A stretch of 64,000 nt of DNA from Paragorgia papillata (taxonomy: Eukaryota > Cnidaria > Anthozoa > Scleralcyonacea > Coralliidae), in NCBI GenBank assembly GCA_035771165.1, contig JAWNZC010000372.1:1459501-1523500 (forward strand), given 5' to 3'. The position numbers were made by a program, and so were the translations under genes. Shown piece after piece: positions 1-64,000 of this stretch. The notes under the pieces were generated by a model. The model was given only the letters and a program-made list of their open reading frames with translations. It did not search any database and had not been told where the DNA came from. How positions within the stretch are numbered: the first letter of the stretch is position 1; every line of letters starts with the position of its first letter.

Positions 1-2151
1 TTTTTGGTGTACCATAAGATTGGCCAAATCTTCTCTGATCTCTTTGTTTTGGGATTCAACAGCAGATACAGCAGCTTTTCGGAAGGCAGTAGCACCACCT
101 GCAGAGGCCTCTTTTCCAAAAACCTTTCCCCAGCAAGAACCAATCTGAGCCCCGATGTGCGAAGAATGCATTCGACACTGAGTCCACGTTAGAAACACTT
201 TTGCTGTGTCCTCAATATCCACTTCTCCTAGCCTGTTCCTGAAATTGTTGATGAATATTTCCATCCATTTATGGATGTATGATGACAAAACCACATGTGC
301 TGGGCCATGTGTTGTAAATGTTTTGTGGTCTTTGACTTTGACCACAAAGTCCCCTTCATCATTCTGTGCTTTCTTGAACTCTCCTAAAGTCATGTTTGCT
401 AACGCGCCCGATCTACTCCCATTATTGATGCAAATGACAGTTAGTAAATAATCACGGACTACTGTATATTCCTTCTGGCTTGGTACTTCGTCAGGAGGGG
501 CATCTTGAAAGTCACCAAGAAATTTAATAGCTTCTCTTGCTATAGCAGATGAATCGAATTTTTGCACTTGCGTAGGGGTTTTCAGATTCGAAAGGTCGTC
601 CATTCGCTTCTCCAAGTACCGATTCTTGACCATCTTCCCATATGATTTGCTCCACATCTTCATTTGCTTTAATAAACAGTTGAGTAATATCAACATCAGA
701 AATCTGAACTTCCTCGCAATTAAGGAATATATAAAATTGAGAAAGAGCGCCAAGATAAGACTTAACAGTGCCAGGTTGTCTGTTCTTTTCAAACGGTGTT
801 AACCATTTATCCCTTAATGTTTTTTTCCCCATTATATTGGCCAACTTAGGATTTTCAGCGTCGATTGATTTCACCACTAACTGAACTTGCCGTGAACATT
901 GGATAGCACATCGTTCCTCTTTTCTTCCTCCATCTGGGCCCATAAGCCAACTTTCAAACTTCTTAAATAACTGCGCCTCCGAAGAATTAATACAGTTCAT
1001 GTTTTTCAGCTCAGCAACAAATTCCTCAGTTTCATTTGCAATAACTGCAACTTCTTCAGGAAATAAATAGTCCTCATCATCAGCACCATCGTAGTCGGAA
1101 CCATCATAATCAGGACCATCATAGTTATCCTCAGTATGATCACGAGAATCGTCTTCAAATGCACTTTCTTGACTGCTTGAATCATCTTCTGCTCCTGGTT
1201 TGCTGGTTTGTTTGGATCGACTTTTTCTATTAAACTGTGATGGCTCCCCTTCATCTTTATGTGTACATGAACTTTGTTCCCTACTACTGCTGGATTCTGT
1301 ATCAGAATCATTCCTGAATATACTTGGATGCTCTTCGTATTTCCCCTTTTTTCTGACTTGGCTGGTCTGTTTTCCTTTCTTACCTTCATTACCACTGCTC
1401 TCTTCACTGCTAGCATAAATCGTGTGGTAGATGCTTTTACTTTTAATGCATTTCCTTTTTGTCTGTACTTTCTTTGGCTTAATTTCCTCTTGCATGGAGC
1501 CTGTTTCCCTTCAGCCAGGTTGTCAATAAATAAAGAATTATCACTACTTGTGTTAGATGATTCAGCAGAGGACAAAACAATAACTTCATGGGGCTCAGCT
1601 ACAGCAAGACATTTCTTATAAACTTTGGAACCTCTTTTAAGCTTATGGAAATCAGTTAAATGGTTGTGGATCCTCTTCACCACTGAAAGGCAACCATCCA
1701 TTGGACACATGATGCTCTTTAATGATTGCTTCTTGTCAGAACAATTTCTTTGTTTGCGTAATCCGAACATACTAAGCACATTATTTTAATCCTTCTTATT
1801 CCAGTTGTGGCGTAACCTCATATGACGAGGAAATTGGAAAACAGCAGCAGAACAGGTTGGGAAAGGGCACGTGTGCTTAGATCTAGACTTTCCACTACCA
1901 TTCTTTTTAACATGTTTCTTTCCACTCTTCTGAGCTACTTTACTGTCTGATCCAGCTTCGACATTGCCTCCTTCCATGGCTTCAACATTGCCTCCTTCCA
2001 TGGCTTCAACATTGCCCCCTTCCATGGCTTCAACATTGCCTCCTTCCATGGCTTCAACATTGCCTCCTTCCATGGCTTCAACATTACCTCCTTCCGTGGC
2101 TTCAACATTGCCTCCTTCCATGGCTTCAAGGTTACCTCCTTCTATGTCTTC
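1..2151 (-). pseudogene. Tyrosine-recombinase-like protein with two C2H2-type fingers, broken and cut by the window edge
   Basis: Read on the minus strand, an exon opens after an AG at 2152-2153. It encodes about eight EGGNVEA-type octapeptides, then a finger CPFPTC...RHMRLRH, then a TAA (1786-1788) in the same frame. A second finger follows (CPMDGC...HNHLTDFH), then a long Ser/Asp/Glu/Lys-rich linker. Near 1495-1520 the frame changes. A segment resembling the core-binding domain of tyrosine recombinases (VKSYLGALSQFYIFL, near 700-770) comes next. A second frame change lies near 640-660, after which the frame is open to base 1. That part has features of the catalytic domain: NNGSRSGALANMTL (Arg box I, about 385-425), VKVKDHKT (hairpin Lys, about 318-345) and TAFRKAAVSA. 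The nucleophilic Tyr would lie left of the window. Eukaryotic relatives include Crypton-type recombinases, but placement in Cryptons is inference. One in-frame stop and two shifts suggest a dead copy. Confidence 0.62.
1960..2150 (-). repeat. 24-bp coding minisatellite (EGGNVEA repeats)
   Basis: Eight near-identical 24-bp units differ at only a few positions and are in register with codons, so they add octapeptides at the N-terminus of the recombinase-like gene. Units are lost or gained in multiples of eight residues. Purity suggests recent expansion. Confidence 0.85.
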
Positions 2152-2341
2152 CTATTTAATATGGTAAAAAAATATGGTTAATCAATATTTAACATGGTAG
2201 AAATATTTAAAAATTATCTTACAGTCAGTACTTTGACTGTATTTCCTAAACTTGTTAATAATGTATGGTGGAAAAAGAAAAGAATTCAACGTATTTACTG
2301 TAATGCTGTATTTACACTGTAGAAATCACATGAATCAATTT

Positions 2342-2556
2342 TTATCTTGATTTTCTCTTGAAATATCAATTCGTTTGAGAAGCTACACCAAACACATGTT
2401 AAGTGTTCTACATGTAGAACTGATTTCTAAATACAGACAGGTGAGTGAAGAAAATATCAGGCAAAGTATACTGTATTCAGATAACAGTTGTCATTACTAA
2501 TGTTTGTCATAGCTTCTCAAATGAATCGATATTTTGAGAGAAAATGTAGATCAAAG
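2342..2556. repeat. Foldback element (interspersed family)
   Basis: Arms at 2342-2385 and 2511-2556 are inverted copies with mismatches; one arm reads ATTCGTTTGAGAAGCT and the other AGCTTCTCAAATGAAT. Similar CTCATTAATAATTCATGA-containing segments occur at about 5990-6130, 44150-44265 and 59210-59345, so this is a family. No coding sequence is visible, and no clear target duplication was found. Confidence 0.5.
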
Positions 2557-2835
2557 TTTGTTAAATTTATTTAAGGTTTGCTATTATTTATTATCTAATC
2601 ACAGAATCATGGAGACTCAGATGGCAGAGTGAAAGTTATAGCATTATATTGCCCCTTAATGAGTTAATGTCATTCACACATCGAGGTATATCGAATCGAA
2701 GTGTTGCATTGTTGCGAGTGAAAATTAAATCTTTGGAGAGATTGCTGTTCATGTTTTGCTGCGATAGAATGAATCAAATCTTGAAGCACGATCAAAGTTA
2801 CATGTAAGTATCATAATTTCATAATTAATACTGTG

Positions 2836-2909
2836 GGGTTGGTCTGCTATTAAAGAAAAGTATCCAAATGAAGGGTTGGTCTGCTATTAAAGAAAAGTAT
2901 CCAAATGAA
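2836..2909. repeat. 37-bp direct tandem duplication
   Basis: The segment beginning GGTTGGTCTGCTATTAAAG is present twice with an offset of 37 bases, just before the LINE endonuclease remnant. It is a simple local duplication. Confidence 0.8.
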
Positions 2910-2939
2910 GAAACAATCTCAGGAAATTCATTTCCTTTG

Positions 2940-5690
2940 AATATATAGATGTAATTGCGAAATGCTTAAATAGTAGCACAAGAATTGTTATCATTTATAG
3001 ACCACCACCATCGAAGACCAACCAACTAAACAGTTCTTTATTTTTCAAAGATTTTTGCACTCTTGCAGAACAGTTAATCATTTTACCTGGTAACTTGTTA
3101 ATAATAGGCGACTTCAATTTCCATGTGGATAACATTACTAACATAGATACCATTAAATTCAATAAGATACTGGAGTCGTTTAATTTGTGACAACACGTAA
3201 ATGGCCCAAGTCACAAGAAGGGCCACACCCTAGATTTAATAATAACAAGGGCTGTGAAGATAGACTGGTGTCTAACATTAAAATACATGATACAATGTTA
3301 TCAGATCATTTAGCTTTACACTGTTCGTTACGGCTAGAGAAACTACCATTAGAACGAGCTGAAATTCAGTATCGCAAATTACGTAACGTAAACTGAAACA
3401 TGGATAGTTTTAACGATGACTTCAAAAAGTCGATTTTCATCAGCAACTGTGATCTTCCGACCCTTATTGACCAGTACGAAAAGTCATTGAAAGAGACATT
3501 ACAGAAGCATGCTCCATTAAAAAGATGAATTATTACTCTTCACCCATCAGCACCATGGTATAACGAGGAAATTGGTAAAGCCAAAAGAAAGCGAAGGAAA
3601 TTCGAGCGCCGCTGGCGAGCATATAGATTATGTGTTGACAGACAGATGTATGTTGAACAATGTCAGGTGGTGAATAGTATGATCAAGAATGCTAAGACAA
3701 TATCATATTATTCCTCGGCCATTTCTAATAATGCACATAACCAGAAAGCATTATTCAACACGGTTGACAAATTACTTCAGAGAAAACCAGAGAAGCGTTA
3801 TCCAACCGCATCATCAACGATCGAGCTTGTAAATAATTTTGCAGATTTCTTTAGTAATAAGATAGCCGTCATACGAAATGAGCTAGCTAATGAATCCATC
3901 CCTGGCAACCAGTTGAACTCAGTGGAGCAGCAGACACAATGCATCGCGCTTACAGTGTTTCAAACTGTGACGGAACAAGAAGTTGAAAATTTTATTGAAG
4001 TGGTTGGTAAACATTCTTGTGAACTTGACCCTATACCTGCAACAATTCTCAAAGGCTGTAAAAGGACTCTACTACCTACGCTGACTAACATCATCAATAA
4101 ATCACTTCAGTTAGGATGTATGCCTGCACAACTTAAAGAAGCTATTTTGAAACCTAAACTGAAGAAAAGCACTCTGGATTTCGACGAGTATCTAAATTTC
4201 AGACTGATTTCAAATTTGAAATTTCTATCTAAAATAATTGAGAAGGCTGTTGCCATTCAGCTTATGGATTATATGATCAATAATAACTTAGAAGAGCCTC
4301 TCCAATCAGCATATAAACACTTTCATAGTACAGAAACAGCCCTCCTAAAAGTGCAAAATGACATTCTTGTTGCTATTGACAACCAAAAATGTGTAGTGCT
4401 GCTCTTACTGATATGTCTGCAGCATTTGACACGGTCGACCACGAACTTTTACTGGAACGAATGTCAAAACGGTTTGGAATAAAAGGCCAGGTGTTAAAAT
4501 GGTTTCAGTCCTACCTTCAAAATAGGATGCAGGCTGTGATGATCGATGGTGTTAAATCAACTGTTAAAGATCTACATTGGGGAGTCCTGCAAGGATCAGT
4601 TCTTGGCCCTATATTGTATTTGTTATACACCTCGCCCCTCGGTGATATTATTCGACATTATGAAATAGATTTACACTTTTATGCGGATGATTCACAACTA
4701 TACCATGCTTTTGAGCTAACTACCAATGAACAACCAGGTGCACTAGTGCGAATAGAAGCATGTGTAAGAGAGATCGACTCATGGATGGTTAGTAATAAAC
4801 TAAAGCTAAATGGAGACAAGACAAAGTTGCTAGTAATAAATGCATGCCATCGTCCATGTCCTCCTATAGAACATATAGATGTATCTAATTTCAAGATTTA
4901 GCCTACTAGCTCAGCTTGTAACATTGGTGTAACTTTCGATCGACCTATGTCTCTTGATCAACATGCGACTAACATCTGCAAAGTTTGTTTTTTCCACCTG
5001 CGTAATATAGCAAAAATAAGGGACTATCTATCTACGTCGGACATTGAAATTCTTGTCCACGCGTTTATTACCTCTAAATTGGATAGTTGTAATTCTCTAG
5101 ACTATATGGACTGCCAAAATTCTTGATAGATTGATTACAAAACGTGCAAAACAGTGCAGCCCGCTTGGTAACACGAAGTAGAAAATTTGATCACATCACT
5201 CCTGTTATGAAACATCTACATTGGCTTCCTGTCAGCCAACGTATTATCTACAAGATGCTTCTTATTACCTACAAGGCCCTAAATAATCTTGCACCATGTT
5301 ACATTAGGGATATGCTAAAACCGCTTACATGTACATCAACAATGAATTTGCGCTCATCTACGAAAGGACTTCTTTCAGTACCTCGAGTAAAATTAGTGAA
5401 CTATGGTCAACGATCGTTTTCACATGCTGCCCCTAAACTGTGGAATGAACTTCCGGATTCAGTACGCCAATCTGAATCGCTATCTATGTTTAAAACTAAA
5501 TTAAAGACATATTTATTTAAACAATTTTATGAGTAATTGACTCTAGTCTTACCTATGTAATTAACTAGTTTGTAGTACAATATTTGAAATTGTAATATTA
5601 TTATTAGCTGTTTTAAAACTTTGCATTGAAAAGCGCAATTGAGCTATAGGAAATGGCGCTATAGAAATAAATTATTATTATTTAAGTTAT
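2940..5690 (+). mobile_element. L2/CR1/jockey-type LINE, near full ORF2 but decayed
   Basis: The endonuclease (EEP) remnant spans about 2970-3390 with IYRPPP, GDFNFHVDN and GHTLDLIITR, interrupted by stops. After a linker, the reverse transcriptase lies in two overlapping frames (to 4482, then from 4389). It shows DMSAAFDTVDH (motif A, aspartate intact), LQGSVLGPIL (motif B) and FYADDSQLY (motif C). A C-terminal part at 5144-5536 has LHWLPV...LWNELPDSVR...LKTYLF. The 3' end is GGCGCTATAGAAATAAATTA followed by a short ATT run, typical of L2-like tails. At least three frame changes and several stops separate the segments, so the copy is inactive. ORF1 is not visible. Confidence 0.88.
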
Positions 5691-6637
5691 ACTTTTTCCC
5701 AGTCGCATAAACAGTTTTATGAAATTATAATATTTACATGTAACTTATTTAGCCAAACAAAGCTTATTGAGTTGGTATAATCTAAGTTGTAAACACGTTG
5801 TCGTATAATAGCGTGAATCTTTCTTTCTGATAAGTACACTGTACTATCATATTTAAAGTACCAATTTCAAACGTAAGACTGCTCAATTCTACAGTATATT
5901 ACTACATCTCTGTGAGTTGACATGAATTGAACAGTTGCACTTGTGCCCACCAACATCTTTGCTAACTTTGGAGTTGTTTTCTGAATCTGAACAATATTTC
6001 TCAAACTCATTAATAATTCATGATGAAAATTCAAAAGAAATCAGTATTTAGAAATCTGAGGAAGATTACAGTCAAATTTAGCAAAGTTTGAGGTCGATGT
6101 TCTCTTACAATATTGATGAATGAGTTTGAAAAGCTATATCAAACACTCGTTATCGGCTTCGCCTCATATTTTCAACCCACTTGGCTGTATTTAGAAATCG
6201 GAGGAAGAACATTTATAACAATATATTACTTGAAACACATCTACAAATCAATAGAGCGATATATTGGTAATAATTCCATGTCCTAAATAACCCAGGTACT
6301 TCATGAAAGCCTGACCCCAACACAGACCCTAATCCTAACCCAAAAATTCGTGAATATAGAACATGGATTTATAACCGATATATTCGTGCTACCAACGCCA
6401 ATTACGTCATGCGAAAGTGCTAAATTTATCGGCCAATCAGAAGCCGGAGGGGTTCCTGCTAAAAGCCCCATGTGTTTGTCAACTCTAGTACTTTACCACA
6501 GTCACAGAATACTTGCATTTTAAATACACCTTCACTTCAAATGGTCAGTTGGTAAAAGGTAAAAACATGGCACGTGATAGAACTTTATAGAAAGATGGCT
6601 AAATATAAAATACGTGCGGCGTTTTTATCTGTAATTT
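5691..6637. other. Intergenic, repeat remnants
   Basis: No coding stretch is supported. About 5990-6130 holds a copy of the CTCATTAATAATTCATGA foldback family. The segment 6420-6540 is richer in GC and precedes a possible first exon at 6638. Confidence 0.4.
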
Positions 6638-6818
6638 ATGGCGAAAGAACCAACCATTTTACCTTCATTTCGTCAAGAATTATTCATAATTATCCACACA
6701 TATTTCGCTTACCTTGATCAGAATTCCATCAAAAGCAATCAGAATGCCTCAGCATTTGAATATTCTTCACAAAAAAAACAGTGGATTCCCTCGGATTCTT
6801 ATGCTATGGACAACAGAC
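6638..6818 (+). CDS. Possible first coding exon, unknown protein
   Basis: An ATG in TTTATGGCG opens a frame of 60 codons (starting MAKEPTILPSFRQELF). It stays open to a strong donor (AGAC then GTAAGT at 6819-6824). The open frame runs on to 6910, but the donor suggests it is spliced. No downstream exon was identified and the protein was not recognised. It could be a chance frame beside a donor. Confidence 0.3.
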
Positions 6819-6910
6819 GTAAGTCTAGTACAAAACAGAACCAAAACAGAGAGCTTCGGGTGACTTGTCCCCAGTCCTTCTACATGCCAACGTGGCCTTT
6901 TCGACCATAA

Positions 6911-7789
6911 TACCCCCTAATAAAGCAACGTGTATTTTGAAAAATAATAAATGAAGTATGATATACATATATTGTAATGTTTTGATTTAAAATAACTAAA
7001 TATTAAGTGAACTTACCTAGAATGATTAAAAGGCCAGAAACCAAAATCTCTCCCTGATGGTAAAATAAGCACGATCCAGCTGCGGTCTGGGTATTTTTTA
7101 TCTTCCCGAAGGGGCTAAATACTTCTGAGATATGAATAGAGCCTTTGTGATTCATCATTGAGAAAATACATTTTTGTCATGTTACAAAAAGGAAATTTTA
7201 TGTTACAAAAAGGAGCAATTCCTTTTCGTAACATGTCTTTTTACGTTAAAAACGTAAATTTTCAAAAACGTATTTCGCGTAAAATACTGAAACGTTATAC
7301 GGAACATTGTTAGTGCCAGATACAACTGCATGCCAAATATAAAGTCATTTGAGTGAAAACTCAACGTTTTAGAAAAAAAATAGTTTGATTTTTTTTCACC
7401 ATCTCTCTATCTGTTCTTTTTTTAAAGTCTTGTTTAGGTATTACAGAATTACCACGAGATTATTTCTCCTCCTAACTTTTTAACCGAATGTGGAGGATAC
7501 ACAAGGGTATAAGAGAAACAACAAGGATGTATGCAACCTCTCACCCTTGCGTGGTCCGGGAAAAAAAGATTAAAAATTGAGTGTTTCCACGACCTTTTTC
7601 CTTTTGGTAACATTTGCGTTGTTTTTCGTAAATATTGTCATGACGAATTGCTATGATTTGTTTGTGCTCCAGATATGTTTAAAAGTACTATATTCCCAGC
7701 TCGTTACCAGATTATCGTAAATGTTTATCAATTTTTAACCAAAAAGGGTGCATTTAAAAAAATGTCGCACAAAGGAACGAAGATTGATC
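6911..7789. other. AT-rich intergenic sequence
   Basis: No gene seen. The stretch 7180-7290 has the word TGTTACAAAAAGGA repeated, plus an inverted partner, suggesting a small decayed foldback. Confidence 0.35.
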
Positions 7790-7790
7790 T

Positions 7791-7821
7791 AAGAATGAAT
7801 GAATGAATGAATGAATAAATA
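7791..7821. repeat. (GAAT)n microsatellite, short
   Basis: About six GAAT units followed by AATAAATATATTTAT. The same motif expands to about 32 units at 32116-32245. The context could be the 3' tail of a small retroelement. Confidence 0.7.
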
Positions 7822-7935
7822 TATTTATCGAGGGTAACACCAAGCTAACACAAATGGTTAATGAGGGTGGCCCTCAAAAATTATTGACATTAACTGCTGA
7901 ACATTTGTTTAAATCTGAACATCAGCAAACTAAGG

Positions 7936-8072
7936 GGGTGATTACATGGACCAGGCTAGCCATCCCATATAAATTGTGTCTTTTCAACATTTCAATTACA
8001 TGGCAAGCGAGCTAGCCCAGTTTGCCTGGATCCCGGTTGTCACAACCGGTTAACCGGGCCAGTCCATGTTTA
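7936..8072. repeat. Short foldback element
   Basis: The left arm starts TTACATGGACCAGGCTAGCC and the right arm is GGGCCAGTCCATGTTTAA. An inner palindrome GGTTGTCACAACCGGTTAAC lies between them. No coding sequence; a MITE-like structure of about 135 bases. Confidence 0.5.
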
Positions 8073-8819
8073 AATTTTAATATTCTTTGAAACATGTTTA
8101 ATATTCTTTGTAGTCTGGTTTATTACAGCATACATGCATAAGTTTGCCCCAGATTCCAACATTGAGAACATTGCTGTCTAGGAATATCTAGTTTTTAACA
8201 CAGTAAAACCTTTTCTTAAATTAAGTATTGAAACATAACAGTTGTATACATCAAAAAGGGAATCAAATGTTCGACTTTTTGTAAATGAATTACCTATAGT
8301 ATATAATATATTCAAAATTGCCGCCGTTGCTGATGAACACAAACAATTTGTCAATTCCCAAAACAAACCATAAATCCTTTAATTGTAATACTTATAAACT
8401 ACGAAAATAACAATATTTTGTAAGAATCAAACCGCAAATCGGTTGTATTCCGACAATTAAGAACATTTCTAGCGAATAAATTAAGAACATTCTGTGGCGA
8501 ATAAATGTAAAATACCCCGGGTATACCTTGCCGACTATTTCAAATTTAATACATACAAATCAGTATACAAAATTGCTGATTAAAGAATCTGTGACTTACC
8601 TTCAATAATGTGATCGCATCCATCGTCTGTATATGCACTAGTCAATTGAAACCCCGGCCCCCCGACCCCCGCGACTATGCGGGGATTTTAACATTTCATG
8701 AGTGTTAAAAACCCGGCTCAAAAATACCGTTCAGTTGTTAAAATACCTGGCTCCCCGGGCCGAAAGATTTAGTTTTCCCTGATTTTCACAGTTCTCAATA
8801 AGTTTTCAATAAGAAAACA
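8073..8819. other. Intergenic, no gene seen
   Basis: Sequence downstream of the PHD-finger gene. A GC-rich patch at 8650-8770 (CCCCGGCCCCCCGACCCCCG and CTCCCCGGGCC) looks like part of an interspersed repeat. Confidence 0.35.
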
Positions 8820-8825
8820 TTTATT
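8820..8825 (-). promoter_or_regulatory. Poly(A) signal AATAAA
   Basis: On the minus strand AATAAA lies 92 bases past the stop codon (8917-8919) of the PHD/transposase-like gene, the right distance for its cleavage signal. The hexamer is common in AT-rich DNA, so assignment rests on position. Confidence 0.45.
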
Positions 8826-8916
8826 CTTACAACAAACTTTAACAGAACACAAATTTTAAGGCTTTCTATTTGTTTCGCTCATTTCGTCTTTATAACTGCA
8901 TGTTCTTTCAAAGAAT

Positions 8917-9474
8917 TCAAAGTTTACTATCGAGATAAGTCATTTTTTTTTTGCGCATAGGCTTGCACTTCGGGCAGAACCACGAAGCCTTTGGTGGATC
9001 TTTCAAACCGACACATCGAATATGAAACCATTTTATTGCACAATTCTTGTCGTCACAGGCCAACATCATGCCGAACTCCGGCTGGTTGCACAAGCAATAT
9101 AGATCAGTCTCAACTATATTAAAAATTTAAGAAAAATAAAAATCTGTTTAATCCCGTGGTTTAATCTAGGTAAAATTACAGGGATGACGTTAAAGTATCA
9201 AAGCAAATCTATACACTGTATTATAAACGAAGAAATGAAACATAAGTCACTATATATGTTAAAAGAACATACGAAATATTAAATGGTAATTTGTATAACT
9301 TTTAATATATTTTGTGTTCAGCTCACCTTGGCAATCTGGGCAGAACCAGGTAAAACTAGGGCTATACTTTAAGCCAAGACATCCAATATCAAACCATTTG
9401 AATGGGCAAGCGTTCCCCTCACAAAGGATCATTTCTCCATATTCTTTGTCTTGACACCAACTCTGCTTTGGATT
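8917..9474 (-). CDS. Two C-terminal PHD-finger exons
   Basis: Exon 9474-9327 encodes WCQDKEYGEMILCEGNACP then KWFDIGCLGL...WFCPDC. Exon 9113-8917 encodes CLCNQPEFGMMLACDDKNC then KWFHIRCVGL...WFCPKC. Both follow the PHD order Cys4-His-Cys3 with the conserved Trp two residues before the last Cys pair. The first finger lacks its canonical first Cys pair spacing and has Asp in place of the zinc-binding His (WFDIGC), so it may not fold fully. The second looks intact and is close to ING-type fingers, which read histone H3 tails. The intron joins in phase 1 (CAAG/GTGAGC to ATATAG). A stop follows a lysine run at 8917-8919. Confidence 0.85.
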
Positions 9475-12400
9475 CTAAATAAAATTTGAATGTAATATTA
9501 AATACATTTTTAGATAAAAAGAGAATTCAGTGACGTGGTTTCAATTATAGGACTGACATTTGACCAAACGAGTCATTTAAATACCTAAACACTTACGGAC
9601 TGTTTTATGTTTTTTCCGTGTTAAGGCAGCCTTTTCAGCACCTTTTTTTCTTCGCTCCATGGTTCCCTTTAGATGTTCCACTTGCATTAAAACTTCTTCA
9701 ACGGTCAACAATCCCTGCTTAGCAACAGACTCCAACTCGACTCTTGGCATTTCATTCCCTTTCTTTAAAGAATTGTAGACCTTTTCCTTGATTAGTACAC
9801 TTGGTGGCTTGTACATAAACTTAGTGGTATCATACGCCAGATCTTTTACAAAAGCCAAGTGGTCTTCAGGCTTAAGATAATGGCCAGAACACACACCAGA
9901 GCACTCGACACATGATCCACCCCATTGTCTTTTAGGGTCTGGGATCGGGAAAGGAATGTAAGACAAAGGTGGTCCAGATTCAAACCAATATGACTCTTTC
10001 ATCGCATTATGACACAGGGGATGTGTACATTGTTGCTTGTAGCAAAGAGTTAGTACGAAGGCGTACTGTGTCGGGATTTCAGAATTCATATGGCTCTGAC
10101 GTACAGCCCACACTCGCTCAAAGTGTTGATAAAGACTTGGATTGACTGCTCTCAACTCTTTCTTCTGATCTGGTTTTCCTCTCAGAAAAATTAACAATGC
10201 TTCTCTCCTTTCCGTTAGGGATGAATGCTTTCCTCCTTTAAAAAGCTGAATGCTGGTTCCGCAGCATGGTGCCCCATTAACTCGATCGATATACACGTCC
10301 GTAGCCAGGTCTACGTTTTCGGTCAGCTTCTCTTCATCCAGACCATTGGCATTAAAGTTACTACCGGCAAGAGTTGATGGGATGTACAGATTGGCATGCG
10401 CCTTTGCAATACACCCATTCATGAGCTCAACTGGGTTTAAGTAGGAGCCACCGCTATGTCTGGTTGTGACAACGGTGCAGATCTTCTGTTTAAGAATGTG
10501 TCGTTCTGTCCACAGGAACTGGACTTCCGCATGCCCTGGTCCTTCGTCTCCTGCTCCATCTACTCGTATACAATCGATTGGTTTCGCACTTAAGTAGCTA
10601 GGTGTCTTCGTCTCCAACATGTTTAAATCAATGTAGTGCTGAGTGGGAGACTTTGGATGAGTGAAGTGCGGTTTCACGATTCCAACGCAGGCTTTTTCTG
10701 TTGTCTCGGTGTCCAAAAACAAATATGACGATGTTTGAAGAAGAGATGGATATTTGTTCACAAAATCAGTTCTTGTGGTGAGTGAAGGTTGGCTTTCCAG
10801 AGTGATACACTTGCCTTGTTTGTGGGTGAAGGTTGTATCGAGTCAAAACCCGGCTTGGTTGTCTCTGTTCAACAACACTTTTTCCCTGCCTTCTTTCAAC
10901 TGGATGTAATCAATACCCCTGTAAAAAGCACTACTCCAGTGTGCATCTACGTTAAGTTTTACCGCGAATCCCTTTCGAGCTCTACGGCATGTGACTTTGG
11001 CAATACCCTTATATTAGCTGATAAACGTCGCTTGCTTCTTATAACACAAAGTTGGACCACAGTCCCATAACTTATTTTGCAGCGATATTTTTCCTGGAGA
11101 TGACACTGAATACTTTTGTAGGTAACTTTCTTTCCCCTGCAGCGAGAACCATCGAACGTCAGCACGCCTGTTCGTCGCCAAGCATCAGCCCCTACTCTTT
11201 TCGACTTGACAAATTGCTCAATATCTTTCCCGATATTTGGAAATTCTTTGACAATCCGGCTTGTTCTCTTCGGAAACTTTCTTTTAAGGATGCTTCGGAC
11301 TGCTAACTGATTAGCAACGTTCCGTTTTGCCTTTTGTTTAATAGCTCGGCGCACTGTCTGGATACGTTCTTTCGCATTTCCACACCACCGAGTAATCTCT
11401 TGGTCATGAGCTTCCAGGTGATCAGAATCAGACTCAGAATATACAGATTCACCATCTATCATCAACGGTTGTCTGCACTGATATTCAATAAATTGTTCAT
11501 GGGAAATCTTTACCTGGGCCAATTCTTCCTCAGTTAGGCTAGACTTTGAAAGATTACTTGCGAAGACAGTTAACAGTTCATCGAGCTCCTCGTCGCTCAG
11601 ATGCTTTAAACGTAGCTGAAGTCCGTGATGAAATAAAAACCAATTTAACTCGACTTCTTTTAACCATAGCAGCAATTTTTCAATGGTAGGTGTTTCGCTT
11701 GCGTCTTTGTTAAATATTTCTATAGGAGAGGTGTCGTTTGATCCCAAGCTATTTTCCACCTGCTCCATATCGCTGTCGAGACAATCGGTGTCTGACTCAG
11801 ATTCATCAGACTCGGATTCACTTGAAATATCTTTTGGTATTCCCAGGGAGTTGAGAAGAGCTGTATCTTCCAGAGTTGCAAGCTCCATAACTGATTTCTG
11901 TACTTCACTTGCCATCGACATTGCCTGGTTCACCTTGTCAACATTTCTAGCATTGTCATCAATACCATACGCTAATCTTGCTTGTTTTGCAGACTGCCCC
12001 CAAGTTGCTACATACTTCAGTAACTTCCTATCCGATTCAGTGGATGCCAACTGACAAAGAGACGTAAGGGTCTCCTTATCTAGCCGACATCCAACGTTCT
12101 TTTCAGGTAGCATACTTGGGAGCAGTTCTGACAATAATTTGTAGTCCACATCTGGTCTCTTCTCTGCAACAAACAAGAATTCCCCCTTTAAAATTACTAA
12201 AGGTAACTGCAAAAGGCGCTGGACTGCTTTGTCTGACTTGTACAATTGGGTTGGAAATTGTTTCTTAAACACTTCAGATACTTTCGCGATGCCTTCTTTC
12301 AAGATACAGGACGCCATATTAACCAACGCAAAACATTCTCCACAACAACCATTGTGACACCTTTTACAATATTCGCTTCGATAAACAATGAACTCTTTTA

Positions 12401-14193
12401 AAGAAACGGCACACATTAAAGAAACATATAGCCCATCTTTTAGACGGCACAGGCTGATATCACTAAGTTTTAGACGCACATTTGCAACAAACGTTTCATA
12501 TTTTTCTTCTTCAAAATTAGTAGAGCCCACCAATGTATCTGCACATGTATCTAGCATTTCAACACTGGTGGCTCTATTAAAAAATTTTGTTCTTCTGGTA
12601 AGACGTCTCCAGGCACGTTGATTGGGATGTCAACTATCGTTTCCGAAGTAACAGACTGATCTGAGGGTCGCTGATCTGGTGGTAGGCAGCAGGTGACTTT
12701 TGGCGATTGATCACCACTGGGATCCACTTCTTTAGGCATCACATGCGAGTCGTTGTTTGACGAAACAGCCTTGTTATTTATCTCTTGGTGTAGTTCGTCA
12801 GCAGTTTCAATAAGTACAGCAACATCATCATCTTTGCTTTTTGAAGGCTGGGTCTGCGGTAAATCTGCTTTCTTCAGGAACTGTGTTAAGGTCTGGGATG
12901 CTGATACTTTCTTATTTTTTCCAATACACTTCTTTACACGTTTACTTGCTGCCTCTTTACTCTGAAGCAAATCTAATTCTTCCTGATACTTCCTTTTTTT
13001 CTTTCGGAGGTCGTCAATTTGCTGCGACACTTCTACTGCTTTGCTAAAATTGTTCACATTTGCACACTTATCTCTTTGCTGCAACGAAAAGCTCAACTGT
13101 AGATCTACTTCTTTTACATCCTCTCGCAATTGTGTCAGTCGCTTTTGCCGAAGTTCCTGTGTGATGTTTTTCTTGGTAGAACTAGAAGATTCTGGTCTTC
13201 CAAAGTGCCTTGACCTGGAACTCCCTTTTTTATATTGGAAATCCGTATTGTGAAGCTGCTCTCTTGCTTTGTTTTTTAATTCTTGCTTGTTCTTCAAAAG
13301 GGATGGATCTTTAATGGCTTCGGCGAAACAAGCCTCATTCATTGCTTTGTGATATTCGAAAAGCTTGTCATCAGACTTCAACGTATAAATTTGACTTTCC
13401 TTGCGGATTTTCTCAACATCTACCTTAATGGTTTGCTGGTTTATTACAGACACTTCCCCAGCCTAGAGAAAACAAGTATAAATAAAATAAAAATAAAAAT
13501 TAATTAATTATTAATTATTATATTAATTAATAACGTTATGGGAATCCCAAATCTCAAGCAAGAATTGTAAATAGTTTTAGGGGCGCAACAGCTAGATTTA
13601 GTATCTGGCCAGATAGCGAATCATTTCACTATCCACTAACAAGCTGGATCATCCCTATTATTGGCTGATCATTTCTGTTATCCAGCTGGATACAGGAGAG
13701 TTTATTAACCCATTTTTTATTTTATCTATTTCAAATACTAGAAGTTATCAATGTAAGGAAGTTGCTGCCTAACACAAAATTGTGTGCCTGACAGGGGCAC
13801 CACACAGGCCAAAGTGGACATTGTATATCATCATAATTATACTGTAGCTCTTGTGAAACGTTTAACAATTTTAATGTGAACCATTGATGTCTTTCCTTCT
13901 TACTCCACCTCCCAGTAGTTACAAAAAAGTACAAAGAGCCAAAGAACCATGGGCAATCACAAACATTAGACAAAGGACTAAACATATAATTAAAAAACCT
14001 GCATACAGTATGTGACAATTTCCAGTGAAAGACTAAAGACTAAAGTGATGTATGTATTAAATTTTGTATAATTAAGGCCTCTCCCTACATATGTAATACA
14101 TATATAATTGGCTTGTATATTTACACATAAGAAGTACATGTAACTAAAAAGTACAGACAGTGTATAAAACATCTTTATATATTAACAGCTTAC

Positions 14194-15350
14194 TGTTGGA
14201 GGTCCCAGTTCCAAATTTCCACCAGAAAAGGTAAGAGTGGTTTGCTTGTTAGTTGTAACTTCATTGCCAGTAGTAGTGCCAGAGCTTAAAACTATAAAAG
14301 TTAATTAAGAAAAAGTTGATGGAAAGTCCTACCAATAAAATCTCTATTACTGTATAGTACCGTATTAAAGGAGAATAATTGGCATTTACCGTACACTCAA
14401 TTAATGGGTTTATATGTGGTGGTTATTGTGAGAGAAAACTATGAATATGTACATGTATGATAAAGTAAATTTAGATTTTTCCTGAATTTGTTTTACTGCT
14501 CATACACCAATGACTTGAATCAACCTAGTTCAGGTTTGTACTGTATGTTGGAGAAACCAACATAACTCAAAGCCATTGTTTGTGTCTTCAAGCAAATTCG
14601 AGAAAGGTCAGGAACACTAAATACAATTTTTAATGGGATGGCCTACATTGTTTTGCTTGGCGATTATTTAATAGTAAGTCAGTATCTACTATATTGTATA
14701 ATATATGGTATACTGTAAACTTCTGAAAATAAGCCCTGGAGTGTGCTTATATTTGTTCAAAAGACTTTTTTTGTTGGGCTTACATTTGGAGAGGGCTTTA
14801 ATATTTTCAGGAGGGCTTATTTCCATAGAGAATTTAGTGTTTTAAAATTAGTCTGTTTTGTATATATATTATATGTATGTAGAACATACACCCATGTGCT
14901 TATATGGGGTGGGGAGGGAAGGGTTATTGCAGGGGAGGGTTATTGCACGGATTTTTGCATCAAAGATGTGAGGGGGCTTGTGTTCGGGAGGGCTATATAT
15001 TTGGGGGGGGGGGCTTATTTTCAGATGTTTTATACGGTATATGTATATTTGCTTCAAGAACAGTAAAAAACTAGCTGCTAAAACGATTTACCTTCTATAT
15101 TATTTATATTTGAAGTTGTCTTTATATGTGATGGAATATTTATAACTTTAATCTTGTCTTTGTCTTGAAGATCTCCATGAACTTTAATGTCAATCCATTC
15201 ATCCCACTCTTTGTTAAATTTTTGAAGTACTATTTCTTCACCACTTTTGATACTGAAGTCTTGTCTAAGTTTATTCTTAATTGACTGGAGACATTCACTC
15301 TTAGTTTCAATACATTTAATCATATTTCTAGAGCCATATTGGAAAAGAAC
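14194..15350 (-). CDS. N-terminal exons of the PHD/DDE gene (ubiquitin-like or PB1-like domain)
   Basis: Exon 15350-15092 follows TTTTTGCAG and ends GAAG before GTAAAT. It encodes VLFQYGSRNMIKCIETKSE, a region ending in NKEWDEWIDIKV and LQDKDKIKVI, a pattern of beta-grasp (PB1/DCX/ubiquitin-like) domains. Exon 14291-14194 (after TATAG, before GTAAGC) gives a Thr/Gly-rich linker, joined in phase 1 upstream and phase 0 downstream. The initiator codon is not in these exons; an upstream first exon right of 15350 is expected but was not found. Domain naming is inference from spacing and hydrophobic pattern. Confidence 0.6.
14707..15045. mobile_element. MITE with CTGAAAATAAGCCC ends
   Basis: The left end (TATACTGTAAACTTCTG then AAAATAAGCCC) and the right end (GGGGGCTTATTTTCAGATG then TTTTATACGGTATA) are inverted copies. 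The interior is a run of GGGCTTATTT-type words with a G9 tract. It lies in the intron between the first two identified exons of the PHD/DDE gene. A related half-copy is at about 61175-61300. Confidence 0.65.
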
Positions 15351-15960
15351 CTGCAAAAAGATCAAATTTGGTTCAAAACTATAAAGATAAAATATGTATT
15401 TGCAGTCAGTCTCGACATATATTCGATATACTGACTAGAGCGAAATTTTTGTATATCAGATATGAAAGATGGAAATATGCAAATATTTATATTAGTTTAC
15501 ATGAAACGTTATAAACGTATACATATACATGTTATTTTGATGATTTACATGTAAAGATGTTTTAATATAAACTGATAAAATCAAACGAAATATTTTACGT
15601 AAATGAGCGAAAGCTACAAAATCGATTTACATGAATTGGTGAATAATATACATGATTATTTTAATTTCTATGAATATTAATGAGTTTTATATAAAAAATT
15701 ATGCATGATAACAGACAAAGAGTGACAACCTGGAAAAGATGATAGTCTAATTGTAAAAAGCATAGCAAAAGTTTGAATTTAATCATGGGACAATAATCCC
15801 GCGTTAGCCTCGCGTGGTCTTAAGGTAACACAAAACGTTTATGTAAATTCGGCCATAGTCACTCGAAAGCCATACATCGAGTTTTACAAATCAATATTTC
15901 TACTTTTTAATTCAACTTTATGGGCTAGTATATTTAGGTCATTTGACAAGTTTTGTGTCT
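15351..15960. other. Upstream region of the PHD/DDE gene
   Basis: AT-rich sequence in which the missing first exon and promoter of the minus-strand gene should lie. I found no convincing exon. AGTCTCGACATATATTCGATATACTGACTAGAG near 15407-15440 includes a short palindromic region. Confidence 0.3.
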
Positions 15961-15979
15961 AGTTTTGTGACAAATTTGG

Positions 15980-16372
15980 TGCCTAGAATATTCTATTTTC
16001 TATAGAATAGAATATTCTATTGGCTCATATAGAAAATTTAATAATATAATACTTTTTGGAAGAAAAACCAATACGCTGTAGAAAATCCAATAGAATATTC
16101 TATTGGGACATAGATTTTCTATACGAGGCCAATAGAATATTCTATTGAGAATATTCTATTGAGAATATTCTATTGGCCTCGTATAGAAAATTTAATATAA
16201 TACTTTGTGGGAGAAAAACCAATATGGTATAGAAAATTCAATAGAATATTCTATTGACACTTTAGTGTCATACAGAATATTCTGTTGGATATTCTGTTGG
16301 GAAAAAAATCCAACAGAATATTCCATTGGATTTAGATTTGCAACAGAATATTCTATAGGATTCTATAGAACA
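15980..16372. repeat. Palindromic array of CCAATAGAATATTCTATTGG words
   Basis: At least eight AATAGAATATTCTATT-type palindromes occur, several with the full 20-base form. Longer inverted segments (TTTTCTATACGAGGCCAATA against TATTGGCCTCGTATAGAAAA) make larger hairpins. The same word forms a block inside the paired elements A and B (25495-25700, 38830-39050), so it is a shared building unit. No coding sequence. Confidence 0.8.
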
Positions 16373-16402
16373 TTTTCGTACTGAACTTTGAAAGGGAAGT
16401 AC

Positions 16403-16816
16403 ATGATGAAGAGTTATGATGAAGCCAAGGAAAGACATGAGCAGCAACATCAACAATTAAAGCAAAAGAATCCTGTTGGAAAGTTTGAAAACATGCATTG
16501 GGACAAAGAGATTTTAAAAAACGAGGTGAACAATTATGTCAATGGCACCATAATAAACTGGTCAGAATTGGCACGTTACCAGATTAAGAATACCAAAGGA
16601 GAGTTAATGAAAGGAGTCGACATCAACCGATTTAAGAAAAGGTTGAGGATGGAAAATGATGATGGGTGGGTTAGAAAAAAGATGAAGAGGGGTGCAGGAG
16701 GAGAGATCACAATTCCATGTCCAGAAACCAACAACAGCGTGAAAGAAAAACTAAAAGAAAAGATTTTGACAGGAGAATACAATATTGGAGTTAATTGTGC
16801 AAAGGAAGGTGATTAA
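16403..16816 (+). CDS. Lysine-rich 137-residue protein, unknown family
   Basis: First ATG at 16403 (a second is directly next to it); stop TAA at 16814-16816. The protein is hydrophilic and basic, with WDKEILKNEVNNY, GTIINWSELARYQI, FKKRLRMENDDGWVRKKMKR and GGEITIPCPET. The last part resembles a recurring module of invertebrate uncharacterised proteins, which is memory-based and weak. An AATAAA lies 32 bases after the stop. The start of the real exon may be a splice acceptor rather than the ATG. The coding bias and length make chance unlikely. No frame break is seen. Confidence 0.5.
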   Translation: MMKSYDEAKERHEQQHQQLKQKNPVGKFENMHWDKEILKNEVNNYVNGTIINWSELARYQIKNTKGELMKGVDINRFKKRLRMENDDGWVRKKMKRGAGGEITIPCPETNNSVKEKLKEKILTGEYNIGVNCAKEGD

Positions 16817-16847
16817 AAATTGCATTTATTTAATTCAAAATACATGT

Positions 16848-16853
16848 AATAAA
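16848..16853 (+). promoter_or_regulatory. Poly(A) signal AATAAA
   Basis: AATAAA 32 bases after the TAA of the 16403-16816 reading frame; the spacing supports a real 3' end for that gene. Confidence 0.45.
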
Positions 16854-17048
16854 ATTAAAGATAACTCTGGGTACACATGGTAGTCAATGCATTGGGGGGA
16901 AAGAAACAAAGAGGACCTTTGATTATCGCTGCGCTCTGGTCTTGATTTCTAATGAAGTCAGGCAAGATAAATTCAATAGCCCAATTGTTGCTGGACATCC
17001 TTGTAGAAATCCAAGAAATAGCCTACAGTTCAGAAACTCACCGGACAC

Positions 17049-17530
17049 CAGACCTGCCAACTCTCACGGTTTGACGATGAGACTCCCGGTATCAGATAAC
17101 TTCTCCCGGTCACCCGGTATGACTGCCATTTCTCACGGCAAGCGATAATTCTTAAAAATGCCAATAGAAATACTCTGAAAAATTAAAATAAAACATAAAC
17201 AAAAGAAAAGCATCAATAGCACTTCGGGGAGGCACCTGAATACAGTCTTAATCATTATCAGTATTGCCTGCAATGTTTGACACTGTTTGGTCAGCGGGTG
17301 ATAAAATTAAAAGAAGTTCTGAGTTGTCAAAATCAAAATGGCGCAATTAAGTGGCGACGATGTAGATGTACGTGAAGTCGAAGAACTTCATCCAGACTCA
17401 GAGGCAGAAAATTCAAGAGATTTTTAAGATCACATGCAGCAATCTCCAGGTTTGGCTGTCAATCTCCAGGCTTTTTATCATCATATTGTAAAATCTCCAG
17501 ATTTAGTGTTTGGTAAAGTTGGCAGGTCTG
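17049..17530. mobile_element. Small hAT-like element with CAGACCTGCCAACT ends
   Basis: The left end CAGACCTGCCAACTCTCACG and the right end AGTTGGCAGGTCTG are inverted. GGACAC is found directly outside both ends, a 6-bp direct match that may be part of an 8-bp hAT duplication. Inside, 17338-17427 is an acidic 29-codon frame (MAQLSGDDVDVREVEELHPD...), possibly a leftover transposase N-terminus. Confidence 0.6.
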
Positions 17531-17544
17531 GGACACCCAGATCT

Positions 17545-17785
17545 GTACTTATCTAAGTAAAACTATGGAAATTCTATGGTACTAAATGGACCATATGTGA
17601 CCCACAGATGTGAATCCTATGGGAAGGTACGATGGTAATATGAGAGTATGGTGCACTTTTTCGCTAAATTTCAAGGTATGGAAAGTACATGGGATGGTGA
17701 GTCTATGTTACACACAATACGAAAAAGCTATGGGGCTGATAAGCCCATTAAGTACCATAGAGCTTCCATAGTCTTACTTGTATAA
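17545..17785. repeat. Foldback element with ACTATGGAA/TTCCATAGT arms
   Basis: Arms AAGTAAAACTATGGAAATTC and GAGCTTCCATAGTCTTACTT are inverted, with several CCATATG/ATGGGA words between. A relative with the same words lies at about 32878-33112. Non-coding. Confidence 0.6.
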
Positions 17786-18386
17786 GGGATATGGCATTGA
17801 TATGGGTTGAGTTAACAAGTCAGTCCCATAGGTTTTCCATACCAACCTGGTAACAGCAACTTTATAATTTTTGAGAACTTTCAAATTGTGGGAGACTGAC
17901 AGTTACAACTATGTGTTTTTAACCTAAATTGGCATCTAAAACAGTTCCCCCGCCCCCCTAGGTGAATAAACTACAATAATATGTAAAAGTGCATCAGTCA
18001 TGAAAAAATTGAATAAAATTATAACAAATATATAAAGCAATATTAAAACATGTAAACAGTCTGTTACGCCAATGAAATAAAAAATGCAAACGTGTAGCAC
18101 AGTCCACATCCGTTACGAAAATTTCACATAAAATACTAATTTCTTAATATATCAACATAAGCTATGTATTGGCCGAGTGGCGAATTGGTGTGAAAATTCA
18201 TGGGAACGACAAATGTGTCGGCGCCAGACTGGGAACGAGCACCACACGCAAAGCATCATGGGATATCTGTCACCTCCATCTTGGCGAGTTTCTTTCTCGT
18301 GTTGTTGTTTTGATCGAAGAATATGAAGATATCTGCTTCATTTTAGTCCGGGCTATCGAAGTTTCCTGCCTACTCTGTTTCTAAAA
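17786..18386. other. Intergenic; CpG-rich presumed promoter at its 3' end
   Basis: 17786-18160 holds nothing recognisable. 18175-18330 is richer in CpG and has AAGCATCATGGGATATC and TCCATCTTGGCGAG (a YY1-like core). It lies just before a spliced open frame at 18387, as expected of a TATA-less start region. Confidence 0.35.
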
Positions 18387-18644
18387 ATGACTTCACTGCT
18401 TGTGGGAATATTTGTCGTACCGTTTGTCAACGAGCAGCCAAACTATTTGAAGGTAAGTAATTCTGTTAATATTGATATATCTTTGGGCTTTAGTTAGATC
18501 AAAGAGGTTGTGGCAGTTGATCTTTCCTTAACCTCTTGTCGACAGGCAGAAGCTTGGATATTGTAATTTTTCTTACAGATACCGGATTTTTCAATAGCAG
18601 GGGAATCGGATAACTACATGCTACAAAAGCCTGAAACTTTATGA
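18387..18644 (+). CDS. Two-exon micro-ORF, 43 residues
   Basis: Exon 1 (18387-18452, 22 codons from ATG in CTAAAAATGACT) ends at AAG before GTAAGTAA. Exon 2 starts after TTCTTACAG at 18579 and continues in phase for 21 codons to TGA 18642-18644. The exon runs on to another donor GTAAGT near 18684. The product is MTSLLVGIFVVPFVNEQPNY followed by a short acidic tail; the first 14 residues are hydrophobic. It could be an upstream reading frame of a longer non-coding or transposon transcript. Splice sites are strong, but coding status is inference. Confidence 0.35.
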
Positions 18645-18684
18645 AAGTTTGGAAAAGTGAAAAATCATCTCTGCATGGCAGGGG

Positions 18685-19440
18685 TAAGTCCCAGACTACA
18701 TTTTATGGTGCGCACGCGGAAGATGTTCCGCGCGCTTTTTTTTCCGACACGCCCTTTTTTTTAGTGGCGCGCGCAAAAAATATATTATGCGCGCCGCGCG
18801 CAAGACGGTTTAGGCAACATAAAATAAATTTATTCAAAGCGTAAATGGAGCTTTCGAGTACCAAATTGCGCGCCAATTTAAGTGACTTCTAGAAAGTTCT
18901 GCAAAGTAAATTTTTGCTTCGTTGCTCCCACATTCCTCAAAAATTTCTCTCGGCGCGCCCTGGGTACGAGGCATTGTCAGAACCGCAGAAAATGTGAAGA
19001 TGGAGCCATGGAGTGATGGAGGAAGTAGAGGAAATATTCACGCCAGAGTCCGAACGTAAAGGTGAGTAAGTTTTTCGCTTTTAGGTGAGTAAGTTTTTCG
19101 CATTTTTCTAACTAATGTTTAGCCAATATTTATTTTTTTATGTGTACTGTGTTACTCAGTTTAGTCAGTTATTGATTATGTGTTTATACGTTATTAGTCG
19201 GCCCCAGGCACTCAGTCTCAGCCGGTAAATTAGTCTAGATAGGTGTATAAAAACTTACGGCAGCATGGGACATTGGGAACAATTCAATTTTGTCGTAAAA
19301 CTATAGTTGGAAGACTAAAGTAACCTATTTCTGAATGTTGGACGTGTTTCTGAATAAAAAGAAGGAAGCAAGGTTAGAAACTATCAAGTATTACAAGAAA
19401 CTATTTGTAATAAAGTTCCACATTACATACCTTGTCTTAA
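18685..19440. other. Intergenic, GC-rich patch
   Basis: 18700-18810 contains many GCGCGC words. A second donor-like word, GGTGAGTAAGTTTTTCGC, occurs twice in tandem at about 19058-19105. No reading frame of note. Confidence 0.35.
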
Positions 19441-19459
19441 CAATTGTTGCTTTATTCAT

Positions 19460-20800
19460 CCATCTATCCCTCCAAATCGAGAAACACACCAGCAATGGTG
19501 TTCAATGATGGCTCCAAACGTATTACTAATGCTCAAGAAATAAGCAATTTGTTCAGCTCGTACTTCTTCAGTGTTGTCTCAAAACTGAAACCAATAATCT
19601 ACTTCACGACAACCAATTTCGCTTTAGAAAAAATCGATCTACTGAACTTGCTGCTGTATTATTTACGGACAATATTCGGAGGGAAGTGGATAAGAAAAAT
19701 TTGGTGGGTGCAGTATTTATCGAGCTAAGTAAAGGGTTTGATACCTTAGGACACAGCAAGTTAATAACGAAATTATCAAAATATGGAATTGCAGATTTGG
19801 AGTTGGAATGGTTTAAAGATTATTTGTTCAATCGTTCCCAAATTGTATATTACAAAACTGAATTTTCTGATAGTCAGCCAATTATGAGCGGCGTTCCTCA
19901 GGGATCTATCCTAGGTCCACTCCTCTTTAATATATTTTTTTATGATTTATCTGACTGTATTCAGTATCCTAAGATTATCAAATATGCAGATGACACAGTT
20001 ATCTATTTTAGCGACAAAAGTCTTTCTACTATTGAAGAAACATTAAGGTATGACATGGAGTCCATTAGAGAATGGTGCTTCGAGAGTGAACTGATCTTGA
20101 ATCTCAACCAAGGGAAAACTGAAGCAATGCTTTTTGGAACTAGTAAAAACCTATCTAAGCAGCAAAATTCGTTGAATATTATGTATGGTTATGAGAAGAT
20201 CGAAACTAAATCAACGTACAGCTACCTTGGAATTGAAATTGACACATCTCTAAATCTAAATCGGAATTTTGGTCGAACGTACAAGAAAGCTACAGGACGT
20301 CTCCGATTACTGGCCAAAATCAGGCAATACCTCAATATACCTTCAGCAAAAACCATTTACCAAGCTATGATTGTACCAATCCTTACATATGGTGGGTTAA
20401 CAAATCTTAATCTCACAGTAACACAAGGTCAAAAGTTAATCCGTTTTCATGATAGAGCAATGTCCATCATTAGTTCTTCCAATCATCGTGATTTAAAGAT
20501 ACCTCAAATTGAAAATGTAATTAAGAGAAGAGCTTGCGTATTAGTTAAAAAGTCCTTGGTCGGAAATGTATGTAAGAATTTTGAAAATTATTTTCAGATA
20601 AATGCGCATAATCATGGTACAAGGATTGCTTCGTGTTTGATTCAACTACCCAAAATCCGCACAGAATATGCCAGAAATTCTTTCTATTATATGGGAGCTA
20701 AACTTTTCAATCACCTTCCTTTGGGTATTCGAAAGATTGACAACTTGAACAAATTTGTACACTCTGTGAAACTGTATTTCCATTAATAGATTAATAGTAT
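19460..20800 (+). mobile_element. LINE fragment with internally deleted, mutated reverse transcriptase
   Basis: The 5' part carries the linker between endonuclease and RT (NTPAMVFNDGSKRITNAQ, SNLFSSYFFSVVSK). An apparent deletion of roughly 100-150 residues follows, then RKNRSTELAAVLFTDNIRRE. From 19686 one frame of 366 codons contains motif A as FIELSKGFDTLGH, motif B as SGVPQGSILGPLLFN and motif C as KYADDTVIYF, then the thumb and C-terminal region. The catalytic first Asp of motif A is Glu here, so the enzyme is probably dead even where the frame is open. The family is CR1/L2/jockey-like. Confidence 0.82.
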
Positions 20801-20894
20801 TCATATTTATTACTTATGTATTTATTCGCTCAGGACACCCATTGATAACAGTGCATTTGTACTGAAGTGTTATATCCTGAATAAAAATTAGTTA

Positions 20895-20915
20895 TATATA
20901 TATATATATATACAT
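20895..20915. repeat. (TA)n microsatellite
   Basis: TATATATATATATATATACATATG directly downstream of the LINE; a similar tract is at 21047-21065. Confidence 0.75.
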
Positions 20916-21230
20916 ATGATCCCGTTTAGGGTGAAACCTCTGGTAGCGAAGACTTTAAGGTAAAACTATACTTCATACTTTGTATTTTGCTCTATCTATA
21001 TATGGTATTGAGCACTCTCTAACATTTCGTGAACCAAAACTCACTTACATATATATATATATATGTCTTTTACAAATCTTGCTTTGTAGGAAGCATACTT
21101 TGTTGTGTACACTTTGTCACATACATGGTACACACTACCCTACTCTACTATCCAATCATGATAACTCTCCTGACAATTCAACTATTTATGTCAAAAAGAA
21201 ATGCGTCACTAACGCGTATTTCTATCCTCT

Positions 21231-24180
21231 AGAACGACAAGTCCGGAAAAAGATGAGCAATGCAACAGCTGCATTGAAGGCGAGCATGATAACAATGTCG
21301 ACGTCACTTTTCCACCAAGTCCCTTGGCCCCTTTAAGTCCCTTAGAAATGGATGTGGAAGCCGAACCACAAAGCCCAAGTCCGAAACCAACTAACGCAGG
21401 CAACAATCTGTCAACTCGGTCTGCATTGGACAGTTTTTTTACCAATTCCAAAGATGAAACACAGACCTCAGATCCTACTGTGACTGCGGAGAAGTTGTCA
21501 GCCATGTCAGGTAAACTTGACAAAGTGATAAACTTACTGACCGGGAATGTGAGCAGTAGCATAACAGAAAAAAAAACGTTCCAAAGGAAAACGTTCCGTC
21601 GGTGACATTCCAGGAAGTTCTGCTGCAAATATATCAGTTTTTTAGCTAAATAAAGATATTGAAGTTATTGGTGACTCAGAACATAAGATCTTACTTACGT
21701 TGTCAAATTTGTTTTGTTTTTTGAATAGCAAGAGTGCTTTGCAACGTGCCGATCACCTGCCCAGTTCGGGATGTATTTCCGCAGGTATGCCGATACACCC
21801 AGAGTCCTACCAGAACTGTGTTTTAGGCCACATAGTATTGCCTTAAAAAGAGGATGTTGGATCACTTCAATTGCAGTGAGAGCAAAACGTACATGGATGC
21901 ACTTGCCTGGTGGCACTTCATCAAAGCGCTTCGACAAAGAAAGACACGAGTGGTGGAGAACCAAATTCGAACGGCCCTTGGTATTGTGAAGACAAAATCC
22001 GCAGCGCAATCGTACGAGACAAGAATTGCTGAGCTTCAAATGTCAGGGGCAGATGTCGGTGATTTTGGTCATGGTCGTAACCAATTTAACGACATGATCA
22101 AAGTTGCAAATATTTATATAACCAAACAAGTTCATTCATTTCTCACTACTCCGCTTCCAAGTACTGGTTTCCCCCCTCATTTCTACATTATGGCAGACAA
22201 AAGTACAAACCACAGAGTAACCAACCAAGTATCTATGGTGTGTCCAGTTGTGGAAGGTGCACGAAAGGCGATACAATTAGCCACGAGACACGTGTATGAA
22301 GATTCTTCTGGCCATGGAGGACTTGCTGGTAACTTGCTGAGCTGTTCCAAGATTTGGAGGAACACGCAAATATAGCCAAAGACAGTCCCAGGTTGATACA
22401 AGTTCAAGGAAAGGTGTTTGATGGTCAATACCTTAGCAGACCTTTCATGCAAGCAATGAATGAACCAGTGAAAACTGTCTTAAATTTTGCTAAAGAAGAC
22501 GACTCTCTAGAAAATCCAGCCGACGAGTTCTGGTGGCCAACCCAGTGGGACCCTGGTCATTGGCTTGACCTTGTCTTTGAGAAGTTTAAAGCACAAGAGT
22601 TCATCGCCAGGCTTCTTGGTCGCACAAATCTCATTCATCGTCAGTTTGGTTATGGAAAACTGCACAGTGTTTCCAAAGCAACAGCTGCAGATTTGAACCT
22701 TCCTTTCCAAGTCACTGTCTCGTTTGCGGCCCAACGATTCATGAGCAGCTCTTACCAGCAATTTTTGAAGCTTGAGAAGAGTTTAGAGGTCTACATTGAA
22801 ACTTTCCGTGACCATGATCAGCGAGATCAACGAGTACAAAATTGCTGGTACCGATTTTGTTTTCGATTTATTGGGAACTATTGATCTTTTGTGGCCTTTA
22901 GCTCTCCTGATGACTCGAGGACAGTTGGTGTGGTGTCCAGCTTGGAAATACCCAGGTTGGATCCCCTTGGTGGAAAAACAGCTTCGCCATTTTGCCAAAG
23001 AAGTGAAAAAAGATTGCCCGGCTGATTCCACCTGCCCTCGCCTTCACGAACATGGAAAGTCTATCCAGCGCATGAAATATGGGAACACTAATCTCGTAGA
23101 TGGTTGGCTGATTGTCCAGGATGGTGAGTTGGAAAATCAGGCTGTACATGGTCCTAAACCAGTTAGTTGGCAACTTCGAGAGATCGACGACTGTAAGAAG
23201 GACTTAGCAGATTTGGCTAACAACATGCTGAAAGAATTGCAAACCCGGTACAACGACTGCTTACCACCGTTAATGCTGTTGCTACACAAATGTCTGGATT
23301 TTGGGGTTTTGTTTGACAACACTGTGGAAGCAAAAACCAAAACCAGGCACCTGTGAATAAGACAGCATTTATGACAGTAGGTCAAGCTGAATTTTTAAGA
23401 TGTGTAACATTCGTCTCCCGGCTTCCCCATGTGAAACCTCACTTCGATGACGGCAGTTTAGAACTTGATCCCCAGTTTGCTGATATCATCTTCTGACGCT
23501 TAAAGAAAGTTCTAATCAGTATTGTTTGGGGCGAGTTCTTCCCCGATTTCTTCGTGGAATTTTTCATGAAATTGCCAGCATTGAAGTATGACCCAAAGAC
23601 GAAGACTCTGAAGAGTGAAGAAAAACCGCAGCATCTCAAACTTGACCAGAAAGCTACCGTCGTCACATTCGAGAAGATCTGTGATGGTTCTTTCGATCTT
23701 CGAGAAAAATATGTTTGAAATTAAATGATGGGTTGTACCAGTGAGTGGTATTTCAAGAAGACAACTTTATTCGCTTTCTGTGTACAGATGCTACTCTGTA
23801 TACAGATGCTACTCTGTATAACGCGGTTGGAATAGAGTTCTCTCTCATATTTGACATATTTTATGCCAAAACCAGTACTGAAGCAGTAGCAGAGTCATTT
23901 TACCGAGTAATGAACATGCAAGAACAAGATGTTGGTCAGAAGCTAGAAACCATCGCCCTCCGATCTAGAGTTGATTGGTGTCTACCCAATGTGCTTCAGT
24001 GTGAACGACCCATCAAAGAAATGGCCAAATTGTATTTGGATGGAGACGAGGAACACAAATCAAAGAGGCATCAAATTCCTATTTTCAGAGACAGACGAAC
24101 AATACAAAATGAAACTGGCATGTCAAAAGTACTATCTAGAATTTCTGCCAGCCGGCGACATCTTCCATTTTTGTTATAAA
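21231..24180 (+). pseudogene. hAT-like transposase gene, decayed
   Basis: An acceptor (TTTCTATCCTCTAG) precedes 21231. The first part is a Ser/Pro-rich segment to about 21605 (LAPLSPLEMDVEAE, LSAMSGKLDKVINLL). Then, in changing frames: 21854-22375 with FYIMADKSTNHRVTNQ, which I read as the first catalytic Asp region of a hAT-type RNase-H fold; 22354-22884 with WDPGHWLDLVFEKF and VSFAAQRFMSSSYQQF; 22796-23356; 23371-23718 with a TGA at 23494-23496 before CGC; and 23760-24090 with ESFYRVMNMQEQD and SRVDWCLPNVLQCE. Lengths and order match long animal hAT relatives. At least four frame changes plus the stop make it a pseudogene. Target duplications and terminal repeats were not located. Confidence 0.65.
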
Positions 24181-25084
24181 TATTCAAAGGTGAAAGGGTC
24201 TTTAGCACTCGATCTCACATTCCAAATTTTGGCCGTGCACCATTGCACCAACACCAACCTGAACTTTCTATTTTTCGATTTGTGTTTCATTTATTGCATT
24301 TCAGTTTGTTTAAATATAAATTATGTATATATGACTTAATGACTATGAGTGATATAACATGTTTAGTACTTTTCAAATCTAGTTCACTACGACAATTAAT
24401 TCTTATAAATATATATATATATATATATATATAATACATATAGGCATTAAACAGAAGTATAACTTTCGTTATCTGTCATGTGTACAGCCGCTGACCGGAA
24501 GTAGTAGATTACTTCCTGTTTGATTTTTTTGGCGTGCATTTTTTTACCAGTTTATCTTCCGCGCGCACTTTGCAAAGAATGAAGTCTGGGGTAAATCATC
24601 TTTTGCTGTTTCGCTTTACTTTGTCCTCTCCTGATTGATGGTTAATTATTATTATTTGTCTATTGCTACAATTCTACTCTTAAACATTGAATTATTAGTT
24701 ATAGTTTTTAATATCATAGTTCTTAATATCGTGTTGTTTTTACCAATGTACTTTTTGAACATAGAGAACTTTGCTTTTTTTTAATAACTCATGTATAATC
24801 AAGTTTTTTAGATTGCGTTGTTTCGCAGTCTACCAGTTGATTGTTTAATAAATTCAATTCAATTCAAAGATAGTTCTTTTATTTAAAATATTGAGTGGTT
24901 TGTAAGGCATAAACATACTTCACGGCATACTATTACGTAGATTTCAACTATAATCATACATTGACAAAATTGTTGGAAGCTAACAGCTTAACATGAGATG
25001 GTTTAATGCTCCCCCTGCTTCAATGTTGTGAAACTCAAAACATGCAATTTGCACTCAGACATCTGCCATTAATACATATAACAT
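24181..25084. other. Intergenic; probable 3' end of a retroelement
   Basis: TA tract at 24406-24432. The segment 24640-24866 ends GTTTAATAAATTCAATTCAATTC, which looks like a LINE/SINE 3' tail with a short ATTCA repeat. No coding part of it is visible. Confidence 0.4.
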
Positions 25085-25099
25085 CCCTTACGAAAAAAT

Positions 25100-25440
25100 C
25101 CTATAGGAATTCCTATAGAAAATCCTATAGGAATTCCTATAGGAATTTCTATAAGATTTTGGCCCAATTTCCTATAGGAATTCCTATAGGAATTCCTATT
25201 GAATCCTATAGGAATTCCTATAGGAATTCCTATTGAATCCTATAGAATCCTATAGGAATTCCTATAGAATCCTATAGGAATTCCTATTGAATCCTATAGG
25301 ATTTCCTATTGAATCCTATAGGAATTCCTATAGGATTCAATAGGAAATCCTATAGGAATTCCTATTAGATTTTGCCCAAATATCCTATAGGAATTCCTAT
25401 AGGATTTCCCATTAAATCCTATAGGATTTCCTATTGAGCA
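25100..25440. repeat. CCTATAGGAATTCCTATAGG palindromic array (end of copy A)
   Basis: About two dozen overlapping CCTATAGG and GGAATTCC half-sites, self-complementary at every scale. Variants with TTGAATCC break the register. The same array forms both ends of copies A and B. Confidence 0.9.
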
Positions 25441-25734
25441 AATCCTGTGGAAATTCATCAGTGAGAGAAACAAAGCAAGTTCTCCTTACGAAAATATCCA
25501 ATAGAATATTCCATAAAAAATTATATAGAATATTCTATTAGATTTTGGGATGTATTCTATTGGATTCTCTATGGAATATTCTATAGGATATGCTATAAGA
25601 TGTAATAGAAATTCTTTAGAATATTCTATAAGCTATCTTACAAGATATACAATAGAACAGTCTTTGGAATTCTACAAGATACTCTACAAAACATTTTATC
25701 AATAGTTACGCAGTACAATATTCTACATTAACAC

Positions 25735-26045
25735 ACCTTTTTTGTCCAAATGTTAACACACCTTACGTTACGTTTTCTAACACACCTTAAGTGTTGAAAG
25801 GCACACCTTATGGTATGTTAAAAAACACATCTAGTAAGGTTTTTTTTTTGGCTTGTCCAAACTTTGACACACCGTAAGTTGTGTTTTGTGAAAAGGTGTG
25901 TTATTTCACACACCTTGGTACGTTATATAACACATGTTAAGATGTGTTATATATAGGTGTTAATAAAAAGGTGTGTTATGCAACATGCCCTGATGTGTGT
26001 TATCTTACACATGTAGGTGTGCATAATAACACACCCTGAAACATG
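25735..26045. repeat. AACACACCTT/AAGGTGTGTT block
   Basis: At least ten copies of a decamer like AACACACCTT in both orientations, so the block can fold on itself. The matching block in copy B is at 38430-38820. Confidence 0.8.
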
Positions 26046-26457
26046 TCATTCAGCACATCAATGACCAAGAGAAAATAAACATTTTTAAAAGCATTTAACA
26101 TTAATGTCAACATATTCAATATATTTTAACACATATTTAAAAACTGTGAGGGTTTACATCAGGATGACATTAAAGTATACACTTACTATAATAAATACTA
26201 GTTATATACATGGTATATGGGGCGATTGTCATAAGCAAACCATTTTTGGCAGTTCAAATTCCCAAATATTAACTAAGCTAAAAATCCTAACCATGTTACA
26301 TGTATGTGGTTCTGCATCTATATCCAAAATACATCATTCAGCATTTAGGAATAGGATACTACATTACATATTTAGAATGTTGGTATTTTCAAAGTGTACT
26401 TAACAACAATCCAATCAGCAATGACACAAGGGAACATCAGTGTAATCATCTTGGACA

Positions 26458-26525
26458 TCAACAATCCTTTTCTTTCATTGAGAAGTTGGCTTTCGCATCA
26501 TCACTCAATGTGTACCAGTCCAGTC
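26458..26525 (-). ncRNA. Third conserved exon of copy A transcript (start 26525)
   Basis: The minus strand shows CATTCTACAG then GACTGGACTGGTACACATTG. In the third frame it reads LDWYTLSDDAKANFSMKEKD then a stop. The acceptor is conserved in copy B at 37977/37978, but copy B has a short deletion in the exon that destroys the frame end. The 3' boundary is not determined. It could be a short coding exon or a non-coding one. Confidence 0.4.
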
Positions 26526-27259
26526 CTGTAGAATGAGAAAATTAGTTCAACAATTTGTTAACTAATATTTAATTAAATCAAATATTTAAAGGTATACATT
26601 AACCACTTTGCAACAAAACTCAAAATTTCAATTTATAAGCTAAAATTTTGATTTTGTTGTGATTTTTCTTTGTTTAAATAGTCAATCCATTTAACCCATT
26701 GATGCCTACAATAGGGTGTCTGAGGAATCATCTGCTGATAAACATAGTAAAACAATAAAGGGGACATTATTGGCTGGCTCAGGCAGGAATGGGTAATAAT
26801 CATTTGACTCAATACCATTGCTACCTCCCCTTTAGAGAGTAAAATCATGTGGAGTGTAAATTAATGTCAATACATGTATTAAACATATACAAAGTATATA
26901 TATGACTTAATCTTCCATCATATACTGTATCACAAATGGGCTCTCAGTAATGACCTACTAACTAGCTGACTAGCTTCCCAGGGTCAAGAGTAAGATTCCC
27001 TCCCAAGTTCACATTCCTCCAAAGTACAAGATTGCAGTTACCGAACAAACAATTTGGACAGAAAATTCTACTTTCCTTAGCAGAATTCTTATAATTTTGA
27101 AGACAATTAGAATATAGGGATGTTCAGTAAGGTATAAGGAATATGCAGTATCTGTATATCACTAAAATTATACCAAATGAATATTATTAGTATTATATCA
27201 GTTTGTCTTATTAATCAAACTGTTCAACTTTCTAAAATATCCAGATGTGTGATCTGTGT

Positions 27260-27266
27260 TTTAGCA

Positions 27267-27317
<51 letters not shown>
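27260..27317. repeat. (TA)n microsatellite
   Basis: About 28 TA units inside copy A. The matching position in B is next to the hAT MITE. Confidence 0.85.
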
Positions 27318-27477
27318 CAGAAACTTACTAGTGTACTATTGCAAATGCTGTCCACTCTCATCAGCTATTCACTCAGAAATTTTGAGCTCATAATTTAATT
27401 GTTAAATATATATACTGTAGAAGATGTTGTAAAAACCTTTGGCAGAGTGCTCGATGGGAATCCAGAGCATATTATAG

Positions 27478-27671
27478 TTAAAGTTCAAAGACTCAACAGG
27501 TTTGATTAGACATTTTATTACTATTTAGTTTCGTGCCACAAATATTGTGCGCGTACTCTTCGGATAAAATGGTCTAACCATTTTATCTGAAGAGTACCAC
27601 ACAATATTTGTGGCACGAAACTAAATAGTAATAAAATGTCTAATCAAACCTGTTGAGTCTTTGAACTTTAA
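27478..27671. mobile_element. Near-perfect 194-bp hairpin element
   Basis: Arms of about 95 bases starting TTAAAGTTCAAAGACTCAAC pair almost without mismatch around a 3-4 base loop (GGT CTA ACC). A diverged single arm of the same element is present in copy B at about 35993-36045, where a LINE fragment cut it. Flanked by TATATA. MITE-like, non-coding. Confidence 0.85.
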
Positions 27672-27720
27672 GTATATATATATATATGTATGTTAAGAGT
27701 GAAGTTTGTAGCTTGGTGTA

Positions 27721-27990
27721 ATATGAGTAAAATTTGTTCGCAAGCTTTTTATACTCAGAAAAATGTCTGAGTATCCCTGACAGGATTCGAACCCGCGACC
27801 TTCTGATATCCAGACAGACGCTCTGCCGACTGAACTACTGGGACTCAGACAGTAGTGAGAAGGATAAATCAAAGGTCACGGGTAATAAGAAGGTAATAAG
27901 AAGGTAAGATAAGATAATAAGAAAGATAAGAATCCTGTCAGGGATACTCAGACATTTTTCTGAGTATAAAAAGCTTGAGAACAAATTTTA

Positions 27991-27998
<8 letters not shown>
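27721..27998. mobile_element. Foldback element built around a tRNA-like sequence
   Basis: Left arm (27721-27789) and right arm (27930-27998) are inverted copies, including GTCTGAGTATCCCTGACAGG against CCTGTCAGGGATACTCAGAC. The left arm holds the 3' half of a tRNA-like sequence (27773-27844). The loop continues with the rest of it and an A/G-rich run (AATAAGAAGGTAATAAGAAG). It is absent from copy B, so it was gained by A after duplication, or lost by B. Confidence 0.75.
27773..27844 (-). tRNA. tRNA-like sequence or tRNA-derived SINE head (72 nt), anticodon position GGA
   Basis: The minus strand has a 7-bp acceptor stem GTCCCAG/CAGGGAT with one A-A mismatch and one G-U. The A box is TAGTTCAGTCGG, the D stem GTTC/GAGC, an anticodon arm TCTGT-CTGGATA-TCAGA (last pair mismatched), and the B box GGTTCGAATCC. 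Anticodon position reads GGA, which would be Ser, yet there is no long variable arm. That, the mismatches and the foldback context argue for a tRNA pseudogene or SINE promoter rather than a working tRNA. Confidence 0.55.
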
Positions 27999-28035
<37 letters not shown>

Positions 28036-28166
28036 CATACAGTTAGACCAATATATGACCTGTAATTAGTACTTTGAGATATCAACATAGGAATAGATCA
28101 TTATGTCATTACTCAATAAATAAGCTACTAGTATATGAATTAAGGTTATTTAAGGATTTTACTTAC

Positions 28167-28232
28167 CAATATAAACAGCAAGTTGAATTAAATGGTTGAA
28201 CACAACTGAACACGGTAACTCTACCCTATGCA
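28167..28232 (-). ncRNA. Second conserved exon of copy A transcript
   Basis: TTTTCTAG precedes the exon and GTAAGTAAAA follows it (minus strand). Copy B has the same exon at 35083-35151 with the same splice sites. Neither has a long open frame. Confidence 0.5.
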
Positions 28233-28284
28233 CTAGAAAACAAGAGAAAATAATATATGAAATGAATAAGCAAACAAACAAACA

Positions 28285-28311
28285 AACACGCACACACACA
28301 CACACACACAA
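28285..28311. repeat. (CA)n microsatellite
   Basis: AAACAAACAAACAAACACGC followed by ten CA units, inside copy A. Copy B has a shortened TGTTTGTTTG tract instead. Confidence 0.75.
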
Positions 28312-28748
28312 AACATACTGTTAGTTTGTTAACAACAATTTAATATTTCATATTAATGATGATGAATTCTGCCTGTGATTCAGTGAAAATACGCTAATCA
28401 CAAATAACTTTTACCTCAAAATCTGAATGCTTTAGTTTTACATAAGATAATCCTTATCATGAAAGCAACGGTGGCTAAAGAATGGCAAAAAAGGTAGAAT
28501 GATTTGAGAGTTTGTTAGGAACCACAATTGACTAAATTGAGAAGAGATTCCAACCGCCATGTTCACGAGTCAAAACTAGATGATGACTTAATACCAAACA
28601 TTGACTTCAACAGTTCAACTACACTAACTTCAGTATAAAATGGTTTGTATTGGACAATCAAACAGGAAATTTGACGAGAGCCAAAGAAAATTTCACATTA
28701 CAATAAGGAGGACAATAGAAAACAAACGATAAATACTCAATCTCTTAC

Positions 28749-29100
28749 CTTGCTCGTAGCCTCGTGCGAGAGAAGCTTCTAGGACTTTATTGGTTCAACT
28801 GGATTTTCATGGCTTTTAGTTAAATCTTTCCGTAAGAACATGTTACTTCGGTGAGGACTGTCTGCCTGATCTCTTCGCAAACAAAAAGTATTTTATTACC
28901 AAAAGTTTCCATAGCTTGAATCTCAAAAGCCAAAACACCATCACAAATTAATTTCAAACGTGGCGCGCTGAGATGAGAATCGAAAATGAAATGACGCTAT
29001 CGCAAGTATCAATGCGACAATGCGCGCTCGCTATCTGCGCGGTTTCGTGGCTGCATGCGCCTGGGTACGACACTGGCTAGACGGAGCCTCTCTGGTGACT
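28749..29100 (-). ncRNA. First exon and CpG-rich start region of copy A transcript
   Basis: The minus-strand CpG-rich segment (about 29100-28970) leads into sequence ending CTACGAGCAAG before GTAAGAG. In copy B the same exon ends at 34595. Short frames exist in both copies (one starts METFGNK, 30 codons) but none is long. The 5' limit is estimated. The structure suggests a transcribed, spliced element RNA; its coding status is open. Confidence 0.45.
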
Positions 29101-29782
29101 GCGCTGTTTAGCCAGAAGTTTTATTACCTGTAGCCTTTCTTTCTGAATTCTGATACGCTATTCTGTTTCAAAATTACACTCCCATATTAATTCGGAATTA
29201 TGGCAATGGTCTGATACTGCGGAATGTGGTTGAAGAACCGAACTAATGGCAATTTTTATCTTGATATGGAATTTCAGGTCTGTCTCAACTGCTTTTTGTA
29301 TGGAAATAAAATTATTTTAGACCAACGACCAAAATGTTTGCTAATAATATTTATTTTGTAATTTGGCCAACACAAATTTTAATTCCTATAGGAAGCGTAT
29401 TTTCCTATAGGAATTCCTATTCAAATTCCTATAGGAAAATTTATTCCTATAGCAACCTATAGGAATTCCTATAGGAAGCATATTTTCCTATAGGAATTCC
29501 TATCAAATTCCTATAGGAAAATTTATTCCTATAGCATCCTATAGGAATTCCTATAGGAAGCATATTTTCCTATAGGAATTCCTATTCAAATTCCTATAGG
29601 AAAATTTGTTCCTATAGGATCCTATAGGATCCTATAGGAATTCCTATAGGAATTACAAATTCCTATAGGAATTCCTATAGGATCCTATAGGATTTTTTCG
29701 TAAGGGATGTTTAGATTAACAACATTGAAAGGGGTGTGTGACAATTTACTTGACCTAAATGTAAAAGGGATTACTGAAAGGG

Positions 29783-29995
29783 ACCCATCCAGTCCTTGCG
29801 AGGCTTTTCCAAACTACAATGTATGTTGTCAAATTTGTTTTAAGATTTTAGCAATCTTGATAACCTAACAACAACAAAAACTCTAGCCGTAATCAGAAAT
29901 CTGGTTTACTGTCTAGGTTTTTGGAAAAAAACAGTGTATTTGACAACATACAGTATTTTGGAAAAGGTGCAAAATGAATGGATGGGTCCATTTGA
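29783..29995. repeat. Foldback element between A and B
   Basis: GGGACCCATCCAGTC...TTTTCCAAACTACAATGTATG faces the inverse CATACAGTATTTTGGAAAAG...GGATGGGTCC. Imperfect arms of about 50 bases. Confidence 0.55.
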
Positions 29996-31228
29996 GTCAT
30001 CGTGCTTATCAATTAGCATGGCATTACTTGCTCAAGTTGTTTCAACTAATCTTGGTAATGATTGTAGGCTCATCATGAAAAAAAAATTACATTGTGTTAC
30101 AGAGAAAGTAGAAGCAGGCAGCAGGCAGCAGGCAGCTTCTACTTTTTGGAATGCTACATGACAAGTTGCAGTGTGTAACACTTCCACTGCAACTTGCTAC
30201 ACATGTCATAGTATGACCCAGGCTGTAATCAGGTTCATTTGTTTGGAAAATGTTTTTTTGATTATAAAACAATTTTTTTCAAATCTTACAAAAAGATCTT
30301 ACAGCAAAAAGTACATTCTGCTATTATAAGGTCTTTATACACTTTATTGCTTGTTGGCCACCTTTCATTCTACTGTAGCTGTTAAATAAAACGTCAGGCA
30401 ATTTTATTTGATGTGGAAGAGTACCTGGATTAAAAGGGGTTAAGATATTATAAGTCATCTTCACTAACTACAGTAGAATAATATTTTCTAGTGTGTTAAT
30501 GATTTATACTGTATCTTCAAGGATTTTGTTATAAGCTAGTGAACTCCGGTAGCTGCTTTCCACATCATCCCTGCCTATTAAGTTAAATTTTGTTAAGTAT
30601 TCAGATATGGTATCAGCTTTTAGCTTAGTCACTGTTCAAAATTAATGAAACTCCTGGTTGTATACAGTAGAACAAAACATTTATTAACAAATAATGCCAT
30701 CTTGGAAACTCAAGATAAGAGTTAAAACAAGTGAAATAATTTTACAGTAGTTGCAATTGTTTTTAACTCGACTACCTTGGGTTTTCAGGATGACATTATT
30801 TTTTTAAATATGTTTTATTCTATACTTTTTCAACTTTCAAGTTGTCAGCTGGTCTTGGTTCCTGATTGTATGTCATTTCCATTTTCTAGTCTAGTGTACA
30901 ATGTACATTGACACCAAATGCATTATTGGAGTTGGATAGTAAAAATATTGGTAAGTAATTTCTTGGTGTAATTGCCATGATGTAAGTGTAAGTGTCTGGA
31001 GAAACTTGAAAAACTAGTGTATATGTTGTAACTGTAAGAATTAGCCATGTCTTTTTTACAAACCCATTCTAGAGAAAGGACAAAACATGAAACTCCTCGA
31101 CCCGGTTACCTCAACAGAGTTTACCAGAGGTCCATGTTTTCTCCTCTCCTCATTTAGAGTAGTATCAAATTAGTTGGTTGGTACATGTGAATATTTTTTA
31201 ATTTCTGTTTTACACCAGTACTGCAGTA
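29996..31228. other. Spacer between A and B, no gene seen
   Basis: AT-rich. A GGCAGCAGGCAGCAGGCAGC tandem and a GTTGCAGTGTG/CACTGCAAC hairpin occur at 30110-30200. No splice-supported frame found. Confidence 0.35.
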
Positions 31229-31231
31229 TTA

Positions 31232-31554
31232 GAGGATGTTTACACGAGGCTGGCCCGAACTCAGGCCAGACTGACTTTAGGTTGGTTGTAGTGTTTTTAC
31301 TATAGATCATTTTCATGAGTCCGGTCTGAGATTCAGTTTACGCCGGCCTAATCTCAGGTTGCCCACTATGGTGTCATATTCACATAAAATAATGATTCTC
31401 TGGTGGTGACAAGCTCTAAGCCAATTGACACAAATCTTGAAGCAACAGCGAAACCAAGCCTATAATAGTTTCAAGGCCAGCCTCATGTAAACAAAAACTG
31501 AAATGCAAAATTCAGGCCGGTCTGAGTTCAGGCTGGCCTCATGTAAACACCCCC
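31232..31554. mobile_element. PIF/Harbinger-like MITE with TTA duplication
   Basis: Ends GAGGATGTTTACACGAGGCTG and the inverse CAGGCTGGCCTCATGTAAAC plus ACCCCC are complementary with a few mismatches. TTA lies directly outside both ends (31229-31231, 31555-31557). Further CAGGCC/GGCCTG words make internal stems. Family assignment rests on the TTA duplication. Confidence 0.6.
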
Positions 31555-32115
31555 TTACTTGAATCGATTACTGCATTAATTTTGTATCACCAGTTTGTAA
31601 AATTAGATGCAAGATGTACATAATGGTTTTAGAACAATTAGCCTCGTGTTTATATTATCAGCTATAATCAAATGCTAGATCATTTTTTATGTTATGTCAT
31701 GAGAGGCTGTCTAAGCAAGATTAAGTGAAGACCTACAGTACATGTATCTTAATCCATTTCTACTTTAATGTTTTATTGTAGTTAACACAGAAATGCAGGA
31801 ATGGTTCAACAAAGAATTTATACATTCCTAGATTTCACTTCACAGTAGCCATGTTACTGCTTATAGCAAAATTTAGCAATAGTTTGATTTAGGAAAAGGG
31901 TAGCAATGGGTTAAGTTGTTAGCAGGTAATGTCTTTAATTTCACATTGTATTAATTGATTTTCTCCTTTTATTTCCAGGATATGTTAGTCAAAGTTTTCA
32001 ATTTGTGACAAGAGCTACATGATACCAAATGCAATTTTTTCAAAAAATAAAGACAAAAAGGAAACATTCAAGAAAACAAAAGAAGGAAAGAAGTGAAAGC
32101 TGAGTAGACAGTCTT

Positions 32116-32245
32116 TGAATGAATGAATGAATGAATGAATGAATGAATGAATGAATGAATGAATGAATGAATGAATGAATGAATGAATGAATGAATGAAT
32201 GAATGAATGAATGAATGAATGAATGAATGAATGAATGAATGAACA
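32116..32245. repeat. (GAAT)n microsatellite, about 32 units
   Basis: An uninterrupted tetranucleotide tract of about 130 bases. It produces an artificial FIHS-repeat frame on the minus strand that is not a gene. Confidence 0.97.
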
Positions 32246-32415
32246 TTATATTAAATTAATAAATTATTATACTTGTAGATAACTGTATTTATTTGAAATT
32301 GTATTATCTTAAGCATTGACTGGATAAGTGACAACTTTTAATCGTTGTTTGAGTTGCATTTCAATTTTAGCCGTAATAATATGCATGACAAAATTACAGT
32401 ATGACAAAATTTATA

Positions 32416-32580
32416 TTAAGCTATTTATTATTTAGAGTTGAAATGGACCTTTTCCTTAAGTACATAATAATAAATATACTTAATTATAAAATTTTTTTGT
32501 TAAGCTATTTATTATTTAGAGTTGAAAGGGACCTTTTCCTTAAGTACATAATAATAAATTAATATACTTAATTATAAATT
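32416..32580. repeat. About 84-bp tandem duplication
   Basis: TTAAGCTATTTATTATTTAG through TTAATTATAAA is present twice in direct order with few differences. A local duplication, no gene. Confidence 0.8.
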
Positions 32581-32877
32581 ATATGTAGTTTAAGAAATCA
32601 TAACATTTTTAATGTGTTTGCTATATTATACTGAAAATAGCTTTGTATTATAGTGTTCACATTAAGCGATAGTTTTGTAGTGAAATTAACAACATTAACA
32701 TTGTTTACCTTACATTAAACAATTGTGATTGGCTAAATTTGTTGATTTCGTGCAATCGTGTGAGAGCCACACATGTCATAGAAAGGTATTTGATAGATTC
32801 AATTTAATAAAACTATAATGATTTATTGCAACTGTTCAACCGCAAGGGTTCAAGTGACACAGGATCCAACAAATGGT

Positions 32878-33112
32878 TTTTCTATGGGTAACAAATCTAA
32901 CCATAATAACTCGTACAGAATTTCCATAGTTTTCCCATAGTTTGCAGCAAAAGTACTGAATATATGGCAATACTATGAAACTCCATATAATTCCCATAAG
33001 GAATGTGGCAAAACCATATCTACCCCATGTATTAATAGGCCATAGTTCAACCCATATTTTTCCCTTACTTGGGCCATATATGTCCCATATCCCATGTTTG
33101 GTAAGGGTATAC
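32878..33112. repeat. CCATAG-rich foldback relative
   Basis: ACAGAATTTCCATAGTTTTCCC and many CCCATA/TATGGG words in both orientations. Same family as 17545-17785. Confidence 0.5.
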
Positions 33113-33307
33113 TTCTACATAACCTCACTTGGCACCATGCATTACGTGCAGGAGATTGATTGGCTTCACATTGAAACATTTAACAACACGTAAATTATAT
33201 GGTAACTATACTTCCACAACATAACAACACATGCAGCTGTTCAAAACATTTAATAAGTGGCAGATCTTAAAACGCTGAAGAGCAAGAGAGAGTCTTCAAT
33301 GCCATAA

Positions 33308-33704
33308 CCAATATCACAAGAACAACATCTTCATACCACTCAGAGCATATTATTGGAAATGTATTCTTACGACTTCAGGCAGAAAAAAATCTTAAAACTC
33401 ACCAAACGTCCACTTCTGACAAGCAAGAAGCCCATCTTTCAAAACTTGCATTTTCATTGCCATGGTTTGGAAACACCATCATTCAACGACAAATGCTTGT
33501 CAACTGCTCTTCAGCTTGGCAAGCACACCTAGAAAGAATTAGAATGAGAATGATGACATTGAATTTTTTTATGCCAAGGGAAACACCGAAGCTGTTCCTG
33601 AAGGACCGGTTCTGCACCATTTTCGCTCCAGTAATTTCAAAACCAAAGAGGCCAGCTATTTGAATGCTGGCAAATGTGCTTACAAAACAAATCACAGTTA
33701 CCAG
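33308..33704 (+). pseudogene. Coding remnant interrupted by copy B (5' part)
   Basis: From 33308 to 33529 one frame reads PISQEQHLHTTQSILLEMYS ... LSTALQLGKHT then TAG. From 33543 a shifted frame reads NENDDIEFFYAKGNTEAVPE ... KCAYKTNHSYQ and ends exactly at the boundary of copy B (33704). Composition and lack of stops over about 130 codons suggest real coding sequence with one frame break near 33530-33542. The family is not recognised. Its continuation is at 39192. Confidence 0.45.
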
Positions 33705-35082
33705 CCCTTACGAAAAAATCCTATAGGATCCCATAGGAACAAATTTTCCTATAGGAATTTGAATAGGAATTCCTATAGGAAAATGTGCTTCCTATAGGAA
33801 TTCCTATAGGATGCTATAGGAATAAATTTTCCTATAGGAATTTGAATAGGAATTCCTATAGGAAAATATGCTTCCTATAGGAATTCCTATAGGATCCTAT
33901 AGGAATAAATTTTCCTATAGGAATTTGAATAGGAATTCCTATAGGAAAATACGCTTCCTATAGGAATTAAAATTTATGTTGGCCAAATTACAAAATAAAT
34001 ATTATTAGCAAACATTTTGGTCGTTGGTCTAAAATAATTTCATTTCCACACAAAAAGCAGTTGAGACACACCTGAAATTCCATATCAAGATAAAAATTGC
34101 CATTAGTTTGGTTCTTCAACCGCATTCCGCAGTATCAGACCATTGCCATAATTCCGAATTAATATGTGAGTGTAATTTTGAAACAGAATAGCATATCAGA
34201 ATTCAGAAAGAAAGGCTACAGGTAATAAAACTTCTGGCTAAACAGCGCCGTCACTAGTGCAGAGGCTCCGTCTAGCCAGTGTCGTACCCAGGTGCATGCA
34301 GCCACGAAACCGCGCAGATAGCGAGCGCGCATTGATACTTGGGATAGCGTCATTTCATTTTCGATTCTCATCTCAGCGCGCCACGTTTGAAATTAACTTG
34401 TGATGGTGTTTTGGCTTTTGAGATTCAAGCTATGGAAACTTTTGGCAATAAAAGACTTTTTGTTTGCGAAGAGATCAGGCAGACAGTCTTCACCGAAGTA
34501 ACATGTTCTTACGGAAAGATTTAACTAAAAGCCATGAAAATCCAGTTGAACCAAGAAAGTCCTAGAAGCTTCTCTCGTACGAGGCTACGAGCAAGGTAAG
34601 AGACTGAGTATTTATCGTTTGTTTTCTATTGTCCTGCTTATTGTAATGTGAAATTTTCTTTGGCTCTCGTCAAATTTCCTGTTTGATTGTCCAATACAAA
34701 CCATTTTATACTGAAGTTAGTGTAGTTGAAGTCAATGTTTGGTATTAAGTCATTTAGTTTTGAACATGGCGGTTGGAATCTCTTCTCAATTTAGTCAATT
34801 GTGGTTCCTAACAAACTCTCAAATCATTCTACATTTTTTGCCATTCTTTAGCCACCGTTGCTTTCATGATAAGGATTATCTTATGTAAAACTAAAGCATT
34901 CAGATTTTGAGATAAAAGTTATTTGTGTTAGTGTATTTTCACTGAATCACTGACAGTCTGAATTCATCATATTTATGAAATATTAAATTGTTGGTGACAG
35001 ACTAACAGTATGTTTTGTGGGTATATGTGTTTGTTTGTTTGCTTTAAATTCATTTCATATATTATTTTCGCTTGTTTTCTAG

Positions 35083-35151
35083 TGCATAGGGTAGAGTTAC
35101 CTTGTTCAGTTGTGTTCAACCATTTAATTCAACTTGCTGTTTTATATATTG
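35083..35151 (+). ncRNA. Second conserved exon of copy B transcript
   Basis: Preceded by GTTTTCTAG and followed by GTAAGTAAAA. Same exon as 28167-28232 in copy A, three bases longer. Confidence 0.5.
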
Positions 35152-35422
35152 GTAAGTAAAATCCTTAAAAAAGCTTAATTCATATACTAGTAGTTTATTT
35201 ATTGAGTAATGACATAATGATCTATTCCTATGTTGATATCTCAAAGTATTAATTACAGGTCATATATTGGTCTAACTGTATGTCTTTTATATATATATAC
35301 AAAGTATGAATATATATATATATATATATATATTTAACAATTAAATTATAAGCTCAAATTTTCTGAGTGAATAGTTGACGAGAGTGGACAGCATTAGCAA
35401 TAGTACACTAGTAAGTTTCTAC

Positions 35423-35936
35423 TAGAGATGAGCCGATCGCTAAAAAGTACCGATAGCCGATTCGATTAATCGGCGGCCGATCACGGCACATAATCGGCCG
35501 ATTAATCGGCCAAAGCCGATTAATTTCGTGTTGTTAATTACAAAGATGTCGTTGAGGAATTCACTGACATTCGTACTTTGGTAGTACTTTTCTGTCGCTT
35601 GACTCTGAATTTTGCCGATTTGCGTGAAAATACGTTATTTAATTCTCGCGTTAGGACACTTCTCTCAAATTTTGGGGGTTGAAAAATAAATCGCTATGTC
35701 GGTAAATAGTAACGCGATGAGCGATTTACACGCTTCCAAATCCATGAACTGAAGAAGACAGCGAAGAAACGAGAAGACAGCGCTAATTTCAAGTATTTTC
35801 GTAAGATGAAAGAAAAACTCGTACATAAACGGCAAAAAGCCGATTATGCGTTAATAATCGGCCGATTACCGATTATTGAAAAAAGGCCGATTATCGGCCG
35901 ATTAATCGGTTAACCCGATTAATCGGCTCATCTCTA
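35423..35936. mobile_element. hAT MITE with perfect 8-bp target duplication
   Basis: Ends TAGAGATGAGCCGATCGC and GATTAATCGGCTCATCTCTA are inverted. GTTTCTAC is duplicated directly outside (35415-35422 and 35937-35944). The ends are rich in CGGCCGATTAATCGG palindromes. The matching position in copy A carries a single GTTTCTGC and no insert, an empty site. Termini of the TAGAGATG type and an 8-bp duplication are diagnostic of hAT. No coding sequence; 514 bp. Confidence 0.93.
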
Positions 35937-35941
35937 GTTTC

Positions 35942-35977
<36 letters not shown>

Positions 35978-36045
35978 CGACTATATATATAACGACTCAA
36001 CAAATTTGATTAGGCATATTTATTACTATTTAGTTTCGTACCACG

Positions 36046-37182
36046 AGATACATACATACATACTTTATTTCAACACGCTAGCCTCAACAACAATAAATGC
36101 TGATTTCAATGAGGGGCGTGCTTAATTTAACTAATACAACAAATTGACTAATACTAATACTAATAAGCTAATTACAATAACTAATAAACAACTAGGAAGT
36201 TTACAAAGTTAAAAGATTTATAAAAATGATGATGATAAAATGAATAAATTTATAATTGAGAGTGGCGTGATTCAACTTCATCTCATGGTCGGCCCTATAA
36301 GCCTTTTAAAAGAATCCAACGACTCTGCTTGTTTCGCTTCGTGTATTAAATTATTCCAAAGCATGGCACCGTTATATTTAAAGCTTCTTCTGAGAAATTC
36401 TCTCTTTGGCTTTGGGAGTACTAAATTAGTATCATTGTTCCTTAGATTATATGTATTTTGATATTCATTAACTTTTCGAAAGGATTCTTTTAAATCTGGC
36501 GCGGTATAGTCGTTGAGTATTTTATACATGAAGACTGACTTTGTATAAGTTCGTCTTACATCTAAATTTTTCCAAGAAAGGGTTTCGAGAACGTCAGCCG
36601 AACGGATTTCGTAACTGCTCCCGGTAATTACTCTTGCCGCACGAGATTGAAATTTTTGCAATTTATCCTTCAGCAGTTTTCCGCAATTGTCCCAAAGATG
36701 AGAGCAGTAATCAAAATAAGGTTGTACTAAGGCTTTATATATAACTTGCAATGTATCAGTTGGTACAAAAGGCTTAACGCGTCTAATTGCTCCAATGCCC
36801 GCGCCGGCCTTCTTGCAAATTGTTTCAATATTCTTTTCCCAACTAAGTTTCTCATCTATCTCAACTCCCAAGCATTTATAAGTATCAGTTCTCGGAACCG
36901 GAACATTATTAAGACAGGATGATCGCATACCTTATTACTGAGATTATACGAAGATCCAATAAACATATATCTTGATTTAGTTGGATGGATTTGAAGCTTG
37001 TTTTTCACCATCCAATTATGAATATTAATAAGATCTGAATTTAAATTTGCAACAAGCTCAGCGCAGTCACGCGAAGATGAGAAAATTTGGGTGTCATCTG
37101 CATATAGACATGGGGTTGTTGATTTTAAGCAATCTGGCATATCATTTATATACAACAAGAACAACAACGGCACTCTTCAGTG
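36046..37182 (-). mobile_element. 5'-truncated LINE fragment inside copy B
   Basis: On the minus strand it begins in the RT after motif B (VPLLFLLYINDMPDC), passes motif C (CLYADDTQIF, catalytic DD intact), a frame change near 36900, then VEIDEKLSWEKNIETICKKA and SRAARVITGSSYE, ending near 36278. The 3' end is AATAAAGTATGTATGTATGT, a (GTAT)n tail. It interrupts the second arm of the hairpin element described in copy A. RT clade CR1/L2/jockey-like; different subfamily from the other copies in the window. Confidence 0.85.
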
Positions 37183-39191
37183 AATATATATATATATATA
37201 TATGCATGCTAAAAACACAGATCACACATCTGGATATTTTAGAAAGTTAACCAGTTTGATTAATAAGACAAACTGATATACATGTAATACTAATAATATT
37301 CATTTGGTATAATTTTAGTGATTTTAGTGATATACAGATACTGCATATTCCTTATACCTTATTGAACATCCCTATATTCTAATTGTCTTCAAAATTACAA
37401 GAATTCTGCTAGGAAAGTAGAATTTTCTGTCCAAATTGTTTGTTCGGTAACTGCAATCTTGTACTTAGGAGGAATGTGTGAGTATGTATGTGACCTTTGG
37501 AGGGAACCTTACTCTTGCCTCTGGGAAGCTAGTCAGCTAGTTAGTAGGTCATTACTGAGAGCCCATTTGTGATACAGTATATGATGGAAGATTAAGTCCT
37601 AAATATACTTTGTATATAATGTTTAATACATGTATTGACATTAATTTACACTCCATGATTTTACTCTCTAAAGGGGAGGTAGCAATGTTATTGAGTTAAA
37701 TGATTATTACCCATTCCTGCCTGAGCCAGCCAATAATGTCCCCGTTATTGTTTTACTATGTTTATCAGCAGATGATTCCTCAGACACCCTATTGTAGGCA
37801 TCAATGGGTTAAATGGATTGACTATTTAAACAAAGAAAAATCACAACAAAATCAAAATTTTAGCTTATAAATTGAAATTTTGAGTCTTGTTACAAAGTGG
37901 TTAATGTATACCTTTAAATATTTGATTTAATTAAATATTAGTTAACAAATTGTTGAAATAATTTTCTCATTCTACAGGACTGGACTGGTACACATTGAGT
38001 GATGATGCGAAAGCCAACTTCTCAATGAAAGAAAAGGATAGATGATTACACTGATGTTCCCTTGTGTCATTACTGATTGGATTGTTGTTAAGTACACTTT
38101 GAAAATACCAACATTCTAAATATGTAATGAAGTATCCTAAATACTGAATGATGTATTTTGGATATAGATGCAGAACCACATACATGTAACATGGTTAGTC
38201 TAGGATTTTTAGCTTAGTTAATATTTGGGAATTTGAACTGCCAAAAATGGTTTGCTTATGACCATCGCCCCATATACCATGTATATAACTAGTATTTATT
38301 ATAGTAAGTGTATACTTTAATGTCATCCTGATGTAAACCCTCACAGTTTTTTAATATGTGTTAAAATATATTGAATATGTTGACATTAATGTTAAATGCT
38401 TTTAAAAATGTTTATTTTCTCTCGGTCATTGATGTGCTGAATGACATGTTTCACGGTGTGTTATTATGCACACCTACATGTGTAAGATAACACACATCAG
38501 GGCATGTTGCATAACACACCTTTTTAATATTAACACACCTATATATAACACATCTTAACATGTGTTATATAACGTACCAAGGTGTGTTAAATAACACACC
38601 AAGGTGTGTTTGAAAACCGACCAAGGTGTGTCAAATAACACACCTTTTCACAAAACACAACTTAGGGTGTGTAAAAAATTTGGAGAAGCTAAAAAAAAAC
38701 CTTACTAGATTAGATGTGTTTTTTTAACATACCATAAGGTGTGCCTTTCAACACTTAAGGTGTGTTAGAAAACCTAATGTAAGGTGTGTTAACATTTGGA
38801 CAAAAAAGGTGTGTTAATGTAGAATATTGTACTGCGTAACTGTTGATAAATGTTTTGTAGAGTATCTTGTAGAATTCCAAAGAATATTCTATTGTATATC
38901 TTGTAAGATAGCTTATAGAATATTCTAAAGCATTTTCTATTACATCTTATAGCATATTCTATAGAATATTCCATAGAGAATCCAATAGAATACGTCCCAA
39001 AATCCAATAGAATATTCTATATAATTTTTTTATGGAATATTCTATTGGATATTTTCTTAAGGGGAACTTGCTTTGTTTTTCTCACTGATGAATTTCCATA
39101 GGATTTGCTCAATAGGAAATCCTATAGGAATTCCTATAGGAATTCCTATAGGATTTTCTATAGGAATTCCTATAGGATTTTTTCGTAAGGG

Positions 39192-39660
39192 TCACTGAGC
39201 TACGAATTGAAGATGAAAATGGTAACATGGTAATTCAAAATTTGACACTTCCAAATGCAAGGCTCTGCACAAACCAAGATGGTGAGGATGCAGGAAATGA
39301 CGATCAACAAATTATTGGATTAGAAGTTGGTGGAGGGATGGTGGTTGGAGGAATGGTGGTTGATGGTAACGTTGGTTTTGGTGGGTGTCCTACACATGCA
39401 AAAGACAAAGTAGAAAACTTTGGAGGAACTGGGGGTTTCAGTAGAGATGAGGTTGGAGTTCGTACTGGTAATGATCAAGGTTTAGACAAGGAAGGTTCGT
39501 TTGAAAAACATGAGAGTCAGAGGGATGGTAAAGTTTACAGTAATGAGAAAGATGGGAGTGAGGGAAACAATGAGCACAATTTATTTTGAAGAAAGCAGCT
39601 CTGAGATAACTGCAGCTAACTGGAACACAGATACTGACAGTAGCCATAGTAACTTGTGAC
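39192..39660 (+). pseudogene. Coding remnant interrupted by copy B (3' part)
   Basis: From 39194 the frame reads TELRIEDENGNMVIQNLTLP ... LEVGGG ... FGGTGGFSRDEVGV and is open to 39589. A shift near 39580 gives IYFEESSSEITAANWNTDTD and a stop near 39657. Gly- and Asp-rich, acidic. It probably continues the frame that ends at 33704, but the reading phase across copy B differs by one or two bases. No known domain recognised. Confidence 0.4.
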
Positions 39661-39712
39661 CAGTTTCAAGCATTACACAATCAGGTAAGATTGGTCATAA
39701 AAATAATATACT

Positions 39713-41456
39713 TAGAGCTGCTCCCGATTAATCGATTATTTTACAACAATCGATTATGCTTAACAGTAATCGGATAATCGGATCATCTATAACACCACAC
39801 AGTGTGATGCGGGAATGAGTTAATTTCTTTCCGGATTAAAAAATTCACTCGCAGCGTGCAAAGTTTACCGTAGTCTGATCGGGTTTACCAGTGCTGCGAA
39901 AATATCTTTAAAGTTTTTTATTAGAAGAATTTATTACCATTTGCGTCCAACATTGCGGCGTGCGGATTTTAAAACCTTGTTTCACGTTTCAAAACGTTAG
40001 TTTCGCCACGCCAAGTGTCATGTTTGAGCGATTAAATTGACACGTTTGGGGGCGTTAAACATTAATAACAAACATGTTTTGCTCATGCACTTGAAAGGTT
40101 TCCCGTTTTTCCCCCCGCACGTTTGTAATTGTAAGCAAGGTTATAAGGTTATTAAGTAATAAAGAATAAAGTTATATTTTAATTTGCTGGTGTTACGTTC
40201 AATCAAGTTCTGAAATACAACTGTATTCTTTATTCAGTAATGCCACAGGTATAATACTTGCTTACAAGTTACAGACACCTGCGAAATGGTTCCATTTTAT
40301 CTGTTGGCTTCATTCATGGATCCCAGGTTTCGTGATCTGTCATTTCTGAGCGAAACCGAGCGGAGTGCATCAGTGGAGTTTGCGTCAAAGACCGTGAAAG
40401 CCATGCCATCATTACCTGCAAGTAGCGACGTTGCTGCTACCAGTTCATCGGAACCGGAGATCTTGCCACCGCCAAAGAAGAAGTCCAAATCAGAGGTAGC
40501 CATGGAAGAGTTGCTTGGTAAAGGAAAATCGTCAAATAGCTCTGGGGAATCCACCTGCCAAGTAGAATCTCGCGCGGAAAAGAACCAAAGGATTGATAAG
40601 GAGATTCAGCAGCTCAGCAACGAGGCACCAATTGGTTTGACGGAAGATCCGTTAATGTGGTGGAAAGAAAACGAGAAACGATACCCTCTCGTACGGAACC
40701 TTGCCGCCAGAGTATTAGCAGCTCCGCCGACGTCTGTGCCAAGCGAGCAGATTTTCAGCAAGGCTGGACTTGTCGTCTCAAAGAAACGTGCCTCGCTTAA
40801 GCCAGCCGTTGTCGACGCACTTTTATTTTTAAACAAAAATAACATGTAGACTCTGAGTGACAGTCACGTTTTTAATGAACTGTATTAGACTTTAGACCGT
40901 TTATATACATTGTATTTGTTACGTTCTTTAGTTTTTGACTTTTTGTTCACTTGAAAAATTATTGTAGAGATATTATTCTTTAATCTTGACAACTTGTTTT
41001 GACAGTTTTGTTAAACAGATAGGTAATAACGGACTATGATTACGATTTACGAACACGTCTTAGTTAATTAAACCTGTCATAATTCATAAACCAATTATCC
41101 ATAAGGGTCTCGCAAATTCACTTAGGAGTGTCAAAGGTAAACAACTAAAGTAAACATCCTTAATATCGTCTCTGTCTTTTCATGCATGTCTCTTGTGTGA
41201 AGTGTAACTGTAAGAGCGCGAGAAAGTGCGTAATCTATAATTGTGATTAACGTTCATTTTAAACGCACATTTAAAACGTTTATACTGACTGGTGCAACCC
41301 CCAAAAATTTAGTAAAAACTTTAATTTAATTACAAACTACCATGGGCATGTCAATGATATCATATTTAAATTAATTATCAATACGATTAATCGATATTAA
41401 TCGATTGTTGACAACGATTAATCGATTACGAAAATTAACCGATGGGAGCAGCTCTA
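39713..41456 (+). mobile_element. Internally deleted hAT transposon, 1744 bp, with 8-bp duplications
   Basis: Termini TAGAGCTGCTCCCGATTAAT and AACCGATGGGAGCAGCTCTA are inverted. AATATACT is duplicated exactly at 39705-39712 and 41457-41464. Subterminal ATCGATTAATCG words repeat at both ends. Only the 3' part of the transposase frame remains (40286-40849), so it is a deletion derivative that could be moved only in trans. Confidence 0.93.
40286..40849 (+). CDS. hAT transposase C-terminal fragment with dimerisation domain
   Basis: The 187-codon frame starts at ATG in GCGAAATGGTTCC, so MVPFYLLASFMDPRFRD resembles the insertion-domain/catalytic end (MDPRFK motif of ZBED-type hATs). A Ser/Pro/Lys linker with an NLS-like PPPKKKSKSE follows. 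The end is the hATC domain: DPLMWWKENEKRYPLVRNLA and PTSVPSEQIFSKAG. It is intact and stops at 40847-40849, close to full length for that region. N-terminal zinc finger and first catalytic residues are missing. By itself it could still dimerise, but could not catalyse transposition. Confidence 0.88.
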   Translation: MVPFYLLASFMDPRFRDLSFLSETERSASVEFASKTVKAMPSLPASSDVAATSSSEPEILPPPKKKSKSEVAMEELLGKGKSSNSSGESTCQVESRAEKNQRIDKEIQQLSNEAPIGLTEDPLMWWKENEKRYPLVRNLAARVLAAPPTSVPSEQIFSKAGLVVSKKRASLKPAVVDALLFLNKNNM

Positions 41457-41788
41457 AATATACTTTGTATCACACTAGTTATCACAATACTCGTGTACAT
41501 TCACATGTTTACAATATTGAATCAGTACACCCAAATTTTTAACAGAATAACAAAATAATAGTAAAATAAAGTTTTTTCTAATTGCTTTACAACTTACATT
41601 CACAATTTGTGCAACCACCAACCATCATTTTAACGTTTTGTCAGTCTGAATTCCAAAAATGCAGTAGAGTAATCAAGTAACTAGTTTTCTTCGCAGATGT
41701 TCTGTGTCCCTGGTATCCTCGAGGAACGAAATAACGAACATGTATTTCAACGAATTCGAGCAAGCTATTTCAAATGAACAAGAAGCCC

Positions 41789-42046
41789 TTTAAATCATAG
41801 AGATCATATAAATACTAGAGGGGGCATCCTATCTTAATTTCAGCCAACCGCGGGTAACCAATTGAACGCCGCCATCTTGGATTTTTTTGGAGGCAAACAA
41901 TTAGGCGCGTTGGTTGGCAAAGGACTGGGTCTAGTACATCTGCTAACCAATTGACTGAAATATCATAGGTAATGGCGGCGCCATGTGGTTACGAAATTTT
42001 CCCGCCAATGCCCCCTCTAGTATTTATATGATCTCTATGATTTAAA
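41789..42046. mobile_element. Foldback element with 38-bp perfect terminal inverted repeats
   Basis: TTTAAATCATAGAGATCATA... at 41789-41826 is the exact inverse of 42009-42046. The interior has GCCGCCATCTTGGATT and GGCGGCGCCATGTGG words, again partly inverted. 258 bp, non-coding MITE. Confidence 0.85.
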
Positions 42047-42539
42047 TGCTTAAAATGCATTTCGTTGCCAGGAAATGGTTCCCAACTACCTAACCTATTT
42101 CTCACCCAGATCCTTCGCTCATTCAACAAATAAAATTCATAAACGATGAAGTCTTATAATATATTATCTTTCCAAGACCAGCTCCACTAATGATCAGTTC
42201 AGACTGTTTCAGACCTAATTAGAATTTCATTTTGTAAGCTATTTGCTTTTCTTAAAATTCAGATTTCGGTGTAGTTACCAGCACCCTTAATTCAAATAAG
42301 GAGTCGTACCAAATAACGTTAAGCTTGGCGGAAAAATCGATATATCCCGGGGTTTTTGCGTGATCACTTCAAAGTTCTAGTCGGTCATTTGGGATATTGT
42401 TTTGTAATTTATATTTAGTTACTGCATTGCCAACAGATGGGCAAACCAAAGTCTAATACGATTGAGATCGAGAAGAATAAGGAACGATAGGAATAAGGAA
42501 CGATATCTTAAAGGCAAGGAAACGTGGCGAAGTTACCCT

Positions 42540-43800
42540 AATGGTACTTGCAGACTTCTCGAAAGCCTTCGACACCGTGAAGTATAAAGTCGTATTGGAT
42601 AAAATGCACCAGCTTGGGTTTTCAAGATCGTATCTAGAGTGGACAATCAACTACCTCTGCGATAGAGAACAGTTTGTACAGATTGACGACAAGAAATCAC
42701 ACTTGCTCAAGGTGCACTTTGGAGTTCCGCAAGGGTCAATAATGGGTCCACTTATATTTAACATATATGTCGCGGATCTCCAATCATCCGTAACAGCCAC
42801 GTGTCACCAATACGCAGACGATAGCACTATTTATGCCCACGCAAGACCTGCTGAACTTGAAAAATGCCTTTCTACGATAAAATCAGACCTCGTTAACATC
42901 GAAAACTGGGCTGACAAGTGTAATTTAGCCATTAACCCTACTAAAACGAAATATATGCTAATTAGCACCAAACAGTTGTCGACCTTGCACTCTCTAAATC
43001 ATTTAGAAGCTGACTTGAGTGTTAACAATATTGCCATAGAAAGAGTTCGTTCAACAAAGCTACTTGGAACGCATATAGATGAGAATTTCAGATGGGAAGA
43101 AAACATAAAACATATTTCATCATCCTGTTACGCCACCCTGGCAACTCTGAGAAAATTGAAAAACATTTTGCCCTTTAACATCAGGAAAACTGTTGCTCAA
43201 GCCTTGGTTTTGTCAAAATTGTACTTCAATTGTATTGTGTATCATAATCTACCCGACTACCTCGAAAACCGTCTTCAAAGAGTACAAAAATCAACGGCCA
43301 GTTTTGTCCTTGGACGCTATGCAGGCTTGGATGATATCATTAAGTTGAAATGGCTACCCGTAAAAGAACAATTACAATGGAATCTTCTCAAGCCAACACA
43401 CAGAGCAATACATAGTTCCAACTGGCCGAGTTATCTAACATTAAACATTGTAAAGCCTACCAGAACTTTGAGGTCAAATTCGGGCATCTCCCTCGAGATT
43501 CCCATGATCTCACATACATTTCAAGATCAAGCTGCTAAGCTTTTTAATAACTTACCATTAGAAACGCGTAACTGTTCCGATTTTAATGTGTTTCGCGAAT
43601 ACACTTTTAACTATTTATTGCATGAAGCCAAATTTCGCTTTGACAACATATAGAGATACTGCTTTTTTTTTATAATTGATATTACTTTTTACTTTCTATT
43701 TTTTACTTGTCACTATAGAAATTATATAGCTATTTTATTTATTGTATAGATAGATATTTCAGGTGAAGAGCCACCTTTGTGGATATACTGAAATAAAGTC

Positions 43801-43877
<77 letters not shown>
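42540..43877 (+). mobile_element. 5'-truncated LINE with (TTA)n tail
   Basis: One intact 371-codon frame starts within RT motif A (VLADFSKAFDTVKYK). It has VPQGSIMGPLIFN (B), HQYADDSTIY (C), the thumb, then LKWLPVKEQ...LFNNLPLETR and ends at 43653. The 3' UTR has GAAATAAAGTCG then a (TTA)n tail of about 25 units to 43877. Truncation just upstream of motif A is typical of incomplete target-primed reverse transcription. The open frame and long pure tail suggest recent insertion. Insertion duplication not found. Confidence 0.88.
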
Positions 43878-43887
43878 GAGGAGGAAA

Positions 43888-44061
43888 ATGAGAAACTCCA
43901 GGAAAAAGCGTCGCCGATAACAGCGCGCTATCAATAAGCGCGCGGCTGCCGCTGATGTGATAGCACGCGAGATCAGTAATGGTGTCAAAGAGCAGAAAAT
44001 TCTCGCTCAGAAATACTATGCCAAGTGGAAGAACTTGTGTAAGGAAGCAAAAATAACTTAG
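43888..44061 (+). pseudogene. Short basic coding remnant
   Basis: Directly after the LINE tail, MRNSRKKRRR, a TAA (43918-43920), then QRAINKRAAADVIAREISNG...KWKNLCKEAKIT and a stop. GC-rich for the region and free of stops otherwise. It may be the end of a gene or element into which the LINE inserted. Not recognised. Confidence 0.3.
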
Positions 44062-44422
44062 GCGTAAAATACCAATTCAAACCGATACGAGAAAGGTGAA
44101 AACAATTGTATTTTGAATTCATACTATATACAGTATATAGATTTCAAAAACTCATTAATAATTCATGAGGAAAACACAAAGGAAATCAGTACCATGTCCG
44201 TGGTTTTATATCTGATAAAAAATCCTCCTGATTTACATAAACTTTAGCTTTGATTTTCTCGGCTTAGACAACGTTATTTTTCAAACTTACTACGCCAATG
44301 AACTTACCAAATGGGTCGTTTTTGAAGCTATTCAAAACATTCGCAGTACGTGTTTTAAATATTACATAATTTATTTATTATTTTAGATTGGAATAGATGG
44401 ATTTGGAAGCTCTTCCCAAACA

Positions 44423-45050
44423 ATGGCTGAAGCTTCAGTAAATCAGATAAGCCCTATTGAATTAGCGCCACTGGAGCAAAATCACTCCATAAATATTGGT
44501 TCTGGCACATTTGGGGAATGTATCTTGAAGAGATACAAATGCTTTAGAATAGTTGTTCTAGAAAAGCAATTAGTTCAATCAGATATAAAAGCTGTTATCA
44601 GTGAAGCACAATGTATGAACATATTGACCCATAAATGTATTCCACACTTGCTAGGAGTCCAAATTAAACATAAACCATATTCGTTGGTAATGGAATTCGT
44701 TGGCGATAATATGGAATCAATAACAGTGCATAAGTTATTGTTCCAAAGCACAGCAAAGCAATCGCCACTTAGTACAAATGAGTGGATCTTAGTTTGTACT
44801 GATATCACCTTAGCTGTCGAACACAGGCTTTCTGCACTGTGACCTAAAAACAAATGTACTTGTTTCGCAGAAGAGGAGCTTTGTCATAGATTTTGGAAAA
44901 GCTTGTCCTATTTCAAGGCCATCAGCTAGGAGATATACATCTTTTTATCTGCACATAGCACCAGACGTTTTGAGAGGTCAGTCAGTTAGCACTGCCAGTG
45001 ATGTGTTTTCTCGTGGAGTAATTATTCATACTGTTGGGAAAACATTGTAA
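44423..45050 (+). pseudogene. Protein kinase, truncated and frameshifted
   Basis: An AG (44385-44386) precedes the exon. The first frame (ATG 44423) has the glycine loop IGSGTFGECIL, then SEAQCMNILTHKCIPHLLGV and SLVMEFVGDN. Near 44822 the frame shifts by one and continues GFLHCDLKTNVLVSQKR (catalytic loop HCD in place of HRD), VIDFGKACPIS (DFG intact) and HIAPDVLRG (APE as APD). SDVFSRGVIIHTVGKTL then meets a stop at 45048-45050. The lobe after helix F (about 80-100 residues) is missing. In the family this would be an arginine-lacking (non-RD) kinase. Most likely a dead duplicate. Confidence 0.8.
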
Positions 45051-45441
45051 AACGCCCATGTAAAATCCTTGGGAAAACAATGCAAAGACACCAAGCCTTT
45101 TGTATAAATATATACTAAATATATACTGTATGTACTGTGAACAGTGAATACTAATGTTATCAAGACTTCGAGTCTTTCGGTAGCAGGTTGTCAAGACCTA
45201 GAGTCTTTCGGCAGGCAGTGGACACTAATTTACAGTACCAAAATAACATTTAAACATAAATGAAATATATATGTACTGTGAACAGTGGATATACTCCTGT
45301 TATCAAGACTTCAAATCTTTCGGTAGCAAGTGGAAACTGATTTATAGTGCCAAAATAAATTTTAAATAATACTGTATACATCTTAAGTAAATATGTACTG
45401 TAAACAGTGGACACTCGTGTTGTCAAGGCTTCGAGTCTTTG

Positions 45442-47371
45442 CAGGGTTCCAAAAGAGCATTTTTTTGTGCCTGGGGTTCAGCGATTGAAAAATTGATAGC
45501 CTAATTTCAGTTTCACAAGTGGGTGTGTCATTGGGTGTGGCCATGGGTGTGGCAGTGGTTCAAATGCTAAAACTATTAACCAATAACCGGATTGAAACAA
45601 GTAATAAGAAACTATTAACTAAGTATATTTTCTCTTTTTTATAGTACATATATACTATAATACTGCCAGTAACAATTAATACATTACATTAACATTACAT
45701 TAAATAACATATATTGTATTGATAAATGACAACTGACTGTGAAAGGCTCCATTTGGGGACAATTGTTTTCAGCTTTATATACAGAGTTTATATACATAGT
45801 ATAAATAACATATTACAGGCAAATCAGCCAAATGTCTTTTAATATGATTAACATTTTTGGTAGCAGGAAGTCAAGTTTGCACTTGCGTCTAATTAGATAA
45901 TATCATACAATATACATGATTCATCCAGTTATCATTAACTCAAGTCAAGAGGTGATTTTTCAAATTATCCAGGCGAAAATTCCGGTAGGAACAATTCAAT
46001 AGAGGACATCGACTGATCATCGACTTTTGAGTTTTTGCTCTTAACATAGTGTTACGTGACTGCTATTTATGCATACCTGAGGCTGAGAAATGTTGATGTT
46101 CGATGGCTGCTGCTTACTGCTGTTTTCAGGTGACCGTGCCGGGCGCCGAATTTTGATCGTTGTTTGCATCGTCTCAACTCCTACTTGACACGGCCCAAAG
46201 TATGAGTTCACACGGGGTCAAGTACAAGTTCAGTTTAGTCAAGGTTATTTTTAGTGCTCGAATCAAGTTTTTGACAGTTGTAAATTAATGTTTATTTTTG
46301 CAAGTTCTGAGATAATAATTATGAAACATAGCAAACGCAGGAGATATTACTAGTGAAAAAGCTTTGTCCATTGATTTTATAGTAAAAGAGCTATTGTCGA
46401 CAAGCATTTTAAATAACCTTGACTAAACTGAACTTGTACTTGACCCCGTGTGAACTCGTACTTTGGGCCGTGTCAAGTAGGAGTTGAGACAATGCAAACA
46501 ACGATCAAAATTCGGCGCGCGGCGCGGTCACCTGAAAACAGCAGTATATAGTTTCTAGAGTATATAATTTTAGTAACATACTTCATTGTATTTATACTGT
46601 ATTTACGTAATTACTAAATGACATCATACTTATTGGTCGTAGACGGTAGAGCTGACTAGTGACTACCGAGTCATTTAAGACAAGAGGTGAATTAAGATGT
46701 ACTTCATCCACGCAAATACTTGTCTACTGAAATGCACCAAAGTATAATAATATTTCGCAGATTACTCAATATAAATATGTAAATCCATTCCTTATTCAAT
46801 AACCTCAAAATAAAGAACATCTTACATCTGCGGACCAAGGACGGGTAAACAATGATATTTATTCAATGCAAAGCGCGGAGAGTCAGAGCGAGACGTAAAG
46901 GCCTGAGAACGGCCTAGTTTTCTAGGCGGAGAAGGAGTAGGGAGTCTGAGAACGTCCTAGTTTTTTTGGCGTAGAGCCTGAGAACGTCCTAGAATTGACA
47001 AAAACTAGGACGTTTCCAGTCTTCTGCACCCAAAACTAGGACGTCCCCAGACTCCAAGCTTAGCAGCCGAAAGGCAATGACGTCTTTAACGCGGATGTCT
47101 TGACATATAAAGATGAGTCAAGGTGTTGGGTTGCATGGTGTTGGGATTAATAAATTAAACAAACAGCAGGATATTATAGAACAAAAAGCTATTAAAATCT
47201 GCTAACGATGGACATTATAATTTATATTTGATATGTTTTACACTGTATTGCTTTAAAACTAGACAACCTAATTTATACTTTCTGCTTGCCTAGTTTTTAA
47301 TTTTTTTGCCTAAATTTGAGAAACCTTGTACTTGGGGTTCCCAGGCACAACTGAGCTCATTTGGAACCCTG
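45442..47371. mobile_element. Non-autonomous hAT-like element, 1930 bp
   Basis: CAGGGTTCCAAAAGAGCATT (left) and AATGAGCTCAGTTGTGCC-type right end (CTCATTTGGAACCCTG) are inverted. GTCTTTG lies directly outside both ends (45435-45441 and 47372-47378), a 7-bp match that fits a mutated 8-bp hAT duplication inside the host repeat word GAGTCTTTGGGCAG. CAGGG termini suit hAT. No transposase frame; a smaller foldback is nested within, and GAGAACGTCCTAG hairpins lie at 46900-47060. Confidence 0.65.
46117..46544. mobile_element. Nested foldback with about 135-bp inverted arms
   Basis: The left arm CTGCTGTTTTCAGGTGACCG... and the right arm ...CGGTCACCTGAAAACAGCAG are near-perfect inverted copies, including CTTGACACGGCCCAAAGTA. 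TA flanks both ends. The loop is about 150 bases. Non-coding. Confidence 0.85.
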
Positions 47372-47545
47372 GTCTTTGGGCAGCAGGTTATCAAGACCTC
47401 GAGTCTTTAGGCAGCCAGTGGGAACTGATTTATAGTGCCAAAATAAATTTTAGATAATACATATCGGTACATAAAAATATAAAATTATAAAAACAAACAT
47501 GTGCTGTGAACACTCGCGATGTTGTCAAGATTCTGAGTCTTTGGA

Positions 47546-48237
47546 CAGGCATTTAAAATGTATAAGCTTGATCCATAATATTTTGCTTATCAATTTCTTC
47601 ACAATTGTGTTGTTTTATAAGAAATTAAAATATGCTCCAACAAATGCTGAAGGAAGCTGTAAAAACGCTTCCTTTCGGCATATCCGTGTCAGGTGTGATG
47701 TTTTTGTAATTCACAAAATTAAGCTTATACAAAATATTTACAAAGCTGCAATCGAAGCACGCACGCACATTTAATAGTCAATAGGGTTCAAAACTTGGAG
47801 AAAAAAAGCGGACTTGGTATAAATAATTATATCAAAGGAAGGTATTGGGATAGCCGTAAATTATGCGTTGGTAATAACTAATATATTAAAATTGGTCTGT
47901 GTACACATGCAGCATGCATATTAGCACGTACCCGTTTTCGTGAAGATGTATAAAACGCCCAATACCCTCAACATATATACGTACATATATTTACTTGTTC
48001 AATAAGACTTATATTTATACTAACCTTGTGCGTTCAAACATCGAGATGTGACTGGAAAATTATATTTCACTTGTCCTCACTCCTTGCGATATATTCGCCA
48101 TTTTGAGCTTCTCTTCCAAAATACGTCATGATTCCACGTTCTTGGCTTTCAAACACGCGTGCCTCTCGCGCGCAGCTTGTTGGGCGAAACGTGGATGGAG
48201 CCAGGAACTTCTTCTTCTTAAACACCTCTTTACTCAG
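47546..48237. other. Intergenic, no gene seen
   Basis: AT-rich sequence after the 120-bp repeats. An open frame of 91 codons (47499-47774) overlaps the repeat and has no supporting features. Confidence 0.35.
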
Positions 48238-51200
48238 TCATTTCCGCTTCATAATCTCAACCAAATGACAGTGGAAACCAGTTGACCCATGTACTTTAAA
48301 AACAGCCTCACAGAAATAGCCTTTGTTGTGTAGATCACCAGGGCAAAGACCGACCCACCGATAGGATGCTGAGCTCGACATGGCTGCATTGTTCGTTTTG
48401 CAGGTCCCAACATCTCCAACCACTGGTGTTACAAATCCTGAACAAGTCCCGTTGCATTTCTGCTCCAATTCTTGACCAGTTGTAGATGTTGTAGACTTCT
48501 TGCAAAACGTTCCATCCATTTCTTGGATTAGTGAATTTTTCTCATCAGAAAGTGCACTGTGCTGTTCAAAGAGATATTGAATCTCACTCAATTGCATTGC
48601 TTTGGCCATCACAAGCGTGAAGGGATTCTTGTAAATAAAGGACCTGAATATTGTGCACGGGATTCAACCAAAAATCTGCATAATGCATTGTTCTTTTGAA
48701 GAACTGCAATACTTGGAGGAGTCATGCCACATCCCTCTCTATTGTTGACATTAAGGCCCAAGTCAGCCAAGAACTTCATAAAGTTATTGTGGTTTCGTTC
48801 CATGGCAACATGTACAGTAATAGACCCCATTGCAGATTATCTTTGGCTAAGGCTGTGGTTCTGTTGATCTCATTGTGAAGTGCGATCATGTAAGACTCCT
48901 CACTATTTGTTGCAGTTACGTTCATAAGTTTTTGACAGTGAATTATATGCCTCCCAAAAAAGCTTATCCTCCGCTTCAAAACGCCATTTCTCATTCTCAA
49001 GCGTAGTCGATTCTGTACTATGTGATGCACAAGGTTATCTTGATCACCTTCATGACCACCAGTAGTACTTTCATCATCCATGTCATCGTCTGTAACTCCA
49101 TCAAAGGTATTTTCTCTTGATCTCATTTGACTCAGAGCCTTAGGTGCTTTCTTTTGCCTCGGTAGATGTTGATGTTATCCATTAACAGCATTACTGGAAC
49201 ATCTGTTGGTGTAAGCTGAGTTACTTCTTCTTCTTGCTTCTTACTTCTTTTGTCAAAAAAGTTCATGGCCTTTTCCCAGCTGACAGTTAAACCAAGGTGA
49301 TTAAGCATGCTAATAAAACGGCAGCCAGCTCTGAATGAAATACACAAGCATGTGAACATTAGTTTAAAGTCATTTTTTATTTTTTGACTCCTTAAGCTGA
49401 CCAAAATTGCAAGGGAATGTACTGCGCTCTTAATTCGCATCTCTGCAATGTCTCTTCCACCACCTTTATGCAGTAAAATGGTATCCAGAACATTGTGAAG
49501 AAGGGGGCAATTATGTCGGACATTGCCTGTAAGTGATGAAAAGATACCAATGAAATCTCCTTCTGACAAACTTGTGGATTCCATATTCATGTTTAAGTAA
49601 TTAATAAAAGTTCCCAATTGTTTATTCAGTTGATTTGTTTCTTGAGTGCAGAGAGCTTCACAATGTGATTGCTGTTGAACAAGATGACTAACTTCTTTCT
49701 GAAAGAGCCTGGTTAGACCATCCTGAAACTCTTAGATTCTTGTTTAAAGCTCCTGTTGCATACGTAGTAGGTCTTTGTATCTTCTCTCCACACATATGAT
49801 CATCAAGTTTTTTATTTATAGTGTCAAGTTCACTGGATGTATCACTAATCAATTTCCTCAGGTTTGTTACTTCAGCACTTTCATTCAGCTCTGGCGATGC
49901 AGGAGCACTTGCGGATGGCAATGGTGGAGTGCTAGTGGATGGTAATGGAGTGGTACTTGTGGATGGGAATACAATGAAGACTTGTAACCGATATTTTTAT
50001 AAAAGGTCACCCGATCACTTCTAGATCCTTTCCTGACAACCGAACATCTGGGGAAAGCTTGTTTGACATTATTCGTAGCTTGGGCTTTCTGGAAACTGTT
50101 TAAGTGTAATAGTTCCAGGATGGAATCTTGGTCCACATCAGAACCTTTCTTCTCTTCAAAATTCTCTTCTAAGATTTTGACATAGTTTTCCCTTCTTGTT
50201 TTATAAAATAAGCTGCTTGGCTTTGACTGACCCAACAAATCTGAATCTTCATCTCACAAAAATAAAAAGATGTGGTTAGCAGGAATGAGTTAAAGGTTAG
50301 ATGAACTACAGTACTAATGAAGTTTGAAAAATCAATCCTATATGGTCGACACATGTACACAATGTGGATATATTCTCGAAAGGTAAAACAAAATATGTAC
50401 TAACAGGTTCACCACTAAATCTACTATCTCCCCACACTTACAACAGTAGCAAATATATACCCATTATTTTTTTCCTTATTTTATAATGGTTAGTACTAGT
50501 AGAGGAGAGCACCTTTCCATAAAATCAGTGATCATCATACACAATTAATATATCAACAAACTTTTGATGATCATTCAGTCATCGTCACTAGTTTACAGTG
50601 AATAAAATGTACTAACACAAACACTTTAACGAACTATAATGATAGGAAGCACCCCACACATCTAAAAAATTGTAATTTGTTTTGAAGGTTTTGGACACAA
50701 AACTTACATATATACTAGCTACAAACTTTAGCAAAGGCTCTATTTTATTGTTCCCATGTTTAGTGAATGCTAAACCCCGGTTATACTGTCCCTGATTTTT
50801 AATGTCAGCATTTAAATTCCAACTACCAAATAATCGACATTTGTGGAAACCTATTTAGTCACAGAAGTCGGGGGCCCAGGATTTTAATTGTCAGGGTACC
50901 TTGTTTTGCTGCATTATTGTAAAGTTAAGCAGCACAACAACTACAATATAAAAACCTTGTCAAGTTGTCATTGATATTTTTTATCATATATTTCTGTTCT
51001 ATATATTATCATATATTTCTGACAACCTTGTCAAGTTGTCATTGATATATATTATCATATATTTCTGTTACTGTAAAACCAAGTTAAAAAAAACAACCTG
51101 TTGCAGATGTATGAATTTCGGACGTCTGATGTCTCTTGGGAATAGGTTCATTGTGGTGTCTAGACTCTGGAGTAAGAGTATACTTCCCAGAAAGTAGCTC

Positions 51201-51468
51201 CTTCTTTGGAGTGCTTGTCATAGGATAGCAGCCAAGTTCGTCGCCGCTATCATCTATAAACATGATTAACGAAGTAAACCAAACGATTTTCCCAATTCTC
51301 TTTGTGTAATCGAGAAACATGGCAAATATATAAAATAGACAAAAACACGAGGACACAAAATTGTTAAATTGGCCATCAATTTCCACCAAATTTTGTACAT
51401 GTACCTTCGAGACTCGTATTATGAAGGGAAAGTTCAAGTTCTTCCATATCACTGTCGCTTTCTTCCAT
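48238..51468 (-). pseudogene. Three-exon gene with DNINI module and C-terminal ankyrin-like repeats, frame-broken
   Basis: Exon 1 (51468-51405) starts ATG in GGTCATGGAAGAAAG and encodes MEESDSDMEELELSLHNTSL. Exon 2 (51253-51098) and exon 3 (from 50252) join in phase 1 with GT-AG sites. Exon 3 runs without introns: EDSDLLGQSKPSSLFYKTRR, a Pro/Ser/Thr stretch (about 49980-49880), a coiled coil, VRHNCPLLHNVLDTILLHKG, CISFRAGCRFISML and VPVMLLMDNINIYRGKRKH. Then an acidic linker and ankyrin-like HVAMERNHNNFMKFLADLGL...GMTPPSIAVLQKNN, ending YRWVGLCPGDLHNKGY...KRK. Frame changes near 49960, 49730, 49130, 48900 and 48620 are needed to join these. The DNINI region resembles DUF6589-type transposon proteins (tentative). 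Paralogue of the gene at 59627. Confidence 0.6.
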
Positions 51469-51664
51469 GACCACAGAACCGCAAATTGTACCAGACAACC
51501 GCACGTTATATGGCAGAGGCTTCTCTTATCTTTTTCTCTCTTCCCGTCTTCCCCCGCGCGCGTCCAGAACCATGCCCCCTTTTCCCCCACGCATCCCTGC
51601 TATGTCGATAAAATCTCAATAAGCACTCCTTCCTTCCCCCTCCTATTATTAAAAGCCCAAGATT

Positions 51665-51952
51665 ATTCTGCTGTACCAAGATGATTTTGAACGGATTTAC
51701 TCTCCTAACTGCCATTATTCTGCCGTGCCAAGATACTGGATTTATTCTGCTGTTTCGAGATGATCTTGAACTGATTTACTCTCCTAACTGCCACTATGAT
51801 GCTGTGCCAAGATGATTTTGAACTGATTTACTCTCCTAACTGGCATTATGATGCTGTGCCGAGCTGATTTTGAACTGATTTACTCTCCTAACTGGCATTA
51901 TGATGCTATGCCAAGATGGTTTGGAACTGATTTACCTTTCCTAAGGGACTGG
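51665..51952. repeat. 52-bp tandem repeat, about five units
   Basis: Units like GATTTACTCTCCTAACTG ... GCATTATGATGCTGTGCCAA repeat five times with point changes and small indels, just upstream of the 48-51 kb gene. Non-coding. Confidence 0.85.
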
Positions 51953-52159
51953 TCATAAATTACCAGGGGGGTGGATATCCACCTCAAAACTTCGTGCACG
52001 ACAGGGCATATATATGACATGGTCGCGAGGCTGAAATGTCCCTTATGAAAAAGTTGAATCATTGAGCTTACATGATGTCAAATGCACCTTTGACAGTTAA
52101 ATCTTTTAAAGAACTATGGGCTAAAGAGTTAGTGCCCCAGTTAAAGAATTAATTAATAA

Positions 52160-53660
52160 ATGAATTGCGAATCAAGAAAGATATCAACTCAGCTATCGAA
52201 GTTCAAATGAATGAATTCAACAAGAGACTTCAGAGCATCGAATCATCTCAATCAATCCTGTCAGATACATATGATAGCTTAATTAATGTTTCCCAAGCTA
52301 CAAAGAAGGAGGTGAAAGCTCTAACAAGTAAATCGAAGCAGCTGGAAGAGTCAATTGAAACCTTACAAGACGACATGAACAAAAACATGGTGGATATAGA
52401 TGCCTTGCAGCAATATCAACGCCGGGACTGCTTGGAGATTACAGGCATTCCAGCATTGCCTGAAGATAATCCAAAGAAACTTATCTCTGAATTATGCTCA
52501 GTTTTAAATGTCGAAATTGACAGCAAAGATATTTCGATAGCTCATCGGCTTCCGCCAACACAGAAAATATCAGATCGACTAATTGTGAAATTCGTCAGGC
52601 GCGATAAACGCGACGAAATCAACAAATACAGATCGAGAATGAATGGGAAATCTACCAGTTAGCTGCATTCAGTTAATGTTGAAATAGGAAAGAGCATATC
52701 AAGAGAAACGAAGATTTATATTAACGAATCATTGACGGCGTATAGAAGGAAGTTATTTGGAAAGATCAATGCCTTCAGGAATGACAAGAAGTGGAAATTT
52801 ATTTGGACCACCAATGGAACAATCAACCTAAGGGCAACGGAGTCTTCGAAAATCTTTCGCTTCAACACTATCGAGGAGTTCAGGTGATTTTTTGATCATC
52901 CTGATGATTAGCCAATTCTCTGGCTAGGAGATAAGTGCCTGACATTTTCTTATTATATAAACTTTGTTGCTTAACAGATACATGTCGACATGGCTAATGA
53001 TCTTATACAAATGCCCTTCTCAAACTTATCTGACCATGAATTTAAATCTGTCACTGGTTCTTGGCATATCGATTTGTCTAATGTAACTAATTTAGATCTT
53101 TTTAATCTTATTTCAAATCCTGATAAATTTGATGAGATTCTGATTTCATGCTTTCTCTACCAAGTTCTCAATATTTTAATATTCAAAAACTTAACAACAC
53201 CCTAACTAATTTAAATAAGAAGAAAAGCCTTTCTTTATTTCACTTTAATATTAGAAGTTTACCAAAAAAATTACCTCTACTTGAAGATTTCTTATACTCT
53301 TTAGATGTGAAACCTGATATATTGACTATTTCTGAAACAAAATTAAATAATAAAACTGTAGCAAATATTGATATACAGCATTACCGATTCTTTCATAATG
53401 ATTCGGAAACTGCCGCTGGTGGGGCAGGGCTGTATATATCCAACAATCTCCATGATATTCATAGACCCGACATAAAATTCAAGATTTCTCAAGTTAAGTC
53501 CTGTTGGGCTGAAATTATAACTGACAATAAACTCCCCTAATATCATCGTAGGCTCTATCTATAGGTATCCAACTGATAATATATCGGGTTTTACTAAGAG
53601 TTGGAGAATATAATTAAATTATTAAATAAAAAAAGCAACACACACATATATATATATATA
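52160..53660 (+). mobile_element. LINE with L1-type ORF1 and start of ORF2 (5' part)
   Basis: ORF1 runs from about 52165 to 52662. It has a coiled-coil start (INSAIEVQMNEFNKRLQSIE), QYQRRDCLEITGIPALPEDN and SIAHRLPPTQKISDRLIVKF, the RRM-like fold of LINE ORF1 proteins. After a break, ISRETKIYINESLTAYRRKL and NGTINLRATESS complete the C-terminus at about 52887. ORF2 starts near 52990; the endonuclease begins LFHFNIRSLPKKLPLLEDFL and DILTISETKLNN, broken near 53150 and 53540. It is cut at about 53690 by a 432-bp tandem array and resumes at 55070. Frame changes in both ORFs: inactive. Confidence 0.82.
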
Positions 53661-53691
53661 ATGGGTGACATCAAAAACAGAAGAATATCTA

Positions 53692-55069
53692 CAATCCTGG
53701 ACAAAATTGTTGGGCCACTTTGCCGATTTTGACGATTTTCGCATAGTGTCCCAAGCACTTTTCTCCAGGATTGTCTGAAAATGACGAATTAAACAAAATC
53801 GAAGAAAAAACAATTTGGGGGCGGCGATTCTGCGCAGTTTGCTCGAAAAAGACATAAATACGCTCCCACATGCATGAACAACAAATTGTTTGTGGGGTAT
53901 AGAAGGTTTGGTGAATATGCAAATTAAATAGAGCTCTCGTGCGGGTGGTACCGGTGCGGGTGGGAACTCTGCAGAGACTCTGCTCCAGTGATCCCTTCCC
54001 CATTGAGGGGGTAAGGGGGAGCAGAGATGGGGGCTCTTTTATTAAACTGTATATATTTTGCAATGTTACAAAGTTAAAAAGCTGTGTTTTATTGAAAAAT
54101 CATAAACTCGTCATTTTCAGACAATCCTGGACAAAATTGTTGGGCCACTTTGCCGATTTTGACGATTTTCGCATAGTGTCCCAAGCACTTTTCTCCAGGA
54201 TTGTCTGAAAATGACGAATTAAACAAAATCGAAGAAAAAACAATTTGGGGGCGGCGATTCTGCGCAGTTTGCTCGAAAAAGACATAAATACGCTCCCACA
54301 TGCATGAACAACAAATTGTTTGTGGGGTATAGAAGGTTTGGTGAATATGCAAATTAAATAGAGCTCTCGTGCGGGTGGTACCGGTGCGGGTGGGAACTCT
54401 GCAGACACTCTGCTCCAGTGATCCCTTCCCCATTGAGGGGGTAAGGGGGAGAAGAGATGGGGGCTGTTTTATTAAACTGTATATATTTTGCAGTGTTACA
54501 AAGTTAAAAAGCTGTGTTTTATTGAAAAATCATATAAACTCGTCATTTTCAGACAATCCTGGACAAAATTGTTGGGCCACTTTGCCGATTTTGACTATTT
54601 TCGCATAGTGTCCCAAGCACTTTTGTCCAGGATTGTCTGAAAATGACGAATTAAACAAAATCGAAGAAAAAAACAATTTGGGGGCGGCGATTCTGCGCAG
54701 TTTGCTCGAAAAAGACATAAATACGCTCCCACATGCATGAACAACAAATTGTTTGTGGGGTATAGAAGGTTTGGTGAATATGCAAATTAAATAGAGCTCT
54801 CGTGCGGGTGGTACCGGTGCGGGTGGGAACTCTGCAGACACTCTGCTCCAGTGATCCCTTCCCCATTGAGGGGGTAAGGGGGAGAAGAGATGGGGGCTGT
54901 TTTATTAAACTGTATATATTTTGCAGTGTTACAAAGTTAAAAAGCTGTGTTTTATTGAAAAATCATATAAACTCGTCATTTTCAGACAATCCTGGACAAA
55001 ATTGTTGGGCCACTTTGCCGATTTTGACGATTTTCGCATAGTGTCCCAAGCACTTTTGTCCAGGATTGT
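53692..55069. repeat. 432-bp tandem array, three full units and a partial
   Basis: Units start at about 53692, 54121, 54553 and 54986 with ACAATCCTGGACAAAATTGT and differ by only a few bases. Each unit opens with a small foldback of about 95 bases (ACAATCCTGGACAAAA... ...TTTTGTCCAGGATTGT), then AT-rich DNA, an ATTTGCAT octamer (minus strand) and a GC-rich CGGGTGGTACCGGTGCGGGT. Repeated frames of about 79-114 codons on both strands are by-products of the array and I do not call them genes. The array interrupts a LINE endonuclease domain. Confidence 0.92.
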
Positions 55070-55205
55070 AGACATGTTGTACACTAATAACCTTTTACCC
55101 TTAATCACCAAATCAACAAGATCGACTCACTTACCATTCTTCTACCTTAATTGACCACATCTATACTAACGCACCTATCAATAATATTACATCTGACCAA
55201 CAGTG
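55070..55205 (+). mobile_element. Endonuclease remnant of the split LINE (3' part)
   Basis: DMLYTNNLLPLITKSTRSTH with a frame break, then TLIDHIYTNAPINNITSD. This is the part of the EEP domain that should follow GDIN at 53664. It ends abruptly near 55200, so RT and 3' end are missing. Confidence 0.7.
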
Positions 55206-55218
55206 CTTCAATTTCAGC

Positions 55219-55510
55219 AAAACATCCCAATAATGGTTATATTTATGATGGCATGTCATGTTGTGTGGTAGTTAATGACCACCCAGAAACAGACCAACAT
55301 GGTAGTAAAATGTTTTTATGTCGAGTGTATAACCACTCTGAACCAATGTTCCTTGCACCTTGTGACTCCAGAATAATTGGTGTACATAAAGTTTGTGGAA
55401 GAAATGCACACATTAAGTTGGTATCAGCCAGTGTTCTCACAAAACAAGCTATTGTTATTGAGCTTGAGGACAACTTTCTGCTCTTTATGGCAATTCTACA
55501 CGAGTTTTAA
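55219..55510 (+). CDS. Terminal coding exon of an unidentified gene
   Basis: The acceptor GCTTCAATTTCAG precedes 55219. The frame reads KHPNNGYIYDGMSCCVVVND...FLCRVYNHSEPMFLAPCDSR...VCGRNAHIKLVSASVLTK and stops at 55508-55510. Ordered hydrophobic pattern, several Cys, no break. Upstream exons would lie left of the LINE, making the LINE intronic, but none was identified. Family not recognised. Confidence 0.45.
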
Positions 55511-56531
55511 AGTGGACTTGAAGTGATCCCATTATAAGTAACATGTAAGTTGATGTCAAAGAGACCATAATGTTACCTGAATGCAAGTAATATAATTAAA
55601 CTATTTTATTTTTAATTTTTAGATGCCAGAATTTGCTATAGTAGAGTTTATTCAAGAGAAAACTGTAGAAGTTGTACCTGAGCGTTGGATAGAAGCAAGA
55701 GATTCGGTAAGTTTTATTGCTAGATACCTGTACAGTACACTGAAAATCAAGCAGCTTTACAAACATTAAAATTACCATTATTTGTGTTCAACTGTAGGTG
55801 TTATATACTGTTTTTGGCCACTTAACAATGTCACTGCCCGAGTTCGCAAGGAAGAGATCCCTGACAAACAGAACTGGACAGTTCATAGAATCAGAATATT
55901 TTCATACGCAGGTACTTATCTACCAGGCCAACTGCTTAGAATTTTATTCTTACTAATGTCAGACAATTTTATTTAGCAGAGGGAAGAGGCCTAATTGCTG
56001 TGTTTGGGACTTGGGTGGCCTGGCAGTGGCGTTTCATTTATATTTTTAGGCAAATCATTGAGAGTAATTTCTTCTTTCCTCAACGTTTTGGGGATCCAAA
56101 GGTGTCCTAGGACACCTGTCTGGTTATAAGCTTACTCGTATTTCAAAACAGGATGGAAACATAGAAAATGATTTGTATTTAGTAAATAGTTTATCCTTTC
56201 TTATTTTTTAAAGATGATTATGAGAAGGGACTTAGATTGGCAAAGAAAGCTGAAAGTAACATCAAATGTGGATACAGACTCTGAGTCTGAACAACCAAGA
56301 AAGAGGGCAAGAAGTAGTCCCAAATATCTCGAAAGTGATGGTAAATTATTTATACATTGGTTTTGTAAGATATCTAGCTAAATGGAAGCACATAAGTAAA
56401 TAAAAATTAATAAATCATAGATCCCGTTCTATAAAGTCTATAAACATGTATAGCTGTCATTCGACCTGCAAAATTTCTTTTCCGGCTTATAAAATTATTA
56501 AGGAATTAATCAATTTCAAACATCGAACTTT

Positions 56532-56606
56532 TCATGTGCCGAATCTAATGTAAATTAGCAAAATGGTTTGTTCAACCTCATTTGCATTAGATTCGGCACA
56601 TGAAAA
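56532..56606. repeat. Intronic hairpin
   Basis: CATGTGCCGAATCTAATGTA faces its inverse TGCATTAGATTCGGCACATG across a 28-base loop. Lies in an intron of the DUF4806-type gene. Confidence 0.8.
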
Positions 56607-56875
56607 AATGGGCCTTATTGATGCTCTCTAAATTATGTTAAAAAGGCTCTGCATGAATTGTTAATTTATGCTATTATTTGAAGAAAGTTATCTGGTTTTT
56701 GGCAACCAGTTTTAAAACCTGAACAGAACCAGAGGAAACAAAAAGCAACAAAGCAGCTTTGGACCATCTTTACCACAAGCACCAGAATTTCCAGGCAATG
56801 CACCTAGTGTTCCTGGTGGTATTGGTATGTATAGTTTAAAACTACAGTATACCATTTTAAATTACATTTAGCATT

Positions 56876-56991
56876 TATAGACCTGGAGCGAGGGGAATTC
56901 GATGAAATATTACCCCAAGGGATGATGTATATATCATCCCGAGGGGTAATATTTCATCGAATTCCCCGAGCGAAAGGTCTATAAATTATAT
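56876..56991. repeat. Intronic near-perfect hairpin
   Basis: TTTATAGACCTGGAGCGAGG...GGGATGATGTATA folds onto its inverse with few mismatches and practically no loop. MITE-like, about 116 bases. Confidence 0.9.
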
Positions 56992-58621
56992 ATTATACCG
57001 AAACATATTAATCTTTCCAAAAAAAGCTGAAATAATGTTAATAAGTTCGCTTAGCTTAACTTTTGTCCGCTTTTCATTGTCTGTTTCCATTCTGTTGTCG
57101 TTTCAAGGCTTCTGGATGCATTCTTTGTATTCCCTGAATCCTTATTTTCTTGTAACCTAACAATCTTCTTGTCAACATCTGAATGTTCAGGCGAAACGTT
57201 TTCTTGTCTCGCCAAACTCCGCCATTGTTCACAGCTTCGTGAATCGTGCGTGGCGTTCACGCGTGGTACACTTAGCATATTCCCCGCTGCAGCGGGGAAT
57301 AATACTTTTGAGGGGTAATTCGATGATTAATTGACTGGTCACATGGTACAAATCAAGCTTTCTGACTGGACAATTTACAGTTGAGGTATAATATTATATT
57401 TTTTGACTTATTGTTCGCTTTACTTCTTTCAAAGAACCGTCTGTTTCTATGCGACAACCTCTTTCCCAGATGGATAATTGGTATGATTCAAGTGCTGTTA
57501 ACTCACCAAGTCCTGTTCAAGTTCCACACAACCGTGGTAAGTTCTGAAGTGCCACTAGTCAATCTTCTTTTAATTGTGGGAATATGTTCAATTGTGGAAA
57601 TGAAGTCTGGTTCTATTTACATTTCTGGCCTAATATTCACTTAAATGCTAATTATTAAAGAACCATTAAAATTTACGCCACATGCCCAAGAAGATTCCTT
57701 CACAAGGATTATTCAGGATTTAGCTGCTTCAATATATCCATCTGATGGTGAGAGTAAGTCAGTACAGTTTATGTTGTGTTGTAATATTTTATTTTAATAA
57801 ATCTATAGAAGGCATTCAGTCTTAATTAATTCTAGTCTACTCTGGGTAACTGATTGAACATTGCCATTTGGGGAAAATTGAAGGGCAAGTGAATGATTCC
57901 TGAATAAAAATTGGTGGTTTCAGGTCTCAAGGCATCAAACCAAGTTTCATCCAGTCTTCCAGTTTTTCCAAGATGGCATAATTCATTGATTATATGATTT
58001 TGGCCCCAAAGTCCCTTCTAGTTTTATTTTATTACCCCTAAGTGTACCTTATTGGTATACTGGGATAATTTATATAAACGAAATGTGATGATGAACATTC
58101 AGTATTTCATTGCCAAAAATCTCAGCAGTTCACCACCTTTTCTCTTTACTATATGGTACATGTATGATTATAGTATAAAATGTCATTTTTGATCAGTTGA
58201 ACTTGTCTGGAAATTATTTGAATGGTTGTCCCCCTGAATTTCAACCTCCAAACATCAACAATAAAAGTATGTTGTTCAGTTGTGTCAGTTAAAATGCATA
58301 AATTATCATGTTATGGTTATAATACTTTTCTTTGTATAGTAAAGGTGTTTCAACTTTCATTATCAGTACACTGCCTAGAATAGGTAGCTGTGTTGAAAAA
58401 TAAAATCACTATTTCTATCAGAAGTGTATAGTATAAAATCACTATTTCTATCAGAAGTGTATAGTATAAAGTGCTTTATTATATAAAGTAGAGTGTTTTA
58501 TTAATTTTTCCACAACTAATTATTTATGGTAATCGCACATGTGACGATTATCGCTGATACAGCACTATAGTTTAAAGCTGTTTTTTCTAAGCAATTGGAC
58601 ATTTTTATATAATAAACAGAA

Positions 58622-58762
58622 TAATACATGGATGCTTGGAAATATGAAATCTATTTCGAGTGTTGACCAGGATATCTCACTCGTTCGCTGTGCTTACTTG
58701 TTCAATATCCTGGTCAACACTCGAAATAGATTTCATATTTCCAAGCATCCATGTATTATTCT
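58622..58762. repeat. Intronic hairpin with 56-bp perfect arms
   Basis: AATACATGGATGCTTGGAAA...TTGACCAGGATAT pairs with its inverse across a 29-base loop containing TCACTCGTTCGCTGTGCTTA. In the intron before the last visible DUF4806 exon. Confidence 0.9.
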
Positions 58763-59626
58763 CTATATAACTTGGTACAGTGTATATTGCCTTAAAGTTA
58801 TTGTGAAAATGCTAAAAATGTTATAAAACACCATTCCAGGTTTTCAGACAAATGTCTTGGTGAAGCTTGATTCCCTTCTTGAGAATCAAAAATAAATCAT
58901 GGTGCTTTTGAGGCAACAGAGTGTTAGCTGCGGTGTGACAGGTGTTGGGTTAGTTATCGATGACGTGTTACCAAAGGGATTGGATAGAAAAGAGGAAATG
59001 GGAGAATTTTGTAGAAGGCTGAATGATGAAAGTTTCAAGACAAATATGGTAAATGTTTATATAAATTAATGCTTGTTTTGTTTAAACTGTGGTTTTGTGT
59101 TAGGTAATAGATACAGCTCAGATGCGAATGCTGTATCTTTCTTAAAATACAAATGCATCTACTGTAAGTAATCAAGTTCACCAACTATTTTGGGGATACG
59201 GTCTGTTTTAGCCGAGAAAATCGAAGCTAAAGTTAGTGTAAATCAGGACGATGCTGTATCCGATTCACAACCACTGCTACGGTATTGATTTCTTTTGAAT
59301 TTTCGTCATGAATTATTAATGAGTATTAATACACAGTTTTGTCTTATATGATATGTGGCAAGGATGTAGCCTAGTTTCTAAGCCTTTAGTTTCCGCCATG
59401 AGCTTGGCCGCGTAGTCGGTTTGGGTTCTTGGGAAGACTGGGGAGAGGCTGGAAACGAGAAGGCCTAGCAACATTCGCAAAAAGGTCCTGCCCAGAATCG
59501 TTTAGGCCCTTCGAGTGTTCCTGGGTTCTAATGAGGCAAAAACATTCAAAATAAAAGTGATGAAACACGAAAGTATATAGGAGTGGACACATATTTGTAT
59601 TTTTAATGATTTTATTTATAGCAACA

Positions 59627-62600
59627 ATGGCGACGAGTACAGGCAGTTTAGGTAAGTACAGCTTGTAAATTAGTGTATTTGCGTGGGCAGCACGTGTGTT
59701 ACTTTACAATGTATCAAAAACGTGGTGTATTTCTAATTGTTATAAATGAGAACGAAGTATGATTATGACTCACGTTTAATATAGTTATCCGTCAGAATAC
59801 ATATGATCTTTGGCGCAAAACGTCAGTATTTAATACATAATTTTACTGGTACAACTCATAGCAGATTTCAGTAAATATTTTGTCAGATATTACGTAAATA
59901 CTTGTTTAATATTTCTCCCATAAATATTTTTAAAATGCAAGACGAATCCACAATGATGTCGACATGTGCGGCAGTATCAGAAACATTGCAAGGTATCAAT
60001 CTAATTTGTTATAAGAAGAAATTATTTCGATTGTTAAGCACAGTTAAAATATGACAAAGCGATGTGCTTTTTCCAAACTTAAAACTTACTAGATTCGACG
60101 CAAGATATAATTTCAGTATTTTGCACTGAATTATTATTAATAAAAAATCTGTTTAGCATCGCCATTATTCAATTTATGCTTTATATCTTTTATTCACTTG
60201 ATGAAAACACTGAGGAACACCAAGAAAAAGTTCACATAGTGCTATGAACTTTACGCCCAGTCCAAGCAGTAAACAAGACTACAAGAAATCTAAACGAGAA
60301 AATGTTCAAGGTAAGTTACCGGTGTACAAGTTGCAAGTAAATTTACAATGCCTTGTGTATTTGTCCGTTATGTTGTACTTTTGTATTCTCGTGAGAAGTA
60401 GAAGGCCTTGTTACGAATAGCTGTCCTGTCTTTTTCAGATTACCTAACTCAAATACTACCAGAATTATTCTGCTATAAAGTCGGTGTCGAAATGCCTGTA
60501 AATGAAGCATTGGGAGCAGTTGAAAGTAGCTGTCCACTTAATAAAATACATGTAACAAGGCCAATGTTATTGGAATCTCTCCAAGACGTCTTTGGCGATG
60601 TTTCAACCCTCCAAAATAGACTTGGTTCACAAACACATGGACTTGATTTAAGGAAAAAAACGTATTCTTTTTTGTTGTTACTGTATGCATAATTTATAAA
60701 ATAGGTTGCGTCTTACGCACGCTGTGATTGGTCAATTACCGTGTTTATATCAGCCTATGTAAACACGGTTGTGATGTCACGGCACATTTTTTAACCTTAT
60801 TTCATAAAAGAAATAGAAAATGGATGCCCTGTGTTTATATAACCTGATGCAAACACTCGAGTGAGTTGGGAGAACTTGAAAGTACTTATGTAAACTCACT
60901 CTCCCAACTCACTCTCGTGTTTGCATCAGGCTATATAAACACGGGCGGCCATTTTCTATTTCTTAAACATAGTTTTAATTTCTAATTCCTTTCCTTCTAT
61001 ATATCACTTGTTTCAAACTTACTAGTTATTACTTACAGTAGTTTTATGTACATAAATTATTATATTAAATAGCTATTGGAGAACTGTATACACTACAAGA
61101 AAATACTATTTTATTACAAATGGTTTCTTTTGTTTTAAATGAATACTTTTGTATGGATATTTTATATCTCTTTATACTGTAAACCTCTAATATCAAAGCC
61201 CCCAGATAAGCCCCATATCATTGACACAAAAATCTTATCAAGAAGTCTTTTTGGTCATAAGCACACCATAAACTTCCAGTAAGTCATGAGCTTATTTTTG
61301 TTGAAGTTGGTTTTCTTAACATTTGTGTATATAATGTAGCTAATATTTAGGCAGTGTTTTGGAGTTTCTTTTTGGTGATGTTATTTTTGAAAATTTACAG
61401 TATAATTTAAAAATTTTTTCTTTAACACTATATGTAGATCCTTTTACAAAAACATCATGTTAAAGAATACAACTTGCAATGTGCCTTCAGATGGAAATTC
61501 TGACAAACAACTTATTGAACAACTAATGAAACAAAACCAGTTGCTTACAAAGGAACTAGCAAAATCAAAACAAAAAATAGCAACACTAACAGAAAGTCAT
61601 AATATTAGTGAATCACTGTCTGACCAACAGTGCCAAATATTGGATAAAGAAATGACTTTTCTGCGTGAAATGTATTGCATTGACTTTGAAGACAATTTTG
61701 TACAATCAGCTGAACATAGTATGGTTATTATGCCTAATTTCGTTGATGAAATCGCTTTAAATGTCAAAAACAAATGCCCATTGTTGACAAGTATAATTAG
61801 TACTCTTGCCATTGGAAAGTCAACAGAAAGAAATACTGGAAAAAAGGATTCGAACTTTAAGTTTAAGGCTGCTTTAAGACTATCCTTAGCCTGGATGATG
61901 TCAAAAGTGAAAGAACTAAGAACTATTTGCTAATGGAGCTGGCAAAGCTATGTTTACTGTACTTGAACCATTTGGCCTCTACAAATCTTATCAATTTTAG
62001 TAAGTGTTGTTTTTCTAATTGCCAGGTCAATTGCATAAAATAGAATGAAAAACTACATACACCTTTTTGAGAATATCATATATTTCTGATAACCTCTTCC
62101 CTTTTTCCCCTCTAAAAAAAGAAAGAGTCCCACAAATTCTAAACTTATAGATTTTTGTAAACCAACTAGTCAGGCCATTACAAATCCTGCATCCAGATTG
62201 GATGAGGTACTTACTGTGCATCTATTGATGATAGACTACTAAGTTTACTTTAGTTTTTAGTCGAGGCTCTATTTTAAAGGGGTAACACTAGCAGGCTGGC
62301 ACATAGACCTAGTTGGGCCTAGGGCAAAATAAAAATATTAGGGCCATGCCAGTTAATATATAGAAAAGCTTTACAGTAAGACCAAAAACTGTCCCAGTTG
62401 CCCCCCCCCCCCCCCCCCCTCCCCTCTGGGCAGGCCTGAGCACTAGACAGTAATATATAACTGATAACTCTGTGGGGCATGGCCTTCTAAAGTAGTAAAG
62501 AAATCAATTTTCAACTGTAAAAAATGATCATGGTACATTTCTTGCGTTTTGCCAAAGATAGTTTGTTTCTTTAAGATAATATTTTGCCTGACTAGTTGGT

Positions 62601-63548
62601 TTATAGTAAAATTAACTTTTTGAGTATGTCAATATTTTAAATATTATATTGCCATTTTTTTGTGAAAATGTATGCAAATTCACCCATGGGATAAAATCTC
62701 ACCTTGACCTGAAAATAATCGACAAATTAAATCTACCACGTGGCACATATATGTAGGAAAGGAAGGGACTGGGGGGCCGTGGGCTAAACATTCTTACTTC
62801 AGCCAGTGGCTGAATTACGAAGGACGCCGATCAACGTGGCCGTGTCGAAGAACTGATCAAAGACAAATGCGCCCCAAGCAGCCGCCCTAATATCCCTACG
62901 ACACCGTTTAGACCACGGATCACAGCTAAACGGTGTTGATTTTACAGAGGGGAAAAACTAGAGAATCCATCGAAGCACAGGGGAGATCAACTACAACTCT
63001 ACTCACATGAGTTTCAAGCTCGACAACGGGGTCTTTCCCAGATGGTCACCCATTGAAGTACTAACCCCCTCTAACTGGGCTTAACATTTTGGTCTACAGT
63101 GGTGAGAGGCAGCACGCTAGCGCACATCACCCGCGCTTCCCCACGTGGCTAATTTAAGAATGGTTTGGCGTTTTACAAGATATGATTTCATATCTCACTT
63201 CTTGCAATTAACAATAAGAACATTTCAGTCTATTCTAAATTACTTTAATTTCAACTTGTTTTAGTCGTGGGTTTCTTGGAAAATCATTACAGCATTATAA
63301 AGAGATAGTCCTTCTACGCTGTCCTGATGGTTGTCCTGTTATGTTTCTTTTTGATAACATAAACATTCACCATGGTAGACCAAGATATGAGCGATTTCAG
63401 CGTAAAACCAAACCAGTAATGTGGAATTTCACAGTGAGAGCTGTTTTGAAACCCAACGTATCTGGCATCACTGGTCTTTCAACAAAAGACATCGACGTTA
63501 CGCCTCAAAGACCACTAAAAGATTTAAAGGCAGATGATTTTTACCTAG
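59627..63548 (+). CDS. Spliced paralogue of the DNINI-module gene, continuing past the right edge
   Basis: Exons: 59627-59651 (ATG in CAACAATGGCG), 59942-59992, 60215-60310, 60439-60661, 61438-61999 and 63265-63548, all joined in phase with GT-AG sites. The protein begins MATSTGSLDESTMMSTC, then DYLTQILPELFCYKVGVEMP, a coiled coil (LIEQLMKQNQLLTKELAKSK), NVKNKCPLLTSIISTLAI, KAMFTVLEPFGLYKSYQF, CPDGCPVMFLFDNINIHHG and MWNFTVRAVLKPN. One base is missing near 61925 (a T run), turning the frame into TAA there; otherwise intact. The DNINI Asp region may be a DDE/RNase-H-like site (DUF6589-like, tentative). A donor GTGTGT at 63549 shows more exons beyond. Function unknown; transposon origin likely. 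Confidence 0.65.
60809..60966. repeat. Intronic foldback element
   Basis: AGAAATAGAAAATGGATGCC...CAAACACTCGAGTGAGTTGG faces CCAACTCACTCTCGTGTTTG...GGCCATTTTCTATTTCTT. In the intron 60662-61437 of the 59627 gene. A related CGTGTTTATATCAGCC segment lies at 60740-60770. Confidence 0.85.
62401..62419. repeat. Poly(C) tract
   Basis: Nineteen C in a row followed by TCCCCTC, in the last visible intron. Prone to sequencing error in length. Confidence 0.9.
62990..63145 (-). mobile_element. 5S-rRNA-derived SINE or 5S pseudogene fragment
   Basis: The minus strand around 63085-63037 reads GTTAAGCCCAGTTAGAGG then GGGTTAGTACTTCAATGGG and TGACCATCTGGG. This matches the 5S rRNA internal control region (box A, and box C GGATGGGAGACC-type) with scattered changes. 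The upstream part CTGCCTCTCACCACTG resembles the 5S 5' half loosely. It is followed on the minus strand by non-5S sequence, as in SINE3-type elements. Located in the intron of the 59627 gene. Not a functional 5S gene. Confidence 0.6.
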
Positions 63549-63556
63549 GTGTGTAA

Positions 63557-64000
63557 TCATAATTTACTTGGATTAATAGAATTGCACCAATATTGGTGTA
63601 TCATTATACCAGTATTTTCTTACTGATGTCCATGCTGATACTTAGAAAGTCAATGGCTGATGGCAAAGCCTAGTTTGCGGAAGAAAATATCATATTTATA
63701 AAAACTAATAACTCATGTAGTTGACACCTATTTTTTTCAAAGTTTTTATGGACTTTACTCTTGTAACAGTTATCATTCTTGGACTTTTCCTGAAAATTTG
63801 TTTTGATTGACTTTGGAAGTTATTTTCTTTAGTTATCAAATGTACATTTTCTAAAGATAGATTACAGTATGGACAAATATCAGCACTAAAATATCGGTTT
63901 TTGAAATATCGGTTACCTCAGTGCAACACTGGTTGAATTAACTCTCATGCAAAAGAAAAGCATATGATAGTTTTCACTCACTTCCTTGTTTATATTTATT
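63557..64000. other. Intron of the 59627 gene, no exon seen
   Basis: AT-rich sequence after the donor at 63549. Short direct repeat AAATATCGGTT at about 63890-63911. No acceptor-plus-frame combination is convincing before the edge. Confidence 0.35.

Follow-up and report, generated by a model that had tools for sequence, protein, structure and literature searches.

Copies A and B, two inverted repeats in the 64,000-nucleotide stretch of Paragorgia papillata DNA analysed here (the window), are separate insertions and dispersed members of one repeat family. Taken together, the evidence makes it likely that both are non-coding TRC insertions mobilised in trans by two-gene elements; the palindrome arrays at the ends of A and B are predicted to be bound by the BEN-domain protein that these elements encode. 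If this is right, an odd palindrome-armed repeat is explained, its ends being arrays of docking sites for a protein.

Structure of copies A and B

The sequence-only reading had described a real element present in two inverted copies with identical 20-base tips, and this was borne out. The exact tip occurs four times in the window, at 25085 (+), 29706 (−), 33705 (+) and 39191 (−), with two further inner copies that have three mismatches (0.02 expected). The CCCTTACG tips begin with CCC and were found at both ends of A, of B and of 24 other copies, and the perfect inverted repeat measures 24 bp in A and likewise 24 bp in B. When A was aligned with reversed B, three long blocks with 92.9–93.9% identity kept their order, in agreement with the common block order reported for the two copies, and no transposase was found inside either of them, as had also been noted. 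The composite palindromic termini were confirmed as well: arrays stand at both ends, and the ends of A fold strongly as single-stranded DNA (z = −17.0 and −21.8 relative to 100 dinucleotide-shuffled sequences). The palindrome of the arrays in A and B is TCCTATAGGA, and the CCTATAGG motif was counted 16 times in the left and 18 times in the right array of A, and 4 and 13 times in B. Across the copies, the numbers of array motifs vary from 4 to 17 and from 7 to 22, while the tips are constant.

Table 1. Features of copies A and B, in window coordinates
Feature	Position	Strand	Basis
Copy A, complete non-coding element of putative TRC type (animal CACTA)	25085..29706	+	tips, 24 other full-length copies aligned to A
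Copy B, same family as A, older, with nested insertions	33705..39191	-	tips, identity to copy majority
AT flanking A on the left (2-bp target duplication)	25083..25084	.	
AT flanking A on the right (2-bp target duplication)	29707..29708	.	
A left palindrome array, unit TCCTATAGGAAT	25099..25434	+	tandem repeat; similar to L056 and to the C91 element end on the BEN side
A inner tip-like motif, differing from the tip at 3 bases	25483..25502	+	
A second array, AGAATATTCT-type	25553..25689	+	tandem repeat search
A third array, AACACACCTT-type	25730..26040	+	limits by eye from sequence
A non-coding core with conserved minus-strand splice-like sites	26041..29380	+	
A right palindrome array, 82-bp higher unit	29381..29692	+	tandem repeat; related to the C91 element end on the transposase side
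B palindrome array, counterpart of A right array	33719..33968	-	
B palindrome array, counterpart of A left array, shortened	39090..39181	-	

A dispersed repeat family

In the 618-Mb genome of the window, the tip (with up to two mismatches) was found 227 + 243 = 470 times, compared with 1 + 1 = 2 occurrences of the reversed-sequence control, so the tips are not peculiar to this locus. The idea of a 14-kb hairpin design was not upheld: with 470 tips, the family is dispersed, and A and B are two of its members. The inner tip motif is exact in 24 of 26 copies and has 157 genomic occurrences. A separate family bounded by this motif was considered and set aside, many of the 100 matches listed lying, by eye, inside A-type copies. 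No family copy examined has a long reading frame that belongs to the element itself. In L033-L048, which comprise seven long tip pairs and four stretches with a single tip, the frames longer than 150 aa, among those listed and judged by eye, belonged to nested other elements, with no transposase of TRC kind. Viral contigs gave no match to a 22-base tip or to the transposase, and the string CCTATAGGAATTCCTATAGG was not found in the literature searched.

Target-site duplication

A 2-bp direct repeat flanks 26 of the 33 tip pairs, A included, against 119 of 1056 in the cross-pair control (p = 4e-19). The single match in A is weak alone (11% by chance); it is the family tally that counts. Seven pairs, B and six others, lack the 2-bp duplication, which we count against the preferred explanation. 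The earlier statement that no direct target duplication is seen thus holds for B, whose flanks do not match (AG versus TC), and fails for A, which has AT on both sides.

Transposase-bearing relatives and superfamily placement

Transposase_21 (PF02992) was matched above the cut-off in two tip-bearing relatives, in L050 and in one piece of L049. Tips lie less than 2 kb from a transposase match in 2 of 100 cases for the A-type tip, 3 of 8 for the variant and 1 of 49 for the GAC tip, where 0.07, 0.005 and 0.03 are expected. The same genome has a transposase-bearing element with both tips (C91:2135392-2144712), which is 9.3 kb long and has AT on both sides (AT|AT); one of its tips is A-type and the other a single-base variant. 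Its transposase match, homologous to Transposase_21 of L050/L049, lies near one end, and two BEN matches lie near the other end on the opposite strand. The end on the transposase side is related to the right end of A and that on the BEN side to the left end of A. Two points are counted against the preferred explanation here: the transposase match in the C91 element holds a stop, and no second tip of L050 was found within 9 kb.

Because the tips begin with CCC, the duplication is 2 bp and both ends are kin to the 9.3-kb element with its transposase match, the family is placed, on sequence grounds, in the animal branch of CACTA/EnSpm transposons known as TRC; if this is right, a young non-coding 4.6-kb repeat family gains a superfamily. 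Animal TRC elements (SmTRC1 of Schistosoma and its relatives) share with it the CCC tips, inverted repeats some tens of bp long, a duplication of 2 bp and, in coding relatives, Transposase_21 (PMC1636069, in part). However, A and B are non-coding and end in long TCCTATAGGA palindrome arrays, and in the coding relatives there is a BEN gene in divergent orientation, which is unmentioned for TRC in the available part of PMC1636069.

Other placements were rejected. Plant-type CACTA (En/Spm) has CACTA tips and a 3-bp duplication, whereas the tips here are CCCTTACG and a 3-bp flank match was found in 0 of 33 tip pairs. The 2-bp duplication had suggested ISL2EU (PHIS), for which excerpts of PMC4482050 give an AT duplication and tips that are usually GG, but here the tips begin with CCC and the duplicated dinucleotides are of 10 different kinds, AT accounting for only 7 of 26; the genome has at least 151 PF13359 matches, with 150 of 1145 candidates scored. 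Coral CMITEs, linked to piggyBac in the available text of PMC2872659, do not fit.

Linkage of a BEN gene and its candidate target

With 150 of 209 BEN and 72 of 489 transposase candidates scored, 21 of 70 transposase loci had a BEN match no more than 12 kb away, where 0.35 would be expected; the order is divergent in 17. The other 49 loci, including L049, C413 and C100, showed no BEN match within 12 kb, and this is counted against the preferred explanation. The BEN domain (PF10523) of L053 scored 43.7 bits (cut-off, 23.2) over profile positions 2–51 of 76. The first 150 bp of L050 contain TCCAATTGGA four times, and the next 8.8 kb contain no CCWATWGG. According to the parts of PMC6911014 and PMC6317261 available, TCCAATTGGA is the palindrome bound by Insensitive (Insv), a fly BEN protein. 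The Drosophila Insensitive/ELBA BEN proteins thus resemble the present system in the BEN domain and in a palindrome that also occurs in the L050 end, but they are described there as host regulators, not transposon proteins, and A and B carry TCCTATAGGA, which by eye is one position off the published Insv variant TCYAATHRGAA, a further point against the preferred explanation. The linkage of Transposase_21 and BEN genes and the TCCAATTGGA arrays on one relative are new here; among the matches listed of the literature searched, none linked a BEN domain with CACTA/EnSpm.

Proposed mechanism

By sequence and by analogy, we infer that the palindrome arrays may serve a transposon-encoded BEN protein, the putative counterpart of TNPA, as docking sites. 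In plant CACTA transposons, including En/Spm, a separate DNA-binding protein (TNPA) serves the subterminal repeats (PMC2613891, in part). Likenesses to En/Spm are the tnp2-type transposase, the repeated subterminal motifs, the separate DNA-binding protein and the deletion derivatives moved in trans, whereas En/Spm has CACTA tips and a 3-bp duplication instead of CCC and 2 bp, and a BEN protein would here replace TNPA (PMC2613891, same extent). The tnp2-type transposase of the two-gene relatives would make its cuts at the CCCTTACG tips. The BEN-domain protein of these relatives, predicted to bind the palindrome arrays, would as dimers bring the ends together for the transposase, much like TNPA on En/Spm subterminal repeats. 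Both proteins would be supplied to A and B in trans, and A and B would persist through keeping tips and arrays.

A broader proposal seems to us slightly favoured over its denial: one animal CACTA lineage would have a BEN-domain protein, not a plant-type TNPA, as its end-recognition factor, with the BEN gene divergent beside the transposase and its target palindrome repeated in the ends, TCCAATTGGA and TCCTATAGGA shifting as the protein diverges. If so, host BEN regulators such as Insensitive may be domesticated kin of transposon end-binding proteins. The preferred explanation, if right, would give BEN domains, familiar from repressors and from factors at chromatin boundaries, a place in transposition. 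Co-evolution of a DNA-binding domain and its target could then also be tested directly, as the gene and many copies of its target would sit together in each coding element.

Alternative explanations

The tips, the duplication and the transposase linkage also fit a TRC-type non-autonomous transposon whose arrays are bound by the transposase itself, the BEN gene acting otherwise, for example in repression or insulation. BEN proteins are indeed known as repressors and boundary factors (PMC6911014, PMC6317261, both in part), and the 49 of 70 transposase loci without a nearby BEN match point the same way. However, the arrays consist of palindromes of the kind targeted by BEN proteins, the exact Insv target is present in one relative, and a separate protein serves the subterminal repeats in plant CACTA (available part of PMC2613891). 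We regard binding by the transposase itself as rather unlikely.

Foldback elements and Galileo of Drosophila have long structured ends, inverted pairs and non-coding copies; they belong to other transposase families and make longer duplications, whereas the tips and duplication here fit TRC. A foldback-type structure, with palindromic ends forming cruciforms and A and B together driving inversion of the 4-kb spacer, would agree with the strong folding of both A ends and with the inverted arrangement. Nevertheless, constant tips with variable arrays fit protein sites at least as well, and a matching 2-bp pair still flanks A. Such an exchange between A and B would have split this pair, so the spacer inversion raised in the sequence-only reading is unsupported, and we consider the foldback explanation very improbable. 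The high similarity of A and B in inverted orientation could also reflect an assembly artefact, in which one locus or two alleles were placed twice, but identity to the copy majority over the core stretch differs (A, 99.5%; B, 96.6%), insertions nested in B are missing from A, the window self-comparison reported no flank similarity, and the genome holds 470 tips; an artefact is thus scarcely credible.

The core of the element

The preferred reading, a non-coding TRC insertion mobilised in trans, leaves a core that has little in common with the coding relatives: comparison of the A core with L049, L050/L053 and L052 gave short matches only, which we count against that reading. The best match (E = 0.002) covers 80 bp at 71% identity to L052, and those to L049 (E = 0.005) are 26 bp long next to the array and 23 bp long where they cover the inner tip. 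A coding core was rejected, the frame joined by eye being short and without a start codon. On the minus strand, the core shows three conserved exon-like pieces with splice-like sites, and the four site patterns are exact in 26, 24, 24 and 19 of 26 copies.

Structure of copies A and B

When copy A was aligned with reversed copy B, the long blocks matched with 92.9-93.9% identity. The identical 20-base tips described by the sequence-only reading were found at all four ends, and a perfect inverted repeat of 24 bp was present at the ends of A and of B. From left to right, A contained a TCCTATAGGA palindrome array, an inner tip-like sequence, a AGAATATTCT-type array, a AACACACCTT-type array, the core, and a second TCCTATAGGA array. 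Compared with shuffled sequences, the two ends of A folded strongly (z = -17.0 and -21.8), as expected of palindrome arrays. Copy B was broken up by insertions, one of which was a block rich in AATCGG repeats; another contained a 217-aa frame, apparently a piece of a non-LTR retroelement, to which a Pfam search assigned no family.

Features located in the window
Feature	Position	Strand	Remarks
Copy A	25085-29706	+	20-base tip at both ends
Copy B	33705-39191	-	20-base tip at both ends
Splice-like sites and CpG-rich block	26450-26530, 28168-28240, 28749-28900	-	core
tRNA-Ser-like sequence	27771-27844	-	inside core of A
Inverted repeat	27469-27681		within A; 213 bp, near-perfect (94%)
TGAA repeat	32116-32243		A-B spacer; perfect, 32 copies
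Three long frames	9577-13462	-	421, 556, and 303 aa
Tandem repeat	53691-55069		about three copies of a ~430-bp unit, 98-99% identical

The splice-like sites and the CpG-rich block were kept across copies, with the first 5' splice-like site of the core exact in 26/26; they may represent the remnant of a transcript or a host promoter that was captured. The tRNA-Ser-like stretch was also visible in translations of several other copies, so it seems to be an old SINE-type insertion that the family carries. By its look, the inverted repeat is a separate small nested element.

A dispersed family with 2-bp target duplications

The window's own genome (617.9 Mb) was searched for the tip, allowing at most two mismatches and using the reversed pattern as a control. 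The results showed 227 + 243 places for the tip and 1 + 1 for the control; thus, the tips were not confined to the window. The inner tip (up to three mismatches) occurred at 157 places (control, 0) and was present in 24 of 26 copies. Among 100 listed of the 470 tip places, at least 31 converging pairs lay <17 kb apart, of which 24 spanned 3.0-5.9 kb and were fetched whole, and seven spanned 7.3-15.9 kb. Over a 1.3-kb core stretch, spanned by 22 of 26 copies, the mean identity was 98.6%; A was 99.5% identical to the copy majority, and B, the most divergent copy, 96.6%. No frame >105 aa was found in the eight complete copies examined. One A-type copy (C23:481119-493451) contained an unrelated nested element of ~7 kb, with a 479-aa frame that was integrase-like by eye and with ~9 bases of the A-type copy repeated at its edges.

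The sequence-only reading had also reported no target duplication, which held for B but neither for A, flanked by AT|AT, nor for the family. Together with A and B, the 31 converging pairs gave 33 tip pairs, of which 26 had matching 2 bp on both flanks, compared with 119 of 1056 combinations of flanks from different copies (p = 4e-19). The duplicated dinucleotides were AT (7), TA (5), AA, CA, and TT (3 each), CT, GT, AG, AC, and TG. Three-base matches were absent from all 33 pairs; longer matches of 5, 4, 13, and 4 bases (L021, L030, L033, and L034, respectively) probably reflect repetitive flanking sequence. The seven pairs without a 2-bp match were B, L013, L018, L023, L034, C42, and C127, and because C127 holds parts of two copies, some of these cases may be no true pairs. 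The proposed inversion of the spacer by exchange between A and B was not supported, since A retains its matching pair; this lone match could itself have arisen by chance.

Transposase-bearing relatives

A variant tip, CCCTTACGAAAAAATCCV, occurred at eight places in the genome (control, 0). Four of these loci were fetched, of which L051 was A-like and L049, L050, and L052 were unlike A; palindrome arrays lay behind the tip in all four. L050 contained a 614-aa frame matching Transposase_21 above the cut-off (PF02992, 6.5e-11). In L049, a related frame lay in two pieces (64 and 54% identical to the L050 frame), one matching PF02992 above the cut-off (8.9e-8) and the other matching only DUF4218, below the cut-off. 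The L050 frame had 430 homologues, the named ones among the 120 listed being from Dendronephthya, Lingula, sea urchins, and fish. Scoring of 72 of 489 genomic candidates gave it at least 79 matches, which were merged into 70 loci. The GAC pattern GACCCTTACGAAAA was found at 49 places, few of them A-type, versus 6 in the reversed control, so further families seem to share this tip. Of the tips listed, those lying <2 kb from a transposase match numbered two of the 100 A-type, three of the eight variant, and one of the 49 GACCCTTACGAAAA tips (random expectation 0.07, 0.005, and 0.03, respectively), and all six were at its 3' side, judged by strands.

An element at C91:2135392-2144712 was bounded by an A-type tip and, 9.3 kb away, by a one-base variant, and AT flanked it on either side; its ends were read, and its ~5.6-kb middle was covered by searches. 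The transposase-side end resembled the right end of A (E = 2e-68), and the opposite end resembled the left end (E = 7e-49), with agreement at 45 of the 46 first positions and the non-palindromic AATTTCTATAAGATTTTGGCCCAATTTCC in common. These similarities indicate that the left and right ends of A each have their counterpart at one of the two differing ends of an element bearing a transposase.

Animal TRC elements of the CACTA/EnSpm transposons (Schistosoma, Aedes, and Tribolium) are described as having CCC tips, 2-bp duplications, and Transposase_21, with the duplication in 7 of 14 copies of SmTRC1 (PMC1636069). The tips and the duplication are common to the A-B family, and Transposase_21 was present in its relatives. 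On the features shared with that description, A and B were filed as non-autonomous TRC-type elements. Neither plant-type CACTA elements (CACTA tips with a 3-bp duplication) nor ISL2EU (AT duplication, GG tips) fitted A and B.

A BEN gene beside the transposase

The L050/L053 locus contained a BEN-domain frame ~8.3 kb from the tip, on the strand opposite the transposase (PF10523, 43.7 bits, cut-off 23.2, profile positions 2-51 of 76). Its solved relatives were BEND6 (7yul, 8e-6) and RE55538p (4ix7, 8e-4), which we take to be Insensitive (Insv). Of 764 candidates, a guessed join of the gene matched a single protein, a partial sequence from Paramuricea (E = 4e-10); by eye, this protein covered the segments that precede the BEN domain and stopped at that point, and a Pfam search of it found no BEN. 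The L049/L054 locus had a first exon of this gene that was similar in appearance by eye.

At least 121 BEN matches were found genome-wide (150 of 209 candidates scored). BEN matches lay <12 kb from 21 of the 70 transposase loci (random expectation 0.35). These 21 loci are partly non-independent: the two C268 loci have a single BEN match between them, and the pair at C409 appears to be a duplication. In 17 of the 21, BEN lay 5' of the transposase and on the other strand. The C91 element had two BEN matches 1.2-1.7 kb from its transposase-distal tip, and at C23 a BEN match and a transposase followed an A-type tip at 1.1 and 7.5 kb, respectively. With 150 of 209 BEN candidates scored, 49 of the 70 loci had no match within 12 kb, including L049, C100, and C413, the last 97-99% identical to L050. 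At C409:775558-793741, adjoining the transposase locus at 767694, seven BEN matches lay on one strand within 18 kb, as if a BEN exon were tandemly repeated.

In En/Spm of plants, subterminal repeats are bound by TNPA, and both TNPA and TNPD are needed; other CACTA elements have non-homologous binding proteins (PMC2613891). The Insv BEN domain is reported to form a dimer on CCAATTGG (PMC6317261), with targets given as TCCAATTGGA and variants TCYAATHRGAA (PMC6911014). Four TCCAATTGGA lay within 150 bp at the end of L050, and TCCTATAGGA occurred 15 and 17 times in the ends of A (340 bp each). CCWATWGG was found once in the 49.7 kb of the window outside the elements and was absent from the 8.8 kb of L050 past position 400. 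TCCTATAGGAA is one position off the Insv variants published in PMC6911014. By analogy, we infer that the BEN protein is a predicted binder of the end palindromes and may play a TNPA-like role on A-type ends.

Other mobile-element traces in the window

The three long frames on the minus strand were assigned no family in a Pfam search. The 556-aa frame had 68 relatives in Paramuricea, Porites, and others (best, 69% identical) and looks like an undescribed mobile-element protein. The Paramuricea, Porites, and Dendronephthya matches to this frame and to the L050 frame were mobile-element proteins.
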